Positions 1 to 32,546 of a stretch of DNA of 32,546 nt are shown here, piece after piece. The notes under the pieces were generated by a model. The model was not told the origin of the DNA and searched no databases. It saw only the letters and a list, made by a program, of their open reading frames with translations. The translations under genes were made by a program, and so were the position numbers. Position 1 is the first letter of the stretch. The number at the start of each line of letters is the position of its first letter. The stretch comes from Deferribacterota bacterium (lineage in GTDB: Bacteria > Chrysiogenota > Deferribacteres > Deferribacterales > UBA228), in assembly GCA_034189185.1 (NCBI GenBank), contig JAXHVM010000004.1, forward strand, positions 1 to 32,546, given 5' to 3'.

Positions 1-1997
1 ATTGGTGGTGGCATGAAAGGGAATATGTTTGCACTTAGGATTGGTTTGTATTTATTATTAGCCTTATATATTATTGATTTTATATGTTGATCAGAGCTTT
101 TTCTTTCGTCCCATGGCTCTAAAGAGGCTATAGCAAAACCAACATTTTCTGCTTGGCCGCTGAGCAAGCTAAAGCCACTAACTGCTAAAACATCATCTAC
201 TCCTTTTATATTTAGTAATATATTTGTGACATTATCTAGTACCATTTGTGTTCTCTCAAGTGATGCACCTTCAGGTAATTTAACATCATTAAAAAAACCA
301 CCCCTGTCCTCTTCAGGAAGAAAGCTTGATGGTATAATTTCTGTGAGGTACCACGTGCTCAATAAGACAGATATAAAAATAAAGGCAGGGACAGCAATGC
401 GCCTGAGAAGCCATGCAACCCATTTTCCATATAATCTTCTAGAGAAATCCATATATCTGTTAAACCACCCAAAGGGTCCCTTTGTAGTTAGTTTAGTTTT
501 TCTTAAAAATATAGAACAGAGAGCAGGGCTTAAGGTTAACGAATTTATTGCTGAAATTACAACAGATACGCAGATTGTAACCCCAAACTGTTTATATAGT
601 TGACCAACTATGCCTGGCATAAATGCAATGGGGACAAAAACTGCAAGTAAAACGAGTGTTGTTGCAACAATCGGACCAGTTACTTGGTCCATTGCTTTTA
701 TGCTGGCAGCTTTTGGGTCCAAACCTTCTTCAATTAGTCTATGCACATTTTCAACAACAACTATTGCATCATCAACAACTAATCCAATTGCCAAAATCAA
801 TGCAAATAAAACTACTGTGTTAGCTGAAAAACCGAGGGCTAAAAGGAATGCAAATGTGCCAATAATAGATACTGGTATAGCAGCAGTAGGTATAAGGGTT
901 GCACGCCAATCTTGTAAAAATATAAATATTACTAAGACAACAAGTAAAAAGGTAAAAAATAGAGTAAACACAATTTCACTAATAGCTTCTCTTACGTAGT
1001 CTGTTGTATCATAGATTATTTCGTACTCTATATCCCCTGGCATTATCTCTTTTAGATCTTTTAATTGGGCTCTTACTTCATTCATTGTAAGAACAGCATT
1101 TGCCTCACTAGATCTGTATACTGCCATACCTACTGTGGGCTGCCCATTCTTAAAAGCTATTGGGCTGTATTCTTTGCTGTCCAATTCTATTCTTGCTATA
1201 TCCTTAAGCCTTACAAGACCACCTTGCTCATTTGATCTAACTACAATATCCTCAAATTCCTCTGCTTCAGTGAGTCTCCCTTTTGCTCTTAGAACATATT
1301 GAACTTCTTGTCCTGGAACAGCGGGTACAGTTCCCATATAACCGATTGTTGCTTGCAAATTTTGGGATTGAATTGCATCTATTACTTCATCCTCACTTAG
1401 GTTGAGTGCTCTTAATTTATCTGGTTTAAGCCAGATTCTCATACTATAATCAAATTCTCCAAATATAAAAACATCATTAACCCCAGCAATTCTAACTAAA
1501 CTGTCTTTAACAGTTCTTGTTAAATAGTTTGTCATAAATACTCTATCGTATGTATTATTTGGAGAAACAAATGTAATAACACCTAGCATGTCAGTTGAAC
1601 GCCTTCTTACATCAATACCCTGATCAAGCACCTCTTGTGGCAGCTGGGGTTCGGCAAGTTGAACCCTATTTTGTACATTTACTTGGTTTATATCAGGATT
1701 TGTACCAATTTCAAATGTAACAGTTAGCTCATAACTGCCATTGTTAGAGCTTGATGATTCCATATATAACATATTCTCAACACCATTTACTTCTTGTTCG
1801 ATAGGTGCTGCAACTGTATCCCTAACAACTTCGGCATTTGCTCCTGGGTATACAGTAGAGACTCTAACAACTGGTGGTGTTATTTGTGGGAACTCAGCTA
1901 CAGGTATATTGAAAATAGCGATAATTCCAGCCATGGTAATAATTACTGATATGACTGTTGCTAATCTAGGTCTTTCAATGAATATTTTAGAAAACAT
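1..1997 (-). CDS. RND multidrug efflux pump, inner-membrane subunit (AcrB/MexB type), partial
   Basis: Proton-driven inner-membrane transporter that would work with a periplasmic adaptor and an outer-membrane channel to expel drugs or other amphiphiles. The visible 665 codons are the N-terminal two thirds; the C-terminus lies beyond the window edge. It starts MFSKIFIERPRLATVI, followed by the usual first membrane helix and a periplasmic porter domain. The fourth helix carries GLVVDDAIVVVENV with the paired aspartates at about residues 409-410, matching the proton-relay pair of AcrB (D407/D408). The start ATG is preceded by AAGGA at good spacing, 17 bases after the adaptor gene, so the two are one operon. 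The reading frame is open at every place I checked. The family (HAE1-type RND) is clear; the substrate cannot be read from sequence. Confidence 0.95.
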   Translation of the reverse strand, partial: MFSKIFIERPRLATVISVIITMAGIIAIFNIPVAEFPQITPPVVRVSTVYPGANAEVVRDTVAAPIEQEVNGVENMLYMESSSSNNGSYELTVTFEIGTNPDINQVNVQNRVQLAEPQLPQEVLDQGIDVRRRSTDMLGVITFVSPNNTYDRVFMTNYLTRTVKDSLVRIAGVNDVFIFGEFDYSMRIWLKPDKLRALNLSEDEVIDAIQSQNLQATIGYMGTVPAVPGQEVQYVLRAKGRLTEAEEFEDIVVRSNEQGGLVRLKDIARIELDSKEYSPIAFKNGQPTVGMAVYRSSEANAVLTMNEVRAQLKDLKEIMPGDIEYEIIYDTTDYVREAISEIVFTLFFTFLLVVLVIFIFLQDWRATLIPTAAIPVSIIGTFAFLLALGFSANTVVLFALILAIGLVVDDAIVVVENVHRLIEEGLDPKAASIKAMDQVTGPIVATTLVLLAVFVPIAFMPGIVGQLYKQFGVTICVSVVISAINSLTLSPALCSIFLRKTKLTTKGPFGWFNRYMDFSRRLYGKWVAWLLRRIAVPAFIFISVLLSTWYLTEIIPSSFLPEEDRGGFFNDVKLPEGASLERTQMVLDNVTNILLNIKGVDDVLAVSGFSLLSGQAENVGFAIASLEPWDERKSSDQHIKSIIYKANNKYKPILSANIFPFMPPP

Positions 1998-2014
1998 TTA
2001 ATAATCCTTGTAGA

Positions 2015-3148
2015 CTAAATTTTTTTATTATCATCGGTTATAACATTAACAGGATCGCCTGGCTTTACTTTAAGTATCCCTTCAACAATAACTCTATCAC
2101 CCTCTTCTAAGCCCTTTTCAACAATCCACTTATCTTCTATTGTTTTACCTGTTTCGATTCTTCTTATTTCAACAACATTTTTTTCGTTTACAACAAGGAC
2201 AAAAGAGCCTTCATTGTCAATCTGAACAGCTCTTTGGGGGACAAGTGGTTTGTATTCTGGTTTCGATAGTTTTATAAATACATTAACATACTCCCCTGGA
2301 ACAAGTAGGTGGTCTGGGTTATTATATTTTGTCCAAATAGCGATTGTTCCAGTTCTTGGATCTACCTTGTTGTCAACAAAATCAATAATGCCTTTATAGG
2401 GATATTTTGTGCCATCTGAAAATGCTATCTCAGGGGATAAGATTTTTTTAGAGTCTTTTGACTCCATATCCTTTAAGGCATTTCTTATTATTGATATATT
2501 ATTTTCGCTGATCGAGAATACTACCCTAATGGGATCCATTTGTTTTAATTCAGCAAGTGGTTCTGAGCTTGGTCCAACAAGGTTACCTTTGGTATATGTG
2601 GTTTTTCCAATCCTACCTGTTATAGGGGCATAAATTGTAGTATAACCGTAATTGATTGATGCAGTATCTAGGTTTGCTTTTGCTTGTTCAAGCCTGCCAG
2701 CAGCTAAATCTCTATTTGCTATAGCATCATCTATATCAGTTTGTGGCACACTTTCTGGCCTTGCACTTTTAAGTCTCTTAAGCTTTGTCTCTGCCTTGAA
2801 AAGCTCTGCCTTTGCTTGTTTTACCTCTGCTTTTGCTGCATCCAATCTAGCTTTGTATGGCGGTTGCTCAATTATATAGAGTAGACTCCCTTTTTTTATA
2901 AAATCACCCTCTTTAAAATTAACCTTTTCTATATAACCTTCTACACGTGCCATTATTTCTACTGATTCTATAGATTCGACGTGACCCACCTCTTTTTCAG
3001 GTGGGTTAACATCTTGCATTTTTATCTTGTAAACCTTTACTGGGATTTTAGGGGTATTTTCATCATCTTCGGCATATATATTTCCAATGAATATAAAAAG
3101 CAATACAATAAATGTTGTAAAAAATCTGGTTGTTTTTAAAATATTCAT
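2015..3148 (-). CDS. RND efflux periplasmic adaptor (membrane fusion protein)
   Basis: Periplasmic adaptor linking the RND pump encoded just downstream to an outer-membrane channel. The 377-residue protein has a hydrophobic signal sequence (residues about 8-26, ending IGNIYAED) without a lipobox cysteine, so it is probably anchored by the uncleaved N-terminus or released, not lipidated. Next come a biotinyl-lipoyl-like half motif (VEGYIEKVNFKEGDFIKKG), an Ala/Lys/Glu-rich alpha-helical hairpin (about 80-165), the second lipoyl half (YAPITGRIGKTTYTKGNLVG) and a beta-barrel/membrane-proximal domain. The length is normal for AcrA/MexE-like adaptors. AGGAG lies just upstream of the ATG. It is the first gene of the pump operon, and no outer-membrane factor gene is visible on this side. 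Its promoter and a likely operator are in the 146-base gap upstream. Confidence 0.95.
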   Translation of the reverse strand: MNILKTTRFFTTFIVLLFIFIGNIYAEDDENTPKIPVKVYKIKMQDVNPPEKEVGHVESIESVEIMARVEGYIEKVNFKEGDFIKKGSLLYIIEQPPYKARLDAAKAEVKQAKAELFKAETKLKRLKSARPESVPQTDIDDAIANRDLAAGRLEQAKANLDTASINYGYTTIYAPITGRIGKTTYTKGNLVGPSSEPLAELKQMDPIRVVFSISENNISIIRNALKDMESKDSKKILSPEIAFSDGTKYPYKGIIDFVDNKVDPRTGTIAIWTKYNNPDHLLVPGEYVNVFIKLSKPEYKPLVPQRAVQIDNEGSFVLVVNEKNVVEIRRIETGKTIEDKWIVEKGLEEGDRVIVEGILKVKPGDPVNVITDDNKKI

Positions 3149-3171
3149 AAAATTCTCCTAATCCTAAACTA

Positions 3172-3202
3172 AATATAATTCTAATTTAGAAAGAATTATA
3201 TT
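3172..3202 (-). promoter_or_regulatory. Probable operator: perfect 11-base inverted repeat over the efflux start site
   Basis: AATATAATTCT at 3172-3182 is the exact reverse complement of AGAATTATATT at 3192-3202, with a 9-base centre. An inner 13-base near-palindrome (TTCTAATTTAGAA, 3179-3191) overlaps it, so the block holds several TTCTAA-like half sites. It lies immediately downstream of the predicted -10 box and covers the expected transcription start, 24 bases before the adaptor ATG. TetR- or MarR-type repressors of RND pumps commonly bind at such places. No regulator gene is adjacent, so its owner is unknown. Confidence 0.55.
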
Positions 3203-3230
3203 CTTATAACATAGAAAAATAAAAAGTCAA
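3203..3230 (-). promoter_or_regulatory. Sigma70-type promoter of the efflux operon
   Basis: On the minus strand TTGACT (3225-3230) and TATAAG (3203-3208) match the -35 and -10 consensus at five of six bases each and are separated by 16 bases. The predicted start at about 3196 falls inside the inverted repeat described separately. The rest of the gap up to 3294 is A/T tracts with no convincing GC-containing terminator hairpin for the upstream mutase-meaB unit. Confidence 0.55.
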
Positions 3231-3294
3231 ATAATTATTTTAAATAAATATTTAATTTTAAATAAAAAAATATTTAAACAAAAAAAAGAAAAAC

Positions 3295-4275
3295 CTATTT
3301 AATGAAGGAAGAAAAAAGTATTTCGGCAGCCTTGCTTGGGGTTAATTCCCCATTTAGAATCATTTCTCTATACTTATTATACATTTCTTTAATAACTTTA
3401 TTGTTGAAAAAAAACATCTTTAGTTTTGATTCAATTAGATCATCAAACCATTTTATGTTCTGCAATTTTCTGTTTTTTGAAAAAAGATTTTCTTCTTTTA
3501 GAAAGGATATAAATTCATTACTCTTAGCAAGTAGCGAATCTATGCCTTTATTTTCTAGTGCATCTATCAATAAGATAGGAACACTCCAATTGCTATACTT
3601 AGATTTTGTGATTGATAGGGCAAACTCTAAGTATTTTTTTGAATTTTTAGCCTTTGTTATATTATTACCTGAAACCTTATTTATGGCTATAATATCAGCA
3701 ATTTCAATAATACCTTTTTTTATCCCTTGTAAGTCATCGCCTGCATTAGGCAATTGCAACAAAATTATTATATCAACCATATTTGCTATATTAATCTCAG
3801 ATTGCCCCGTGCCCACAGTTTCAATAATGACTCTGTTATAACCTGCTGCTTCGCACAAGAATATTGCCTCCCTTGTGTTGTAGGTGACGCCCCCAAGAGA
3901 TGTTGAGCTTGGAGAGGGTCTTATATACACATTGTCTAGTTTAGACAGCTCTTCCATCCTTGTTTTGTCGCCAAGTATACTACCCCCTGAGATATGGGAG
4001 GAGGGATCAACTGCAAGTACAGCAATTTTATCACCTTTTTTTGCAAGCATAGAACCAAACCTGTCAATAAAAGTGCTTTTACCAACACCGGGTGGTCCTG
4101 TTATACCATATCTTACTGAATTACCTGTATATTTGTATATTTTAGATATTATCTTATCTGCATATTTTCTGTGATCTTCCCTTTTACTTTCTATTAAAGT
4201 AATTGCTTTTGATAATGCCCTAAGGTCACCTTTTAATATTAAATCAATCAAAGATGATTCATTCATTAGAGGCAT
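3295..4275 (-). CDS. meaB: MeaB/ArgK-type GTPase chaperone of methylmalonyl-CoA mutase
   Basis: G3E-family GTPase that gates cobalamin loading of methylmalonyl-CoA mutase and protects it from inactivation. The 326-residue length is typical. Motifs seen: Walker [10 protein letters not shown] (60-68), the block [20 protein letters not shown] (88-107), [10 protein letters not shown] (151-160) and a C-terminal dimerisation region. The guanine-specificity motif, usually NKAD in this family, reads NKVS (199-202), so its Asp is replaced by Ser; this is reported as a finding. The start chosen overlaps the mutase stop by 17 bases and has AGAGG just before it; a second ATG three codons later lacks a ribosome site. 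Adjacency to the mutase makes the assignment firm. Confidence 0.93.
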
Positions 4276-6427
4276 AGTGCCTCTTTTTGCATAGATTTTC
4301 TATTATTTCTTCAGCTGCATCTAATATTGGTGCTCCTGGACCAAATATTGATATAACACCTATCTTTTTTAGATAATCATAATCTTTTTTTGGAATAATG
4401 CCGCCCATGACGATTAATATGTCCTCTTTAAAATCTTTAATATTAAATTTTTTGAGCTCTTCAATTAACGAATTAGCGATTTCTTTATGTGCACCTGCTA
4501 ATGTTGAAACACCTATAACATGCACATCATTTTCAATAGCCATCTTAGCAATTTCTTTTGGTGTTGAAAAAAGTGGTGCCATGTCAACATCAAAGCCTAA
4601 GTCAGAGAACGCCGATGCAATTACTTTTGCTCCTCTATCATGTCCGTCTTGACCTATTTTTGCAACTAATATACGGGGTCTTCTGCCTTCCTCTTTTGCA
4701 AAATTGTCAACATCTTTTTTAATATTCATGAAGCATTCATCATCTTTAAAAATACTGCTAAACTGTCCATTTTGTATTCTAATTTGTGCGGTATATCTTC
4801 CAAATACCTTTTCTAGGGTACTACTAATTTCACCTAAGGTTGCCCTCTCCCTTGCTGCATCTATTGCTGCCTCTAGAAGATTGTGGCCCTCTTTTGCTGC
4901 TATTTCAAGCCTTTCTAATGATTTTGTTAATTTTTTTCCATCCCTTTTTTCTTTTACTTTTTTTATCCTTTCAATTTGGGCATTTAACACCTTTTTGTTA
5001 TCTATTTCTAATATCTCTACATCCTCATCAGAGCCTGTCTTATATTTATTAATACCTACAATTATCTCTTCTCCTTTCTCTATTAAGGCTTGTCTCTTTG
5101 CGGCAGCTTCTTCAATCTTCATTTTCGGCAATCCTTCCTCTATCGCTTTAGTCATACCACCCAATTCTTCTATCTCATCAATAAGTATATTGGCTTGTTT
5201 GTATATTTCATTTGTTAAATATTCTATAAAATAAGAGCCTCCTAGAGGGTCAATCTCTTTACATATATTTGTTTCTTCCTGTAGAATTAACTGAGTGTTC
5301 CTTGCAATACTTGCTGAAAATTCAGTAGGTAAGCTTAGTGCCTCATCAAAGGAGTTGGTATGTAATGATTGGGTACCCCCTAAGACTCCAGCCAATGCCT
5401 CAATAGTTGTTCTTATTATATTATTGTATGGATCTACTGCTGTTAATGACCAACCAGAAGTTTGACAGTGTGTTCGTAACATCATCGATTTTTCATTTTT
5501 TGGTTCATAATAGCTCATTTTATCAGCCCACAGCAAACGGGCAGCTCTTAATTTTGCTATTTCAAAGAAAAAGTTCATTCCAATACCAAAGAAGAAAGAG
5601 AGTCTAGGAGCAAACTCATCAATACTTAAACCCCTATTTAAGGCATATCTAACGTATTCCATACCGTCAGCTATAGTATAAGCTAACTCAATAATGGGAT
5701 CACCACCTGCCTCTTGTATATGATATCCGCTAATTGATATTGAGTTAAATCTAGGCATATTTTTTGCGGTATATTCAATAATATCGCCAACTATTCTCAT
5801 TGAATCTTTGGGAGGATAGATATAGGTGTTTCTAACCATAAATTCCTTAAGGATATCATTTTGAATAGTTCCAGAGAGTTTATCCTGTGTAACCCCACTT
5901 TCTTCAGCAGCTACTATGAAAAAAGCTAATATAGGTGTTACTGCACCATTCATTGTCATTGAAACAGATATTTTATCTAAAGGTATATCCCTAAATAGAA
6001 TTTTCATATCCTCAACACTGTCTATTGCTACACCTGCTTTGCCTACATCTAACAGGCTTCTTGGATGGTCTGAGTCGTACCCCCTATGTGTTGGCAGATC
6101 AAAGGCAACAGACAGGCCTTGTTGACCAGAGTTTAAGCATTTCTTATAGAATTCATTTGTTTCCTCTACAGATCCAAACCCAGCATATTGTCTTATTGTC
6201 CAAGGTCTATTTGTATACATAGTTGCATAAACACCTCTAATAAATGGTGGAAAACCAGGTAAACTATCTATATATTTTAATTTTTCTAGATCCGCTTTTG
6301 TATATAGAGGCTTAACATCCACTTTTTCATAAAAATTACTATAGGTTGAATCAAGAGGGCGATTCTTTAACTCTTTTTCCGCCTTTTTTTTCCATTCTCC
6401 CAATGATACTTCTTTAAATTTACTCAT
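4259..6427 (-). CDS. mut: Methylmalonyl-CoA mutase, single-chain, adenosylcobalamin-dependent
   Basis: Interconverts (R)-methylmalonyl-CoA and succinyl-CoA in propionate metabolism. At 722 residues it carries both the N-terminal TIM-barrel substrate domain and the C-terminal B12 domain. Barrel landmarks: [11 protein letters not shown] with Tyr81, [11 protein letters not shown] with Arg199 and GYHIQEAG with His236. The Tyr and Arg match the pair (Y89/R207 in the Propionibacterium enzyme) that distinguishes methylmalonyl-CoA from isobutyryl-CoA mutases. The cobalamin motif DGHDRG (594-599) supplies the base-off His596, followed by GGIIP and FGPG loops. AAGGG precedes the ATG. It is transcribed leftwards with meaB. 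No epimerase or carboxylase is adjacent. The shared 88-base region with the next gene holds overlapping divergent promoter elements. Confidence 0.96.
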
Positions 6428-6515
6428 AGACTACCCTTCATTTTTGTTTTCATTGATATTGATTAACTATATATTATAATATAATATTAAAATTATCAAG
6501 ATTTAAGGGGTTATT
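6428..6515. promoter_or_regulatory. Divergent promoter region between mutase and isochorismatase-like gene
   Basis: Plus-strand candidate: TTGATA (6453-6458), 16 bases, then a consensus TATAAT (6475-6480). Minus-strand candidate: TTGATA (complement of 6494-6499), 15 bases, then TATAAT (complement of 6473-6478). The two -10 boxes overlap almost completely in a TATATTATAATATAATATT run, so the two directions probably compete for polymerase. In such AT-rich DNA these matches are suggestive only. Confidence 0.45.
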
Positions 6516-7061
6516 ATGGATTTTCTTAAAGGTGATACGCTGTTTCTATTAATTGATTTTCAAGAAAAATTAGCCAATGTAATGGATTGTGATGAGATTG
6601 TAAAAGTTAGAAAAAATGCGGAAATCTTTTTAAAGGCAGCTAATATAACCAGTTTACCTGTTATATATACACAACAATATACAAAAGGTCTTGGGCAAAC
6701 GGTAGAAGAGTTAAGAGTGCTCCTTAAAGGAGAACCTATCGAGAAAACAGCCTTTTCATGTTATAGAGAAAAAAAGTTTGTTAATGCTTTAAATAAAAGC
6801 TGTAGAAGACATATTGTAATAAGTGGCATGGAGGCGCATATTTGTGTTTTACAAACTGCCCTTGACCTAATATATAATAGTTTTTTAGTTACTATTATAA
6901 GTGATGCGGTTATATCAAGAAATTTAAAAAATCGTGAAAGGGCTTTAAATTTTCTGTCCCTTAAAGGAGCAAATATTTTGCCCCTTGAGTCTTTGTTATT
7001 TATATTAGTTGGGGATGCAAAGGATGCTTCATTTAAAGATATCTCAAAATTAATAAAATAG
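6516..7061 (+). CDS. Isochorismatase-like cysteine hydrolase
   Basis: Cytosolic hydrolase of the isochorismatase-like superfamily, 181 residues, the normal length for single-domain members. The catalytic triad is visible: Asp14 in LLIDFQEKL, Lys77 in IEKTAFSCY and Cys110 in GMEAHICVLQTALDL, the last preceded by the usual cis-peptide-like segment. This sequence type resembles the YcaC-like or nicotinamidase-related branch rather than true isochorismatases with a carrier domain, so the substrate is unknown. The start has AAGGGG at good spacing. It is followed after 9 bases by a chemoreceptor gene and is probably cotranscribed with it, though no functional link is apparent. Confidence 0.88.
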   Translation: MDFLKGDTLFLLIDFQEKLANVMDCDEIVKVRKNAEIFLKAANITSLPVIYTQQYTKGLGQTVEELRVLLKGEPIEKTAFSCYREKKFVNALNKSCRRHIVISGMEAHICVLQTALDLIYNSFLVTIISDAVISRNLKNRERALNFLSLKGANILPLESLLFILVGDAKDASFKDISKLIK

Positions 7062-7070
7062 GAGCTGTAA

Positions 7071-9071
7071 ATGAAAAAAATACCACTATTTAGAAGGCTA
7101 AGTATTCAAACAATAGGTATAACTATTTTGGCTACTATTGTATTCTTGTTCGTATTGGTACTTATAAATATTGAGATAGGAACTAATTTAGCCTTAAAAG
7201 TCAATAAAGATGAATATAAGGAACTTTATGAGGAAATAAATACTAGTATTAAAGCATATTTTGATGATAGAGTAGGGGTTATCAGTCTTATTGCAAAAAG
7301 TAAAGAATTTATTGATTTTTTAGAAGATCCTGAAGATGTAGATAAGGCGACTATAGCTTTTAATAATATACATAGATTTAGCAATATCTTTAATGATATA
7401 ATCGAACTTTCTATAATCTATATGGCTGATAATCCAGTTAAGACATATACAGACAATAAGACTATTGCTGTTTCTAAAGGGGATATAATCTTATCAAATA
7501 TTGAAAAAAATATTGGGAGTGAATTTCCGCACAGGGAGGTTATGAACAGGGATTTTAAAAGTGATAGCTACTATATAAGCCAAGCTGAATATAATAAAGA
7601 GCTTGATGCTTTTTTGATTGATGTGCTTTTACCTGTTAAAGCATTTAAAGGCAGGGCATTAGTCTCAATAACAATAAGCCTTAGTGATTACGTAAAATCC
7701 CATATTTCAACTATAGGTGTAGGGGATACTGGCAGAGTTTTATTGTTAGATTCAAATAGGAATATTATCTATAATAAAGGAAATAAAGGAGATAATGGGT
7801 TTTTAGAGCTACCAGTTGAGCCAGAAGAGATATTTAAAAAGATTGATAATAGTAATTATGATTTTATCTATGACGTTAAAGGTGAAGGTAAATACAGGTT
7901 TTTAATATTCCCTTTAGTGCTTAAGAATAGTCAAGCTACCTATTACTTTGTCGGATATCAGGATTTAGCTGAGATTACAATGTTATCTAAGAGTTTTACA
8001 CAAAATACTATTATTATGTCTTTGATATTTTTGTTTGTACTTGCAACCTTATTGTATTTCATATTTCAAAAGATTTTTAATAAAAGAATTTGGGATCTTA
8101 TTAATAAATTTAGGGATATCTCAGAGTCACGTGAAGCTGATTTAACAAAGAAATTAACTATAGAGAGAAATGATGAGCTTAGCTTAATTGCTAAATATTT
8201 TAATGATTTTATAGACACAATAAGAGAAATAATAGGCTCAACAAGAGAAAATATGATTGATGTTAGCTCTGCATATAATCAACTCTCTTCTTCTATGGAG
8301 CAAGTTGCTAGAACAACATCTGAACAATCAGGGCAGATTTCAGAGGTTGCCTCTGCTATGGAGGAGTTGTCTGCATCTTCATTTGAGGTTAGTGAGACAG
8401 CTGTAAACACTAAAGAAAAAGTAGAGAGTGCAAGGGATAAAACATATGAGGGTAGAAAGTTATTGCAAAAGGTAGTAGAGACAATAAATATTATAAATGA
8501 GAATACAGAAAACCTTTCAAGAACTGTTAAAAATCTTCTAAGTAGCTCTATGCATATAGGTAACATACTCAATGTAATTAACGATATAGCAGATCAAACT
8601 AATCTACTTGCACTTAATGCTGCAATTGAGGCAGCTAGGGCAGGGGAAGCAGGTCGTGGTTTTGCTGTTGTAGCTGAAGAGGTTAGGAAGCTAGCTGAGA
8701 GAACTACTTCTTCAACCAAAGAGATAGCCAATATTATTAAATCCTTACAAGCAGAATCTGAAAAAGCTGATGAAAATATGTTAAGGGCAAAAGAGAGTGT
8801 TGATGAGGGCGTTAAAGCAGTAGATGACACAAATAAGATATTTATGGATATTGTAAGTGTGAATGATGCTGTTTTTGATGCTTCAAGCCAGATTGAGTCT
8901 TCAATTAAGGAGCAGGCAGCAACTGTTAGCAGAACAAATGACAATGTACAGGTAATAGCTTCAGGTATTGAAGAATCTAGTAGGGCAATAACAGAGGTGA
9001 CAAACACAATAGCAGATTTACAAAGGAAGGTGGAAGAACTTAAGGTTATTGTTGAAAAATTTAAAGTATAA
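7071..9071 (+). CDS. Methyl-accepting chemotaxis protein with periplasmic Cache-like domain
   Basis: Transmembrane chemoreceptor that senses a periplasmic ligand and controls the CheA kinase. In order along 666 residues: first membrane helix at about 13-36; a periplasmic region of some 270 residues whose distal part ([16 protein letters not shown], near 217-232) has the signature of Cache domains; a second helix at about 310-332; HAMP linker (about 333-387); and a long coiled-coil signalling domain. The highly conserved hairpin tip reads [18 protein letters not shown] then [18 protein letters not shown] near 508-545. The C-terminus ends EKFKV with no CheR-docking pentapeptide. Its presence implies a chemotaxis system and motility elsewhere in the genome. 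The ligand is unknown. Confidence 0.95.
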
Positions 9072-9083
9072 AATAACTAAATT

Positions 9084-9596
9084 ATGACAATATATAAAAA
9101 TATGCTGATTTTAATTATCAGCATATTTTTGTTTTTTTTATTTTTCTACTTTTTCTCTAACATAAACATTGCGGAATATTATTTTTTAGATAATAAAGGA
9201 GAGGCAAATGTTGTAAAGATTGGTCTCATAAAGAAATCATCTAACGAGGAGATAACATTAAAAAAAGTTTTAAATAACTATCTTTCTTTAGCTAGAAAGG
9301 ATAGTTTTAATAGTGAACTGCTAAGTAATTTCACAATAAAGGATGTTAATATTCAAAATAATGCATGTATTATCCATTTAGAGTTGAAATTAGATAGAAA
9401 AGTGAATTTAACCTCTTTTAGTGAGAGTAGAAGCTTGATTTTACTCCTTAAAACTGCTAAAAGCTTTTTAAAAAATGTTAAATATTTTAAAATTATTGGA
9501 TTAGAGAAGGTTTATAAACATATTGATACAAGCTATCCAATGATGTTAGTAGGGGATAATATTAAGATAGTGGTAGGAGTTATAAATGAGGATTGA
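9084..9596 (+). CDS. Membrane-anchored GerMN-domain-like protein
   Basis: A 170-residue protein with one N-terminal membrane helix (about residues 7-28) and a roughly 130-residue extracytoplasmic domain. The pattern TLKKVLNNYLSLA, then NFTIKDVNIQNNACIIHLEL, fits the GerMN fold (a ring-like domain first seen in the spore germination protein GerM), and its position just before rph and rdgB matches small GerMN proteins in other Gram-negative genomes. Both points are recognition by eye, not a profile search. In a non-sporulating bacterium the role is likely in the cell envelope. It overlaps rph by 11 bases, implying translational coupling. Confidence 0.6.
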   Translation: MTIYKNMLILIISIFLFFLFFYFFSNINIAEYYFLDNKGEANVVKIGLIKKSSNEEITLKKVLNNYLSLARKDSFNSELLSNFTIKDVNIQNNACIIHLELKLDRKVNLTSFSESRSLILLLKTAKSFLKNVKYFKIIGLEKVYKHIDTSYPMMLVGDNIKIVVGVINED

Positions 9597-10299
9597 TGGC
9601 AGGTCAAATGATGATTTAAGAACAATTAGGGTCATAGAAGGTTTTATAAAATATCCAAAAGGATCAGTACTTATAGAGCAAGGAGACACAAAGGTTTTAT
9701 GCTCTGCTACAATTAACGATGGGGTACCACCCTTTTTAAATGAAGAGGAGACAGGTTGGCTAACAGCTGAATATGCAATGTTGCCAGCCTCAACAGATAT
9801 TAGAAATACAAGAGAATCTGTAAAAGGTAAGCTTTCTGGAAGAACACAAGAGATTTCAAGGTTGATTGGAAGATCCTTAAGGGCATCAATTGACTTAACA
9901 AAGATCAAAGGTAAAACTATTTTAATAGATTGTGATGTATTACAAGCTGACGGGGGCACAAGGACAGCCTCTATTACAGGCAGTTTTATAGCACTAAATT
10001 TAGCTATTAAATCAATAATAGAAAAAAAAATAATAGATGAAGATCCAATAAAGTTTTTAATTGCTGCTGTTAGTGTTGGTATATATAATAATGAGGTTCT
10101 CTTAGATTTAAATTTTAAAGAAGATCAGTGTGTTAGTGCTGATTTGAATCTTGTTGCTAACGAAAATAGCGATATTATTGAAATACAAGTAACTGCAGAG
10201 AAAGCCCCCTTTAGCAAAGAAATGTTAGATAGTATGTTGGATGTTGGATTTAAAGGGATAGCTTCGATATTAGAGCTAGAAAGGAGCATACTAAAGTGA
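9586..10299 (+). CDS. rph: Ribonuclease PH
   Basis: Phosphorolytic 3'-5' exoribonuclease that trims tRNA 3' ends and uses phosphate to release nucleoside diphosphates. At 237 residues it is normal length and begins with the family signature MRIDGRSNDDLRTIRVIEGF. Further marks are GSVLIEQGDTKVLCSA, the arginine-rich segment SGRTQEISRLIGRSLRA that contacts RNA and phosphate, and DCDVLQADGGTRTASITG. AGGAG sits 7 bases before the ATG. It is coupled to rdgB: the rdgB start codon GTG overlaps the rph stop codon. The rph-rdgB pairing is common and links RNA maturation with nucleotide-pool hygiene. Confidence 0.97.
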   Translation: MRIDGRSNDDLRTIRVIEGFIKYPKGSVLIEQGDTKVLCSATINDGVPPFLNEEETGWLTAEYAMLPASTDIRNTRESVKGKLSGRTQEISRLIGRSLRASIDLTKIKGKTILIDCDVLQADGGTRTASITGSFIALNLAIKSIIEKKIIDEDPIKFLIAAVSVGIYNNEVLLDLNFKEDQCVSADLNLVANENSDIIEIQVTAEKAPFSKEMLDSMLDVGFKGIASILELERSILK

Positions 10300-10907
10300 T
10301 AAAAAAACTATATCTAGCTACACGTAATGAAAATAAACTGAGGGAATTTAGAGAACTTCTAGGGGATACTATATCTGTAAATTCTGTTTATGAGGTAGCA
10401 GATAAAAGTATTGCTGTTAAAGAAGAGGGTTTGACGTTAATAGATAATGCAAAAGCTAAGGCAGAAGCCTTTTCTTCATTAATAGACGGGTTTGTAATAG
10501 CTGATGATTCAGGAATTTTTGTTGATATATTAAATGGAAGACCAGGTGTATATTCTGCTAGATATGCAGGAGAAAAGGCAAATGATAATGATAATATTAC
10601 AAAGCTTTTAACAGAGCTTGATGGAATACCTGCCCAAAAAAGGACAGCTTATTTTGAGTGTGTTATTGCATTGGCAAAAAATGGAAAAACTATTAAAACA
10701 TTTAATGGGATTATTAGAGGATATATTGGAGATAAAAAGAAAGGTGATTTTGGTTTTGGGTATGACCCAATTTTTTATATAGATAATAAAAGCTTTGCGG
10801 AATTGCCACCTAATGTAAAGAATAGTATATCTCATAGATATAAAGCAGCCGTTAAATTAAAAAAATTTTTAGAAGAATACAATAATAATGAATACAATAA
10901 TGAATAA
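10296..10907 (+). CDS. rdgB: Non-canonical purine NTP pyrophosphatase (RdgB/HAM1, Ham1-like)
   Basis: Hydrolyses dITP, dXTP and XTP to monophosphates, keeping deaminated purines out of nucleic acids. The 203-residue protein has LATRNENKLREFRELL at the N-terminus, the metal-binding DDSGI, GRPGVYSARYAG and FGFGYDPIF. The start is GTG, overlapping the rph stop, and is supported by AAGGAG 9 bases upstream. The C-terminal tail EYNNNEYNNE is an odd, repeat-derived extension: a codon-phased 15-base duplication lies at the end of the gene and reaches into the start of aroK. Confidence 0.96.
   Translation: MIKKLYLATRNENKLREFRELLGDTISVNSVYEVADKSIAVKEEGLTLIDNAKAKAEAFSSLIDGFVIADDSGIFVDILNGRPGVYSARYAGEKANDNDNITKLLTELDGIPAQKRTAYFECVIALAKNGKTIKTFNGIIRGYIGDKKKGDFGFGYDPIFYIDNKSFAELPPNVKNSISHRYKAAVKLKKFLEEYNNNEYNNE
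10875..10901 (+). repeat. 15-base tandem duplication at the rdgB/aroK junction
   Basis: GAATACAATAATAAT (10875-10889) is followed directly by a second copy, GAATACAATAAT (10890-10901), then GAATAA. The unit is a multiple of three, so it duplicates codons in rdgB (EYNNN, EYNNE) without a frameshift, and it also multiplies the candidate ATG codons for aroK at 10888 and 10900. Confidence 0.75.
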
Positions 10908-11427
10908 TATATATCTTATTGGTTTTATGGGTGTTGGAAAAACTGCAGTGGGGAAGGTGCTTGCTGATAAACTAGGTTGGACATTTTTGGATATTGATGA
11001 GGTGATTGTTGATTATAAAAAATGTTCAATTGAAGAGATTTTTATTAAATACGGTGAGGATACGTTCAGAAAGATTGAGTCAAAGGTTTTAAAAAAATTG
11101 TCAAAAAAAACTGAACAAGTTGTCTCAACAGGTGGTGGTATTGTTGTTAATAAATATAATATTGAATATATGAAGGAGAGCGGTTTTGTTGTAACCCTAA
11201 TAGCTAGGCCAGAGGTTATATATAATAGGATTTATAATGATGAGGCAAGGCCTCTGCTAAAAAATTTCTCTGGTGATGCCAAATTAGATGAGATTAAAAG
11301 GCTTTTATATATTAGAGCAGGATTGTATACAAAAGGTGATTATATAATTGATACATCAGACTTGACAGTCTCTGATGTGGCAGAAGAAATAAAAGAGGCT
11401 TTTTTTGAGAGAAAGCATAAAAGTTAA
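10888..11427 (+). CDS. aroK: Shikimate kinase
   Basis: Phosphorylates shikimate with ATP in the fifth step of the shikimate pathway. It has the family's usual length (179 residues), a Walker A loop GFMGVGKTAV, the DID motif binding Mg and shikimate in TFLDIDEVI, the substrate loop STGGGIVV and the lid region with EARPLL. Two in-frame ATG codons compete: 10888, used here with a weak AGAAG upstream, and 10900, which gives the more typical beginning MNNIYLIGFMG. The choice is blurred by the local tandem duplication. It overlaps rdgB at its start and aroB (by 23 bases) at its end. Confidence 0.95.
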   Translation: MNTIMNNIYLIGFMGVGKTAVGKVLADKLGWTFLDIDEVIVDYKKCSIEEIFIKYGEDTFRKIESKVLKKLSKKTEQVVSTGGGIVVNKYNIEYMKESGFVVTLIARPEVIYNRIYNDEARPLLKNFSGDAKLDEIKRLLYIRAGLYTKGDYIIDTSDLTVSDVAEEIKEAFFERKHKS

Positions 11428-12454
11428 TTTACAGAGACCTAGCGAGAGTTATGAAATATATATAGGCAGGGATATACTTATGCCTTTTTTAAAAAAGGAT
11501 GCAGTATATATTGTTGACGCCAACGTGTTTAATAATTATAGAAAAATATTCTCACATATAGATATAGCTAATATTTTCATATTGTATGCAAATGAAGAGA
11601 GTAAAACTATAGATTCTACTCTTAGAATTATAGATTTTCTTTTAGAGAAAAGGATAGAGAGGAAAGGGACTATCTATGCAGTTGGAGGGGGTATAACCGG
11701 TGATGTAGCAGCTTTTGCAGCATCTATCTATTTAAGAGGTGTTCCCTTTATTCAAATTGCAACTACCCTTTTATCTATGGTTGACAGCTCCGTTGGTGGC
11801 AAGACAGGTGTTAACTATAAAAATATAAAAAATATTATAGGTACTTTTTATCAGCCAAAAAAGGTGATTATAGATACTCAATTTATTGACTCTTTAAGTG
11901 ATGATGAATACCTGAATGGTTTGGCAGAAATTATAAAAATGGCTTTTCTATTTGATAGGGAATTAGTTAATATAATTACCAAAAAGGCAAATTATATTTT
12001 GAAAAGAGATAAAAGGGTGTTAGAGGATATTATAAAAAAGACAGTTTGCCATAAGGTTAATATAGTAGAAAGGGATGAGAAAGAGAGTAATTTAAGGCAG
12101 ATACTAAATTTTGGCCATACCTTGGGGCATGCAATAGAAGTTGATTCAAACTATTCTATAAAACATGGTTTTGCTGTCGCTATAGGGATGATTTTGGAGT
12201 GCAGATATGGTTATAATATAGGTGTTGTTGATAATGGGGTGTTATCTACTTTAGAAGATATATTAAGGCTTTACGATTTTCAAACAAAATATAAATTTAG
12301 TAGCATAGAAAAATTTAAATATGCTTTAGAGAGAGATAAAAAAACAAAAGAGGGTTTTTTAACCCTTTCACTACCTGCAAGGGTTGGTTGCGGGAAGATA
12401 ATTGAAGGTATAAAAGTTGAGGATTTATTAAAGATTACCAATAATAATGGATAA
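11405..12454 (+). CDS. aroB: 3-dehydroquinate synthase
   Basis: NAD-dependent enzyme converting DAHP to 3-dehydroquinate, second step of the shikimate pathway. The 349-residue protein has the NAD/substrate core GGGITGDVAAFAASIYLRG, TTLLSMVDSSVGGKTGVN and the metal-ligand segments NFGHTLGHAIE and KHGFAVAIGM. The start is TTG, overlapping the end of aroK, with AGAGG 6 bases upstream; there is no better in-frame ATG near the conserved N-terminus. It is followed, with an 8-base overlap, by a TPR protein and then aroQ, so three shikimate genes share one transcript. Confidence 0.96.
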   Translation: MRESIKVNLQRPSESYEIYIGRDILMPFLKKDAVYIVDANVFNNYRKIFSHIDIANIFILYANEESKTIDSTLRIIDFLLEKRIERKGTIYAVGGGITGDVAAFAASIYLRGVPFIQIATTLLSMVDSSVGGKTGVNYKNIKNIIGTFYQPKKVIIDTQFIDSLSDDEYLNGLAEIIKMAFLFDRELVNIITKKANYILKRDKRVLEDIIKKTVCHKVNIVERDEKESNLRQILNFGHTLGHAIEVDSNYSIKHGFAVAIGMILECRYGYNIGVVDNGVLSTLEDILRLYDFQTKYKFSSIEKFKYALERDKKTKEGFLTLSLPARVGCGKIIEGIKVEDLLKITNNNG

Positions 12455-13289
12455 GGTAAAAAACAAATATCTAAGGGATATTGATTATTTTTCTAAAAAA
12501 GTTGAGCTAGAGCCAGATTCTAAATATTATTTTCCCTTGGCTTTTGCTTATATGAATTTGTCAAAATATGATAGTGTTATTGATGTTTGCGAAAAGGGCT
12601 TAGAAAGGCACCCCACATACATGCCCCTTGCAACACTTTTGGGTGAAGCCTTTCTTAAGAAGGGGATGTTTGAGGAGGCAAGAGTGGTATTAGAAAGTGT
12701 TAAAGAGAAAGATCCAAACAATTTTAAAGCGTTAAAACTCCTTGGTTATATATATTTAGAAAAAGATGATGCTGATAAGGCTTATGAAAATTTTAAAAAA
12801 GCCTATGAACTAGCCCCAGAAAGTGAGGAATTAAGAACAATATTAGCTGATTTCGAAAAAAAAGAGCAGGTAGATGAAAATGCTCTAAGTAGTGAGAATC
12901 AAGATAAAGAGACTAGTGGTGTTGACAATGACATTGATGGCCTACTTGATGATATATTTAAAAATATTGATAATAATATGGAACAAAAAGAGTCAAATGA
13001 TGGTGAAGAATCTAAGAATAGTAGTGACGTAGAGGCTAGTAAATTGCAGGACAGTGTTAATGATATTAATAACTTACTTATAAAAAGCAAAAATGTTGAT
13101 GAGGCGTTAGAAGGCAATGATAAGGATGATTTTTTAATAAATGATGAGGAGATAGCAAATATATTAAATGAAGATAGCGAAAATATGGAAAAAGATGAGG
13201 ATGTTGATACTAGAGATAAGACTCTAGAATCCCTTAACAAATTGCTAGATAATATTGCCTCTATTAAGAGGGAAAGAGGTATCCTTTGA
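12447..13289 (+). CDS. TPR protein with acidic, low-complexity C-terminal half
   Basis: No enzyme signature is visible. Residues about 1-135 are three to four tetratricopeptide repeats (segments beginning KYYFPLAFAYMNLSKYD, YMPLATLLGEAFLKKGMF and FKALKLLGYIYLEKDDA). The remaining 140 residues are rich in Asp, Glu, Asn and Ser and probably disordered, punctuated by short hydrophobic patches such as IDGLLDDIF, INNLLIK, EEIANILNE and LNKLLDNIASI. There is no signal peptide, so it is probably cytosolic. It lies between aroB and aroQ, overlapping both (the aroQ TTG shares bases with its stop). A scaffold or assembly role is possible but unproven. Confidence 0.75.
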   Translation: MDKVKNKYLRDIDYFSKKVELEPDSKYYFPLAFAYMNLSKYDSVIDVCEKGLERHPTYMPLATLLGEAFLKKGMFEEARVVLESVKEKDPNNFKALKLLGYIYLEKDDADKAYENFKKAYELAPESEELRTILADFEKKEQVDENALSSENQDKETSGVDNDIDGLLDDIFKNIDNNMEQKESNDGEESKNSSDVEASKLQDSVNDINNLLIKSKNVDEALEGNDKDDFLINDEEIANILNEDSENMEKDEDVDTRDKTLESLNKLLDNIASIKRERGIL

Positions 13290-13714
13290 GATTATTGATT
13301 ATTAATGGTCCTAATATTAATCTTTTAGGCAGTAGAGAAATAAACATCTATGGAGAGCTAAACTACAATTCATTAAAGAATACCTTAAAGGATTATGCAG
13401 CAAAACGGAATATTGAACTAGATATTTACCAATCGAACTATGAGGGTGAAATAGTAGAAAAGATCCAAAAAGCAAATACTTTTGATGGAATTATCATCAA
13501 TGCAGGGGCTTATACTCACACTAGTATAGCTATACGGGATGCTCTACTTGCAATCAACAAACCCTTTGTTGAGATTCATATTAGCAATGTCTTTAAGAGA
13601 GAAAGTTTTAGGCAGCGATCTTTTTTGTCTGATATAGCAGTTGGTATAATATGTGGTTTTGGGTTGAAATCTTATATTTTAGCTATAAAATATTTTGAGC
13701 TTGAAGAAATATAG
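13286..13714 (+). CDS. aroQ: Type II 3-dehydroquinate dehydratase
   Basis: Dehydrates 3-dehydroquinate to 3-dehydroshikimate, third step of the shikimate pathway. The 142-residue length and motifs are those of the small dodecameric type II enzyme: INGPNINLLGSREINIYG with the active-site loop Arg and Tyr, IINAGAYTHTSIAIRDAL, and VEIHISNVFKRESFR with the catalytic His region. The start codon is TTG, overlapping the stop of the TPR gene, with AAGAGG 6 bases upstream. With aroK and aroB it completes a three-gene shikimate block. A 53-base gap to efp follows. Confidence 0.96.
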   Translation: MRLLIINGPNINLLGSREINIYGELNYNSLKNTLKDYAAKRNIELDIYQSNYEGEIVEKIQKANTFDGIIINAGAYTHTSIAIRDALLAINKPFVEIHISNVFKRESFRQRSFLSDIAVGIICGFGLKSYILAIKYFELEEI

Positions 13715-13731
13715 ATTGTGTGATATTGTCC

Positions 13732-13763
13732 ATATCCACTATCTATTTTAATGTGGAGGATAT
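13732..13763 (+). promoter_or_regulatory. efp: Possible hairpin masking the efp ribosome-binding site
   Basis: ATATCCAC (13732-13739) can pair with GTGG (13753-13756) and ATAT (13760-13763), leaving a three-base bulge AGG and a 13-base loop. The helix would bury the GGAGG Shine-Dalgarno sequence of efp. The stem is short and AT-rich, so this is only a candidate for translational control. A weak promoter-like pair (TTGAAG 13701, TATTGT 13724) overlaps the region. Confidence 0.25.
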
Positions 13764-13767
13764 ATAG

Positions 13768-14334
13768 ATGATTACACCTAACCAGTTTAAGAAGGGTATG
13801 AAGATTGAGGTAAAAGGGGAGCCTTACATATTAATTGATTTTCAACATATAAAGATGGGCAGAGGTGGAGCAACAGTTAGAACAAAATTAAAAAGCTTGT
13901 TAACAAATAATGTAATTGAAAAGACTTTTAGATCAAATGAAAAAATAGATGTACCAAATTTTGAGGAAAAAGAATTACACTACTTATATAATGACGGGGA
14001 TTTTTTCTATTTTATGGATAATGAAAGTTTTGAACAATTTAGGGTATCAAAGGAAGTAATAGGTGATAGTGCTCTTTTTCTAGTAGAAAACATTGATGTT
14101 ACGATTCAGTTTTATAATGGTGAACCTATTGGGGTTATCCTTCCTAATTTTATTGATGTTGAGGTTGTCAAAACTGAGCCTGGTCTAAAGGGAGATACTG
14201 TAAGTGGAGGAACAAAACCTGCGAAGATTGCATCGGGAGCTACAATACAAGTCCCTCTTTTTATAAATGAAGGGGATATTATAAAAGTTGATACGAGAAG
14301 TGGAGATTATGTTGAACGAGTTAAAATTTCATGA
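13768..14334 (+). CDS. efp: Elongation factor P (Arg at the loop tip)
   Basis: Ribosome-binding factor that relieves stalling at consecutive prolines. It has 188 residues and the usual three beta-barrel domains: an N-terminal KOW-like domain (MITPNQFKKGMKIEV), a middle OB domain and a C-terminal OB domain with GDTVSGGTKPA and VDTRSGDYVERV. The functional loop reads KMGRGGA, placing Arg32 where most EF-P proteins of this sequence type have a modifiable Lys (KPGKGGA). GGAGG precedes the ATG. It is followed 8 bases later by accB, as in many bacteria. Confidence 0.96.
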   Translation: MITPNQFKKGMKIEVKGEPYILIDFQHIKMGRGGATVRTKLKSLLTNNVIEKTFRSNEKIDVPNFEEKELHYLYNDGDFFYFMDNESFEQFRVSKEVIGDSALFLVENIDVTIQFYNGEPIGVILPNFIDVEVVKTEPGLKGDTVSGGTKPAKIASGATIQVPLFINEGDIIKVDTRSGDYVERVKIS

Positions 14335-14342
14335 GGTGATCT

Positions 14343-14819
14343 ATGGATATAGAAGAGTTGAAGTCTTTGATTGAATTTGTAAATAAATTAGAATTAGATG
14401 AATTTGAACTTGAAAACGGTGATATCCGAATATATATGTCAAAAAATAAATTTATAAATACTACTTCTTTTGATAAAGGTGTTGTAGCAGAAAAAATAGT
14501 AGAGAAAGAAGATTCTTCTAAAAAGTTAGAGGAAAAAACATCTGCTGAAGAAAAAAAAGAAAAAGAGGATGAAGAAGGTTATACCATTATCTCCCCTATA
14601 ATTGGGACTTTTTATGAAGCACCAGCCCCGGGGGCAAAACCTTTTGTTAAGGTGGGTGATATTGTTAGAAAAGGCCAAACTTTGTGTATTATAGAGGCAA
14701 TGAAAATAATGAATGAATTAGAGGCTGAATTTGATTGTAAAATATTGAAAAGATTAGTTAAAAACGGTGAAGCCGTTGAATTTGGGCAGCCCTTATTTAT
14801 TGTAGAGCCCCTTACTTAG
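14343..14819 (+). CDS. accB: Biotin carboxyl carrier protein of acetyl-CoA carboxylase
   Basis: Carries the biotin that shuttles carboxyl groups between biotin carboxylase and carboxyltransferase. The 158-residue protein has an N-terminal helix region, a Lys/Glu-rich flexible linker (about 48-78) and a C-terminal biotinyl domain. The biotin attachment site EAMKIMNE has Lys121, and the family's thumb region is present (SPIIGTFYEAPAPGAKPFV). GAGGTGAT precedes the ATG. accC follows immediately; its ribosome site overlaps the accB stop codon. No carboxyltransferase subunit (accA, accD) is visible in the window. Confidence 0.96.
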   Translation: MDIEELKSLIEFVNKLELDEFELENGDIRIYMSKNKFINTTSFDKGVVAEKIVEKEDSSKKLEEKTSAEEKKEKEDEEGYTIISPIIGTFYEAPAPGAKPFVKVGDIVRKGQTLCIIEAMKIMNELEAEFDCKILKRLVKNGEAVEFGQPLFIVEPLT

Positions 14820-14828
14820 GTGAAATTT

Positions 14829-16163
14829 ATGTTTAATAAAATTCTAATAGCAAACCGCGGTGAGATAGCCTTAAGGATTATTAGGGCTTGTAAAGAGCTT
14901 GGAATAGCAACGGTAGCTGTTCATTCACAGGTTGATAATGAATCATTACATGTGGCATTTGCTGATGAGGCAATATGTATTGGGCCATATAGTGCCTCAG
15001 AGAGTTATCTAAATATTAAAAATATAATCTCAGCAGCTGAGGTAGCAGGGGCTGATGCAATACATCCTGGATATGGTTTCTTAGCAGAAAATGCTAATTT
15101 CGCAAGGATATGCAATGAGTGCAATATTAGATTCATTGGGCCAAAGGTTGAGCATATAGATACAATGGGCAATAAATCAAAAGCAAAAGAAGTTATGGAG
15201 AAATTAGGTGTACCTGTTGTCCCTGGAAGCAAAAGTGCTGTTAGGAATTTGGAAGAAGGATTGGCAGTAGCAAATGATACAGGATACCCTGTGATGATTA
15301 AAGCCTCTGCTGGTGGTGGTGGGAAAGGGATGAGGGTTGTATATGATAAGGATGGGTTTACCAAGGCTTTTAATATGTCAAAATATGAAGCTAAAAAATC
15401 CTTTGGGGATGATAGTGTATATATAGAAAAATATATTGAGAATCCAAGACATATTGAGGTGCAAATATTTGGTGATAACTATGGTAATGTGGTACATTTT
15501 TTCGAGAGAGAATGCTCAATCCAGAGGAGACATCAAAAGGTTTTAGAAGAAGCGCCAAGTCCTTTTGTAGATGATAAACTAAGAGAAAGCATGGGGGAAG
15601 CATCTGTAAAAGCAATGAAGAGCTTAGGCTACCAAAACTGTGGTACAATAGAGTATCTAGTTGATAAAAATAAAAATTTCTATTTTATGGAGATGAATAC
15701 AAGAATTCAAGTTGAACACCCAGTAACAGAAATGATTACCTCAGTTGACCTATTAAAGTTGCAGATTATGGCTGCCGCAGGCGAAAGATTGCCTTATAAC
15801 CAAGAGGATCTCAAAATAAATGGTCATGCCATAGAGGTAAGGATAAACGCAGAGGATCCTAAAACATTTAGACCGTCTCCAGGTAAGATTACTGGCTATT
15901 ACGCACCTGGTGGTTTTGGTGTTAGGGTGGACTCTACCTGTTATCAAGATTATATTGTTTTGCCCTATTATGATTCACTTATTGCTAAACTTATTACCTT
16001 TGACAATACTAGGAGAGATGCAATTAGTAAGATGAAAAGGTCCTTAGATGAGTTTATTATTGAAGGGATTGATACAACAATACCACTACATAAAAGGATA
16101 ATTGTTGATAAAAATTTTTGCGATGGCAATTTCAGTACTAGTTATTTAGATCAGCTCGTATAA
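14829..16163 (+). CDS. accC: Biotin carboxylase of acetyl-CoA carboxylase
   Basis: ATP-grasp enzyme that carboxylates biotin on AccB with bicarbonate, the first half of malonyl-CoA formation. The 444-residue protein starts MFNKILIANRGEIALRI and shows HPGYGFLAENA, the glycine-rich loop ASAGGGGKGMR, RHIEVQIFGD, ERECSIQRRHQK and MNTRIQVEHPVTE. An in-frame GTG at 14820 could extend it by three codons, but it forms part of the AGGTGA Shine-Dalgarno sequence (14818-14823), so the ATG at 14829 is preferred. The context accB-accC argues for acetyl-CoA carboxylase rather than a pyruvate or propionyl-CoA carboxylase subunit. Confidence 0.96.
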   Translation: MFNKILIANRGEIALRIIRACKELGIATVAVHSQVDNESLHVAFADEAICIGPYSASESYLNIKNIISAAEVAGADAIHPGYGFLAENANFARICNECNIRFIGPKVEHIDTMGNKSKAKEVMEKLGVPVVPGSKSAVRNLEEGLAVANDTGYPVMIKASAGGGGKGMRVVYDKDGFTKAFNMSKYEAKKSFGDDSVYIEKYIENPRHIEVQIFGDNYGNVVHFFERECSIQRRHQKVLEEAPSPFVDDKLRESMGEASVKAMKSLGYQNCGTIEYLVDKNKNFYFMEMNTRIQVEHPVTEMITSVDLLKLQIMAAAGERLPYNQEDLKINGHAIEVRINAEDPKTFRPSPGKITGYYAPGGFGVRVDSTCYQDYIVLPYYDSLIAKLITFDNTRRDAISKMKRSLDEFIIEGIDTTIPLHKRIIVDKNFCDGNFSTSYLDQLV

Positions 16164-16165
16164 TA

Positions 16166-17749
16166 ATGAGATATATATTAATTTTTTTATTAATCATAAC
16201 AGGTTGTTTATATAAAGGTGTTGGTTATTCAGAGAGTGAAAGTCAATATTCAGACTATCTTAAGGCTTCTTATCTATATAATTCTGGTGATTTAGATAAG
16301 GCTCTAATATATTTTAAGAAATTAGATAAAAGTAGTGATAGCGCTCATATAAAAGGGCTTATAGCAAACATATATATAAATCAAGGTAGATTTACAGCTG
16401 CAAAAAATATCTTGTTAGAGGGTATTAAAAAACATAAAGATCCAGATCTGTATTTTAAATTAGGTATTTTATATGGTAAAATCTATGATAATTGCAATGA
16501 GGCGCTATCTTATTTAGAAAAAGCTATTTCTTTAAAGAAAGATGCCAAATACTTATTAGCTACAGCTGAGTGTTATGAAAATATAGGCGAATATGTGAAA
16601 GCCCTTGATGTATATGATAGCCTATTAAAAAAGAATGAAAACCCACTCTTTCACTATAGAAAGGGTATTATCTATACAAAGCTTAATATGTTTGAACAGG
16701 CAAAAAAAGAATATATGAAAGCTATAGAAGTGGGAGACCATTTAAAATCATATTTAAATCTTTCAGAGATCTATATAATACAGAAAAATTACGATGAAGC
16801 GATAGGCTTATTAAAAAAAGTTATTGATGATTTTGGTGATATATTAGTAGCTAAAAAGAGATTAGCTGAAATATATAGTGAAACTGGTGAAAATAAAAAG
16901 GCACTTGAGCTGTTTACATCAATAATAGACAAGCTTGATGATGAAAATAAAGCCAAGATACTCAAAGAAATAGGTTTTTTATATTTAAATAATAATAAAT
17001 ATGATAAGGCCTATGAATATTTCAAAAAGGTATTGGAGATTCAACCTAGTGATTATCAAACCCTATATTTTATCGCTTTTATAAGTGAGCTTAATAAAAA
17101 CTACAAAAGGGCAGAAGAATATTACCTAAAGGCATTAGAGATTAGAAAGGATTTTGCCTTTGCAAAAAAAAGATTGGCTGTAACATATATAAATGAAGGA
17201 AAGTTTGAAGAAGCAGAGGATATGCTAGAGAGTATAGATAATGCAAGCATTGATGTTGATTACTATCTAATTAAATCACTTCTTTATAAAAAGATGGACA
17301 AGATAGATAATGCTTTGGATATACTTTTAAAAGCCAAAAAAGAATACCCAGCTAGCTTAGAAGTGCTATTTGAGCTGGCAAGTATATATGAGATGCAAAA
17401 AGAATATGATAAATGCGAAAATATTTTAAAAGAAGCTCTTGCTTTAGAGCCTGAAAACCCAATATTTTTGAATTTTCTAGGTTATCTTTATGCAGAGCTT
17501 GGTAAAAATTTAGATGAGGCCTATAAGCTTATAAATAAAGCTTTAGAAAAAGATCCAGATAACCCTGCCTATATTGATAGCCTTGCATGGGTTTTATACA
17601 AGCAGAAAAGATATAAGGAGGCATATAAACTACAAAAAAAGGCTTTAAGGAGTAATCCTAGTGAAGAGGAATTTGTAAAGCACATGAATTCAATACTCAA
17701 GGCAATGGGCAGTGATGAAACAATTGATGAGATTATTAACGAAAAATAG
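16166..17749 (+). CDS. TPR-repeat lipoprotein
   Basis: The 527-residue protein begins with a short signal peptide ending in the lipobox ITGC (lipidated Cys14), so it should be attached to the inner or outer membrane facing the periplasm. The remainder is almost wholly tetratricopeptide repeats, roughly a dozen, for example DKALIYFKKLDKSSD, AYEYFKKVLEIQPSDYQTLY and AYKLINKALEKDPDNPAYID. These repeats bind proteins, so a scaffold role in envelope or secretion assembly is plausible, but the partner is unknown. It follows accC after two bases, with no strong ribosome site. The next gene overlaps its end by 38 bases. Confidence 0.85.
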   Translation: MRYILIFLLIITGCLYKGVGYSESESQYSDYLKASYLYNSGDLDKALIYFKKLDKSSDSAHIKGLIANIYINQGRFTAAKNILLEGIKKHKDPDLYFKLGILYGKIYDNCNEALSYLEKAISLKKDAKYLLATAECYENIGEYVKALDVYDSLLKKNENPLFHYRKGIIYTKLNMFEQAKKEYMKAIEVGDHLKSYLNLSEIYIIQKNYDEAIGLLKKVIDDFGDILVAKKRLAEIYSETGENKKALELFTSIIDKLDDENKAKILKEIGFLYLNNNKYDKAYEYFKKVLEIQPSDYQTLYFIAFISELNKNYKRAEEYYLKALEIRKDFAFAKKRLAVTYINEGKFEEAEDMLESIDNASIDVDYYLIKSLLYKKMDKIDNALDILLKAKKEYPASLEVLFELASIYEMQKEYDKCENILKEALALEPENPIFLNFLGYLYAELGKNLDEAYKLINKALEKDPDNPAYIDSLAWVLYKQKRYKEAYKLQKKALRSNPSEEEFVKHMNSILKAMGSDETIDEIINEK

Positions 17750-18341
17750 CTATATAATCTTTATTACACTACTTATTTCATGTTATCATAATAATACATC
17801 CTTCCTGAAAAGAGATTATAATAATTTAGATAATAGCGGAATAAGACCAAAGGTATTATCCTTAAATAAACCTATATGTAGTTATAGAAAAAAGGCAAAG
17901 GTTATATTGAAAAATAATGTGGTTAATGAAGAGTTCAATGCTATCATCGTAAATAATTGCAGAAATATAACACTTAATATCTTAGGGCTCTTTAATAGGA
18001 CTGCCATGACTATTAAGGTTGTAGATGATAGGATATTTGTTGAAGGGGATAAAGATCTAGAAAAGGCTTTGGGCACACTTATTGATGATAAACATATAAG
18101 AGAGATTGTAAAGATATTCACAATTCCAATGTTGTTGCCAGATGAAAGTTATAGATTAATAAATTTGGGTGATAATTATCTTTTTAGTAAAAATAATGAG
18201 AAAATTTATGTTAATAATAACTATCTAATTTACATGATAGAATTAGATGAAGGCTACATTCATTATAATTATAATAACAACATCTTAGATAGAATAGTTT
18301 ATAAAAATAATGAAATATTTTTAACCGTTGATTTTATATAG
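17712..18341 (+). CDS. Small lipoprotein of unknown function, possibly LolB-like
   Basis: A 209-residue protein with a signal peptide ending in LLISC (Cys24), so probably a lipoprotein. The body is predicted mostly beta-strand, with repeated turns such as NNVVNEEFNAIIV and RTAMTIKVVDDRIFVEG. That pattern and its place between a TPR lipoprotein and ispE recall the outer-membrane lipoprotein receptor LolB or the related DUF4292 group, but I cannot show homology by eye. The GTG start used here overlaps the TPR gene by 38 bases, with AAGG 9 bases upstream; ATG codons at 17715 and 17727 are alternatives. The LolC/E-type gene at the end of the window makes a Lol link attractive. Confidence 0.6.
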   Translation: MMKQLMRLLTKNSYIIFITLLISCYHNNTSFLKRDYNNLDNSGIRPKVLSLNKPICSYRKKAKVILKNNVVNEEFNAIIVNNCRNITLNILGLFNRTAMTIKVVDDRIFVEGDKDLEKALGTLIDDKHIREIVKIFTIPMLLPDESYRLINLGDNYLFSKNNEKIYVNNNYLIYMIELDEGYIHYNYNNNILDRIVYKNNEIFLTVDFI

Positions 18342-18343
18342 TT

Positions 18344-19162
18344 ATGTATAAAGCTTTTAGTTATGCTAAGATTAATCTATTTTTGCATATTTTATCAAAA
18401 AGAGATGATGGTTATCACAATATAAATTCACTTTTTACAAGGGTTTCGCTTTGTGATTATATATCTGTAGAAAAAGCAGATGCCTTTATAATAAAATCAA
18501 ATATAAAATCATTAGAAGATAAAAATAATTTAATATATAAAGTATATGCTAAATTAAAAAAAATTTATTCTATCCCCCCGATAGAGGTTAATTTGTATAA
18601 AAATATACCCCTTGGTAGTGGGTTGGGTGGAGGCAGTAGTAATGCTGCAGTTTTTTTAAATATTTTAGATCTGTGGTTTGATCTAGGCTTAACTATAAAT
18701 GATAAGAAGGAAATATTAAGTGATATCAGTAGCGATGCTATATATTTTTTATATAAGGGTTCAAGGATAATCTCTGGCAAGGGTGAGAATGTCTCTAGAA
18801 ATATCTTGTTACCTAAGTTTAATATACTGCTTATAAAACCACCCTTTGATATCTCTACAAGGGATATATATAATAGTGGGCTTATTCAATATAGTAATAA
18901 TAAAGAATTTAAAATAAATTACTATTTAGATTTAATAGGTTTAATGTATAATGATTTGGAAAGACCTATATTTGATAGATACCCATTATTAAAAAATTTA
19001 AAGGATATGTTAATAAATTGTGGAGCTGACAATGCGTTAGTTACTGGGAGTGGTTCTTGTGTTTACGGAATTTTTTCCTCTAAATATTATTTAAATAGGG
19101 GGTATAGATTAATGAAAAACAAATTTAGAGAGTGCAATTTTTATAGATTAATAAATATTTAA
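18344..19162 (+). CDS. ispE: 4-diphosphocytidyl-2-C-methyl-D-erythritol kinase
   Basis: GHMP-family kinase of the MEP (non-mevalonate) isoprenoid pathway. The 272 residues include the N-terminal YAKINLFLHIL with the catalytic Lys, the DDGYHNINSLF substrate segment, the ATP loop PLGSGLGGGSSNAA and a C-terminal VTGSGSCVYGIF. The segment with the catalytic Asp, usually GADVP, reads SSDAI: the Asp is kept but its neighbours have changed. No clear ribosome site precedes the ATG, which lies two bases after the upstream stop, so translation may depend on coupling. The ispE-prs order is widespread. Confidence 0.94.
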   Translation: MYKAFSYAKINLFLHILSKRDDGYHNINSLFTRVSLCDYISVEKADAFIIKSNIKSLEDKNNLIYKVYAKLKKIYSIPPIEVNLYKNIPLGSGLGGGSSNAAVFLNILDLWFDLGLTINDKKEILSDISSDAIYFLYKGSRIISGKGENVSRNILLPKFNILLIKPPFDISTRDIYNSGLIQYSNNKEFKINYYLDLIGLMYNDLERPIFDRYPLLKNLKDMLINCGADNALVTGSGSCVYGIFSSKYYLNRGYRLMKNKFRECNFYRLINI

Positions 19163-19174
19163 AAGGGGTTGTCT

Positions 19175-20143
19175 ATGTCAGTTAATATGGAATTTTTAAT
19201 ATTTAGCGGAAATTCAAATCTAACATTGTCTAGAAGTATTGTCCAAATTTTAGGTTTAAGACTTGGTGATGCCACAGTTGGCAAATTTAGTGATGGTGAG
19301 ATCTATGCTAAAATAAATGAATCAGTAAGGGGTCGTGATGTTTTTCTTATTCAATCAACAAATAATCCAGCAGAGGCCCATCTAATGGAAATGATGATTA
19401 TGATAGATGCCTTAAGAAGGGCATCGGCTAATTCAATCACAGGTGTTATGCCTTATTTTGGATATGCCAGGCAAGATAGAACAGTAGAGCCTAGAATGGC
19501 AATTAGTGCAAAATTAGTTGCAAACTTATTAACCAAGGCAGGATTAGACAGGCTATTAACTATGGATTTACACGCAGGTCAAATTCAAGGTTTTTTTGAT
19601 ATACCCGTTGATAACCTATATGCCACACCAATTATAACTGAGTATTTGATCTCTAAGAAAAAATGTGGGAGTAATTATGTTGTTTTATCCCCTGATTCAG
19701 GGGGGGTGACAAGGGCTAGAGCATATGCAAAAAAATTGAATACTACGCTTGCTATTATTGACAAAAGAAGGACAGGGCCTAATACTGCAAGAGCAATGAA
19801 TGTTATTGGGGATGTTAAAGATAAAAATATAATAATTATTGATGATATTGTTGATACTGCTGGTACATTAGCTGAAGCAGCAAGCGCTGTAAAAAGGCAA
19901 GGTGCTAAGTCTGTTATAGCTGCAGCCACTCATGGGGTTTTAAGTGGTCCTTCTATTGAGAGGATATTAAATAGTGATATTGAAGAATTAGTAATTACTA
20001 ATACGATAGAGGCCTCAAAAGAGAAATTGCAGATTCCTAAGATTGTTGTATTGCCAATAGATAAAATATGTGCAGAGGCCATAATTAGGCTTCATAAAAA
20101 AGAGAGTATAACCTCGTTATTTTATGATAGTGATAATGATTAA
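19175..20143 (+). CDS. prs: Ribose-phosphate pyrophosphokinase (PRPP synthetase)
   Basis: Makes PRPP from ribose 5-phosphate and ATP for purine, pyrimidine, NAD, His and Trp synthesis. About 322 residues. Seen: FSDGEIYAKINESVRGRDVF, PYFGYARQDR with the ATP-contacting residues, DLHAGQIQGFFDIPVDN and the PRPP-binding loop IIIDDIVDTAGTL. A TTG at 19169 is in frame but lies directly against AAGGGG (19163-19168), which is at ideal distance from the ATG at 19175; the ATG is therefore chosen. It sits between ispE and pth with gaps of 12 and 5 bases. Confidence 0.96.
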   Translation: MSVNMEFLIFSGNSNLTLSRSIVQILGLRLGDATVGKFSDGEIYAKINESVRGRDVFLIQSTNNPAEAHLMEMMIMIDALRRASANSITGVMPYFGYARQDRTVEPRMAISAKLVANLLTKAGLDRLLTMDLHAGQIQGFFDIPVDNLYATPIITEYLISKKKCGSNYVVLSPDSGGVTRARAYAKKLNTTLAIIDKRRTGPNTARAMNVIGDVKDKNIIIIDDIVDTAGTLAEAASAVKRQGAKSVIAAATHGVLSGPSIERILNSDIEELVITNTIEASKEKLQIPKIVVLPIDKICAEAIIRLHKKESITSLFYDSDND

Positions 20144-20148
20144 TTCCA

Positions 20149-20727
20149 ATGGATTATTTCATAACCGGTTTAGGTAACAAGGGTGAAAAATATAGATATA
20201 CTAGACATAATATTGGAAGGCTTGTATTAGAGCTATTATTGAAAGAATTAAAGATATATCGCCTATCTAGAGAACATTTTTTTTATACATATTTATTTGG
20301 GCATAAAATATATTTGTATATACCAGATTGTTATATGAATGAGAGCGGGGTTTACATTAAGAGAGTGTTCTCTCATTTAGATGTATCAGTAGATAATATG
20401 TTAGTTATTCATGATGATAAGGATATACCTTTTGGCTATATTAAGTTTATTAAAAATGGTTCTTCAGGTGGACATAGGGGTGTGCAATCAGTTATAGATA
20501 ACATTGGAAATAATTTTATTAGACTAAAATGTGGTATTGCATCCCGGCATATTTATGATACAGCTGATTTTGTTTTAAGTAGTTTTACACAAGAGGAAAG
20601 AAATGATCTTAAATCTTATTTAGAATTTATTATAAAGGCAACCTTTTCATTTATAAAAGATGGTTTATCAAAGAGTATGAGCATTTATAATAAAAAATAT
20701 TTTAAAGACTTTCATGGAAATAGCTAG
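20149..20727 (+). CDS. pth: Peptidyl-tRNA hydrolase
   Basis: Releases tRNA from prematurely dropped peptidyl-tRNAs. The 192-residue protein shows GLGNKGEKYRYTRHNIG with the catalytic His of RHN, YMNESG (substrate Asn), VIHDDKDIPFG with the catalytic Asp, and GGHRGVQSVI where many homologues have GGHNGLKS. The length is normal. No clear ribosome site lies before the ATG, five bases after prs. In many bacteria rplY (L25/Ctc) lies between prs and pth; here it is absent. The end overlaps the next membrane-protein gene by 14 bases. Confidence 0.94.
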   Translation: MDYFITGLGNKGEKYRYTRHNIGRLVLELLLKELKIYRLSREHFFYTYLFGHKIYLYIPDCYMNESGVYIKRVFSHLDVSVDNMLVIHDDKDIPFGYIKFIKNGSSGGHRGVQSVIDNIGNNFIRLKCGIASRHIYDTADFVLSSFTQEERNDLKSYLEFIIKATFSFIKDGLSKSMSIYNKKYFKDFHGNS

Positions 20728-22459
20728 TATAGAGCTAGAATATGCGCTTTATATTTCAATATCAATTTTATTAATTATTCTTATATATTACTTTTCATTA
20801 AAAGAGTTATATCGTTTTGACACCTTTAGTGCGGTTGCTAGGTTAACAAAAAACAATATAGAGTATTTTTCGAAACCTTTATATTTAGTATTAATATTTA
20901 TAACAATAGTATCCTTTATTATCTTAATTATTATTTTAAAATTTAATATAAATATCATTCTTTCTTTTACGATAGGGGTCTTTACAACTCTTTTTATTCC
21001 ACTGTTTAGCCAAAGGACAATGTATTGTTATCTACTAAGGACAATTTATGGCAGTAATAATTATCCAAAGGCCTACCTTACACCAATCTTTCTTACTTTG
21101 TCATATATATTAATAGCACCATCTGTAATTTTTCTGTTGTGTTTTTATCTGTTTAAACAGGAAAAAGCTAATTCTTTAGAATATTTTTTATATGGCTCTC
21201 TATTTGTTAGTTTTTTATTTATTATAGGTAGTGCTCTATTTTGTTGCTTCCTTGCAAAGTATATAAAAAAAAATATTTCATTTAAGCTAAATATAGAATT
21301 TACTAAGAAGTTAATTTACAGTTCTTATGGAGTACTTTTAGAGTTTTTTTCCTCTTTTACTGTAATTTTAGCGTGTGCAACTATTTTGGGTATTTTTGTT
21401 CCCACAAGAAATATAATAAATTTGAGTAATATTGAAAATATAGATATTACCACTTTCTTCCCCATTGGTATAGTAATTATTATGGCTGTGTTTTATGTAA
21501 TATATGTGTTACTTTTTTCTATTGGAAGAAAAGTTTATCATAATGATATAATTCATTTTTATTTAATATGTTTACCTTTGTTTCTCCTTGCTTCTATATT
21601 ATTTATATTACTTAATTATATTAGTATAAAAATATTTATACCTATTTTATGTGGTGCTTTATTTAATTTTTTATTATATATTTATTATAAATTTTATTTT
21701 AAAGATAAAAATATAGATTTTTTTTATATTATTACTTTATTTTCTTTTTTTATTGGTATAGCCCTTTATTTTAGCGGATTATACGGCTTTATAATATTTG
21801 GCACTGTCTTTGCCCTTTTTAATTTAGTGTTTATTATGAAGTATTTTCTAATAACGATTGATGAATGCCTTAATAGCGGATCTTATTTATTACCAAGTGA
21901 CAATCTTTATAGATTTTATACTAAAGAAGAAAGATATAATACTTTAACAATATTAAGATTGTTACTACTTTTACAGGGTTTAATGGCAAATCTGTCAATA
22001 CTTTTTTTGATTCAATCTAAATATAATTTATCTTTAATAATCGGTAATATGTTATTTATTCCAATTTTATTTTTAATATTAGCTCTAATCTTTTTATTAT
22101 TTAATGTAGATTATAATAGAGTGCTAAAACCTAAAAATGTTGATCATCTAGATTTGCAAAAACACAATGCTAGCCTATTATTTCAAAAGTATGTAGAGCT
22201 TGTTAGTAAAAAAATAATTTTAATTCTATTTTTAATTCTATTAATAAGCGCAATTATTGTGTTTCTTACTGTTTTTTTTATGACTTTGACAGCTTTTGTA
22301 ATATATTTTATTATAACTATTATTGGTTTTTTCTTTGCAATATTTTCCAAAAAAGAGATAATTTATATTGTTACATCTAATAATATATCTAGGGTTTTAT
22401 TAATTTTAAGTTTTATTATGTATCAAATTATATTTACTATAGGCAAGACATTAAACTAG
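20714..22459 (+). CDS. Polytopic membrane protein, apparent catalytically dead paralogue of membrane pyrophosphatase
   Basis: A 581-residue, extremely hydrophobic protein with about 14-16 membrane helices. By eye it aligns collinearly with HppA encoded just downstream. Residues 44-113 match HppA 41-110 without a gap (shared Leu, Phe, FIIL, Phe-x-x-Gly, Arg-Thr and Gly positions). Residues 303-330 (ISIKIFIPILCGALFNFL...) match 319-346 with about 9 of 28 identities. SGLYG (354-358) matches AGLYG (394-398), and residues 441-460 match 492-511. The catalytic blocks of HppA ([53 protein letters not shown]) have no acidic counterpart here, and the loops bearing them are shortened. The frame is intact, so it is not an obvious pseudogene. 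It is coupled to pth and has a weak ribosome site. Function unknown; a regulatory or structural partner of HppA is inference. Confidence 0.7.
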   Translation: MEIASIELEYALYISISILLIILIYYFSLKELYRFDTFSAVARLTKNNIEYFSKPLYLVLIFITIVSFIILIIILKFNINIILSFTIGVFTTLFIPLFSQRTMYCYLLRTIYGSNNYPKAYLTPIFLTLSYILIAPSVIFLLCFYLFKQEKANSLEYFLYGSLFVSFLFIIGSALFCCFLAKYIKKNISFKLNIEFTKKLIYSSYGVLLEFFSSFTVILACATILGIFVPTRNIINLSNIENIDITTFFPIGIVIIMAVFYVIYVLLFSIGRKVYHNDIIHFYLICLPLFLLASILFILLNYISIKIFIPILCGALFNFLLYIYYKFYFKDKNIDFFYIITLFSFFIGIALYFSGLYGFIIFGTVFALFNLVFIMKYFLITIDECLNSGSYLLPSDNLYRFYTKEERYNTLTILRLLLLLQGLMANLSILFLIQSKYNLSLIIGNMLFIPILFLILALIFLLFNVDYNRVLKPKNVDHLDLQKHNASLLFQKYVELVSKKIILILFLILLISAIIVFLTVFFMTLTAFVIYFIITIIGFFFAIFSKKEIIYIVTSNNISRVLLILSFIMYQIIFTIGKTLN

Positions 22460-22474
22460 ATATAATTTCATATA

Positions 22475-22510
22475 TTGAAAATTTAAAATATTTATATTAT
22501 AGTAATTACT
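22475..22510 (+). promoter_or_regulatory. hppA: Promoter of hppA with adjoining 10-base palindrome
   Basis: TTGAAA (22475-22480), 17 bases, then TATAGT (22498-22503): five of six consensus bases in each box at ideal spacing. A perfect palindrome AGTAATTACT (22501-22510) overlaps the -10 box and the expected start site and could be a regulator site. AAGGGGG (22523-22529) is the strong ribosome site of hppA. This suggests hppA and the genes after it can be expressed apart from the upstream series. Confidence 0.5.
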
Positions 22511-22538
22511 CTAAAAATATATAAGGGGGTTAAAATAT

Positions 22539-24551
22539 ATGGATTTAAGGATTCTAGTACCTATTACTGGTGTTCTAGGTTTAATCATTGCTTTTTTGCT
22601 CTATAGTTTTATTAAAAAACAACCTGTAGGCAATAAGAAAATGGAAGAAATCTCAAAGCTTATAAATGAAGGTGTTATAGCCTTTTTATTGAGAGAATAT
22701 CGCATACTATTCATATTTATAGTTATAGTGTTTATTATATTATGTTTAACCCCATCCCTTGGTTATAAAACTGCCATAGCATTTATAACAGGTGCTACTT
22801 GTTCAGGATTAGCTGGTTTTTTCGGCATGAAAGCTGCAACAAAAGCAAATGTACGCACTGCCGAAGGGGCAAGATCTAAAGGACAAGGTGCTGCCTTGGT
22901 TATATCATATACTGGTGGTTCTGTTATGGGTTTATCAGTTGCAAGCCTTGGGTTGTTAGGTGCTGGGATTATATACCTCTTTTTTGGGGATATTGAAAAT
23001 GCAAAATATATCAATGGCTTTGCAATGGGGGCTTCTTCAATAGCGCTCTTTGCAAGGGTAGGTGGTGGAATTTATACAAAAGCGGCAGATGTAGGTGCTG
23101 ATTTAGTTGGCAAGGTTGAAGCTGGAATTCCAGAGGATGACCCAAGAAATCCAGGGGTTATAGCTGATAATGTTGGTGATAATGTAGGCGATATTGCTGG
23201 TATGGGGGCAGATATATTTGAATCTTATGTAGGTTCTATTATTGCAACAATTGCAATTGCCTCAACTGCAAGTAATACCTTGTTAACTAATTTGGGGGGG
23301 CTTCATTTGCGTACCACCCTTATGTTTTTGCCATTATTACTTGTTGTCGTTGGCCTTTTCGCATCCCTTGTGGGGGTTTTCTCAATTTTTGTTTTAAAGA
23401 ATAGAAATCCCCAACTAGCTCTTAGGTATTCAACATTTGTAGGAGCTATACTTTTCTTGTTTGGCGCATTAATTGTTATAAAATTATATAGTATTAGTAT
23501 TGGAGTTTTCTATTCCATACTAATAGGTACTATTGCTGGTATTCTCGTGGGATTAATAACTGAGTACTATACCTCAGCAAAGCCAATAATGAAAATTGCC
23601 AATGCCTCAAAAACTGGTCCTGCAACAAATATTATACAAGGCTTTGCAGTGGGTTTAGAATCTACAGTTTTACCTGTAATAGTTATTTGCATAGCCATAC
23701 TTATTGCAAATAGTCAAGCAGGTCTTTATGGTATAGGTATAGCAGCTGTTGGGATGCTTGCAACTGTTGGGGTAACCATGACAGTTGATGCCTATGGGCC
23801 AATAGCTGATAATGCAGGGGGCATTTCAGAGATGGCAGCCCTCGGAAAGGATGTAAGAAATATAACAGATAGTTTAGATGCTCTTGGCAATACTACTGCA
23901 GCTATCGGGAAAGGATTTGCTATCAGTTCAGCTGCTCTTACTGCCTTAGCCCTTTTTGCAGCTTATAGTAGTAGTGCTGATATAAAGGTTGTGGATCTTA
24001 CACAAACAAGGGTTGTTGTAGGTATGTTTATTGGGGGCTTTTTACCACTACTTATATCAGCACTAACGATGACTTCTGTTGGAAAAGCAGCAGGTAAAAT
24101 GGTAGAAGAGATTAGGAGGCAGTTTAGAGAAATACCAGGTTTATTAGAAGGCAAGCCTGGTGTTAAGCCTGATCCAAAAACCTGTGTTGATATTTCTACG
24201 AAGGCAGCATTAAAAGAGATGGTTTTGCCTGGGTTGATTGCAATTATTGCACCAATTATTGTTGGTTTTGGTATTGGTAAAGATGCATTAGGGGGCATGT
24301 TAGCAGGGGCAGTTGTAACAGGTGTATTAATGGCTCTTCTTATGGCTAATGCAGGTGGTGCATGGGATAATGCAAAAAAGGCAATTGAAAATGGCAGTGT
24401 TAAAGGAGAAGCTAAGGGTAGCGAGGCTCATAAGGCTGCTGTTGTAGGCGATACTGTGGGCGATCCCTTTAAGGATACAAGTGGACCATCCTTAAATATA
24501 CTAATAAAGTTAATGAGTATAATTTCACTAATAATTGCTCCAATTTTATAG
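22539..24551 (+). CDS. hppA: Membrane-bound ion-translocating pyrophosphatase, K+-dependent type
   Basis: Couples hydrolysis of cytosolic pyrophosphate to pumping of Na+ or H+ across the inner membrane. The 670-residue protein has about 16 helices and all catalytic blocks: [13 protein letters not shown] (184-196), [17 protein letters not shown] (209-218), [12 protein letters not shown] (417-428) and [13 protein letters not shown] (638-649). GNTTAA at 450-455 has Ala where K+-independent enzymes have Lys, predicting K+ dependence. [10 protein letters not shown] has Glu228 at the position found in Na+-pumping enzymes, so Na+ transport is likely, though some K+-dependent proton pumps share it. 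It has its own promoter and a strong ribosome site. The gene upstream is a divergent, motif-less homologue. Confidence 0.96.
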
Positions 24552-24556
24552 ATTTA

Positions 24557-25645
24557 ATGAATTTAAAGGTGGGTATTGTTGGTTTGCCAAATGTTGGCAA
24601 ATCAACACTCTTTAACGCTCTTTCACATGGACAAGCAAAGGAAGGGAATTTTCCTTTTACAACTATTGATCCAAATATTGCAGTGGTAAATGTTCCAGAT
24701 GAAAGGTTGTATAAAATTGGGGAATCTTCTAGCTCTAAAGTTATAACACCTACTACTATCCAGTTTGTTGATATAGCGGGTTTAGTAAAGGGTGCAAGTA
24801 AAGGCGAAGGCCTAGGCAATAGGTTTTTAGCAAATATTAGAAATGTTGATCTAATTGCTTTTGTTATAAGATGTTTTGAGGATAAGAGCGTTACCTATGT
24901 TACAGATAATATAAACCCAATTAGTGACATAGAGATATTAAAAACAGAGTTAATACTCTCAGATCTAGAGATCCTTGATAGGGTAAGAGAGAAGATTAGT
25001 AAACTTTATAAAACAGGTGACAAGAAGGTTAAAGAAAAGTTAGATGTTGTAGAGTATGCAACTGAACAACTTTCAAAAGGAAAATGGCTAGGCAATATTT
25101 TAAGTGTAGAGAAAAAAGGCTTAATAAAAGAGTATAACCTTTTAACAGTTAAACCCTATATATATATTGCCAATGTTGATGAGGATGCCTTGGCAAATGA
25201 TAATAAATATGTCAAATCATTAAAAGAAAGCTTAGTTGAAGATGAAGAGCTTATAAAGATTTGTTGTAAACTTGAAAGGGAATTATCTGAGTTAAGTGAT
25301 AGTGAGAAAAAAGAATTTTTAAATAGTTATAATATGATTGAGCCTGTAATAAATATCTTAATTAGAAGGTGTTATAATAAACTAAATCTTATAACCTTTT
25401 ATACAGCTGGCGAGAAAGAGGCTAGAGCGTGGACAGTAATAAGGGGTACAAAGGCAGTTGATGCAGCTGGTATTATACATAATGATATTAAAAGAGGCTT
25501 TATTAGGGCTGAGGTTGTTGATTATGATACATTTATGACTTTTAAGAATTGGTCAAGATTGATGAAGGAAGGAAAAGTGAGATTAGAGGGGAAGGACTAT
25601 ATTATAAAAGATGGGGACATCTTATATTTTAGGTTTAATATATAG
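24557..25645 (+). CDS. ychF: YchF/OLA1-family ribosome-associated ATPase
   Basis: Obg-related P-loop protein that binds ribosomes and hydrolyses ATP more readily than GTP. At 362 residues it shows GIVGLPNVGKSTLFNAL, switch motifs FPFTTIDPN and DIAGLVKGASKGEGLGN, and NVDE in place of NKxD, the change associated with ATP preference in this family. A coiled-coil insertion (about 115-200) is followed by a C-terminal TGS domain with FYTAGEKEARAWTV and AAGIIHNDIKRGFIRAEV. The ATG lies five bases after hppA with no clear ribosome site. The order pth then ychF is common; here two pyrophosphatase-family genes intervene. Confidence 0.96.
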   Translation: MNLKVGIVGLPNVGKSTLFNALSHGQAKEGNFPFTTIDPNIAVVNVPDERLYKIGESSSSKVITPTTIQFVDIAGLVKGASKGEGLGNRFLANIRNVDLIAFVIRCFEDKSVTYVTDNINPISDIEILKTELILSDLEILDRVREKISKLYKTGDKKVKEKLDVVEYATEQLSKGKWLGNILSVEKKGLIKEYNLLTVKPYIYIANVDEDALANDNKYVKSLKESLVEDEELIKICCKLERELSELSDSEKKEFLNSYNMIEPVINILIRRCYNKLNLITFYTAGEKEARAWTVIRGTKAVDAAGIIHNDIKRGFIRAEVVDYDTFMTFKNWSRLMKEGKVRLEGKDYIIKDGDILYFRFNI

Positions 25646-26366
25646 ATTAATTTTTACACTATTAATCTTTTATACCTTCTTGTTTGCTAATGATTATATA
25701 GAGAGACTGGGTGTAGTTAAGGGGGGTACATTTATACTGTTAAAGCCTAATAAAGATGCAAAAAAGCTTGTTAGGCTATATGACGGACAGACTGTTATTA
25801 TTGCTGGTGAAGAAAATAATTATTATAAGGTAAAGATAAATAATTATAGATATGGTTTTGTCCAAAAAAAGTATATTACTTTTAAAAATGTTTTAAAAGA
25901 CAGTGGGACAATATATGAAGAAAAGAAGGTTGTAAGCAATATAAAAACAATATTGACAAAATTTAATAAAAAATTATCAGATGCTGAATATTTTAAAACT
26001 TTAGGGGTTATACCACAGTTCTTATTTCATGATTATAAGCTAAATGGGACTAATTTTAATTTAGAATTAATCTACAAATGTAAAAAAATTGATAACACTT
26101 TACATAATAAGATAGGTAATGATAAATATAAATTAAATAAAATAGTTGATAAATTAATTTATTTATTATTTTATAATATGCAATTAATACAAAATGATAT
26201 GTATGAGATAAGAATTTTAACTAATAAGGATGGTTCTCTTAAACCATATGTAGCGTATAGGTTAAAACCAAACTATGAGAGAGATATGAGTGTTTTACAA
26301 GAAGATTTATCAAGATTTGTGGATATGTATACAAACATTAAAGAACCTTTTAAGGAGTGTCCATAA
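25611..26366 (+). CDS. Secreted or anchored SH3-like-domain protein of unknown function
   Basis: The 251-residue protein has an N-terminal hydrophobic signal (about residues 6-25, then FANDY) and, at about 30-95, a segment resembling a bacterial SH3 domain: GVVKGGTFILLKPNKDAKKL, then DGQTVIIAG and YKVKINNYRYGFVQKKYI. The remaining 150 residues are Lys/Asn/Tyr-rich and not recognised. The only ATG overlaps ychF by 35 bases and lacks a good ribosome site, so the start is uncertain. moaC begins on its stop codon (TAATG). A periplasmic or cell-wall-related role is likely from the SH3 part; nothing ties it to molybdopterin synthesis beyond position. Confidence 0.6.
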   Translation: MGTSYILGLIYRLIFTLLIFYTFLFANDYIERLGVVKGGTFILLKPNKDAKKLVRLYDGQTVIIAGEENNYYKVKINNYRYGFVQKKYITFKNVLKDSGTIYEEKKVVSNIKTILTKFNKKLSDAEYFKTLGVIPQFLFHDYKLNGTNFNLELIYKCKKIDNTLHNKIGNDKYKLNKIVDKLIYLLFYNMQLIQNDMYEIRILTNKDGSLKPYVAYRLKPNYERDMSVLQEDLSRFVDMYTNIKEPFKECP

Positions 26367-26848
26367 TGGAGTTTACACATATAGATGAAGACGGAAAAAG
26401 CAGAATGGTTGATATATCAAATAAGAAAATTACTGAAAGAATGGCAAGGGCAAAGGGCAAAATATTTGCAAAGAAAGCCACAATTGAGGCTATAGAAGAA
26501 GGTAGAATGCATAAAGGAAATGTAATTGAAACTGGGAGAATAGCCGGTTATATGGCCGCAAAAAGGACAGATGAATTTATCCCAATGTGTCATACATTAC
26601 CAATAGAATTTATAGACATAACTGTTAATACAAATAGAGATAGAAAAGAGATAGAGATTATATCAACAATCAAGGTGAATGGAAAAACAGGAGCAGAAAT
26701 GGAGGCATTAGTTGCTGTTGCAACAACAGCATTAACAATATATGATATGTGCAAGGCTGTTGATAAGGATATGGTTATCTCAGATATAAAACTTATAGAA
26801 AAGAAAGGTGGAAAGAGTGGCCATTTTATAAGAAATGATGAAACATAA
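26366..26848 (+). CDS. moaC: Cyclic pyranopterin monophosphate synthase
   Basis: Converts the MoaA product 3',8-cyclo-7,8-dihydro-GTP to cyclic pyranopterin monophosphate in molybdenum cofactor synthesis. The 160-residue protein has MVDISNKKITERMARAKG, GRIAGYMAAKRTDEFIPMCH with the conserved His, VNGKTGAEMEALVAVATTA and KAVDKDMVISDIKL. An in-frame GTG at 26357 is rejected because it belongs to AAGGAG (26352-26357), which is well placed for the ATG at 26366. That ATG overlaps the previous stop. No other mo-cofactor gene is nearby. Its presence implies molybdo- or tungsto-enzymes in the cell. Confidence 0.96.
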   Translation: MEFTHIDEDGKSRMVDISNKKITERMARAKGKIFAKKATIEAIEEGRMHKGNVIETGRIAGYMAAKRTDEFIPMCHTLPIEFIDITVNTNRDRKEIEIISTIKVNGKTGAEMEALVAVATTALTIYDMCKAVDKDMVISDIKLIEKKGGKSGHFIRNDET

Positions 26849-27650
26849 AATATATATAAGCCAATTTAGACCAATATTGGGTGATATTAATAAAAATTTA
26901 GAGACACATAGAACGATTATTGAAAAAGCAATAGAAGAGGGCTGTGATCTTGTTATTTTTCCTGAGTTGTCGTTAACAGGTTATTGTTTAAGGGATTTAA
27001 CCTATGATGTTGCCATTAATGAAAATGACTCGATCTTTAAGCCTTTGTTGCAGCTCTCTAATAAAATTTCTATTATTTTAGGATTTGTATATATCGATGA
27101 GAATCATCTGGCATATAATGCTTCAGCTTTTTTAGAGGATGGTGGGTTTAAAAATATACATAAAAAAGTCTTTTTGCCCGATTATACAATGTTTGAAGAA
27201 GGTAGGTATTTTGCAGGGGGCAGAAAATTCAAAGTTTTTGATACAAAATTTGGTAAAACTGTGATTTTAATATGTGAAGATGCTCTTAATATTATAACTA
27301 TCCATAATATTTTTAGGAAAGAAGTCTCATTTATTGTTATTGTGTCAAATAGTCCAGCAAGAGGTGTATATAAGAATGACTTCTATTCTAGATCATTGTG
27401 GTATAATACAAATAGATTTATATCAATGGGTTGTTCAAGTTATGTAACATTTGTAAATAGAGTAGGTGTTGAAGAGGGGATAACCTTTTGGGGTGGCTCT
27501 ATGATCTTTGATCCCTTTGGCACATTATTGCATGAGTTACCCTTATTTGAAAATGCTTATAAGGAGTGTGAATTAGATTTGTCTGCAATAAAAAGGGCTC
27601 GCATTAGCTCTCCTTTTCATAGAAATATAGATAAGATTTTGGAGGATTAA
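26835..27650 (+). CDS. Nitrilase-fold amidohydrolase, likely detached glutaminase subunit of NAD synthetase
   Basis: A 271-residue carbon-nitrogen hydrolase with the full triad: Glu44 in FPELSLTGYCLRDL, Lys111 in KKVFLPDYTMFEEGRYF and Cys147 in ILICEDALN. The LPxYxxFxExRYF and ICED patterns are those of the glutaminase domain found at the N-terminus of glutamine-dependent NAD synthetases. The synthetase domain is encoded by the very next gene, so the two probably form a split enzyme in which this protein supplies ammonia from glutamine. It overlaps moaC by 14 bases. Other nitrilase-family roles cannot be excluded. Confidence 0.85.
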   Translation: MMKHKIYISQFRPILGDINKNLETHRTIIEKAIEEGCDLVIFPELSLTGYCLRDLTYDVAINENDSIFKPLLQLSNKISIILGFVYIDENHLAYNASAFLEDGGFKNIHKKVFLPDYTMFEEGRYFAGGRKFKVFDTKFGKTVILICEDALNIITIHNIFRKEVSFIVIVSNSPARGVYKNDFYSRSLWYNTNRFISMGCSSYVTFVNRVGVEEGITFWGGSMIFDPFGTLLHELPLFENAYKECELDLSAIKRARISSPFHRNIDKILED

Positions 27651-27651
27651 T

Positions 27652-29929
<2,278 letters not shown>

Positions 29930-29932
29930 ATT

Positions 29933-31483
29933 ATGAATATATACTCCGAAAAAATTATTATTATTGATTATGGTTCTCAATATACAAAGCTGATTGCTAG
30001 AAGAATCCGTGAGATTGGTGTTTTTAGTGAGGTTGTGCCATATAACAAAAAAATAGATTCTTTTAGTGATATAAAAGATATTAAGGGTATTATCTTATCT
30101 GGTGGCCCTTATAGTATATATGAAAAGAATGCCCCATATATAGATGAGAGAATATTTAGTTTAGGTGTTCCTATACTGGGTATTTGCTATGGTATGCAGG
30201 TGGTTACCCATTATTTTGGAGGGGTCATCACAAAAGGAGTAAAAAGGGAGTATGGTAAGAGTAGTCTCCTTCTCATAAAAGACGATATACTTTTTAGGGG
30301 TATAAAGAAAAATTCCTTTATAGTGTGGATGAGTTATGGTGATTTAATTAGCAAACTGCCAAAAGGTTTTTCCAACTTAGCTAAAGCGAAAGGGGCAGAA
30401 TATGCTGCAATAAAAAAAGATGATAAAGAGATTTACGCCTTACAATTCCACCCAGAGGTTAGCCATACAAAATATGGCAAAAAGATATTATACAATTTTA
30501 TTGTTAAAATATGTAAGTGTAAGCGTCTTTGGTCTCCAAAGAATTTTATCAAAGAGAATGTAGAATATATTAAGGAAAGGGTTGGTAATAATAAGATTTT
30601 GTGTGCATTAAGTGGTGGGGTAGACTCTTCAGTGACTGCAGCAATATTGCATAGGGCAATTGGGGATAACCTAATAACAATTTTTGTAAATACAGGTCTA
30701 TTACGCAAAAATGAACACGACATTGTAGTGAAGACCTTTAGGGATACCTTAGGGTATAGGCTGATCTATGTTGATGCAAGTAATGAGTTTATTAGTGCAT
30801 TAAAAGAGATAACTGACCCAGAAATGAAGAGAAAAATTATAGGTCGTAAATTTATTGAGATTTTCGAGTCAAAAGCAAAGGGGTTGAGTGATGTTAAGTT
30901 TTTAGCTCAAGGTACATTATATCCTGATGTGATAGAATCTGCTGGAGACAGTTCTTCTGCAGTTACTATAAAATCACATCACAATGTAGGTGGGCTGCCA
31001 GAAACAATGAATTTAGAACTTGTTGAGCCATTAAGAGATCTATTTAAGGATGAGGTAAGACGTGTAGGTTTAGAGTTAGGGCTTTCTGAAGAGCTAATAT
31101 ATAGGCACCCTTTCCCAGGGCCTGGACTTGCAGTTAGAATATTAGGTGAAGTTACAGAAGAAAAGCTCTCTATATTAAGAGAAGCAGATTATATATTCAT
31201 TGAAGAGTTAAAAAAGAATGGTTTATATAGAAAAATATGGCAGGCTTTTGCAGTGCTTCTACCAATTAAGACAGTAGGAGTTATGGGGGATAAAAGAACA
31301 TATGAATATGTTTTAGCATTAAGAGCTGTTGACTCAGTTGACGGAATGACTGCAAGTTGTCATAATATAAGTCATTATTTGTTAGAGGATATTTCTAACA
31401 GAATTATAAATGAGGTTAATGGAATAAATAGAGTAGTATTTGATATTAGCTCCAAACCTCCTGCTACAATTGAGTGGGAGTAA
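29933..31483 (+). CDS. guaA: GMP synthase (glutamine-hydrolysing)
   Basis: Aminates XMP to GMP using glutamine and ATP. At 516 residues it has a class I amidotransferase domain first (IIDYGSQYTKLIARRIRE; nucleophile in GICYGMQ; His and Glu in HPEVSHT), then the ATP-pyrophosphatase domain (LCALSGGVDSSVTAAI), and a C-terminal dimerisation domain ending KPPATIEWE, the usual terminus. Start ATG three bases after guaB. The next gene starts four bases after its stop, with its ribosome site inside the guaA end. Confidence 0.97.
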   Translation: MNIYSEKIIIIDYGSQYTKLIARRIREIGVFSEVVPYNKKIDSFSDIKDIKGIILSGGPYSIYEKNAPYIDERIFSLGVPILGICYGMQVVTHYFGGVITKGVKREYGKSSLLLIKDDILFRGIKKNSFIVWMSYGDLISKLPKGFSNLAKAKGAEYAAIKKDDKEIYALQFHPEVSHTKYGKKILYNFIVKICKCKRLWSPKNFIKENVEYIKERVGNNKILCALSGGVDSSVTAAILHRAIGDNLITIFVNTGLLRKNEHDIVVKTFRDTLGYRLIYVDASNEFISALKEITDPEMKRKIIGRKFIEIFESKAKGLSDVKFLAQGTLYPDVIESAGDSSSAVTIKSHHNVGGLPETMNLELVEPLRDLFKDEVRRVGLELGLSEELIYRHPFPGPGLAVRILGEVTEEKLSILREADYIFIEELKKNGLYRKIWQAFAVLLPIKTVGVMGDKRTYEYVLALRAVDSVDGMTASCHNISHYLLEDISNRIINEVNGINRVVFDISSKPPATIEWE

Positions 31484-31486
31484 TCC

Positions 31487-32546
31487 TTGGGTGTAGATAA
31501 TTTTATATCTTTAAGGTATTTATTTTCTAAAAGATCTGAAAGATTTATTTCATTTATATCAGTTATCTCAATATTAGGCATCATCTTGGGTGTTGCTACC
31601 CTTATTATTGTTATAAATGTAATGATTGGTTTTGAAGATAATTTAAAGAATAAGATTTTGGGTATAAATGCACATATTGTGGTAAATCGCATAGATAAAT
31701 CATCGGTTAGTGATTGGCAACCCATACTTAAAAAGATAAAAAAGATTGATGGTGTAGAGGCAGCATCCCCTTTTTTGATGAATCAAGTGTTGATTAGCTC
31801 CTCAAGGGGTTCTACAGGGGCTGTTGTAAAGGCAGTTGAACCTAGCCTAGAGAAAAATGTTATAGATCTTGAGAAATTTATTGTAGATGGAAGATTAATT
31901 AACGAGGAAGCTGAAAGCTATGAGATATTACTAGGTAGAGAACTAGCATTGAAATTAGGTGCTTTTGTAGGTGATAATATTACAATAATATCGCCTATGG
32001 GATCTAAGGGGCCCTTTGGATATGTTCCACTTTTAAAACGTTTTAGAGTTGTTGGCATATTTGATTGTGGAATATATGATTATAATGCATCCTTTTCCTT
32101 TATAAGTCTAAAGTCAGCCCAAGAATTTTTTAAAACAGGGAATGTTGTCGATGCCTTTGGAGTAAGGGCTGAGAACTTTGATATGGCTAAAGATGTTGCA
32201 AGCAAAATTCAAGAGGTTTTGTCAGTTCCCTTTGTAGCTAGAGATTGGCTATCAATGAACAAGAGCCTTTTTTCAGCACTAAAACTTGAAAAAATTGCTA
32301 TGTTTTTAATACTTATATTAATTGTAATTGTGGCATCCTTTAATATTGTAAGTTTGATTACTATTACAGTTAAAGATAAGGAAAAAGATATAGCCATGTT
32401 AAGATCTGTAGGCGCATCAGAATCTTTAATAAGGAAAATTTTTATAAAGCAAGGGTTATTAATTGGAGTTATCGGAACAGTTATTGGCAATATTCTAGCT
32501 TTTCTTGTTAGCTTTATCTTAGAGCGCTATAAGATAATATCCCTCC
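31487..32546 (+). CDS. LolC/LolE-family lipoprotein-releasing ABC transporter permease, partial
   Basis: Inner-membrane permease of the machinery that extracts outer-membrane lipoproteins and hands them to LolA. The first 353 codons are visible. The N-terminus, NFISLRYLFSKRSERFISFI, and the first membrane helix (LGVATLIIVINVMIG) are typical, followed by a periplasmic MacB-type core domain (LGRELALKLGAFVGDNITI) and the second helix near residue 270-290, then the coupling segment DKEKDIAMLRSVGAS. The start is TTG with GGGAG (31476-31480) six bases before it. The C-terminus and any LolD ATPase gene are beyond the edge. LolC and LolE cannot be told apart here. Confidence 0.92.
   Translation, partial: MGVDNFISLRYLFSKRSERFISFISVISILGIILGVATLIIVINVMIGFEDNLKNKILGINAHIVVNRIDKSSVSDWQPILKKIKKIDGVEAASPFLMNQVLISSSRGSTGAVVKAVEPSLEKNVIDLEKFIVDGRLINEEAESYEILLGRELALKLGAFVGDNITIISPMGSKGPFGYVPLLKRFRVVGIFDCGIYDYNASFSFISLKSAQEFFKTGNVVDAFGVRAENFDMAKDVASKIQEVLSVPFVARDWLSMNKSLFSALKLEKIAMFLILILIVIVASFNIVSLITITVKDKEKDIAMLRSVGASESLIRKIFIKQGLLIGVIGTVIGNILAFLVSFILERYKIISL

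Follow-up and report, generated by a model that had tools for sequence, protein, structure and literature searches.

The window, a stretch of 32,546 nucleotides, encodes an elongation factor P (EF-P) with an arginine, Arg32, at its loop tip. Factors of this family act on stalled ribosomes, which they enter to stabilise the tRNA in the P site. We believe, with a probability of roughly two in three, that a bacterium of the Deferribacterales kind has this protein as its one housekeeping EF-P and that it probably acts with an unmodified Arg32. As far as seen, the class is invariant for the tip Arg. The unmodified state is the most likely one, which we infer from the absence of matches to the modification enzymes that were searched. 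The gene, its loop and its immediate neighbours are as follows:

13286-13714, + strand: aroQ, type II dehydroquinase (PF01220), the immediate upstream neighbour of efp
13768-14334, + strand: efp, elongation factor P of 188 aa, Arg-type (ORF with ATG start, family models)
13852-13872, + strand: beta3/beta4 loop K29-M-G-R-G-G-A35, seven residues (translation; alignment to solved EF-Ps)
13855-13857, + strand: Met30 codon, position -2 from the tip, which is mostly Pro in Lys-type EF-Ps
13861-13863, + strand: Arg32 codon (AGA), the loop tip
14343-14819, + strand: accB, biotin carboxyl carrier protein (PF00364), downstream of efp
14820-16163, + strand: accC, biotin carboxylase (PF02786, PF00289, and PF02785), downstream of accB

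The domain models found all three EF-P domains (PF08207, PF01132, and PF09285) in the product of 13768-14334, and its score against TIGR00038 was 247.8 bits (cut-off 185.8), which places it in the elongation factor P family. The loop reads HIKMGRGGATVRTK. In the alignment to solved EF-Ps, Arg32 aligns with the Lys of 1yby, a solved Lys-type EF-P. The original prediction that an EF-P with Arg at the modification site is encoded here was confirmed by the full-length ORF, the KMGRGGA loop, and the 1yby alignment. EFP_N matched this EF-P only in the whole genome, a draft of 2.14 Mb that is 96% complete and consists of 312 contigs. In the 29 genes of the window (9713 aa), Pro-Pro occurs 10 times and a triple Pro never, a sample too small for argument.

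EF-P was recovered from 44 of the 50 phylum genomes, and the loop was read in all 44. The loops were KCGRGGA (21), KMGRGGA (16), KTGRGGA (2), KVGRGGA (2), and KPGKGGA (3). All 41 EF-Ps recovered from the order and class of the window have a tip Arg and read G-R-G-G-A, and none of them has Pro at position -2. KPGKGGA, with a tip Lys, was the loop of all three EF-Ps of family f10, an outlying family of the same phylum. Six genomes gave no EF-P match. Among them was the only other genome of the window's genus (64% complete), so the trait is beyond check within the genus. A single base separates AGA from AAA, and a Lys codon misread in sequencing or assembly could in principle account for the Arg codon. 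With Arg in 41 of 41 class EF-Ps and Pro at -2 in none, however, the probability of such an error is practically nil, and Arg32 is neither a chance nor a sequencing event. The possibility raised earlier, that the relatives would all carry Lys, did not survive the comparison of EF-Ps across the class.

The original prediction also placed Arg32 in a Lys-type sequence background. This stands for the protein overall, whose best solved match is 1yby, but not for position -2, where Met30 takes the place of the Pro typical of Lys-type proteins and conforms to the Arg-type signature published in PMC6544042. Among 126 EF-P rows (80 relatives, 44 phylum EF-Ps, and the two adjoining earP), Pro at -2 was found in none of the 66 rows with a tip Arg, in 47 of the 50 with Lys, and in all 10 with Asn; the 80 relatives are the best 80 of 184 and thus a non-random sample, the Deferribacteraceae row L002 and L120 are identical over the tree columns, probably stem from a single genome, and were both counted, and L027 and L032, whose loops align with a one-residue gap, were counted as Arg. 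In the survey of 1166 EF-Ps reported in PMC6544042, Pro at -2 was almost absent from Arg-type proteins (14.75% of the set), and 100 EarP proteins were identified. Because our counts agree with this survey, the combination of Met30 and Arg32 can be regarded as a regular Arg-type loop. KMGRGGA has both features given there for an Arg-type EF-P, a tip Arg and no Pro at -2.

Several other loops were observed among these rows. Ten EF-Ps, mostly from Ignavibacteria (L060, L062, L066, L067, L073, L076, L077, L078, L080, and L030), have a tip Asn in loops like TPGNLRA and keep Pro at -2. Three Thermodesulfobacterium-like EF-Ps (L011, L013, and L015) read KVSKNQP or KVSKTQP, with a tip Lys, no Pro at -2, and no flanking glycines. 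The two Dehalococcoidia EF-Ps L027 and L032 have the loop KMKRT-A, which is shorter by one residue.

Three options had been left for Arg32, namely modification by EarP, a new modification, or function without modification, and searches of the genome for earP and epmA/epmB had been proposed. The EarP model (PF10093) gave no match in the window's genome and none in the 50 phylum genomes, 39 of which are at least 90% complete. There was also no match in 25 genomes of EF-P relatives, 23 of them with an Arg-type EF-P; one of the 25 is probably a phylum genome counted already. As a positive control, the model was run on 56 gammaproteobacteria and matched two of them clearly (451 and 338 bits). The EF-Ps beside these two true earP genes read KSGRNAA in the loop and share 33-36% identity with the EF-P of the window. 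The RmlC family PF00908, which serves TDP-rhamnose supply, had no match in the window's genome and matched 11 of 14 control genomes. The searches for RmlC and EpmA covered the window's genome only. EarP was rejected as the modifier by these model searches with a working positive control. An EarP missed in a draft of 312 contigs, or too diverged for the model, might still rhamnosylate Arg32, and kinship with EarP-type EF-Ps is compatible with the tree tests described below. Against this stand the 50 phylum genomes, none of which matched the EarP model, the window's genome, which gave no match to the RmlC family, and the different loop and low identity of the two EF-Ps beside true earP, and we consider rhamnosylation very unlikely. 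Of the three options, EarP is now the unlikely one, beside a new modification and an unmodified Arg.

YmfI, the enzyme of 5-aminopentanol-modified EF-Ps, acts on Lys, a residue that the loop tip lacks here. The searches for EpmA and EpmB gave a result similar to that for EarP. The best match to EpmA in the window's genome scored 261.8 bits, under the cut-off of 286.9 bits; this candidate is a 480-aa lysyl-tRNA synthetase (LysS) with an anticodon-binding domain and was rejected. No EpmB was found above the cut-off in any of the 50 phylum genomes, and the best match in the window's genome was 22.9 bits. In other families of the phylum, EpmB matches below the cut-off of 369.3 bits reached 264.5 bits. 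The stronger of these matches were mostly in open frames of about 370-460 aa, which may be lysine 2,3-aminomutases. With a tip Arg, LysS as the near match to EpmA, and no EpmB above the cut-off, the EF-P of the window does not have the features of an EpmAB-modified EF-P.

The window's genome encodes a strong homologue of deoxyhypusine synthase (326.6 bits). It did not reach the cut-off in any of the deoxyhypusine-synthase models listed, and it exceeded that of a polyamine enzyme, caldomycin synthase. In its operon (L145:23-2490, contig C13 of G000), it adjoins a pyruvoyl-dependent arginine decarboxylase and an agmatinase, an arrangement that resembles the homospermidine route of Thermus. According to PMC10981699, the homologue of Thermus thermophilus couples two agmatines en route to homospermidine. 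The distribution of the family was examined in 80 genomes in total. Of the 45 phylum genomes searched, two had it, the window's own and that of the one congener; it was present in 1 of 41 Arg-type class genomes (the window's own) and in 0 of 3 Lys-type phylum genomes. Outside the phylum, it was present in 1 of 13 Arg-type, 0 of 2 EarP, 7 of 18 Lys-type, and 2 of 2 Asn-type genomes. The family is matched in Thermus composti and Deinobacterium chartae as well. The presence of such a strong homologue, together with the matches in these two species, which belong to groups with a reported Arg-type EF-P, could suggest that it moves a polyamine or agmatine moiety onto Arg32. The caldomycin-synthase score, the adjoining decarboxylase and agmatinase, the role described for the Thermus homologue in PMC10981699, and a distribution that takes in 1 of 41 Arg-type genomes within the class and 1 of 13 elsewhere, compared with 7 of the 18 Lys-type genomes from outside the phylum, make such a transfer scarcely credible. 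A hypusine-like modification was rejected, as family model and operon both mark the homologue as a polyamine enzyme and as it does not track with Arg32.

Ten neighbourhoods of efp were fetched and compared by way of the window's genes and of unmatched open frames of at least 120 aa within 5 kb. The close neighbours that recurred were aroQ (8 of 10), a peptidase of the M24/PepQ-like kind (9 of 10), and accB and accC (8 of 10). The window genes for TPR proteins, aroK, aroB, ispE, prs, and pth recurred at a greater distance. In L141, efp lies in a different neighbourhood without the recurring neighbours. Among the neighbours in these ten neighbourhoods, no obvious modifier gene recurred beside efp. 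The Peptidase_M24 gene lies just upstream of efp in L135, L136, L137, L138, L139, L140, L142, L143, and L144. The window has no M24 peptidase; aroQ and efp are separated by 53 bases (13715-13767), and there was no match elsewhere in the window. In 4 of the 10 neighbourhoods, a Roadblock/LC7-domain ORF of 122-123 aa was observed upstream of aroQ; in the window, the TPR gene and aroQ have no gene between them. The positions of these ORFs are:

L135:6390-6758: Roadblock/LC7 ORF
L136:10918-11283: Roadblock/LC7 ORF
L137:10723-11088: Roadblock/LC7 ORF
L138:6807-7175: Roadblock/LC7 ORF

A careful tree was built from 48 rows, picked from the 126 to span the groups, over 177 columns. With the loop columns omitted and 15 of the 41 class EF-Ps used, the class EF-Ps formed one clade with a support of 100/97. 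In the free trees, the EarP-type EF-Ps sat on a long branch apart from the class clade. The AU test did not reject the joining of the class with the EarP-type EF-Ps (p = 0.76 for 126 rows and p = 0.32 for 48 rows), nor the joining of the class with family f10 (p = 0.38 for 48 rows). The 126-row quick tree was incompletely searched, as the tree constrained to join the class with the EarP-type EF-Ps came out 20.9 log units ahead of it. The EarP-type and Patescibacteria rows were joined in this quick tree, possibly a long-branch join. We give more weight to the 48-row tree. Parsimony counted 7 changes between Arg and not-Arg on the 126 rows and 5 on the 48 rows. By parsimony, Lys and Arg appear to have been switched several times.

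In the reading that we prefer, an unmodified Arg32, the lineage would have swapped the Pro-Gly-Lys loop for X-Gly-Arg, where X is Met, Cys, Thr, or Val. The change from Lys to Arg, a direction that we infer, would most simply pre-date the diversification of the class. EF-P with a bare Arg32 would then rescue polyproline stalls, presumably acting as Thermus EF-P and E. coli EfpL do. We propose the bare state by analogy with these two factors. Arg32 of Thermus EF-P is reported to touch C75 of the initiator tRNA and phosphates of the 23S rRNA (PMC2821294), and the tip Arg of E. coli EfpL was found to be unmodified by mass spectrometry (PMC11611912). It is also argued in PMC2821294 (Bailly and de Crecy-Lagard, 2010) that the translation machinery is able to adapt to an unmodified factor, and Arg is given there for this position in 24.1% of organisms without yjeA/yjeK.

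The main alternative is that Arg32 is modified by an enzyme other than EarP that is new to science. Judging by reports on other EF-Ps, a bare Arg tends to be weak: the K34R variant of E. coli EF-P has only about 20% of the activity when it is unmodified (PMC6544042), and the EF-P of N. meningitidis works poorly when unmodified (PMC4739656). We therefore keep an appreciable minority of our belief on a new Arg modification, which we consider possible but not probable. It would fit with the fixation of KxGRGGA in the 41 relatives read and with the EF-Ps of Patescibacteria bins, in which KMGRGGA is common and of which 0 of 14 bins searched had an EarP match. Since the window's genome is 96% complete and in 312 contigs, one modifier gene may be missing from it. 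The neighbourhoods speak against a new modifier, as none obvious recurs close to efp, and so does the bare tip Arg documented for EfpL in PMC11611912. The wider proposal that the KxGRGGA EF-Ps of the window's class and of the Patescibacteria bins are a widespread class whose Arg32 is modified by an enzyme unrelated to EarP seems unlikely to us. We continue to favour a bare Arg32.

The original prediction had implied a novelty for which we find no support. Borrelia burgdorferi, Thermus thermophilus, and Deinococcus radiodurans are already described as having an Arg-type EF-P without EarP in PMC4739656 (see also PMC2821294). With the present data, the Arg-type EF-Ps that are seemingly without EarP gain an entire bacterial class, which makes a clade-wide case. 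Such EF-Ps lend themselves to testing whether EF-P needs any modification.

Compared with known systems, the EF-P of the window resembles those of Thermus thermophilus and Deinococcus radiodurans in having a tip Arg in a genome without EarP (as PMC4739656 gives it for these two). They belong to another phylum, however, and Thermus EF-P has been visualised on the ribosome (work cited in PMC2821294), whereas the protein of the window is known from its sequence alone. With the EarP-dependent Arg-type EF-Ps of Pseudomonas and Neisseria, it shares the tip Arg and the absence of Pro at -2, but it differs from the two EarP-type examples in loop and sequence, and they have earP adjacent while the window's genome has no EarP or RmlC match. 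The Lys-type EF-Ps (KPGKGGA and similar loops in family f10, Bacillota, and others) are the closest in overall sequence, with 1yby among them, but their tip Lys and -2 Pro are Arg and Met here. EfpL/YeiP also has a tip Arg, which in E. coli EfpL is bare (PMC11611912); its loop is extended, and it is described by a separate family model, TIGR02178, against which the EF-P of the window scored 121.6 bits (cut-off 264.05), and the loop of the window's protein has seven residues.

Follow-up and report, generated by a model that had tools for sequence, protein, structure and literature searches.

Membrane pyrophosphatases (mPPases) form the family H_PPase (PF03030), with structures such as those of T. 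maritima TmPPase (4AV3/5LZQ) and of the V. radiata enzyme (4A01). The N-out/C-out topology of these proteins is unusual. The retention of a pseudoenzyme subunit next to its active paralogue is a general concept; to our knowledge, all mPPases are active homodimeric pumps. The mPPases have been described as dimers of two communicating, asymmetric subunits (PMC10897367, PMC6882861) which are joined through TM10, 13 and 15, and the communication between subunits is an open question (PMC10897367). A dead mPPase paralogue or an mPPase pseudoenzyme was not found in the open-access literature searched; a first-pass annotation of this DNA likewise stated that no described pseudo-pyrophosphatase of this kind is known.

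The stretch of DNA analysed here (the window, 32,546 nucleotides) is contig C4 of the 2.14-Mb assembly of a Deferribacterales bacterium. The genes ispE, prs, pth, hppA, ychF, nadE, guaB and guaA are arranged as in Deferribacteraceae contigs. The part of the window with which we are concerned contains the following features:

20149 to 20727, plus strand: pth, peptidyl-tRNA hydrolase (PF01195, E 4.9e-46), found directly 5' of hppA in relatives
20714 to 22459, plus strand: divergent mPPase-like gene, predicted to be catalytically dead, of 581 aa with 16 predicted TM helices and N-out/C-out topology (intact ORF, global alignment, loop lengths, lost acids)
22460 to 22538, plus strand: AT-rich gap of 79 nt between the mPPase-like ORF and hppA (sequence, scan)
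22539 to 24551, plus strand: hppA, canonical Na+-class membrane pyrophosphatase of 670 aa, presumed active (PF03030, NF001961, catalytic residues)

The start of the mPPase-like ORF overlaps the last 14 nt of pth. A strong ribosome-binding site (AAGGGGG) is present 5' of hppA in the 79-nt gap, and a scan of this gap revealed no terminator-like site. The neighbouring HppA matches PF03030 with E=4.9e-263 (875 bits) and NF001961 with 1071 bits (cut-off 926), and its catalytic residues are conserved. It is still 78% identical to the HppA of the nearest family. Mild deviations occur in HppA at 11 columns that show no less than 93% conservation among 80 relatives (family median 2.5); these were sought as interface co-changes and are spread over several helices, with none at the catalytic motifs. 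At 25611-26366, after ychF and with a 35-nt overlap, lies the gene of a 251-aa SH3-like (PF08239) protein that is poorly conserved; relatives have it in the same gene context, but with an identity of only 22-32%. A 209-aa protein at 17712-18341, before ispE, has a lipoprotein-like N terminus and no Pfam match, and relatives carry a gene of similar size in this position.

The frame of the ORF is intact over its 581 codons, as the first-pass annotation had it, with no internal stop, while the other five frames hold 29-72 stops each. A copy of hppA drifted neutrally to 17% identity at the same base composition would carry at least 29 stops (mean 41). Hydropathy analysis of the ORF reveals 16 peaks, corresponding to 16 predicted helices; the same scan of HppA gives 15 peaks, and 16 with the known TM5 (159-177). 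Of the 38 Lys and Arg residues in the ORF loops, 33 are located in the odd (cytosolic) loops and five in the even ones, and this distribution of positive charge predicts an N-out/C-out topology, as in mPPases. Loop lengths of the ORF and HppA are correlated (Spearman 0.85), and a permutation test in which loops change places only with others on their own side of the membrane gives p=0.002. The number of helices, their collinear order, the predicted topology and the pattern of loop lengths are like those of H_PPase (PF03030). The absence of stops, together with the retained helices and the retained charge asymmetry, indicates that the ORF is maintained, and these observations, from a single sequence of one genome, argue for selection keeping the frame open.

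Searches with local methods did not identify the protein. No match was found in Pfam (including PF03030) or NCBIfam at E up to 10, nor in PDB sequences, PHROGs or PADLOC, and the ORF lies below all mPPase family cut-offs; a PF03030 search of its own genome returns hppA as the sole match. BLASTP pairs the ORF with HppA at E=0.02 over 46 residues, and hhalign against an alignment of 28 HppA sequences returns the same segment at E=0.42, so a significant profile match to the H_PPase family was not obtained. The first-pass annotation had named such an outcome as refuting its reading, and formally this is what Pfam and hhalign gave. However, local methods are weak when all they are given is a single, very hydrophobic sequence of 17% identity, and for this reason we give more weight to calibrated end-to-end tests.

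Full global alignment of the ORF with HppA gives 96 identities in 577 positions (16.6%), and 27 of the 174 aligned invariant HppA columns are kept. The collinear segments reported in the first-pass annotation lie on one diagonal in this alignment and in HMMER --max, where ORF residues 16-95 pair with profile positions 14-91 and residues 211-330 with 225-346, and the collinearity is above chance. Residual motifs include SGLYG in the ORF against AGLYG in mPPases, and YISIKIF.PILCG in the ORF against its mPPase counterpart. Scored against a profile of 87 mPPases, the ORF reaches Z=5.5 when residues are shuffled within helices and loops held in place and 7.5 when the order of helices is permuted, and none of the 4000 shuffles of either kind reaches the native score. 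Across four scoring schemes the values range from 4.4 to 5.8 and from 6.4 to 7.5, respectively. Forty-six decoys, namely non-mPPase polytopic proteins of the same genome and of relatives, average 0.5 and 0.6 in the two tests, with maxima of 2.6 and 3.2. A set of 160 artificial proteins, assembled from genuine helices and loops of the genome so as to copy the 16-helix layout of the ORF exactly, averages 0.07 in the helix/loop-preserving test with a maximum of 2.4. Helix order alone gives Z 3.65 (1 of 2000 same-orientation helix permutations at the native score) and loop residues alone give 3.9 (0 of 2000 same-side loop shuffles). With single sequences as targets, HppAs yield mean Z values of 3.1 and 4.2 and decoy targets 0.6 and 0.2, and at moderate gap costs nearly every ORF helix pairs with the HppA helix of the same number. 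An end-gap-free version of the test, a scheme which rewards short end overlaps, gives no signal.

These end-to-end scores, far above both the decoys and the layout controls, suggest that the ORF is very probably homologous to the membrane pyrophosphatases, as a highly diverged paralogue. The similarity is not evenly distributed. Significance is reached by TM1-6 on their own (Z 5.3) and by TM7-11 on their own (Z 4.9), while TM12-16 taken alone (Z 0.5) shows no residue-level similarity to mPPases, and the similar C-terminal helix which had been proposed is therefore unsupported. The idea that an outer ring of helices was kept and an inner ring lost was dropped, as per-helix scores do not differ. 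The HppA of the same genome is merely among the top scorers and does not have the top Z, and so could not be singled out as the closest kin. Two more distant mPPases, one of a 48%-identical class (L097) and one of the class present in the same-genus genome G001 (L099), score no better than shuffles; similarity to the present HppA class and not to these two favours an origin from this class.

Structure prediction adds compatibility only. From the lone ORF sequence, AF2 gives pLDDT 48 and pTM 0.27 with no fold match. With 35 HppA rows added the values rise to pTM 0.73 and pLDDT 65, and the first 35 PDB matches of this model in Foldseek are all mPPases, ahead of other folds; both results are partly circular, since the alignment itself imposes the fold, and the sequence may only be called compatible with the mPPase fold.

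Two cytosolic loops in which the catalytic site of an mPPase would be expected are altered:

21257 to 21343, plus strand: codons of loop 5-6 of the ORF (residues 182-210), rich in Lys and without Asp, in place of the HppA catalytic loop with its 15-letter motif
22343 to 22384, plus strand: codons of loop 15-16 of the ORF (residues 544-557), shortened from the 49 residues of HppA to 14 and lacking a 14-letter motif of HppA

Counts that do not depend on the alignment give two Glu and no Asp in loop 5-6 of the ORF against 11 acidic residues in the same loop of HppA, and one Glu and no Asp in loop 15-16 against seven. Within the predicted helices of the ORF there is no Asp or Glu at all. The Asp and Lys positions of the hydrolytic centre (TM5-6, 11-12 and 15-16; residue list from PMC6882861) are non-acidic, replaced or deleted. 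At the ion gate, D6.50 corresponds to E210, E6.53 to S213 and K16.50 to F567, and the set D6.50, E6.53/E6.57 and K16.50 is not found in the ORF. Trimming of the cytosolic loops, noted in the first-pass annotation, is confirmed for loops 5-6, 9-10 and 15-16. Its statement that every acidic motif is missing holds for the catalytic acids and is too strong as worded, because D225 of HppA, the gate Asp of TM6, aligns with E210. Unlike H_PPase, then, the ORF has no hydrolytic-centre acids, no 14-letter motif and no DNVGDNVGD, its three loops are short and its helices are rich in Phe, Ile and Leu and poor in Gly and Ala. Gly and Ala together make up 6.9% of the ORF, compared with 24.8% of HppA, and helix packing must accordingly differ between the two. 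Given homology, the loss of the acids that bind PPi and Mg2+, of the catalytic loops and of the gate ion pair makes it almost certain that the protein would be unable to hydrolyse PPi or to pump by the known mechanism.

The distribution of the gene is narrow. In each of the 23 distinct genomes that allowed both pth and hppA to be read (Deferribacterota and Desulfuromonadales-type bacteria), hppA comes immediately after pth with no gene between them, and the same gene beside hppA in related genomes, for which a survey had been suggested, was not seen. An mPPase is present in 48 of 51 Deferribacterota genomes and a second one in none of the 51, secondary matches being far below cut-off. Completeness is 64% for the same-genus genome G001, whose contig ends inside pth, so that this genome is silent on the ORF; no hppA of the present class was found in this partial assembly. 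G001 does encode an mPPase of a different class (L109, contig C23, 5840-8296), about 30% identical and 818 aa long with a signal-peptide-like N-terminal extension, which sits directly after a mutS-like gene; the genome of the window is without that mPPase class. Searches of phages, plasmids and viral contigs gave no homologue, and an origin from these sources was set aside. About 1,150 further genomes also gave none, a result that proves little at the low sensitivity of tblastn. Weak tblastn matches in three genomes (G003, G010 and G017; E ~1e-4) were rejected as relatives, as they fall in a short 2-helix protein elsewhere in the genome. Absence from every other readable pth-hppA junction means that the gene is, at present sampling, lineage-specific or highly diverged. 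If derived from the local hppA, whose product retains 78% identity to the protein of the nearest family, the ORF must have diverged very fast. The duplicate had been called ancient; it looks lineage-restricted and fast-evolving instead.

Among the possible explanations, we favour a diverged and dead mPPase paralogue that works as a non-catalytic membrane subunit of mPPase fold, to which we assign a probability of roughly 0.45. Such a protein would retain the N-out/C-out scaffold of 16 helices without catalysis, and co-production with HppA is probable, because its frame is kept open and it has a place in the pth-hppA gene row. An unrelated membrane protein with 16 helices, which came by chance or by transfer to lie between pth and hppA and is similar in topology by convergence, would account for the missing local profile match, for the empty junction in relatives and for a composition unlike that of HppA. 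It is improbable, however, as the residue signal extends beyond topology (Z 5.5 against the maximum of 2.4 in artificial proteins of identical layout) and decoy families used as targets fail to match the ORF. Similarly long odds apply to a functionless relic of a tandem duplication, decaying and open by chance. The ORF is known from one species only, its GC content is low at all codon positions (0.263/0.241/0.165) and its codon usage matches other genes weakly (12 nats over 581 codons), all of which would suit a relic; the stops expected in neutral copies of this divergence and the maintenance of 16 helices with their charge pattern would not.

The partner of a non-catalytic subunit would most simply be an HppA protomer, and a dead protomer paired in this way could cap, tune or halve the pump. 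That the ORF tunes a pump of two asymmetric subunits is our leading proposal, yet a tentative one, weakly held and hardly more probable than an independent role. It is weakened by TM12-16, which include two of the three interface helices and show no similarity, and this lack of signal speaks against a strictly conserved dimer interface in the predicted protein. The position of TM13 and TM15 in the undetectable third would fit an mPPase-derived scaffold reused apart from HppA as a channel, a transporter or a membrane scaffold, and so would the open frame, the extreme divergence with changed composition and the Glu210 at the position of the ion-gate Asp. We regard such an independent role as less likely than not, though almost as probable as pairing with HppA; against it, the ORF adjoins hppA, the absence of membrane-buried acids gives no hint of a substrate path, and no independent homologues have been seen.

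The favoured reading, a non-catalytic subunit derived from an mPPase, resembles known pseudoenzyme subunits in that a predicted dead copy with an intact frame adjoins the active gene. It is possible, at somewhat less than even odds, that we are dealing with an mPPase that has a dedicated dead partner subunit, and is thus heterodimeric or regulated, or with the first non-pyrophosphatase on the mPPase fold. If this is true, a natural dead relative adjoining the active gene would offer a ready tool with which to study subunit communication in mPPases, and it would indicate that the fold of an ion pump can be repurposed or can serve as a regulatory subunit.
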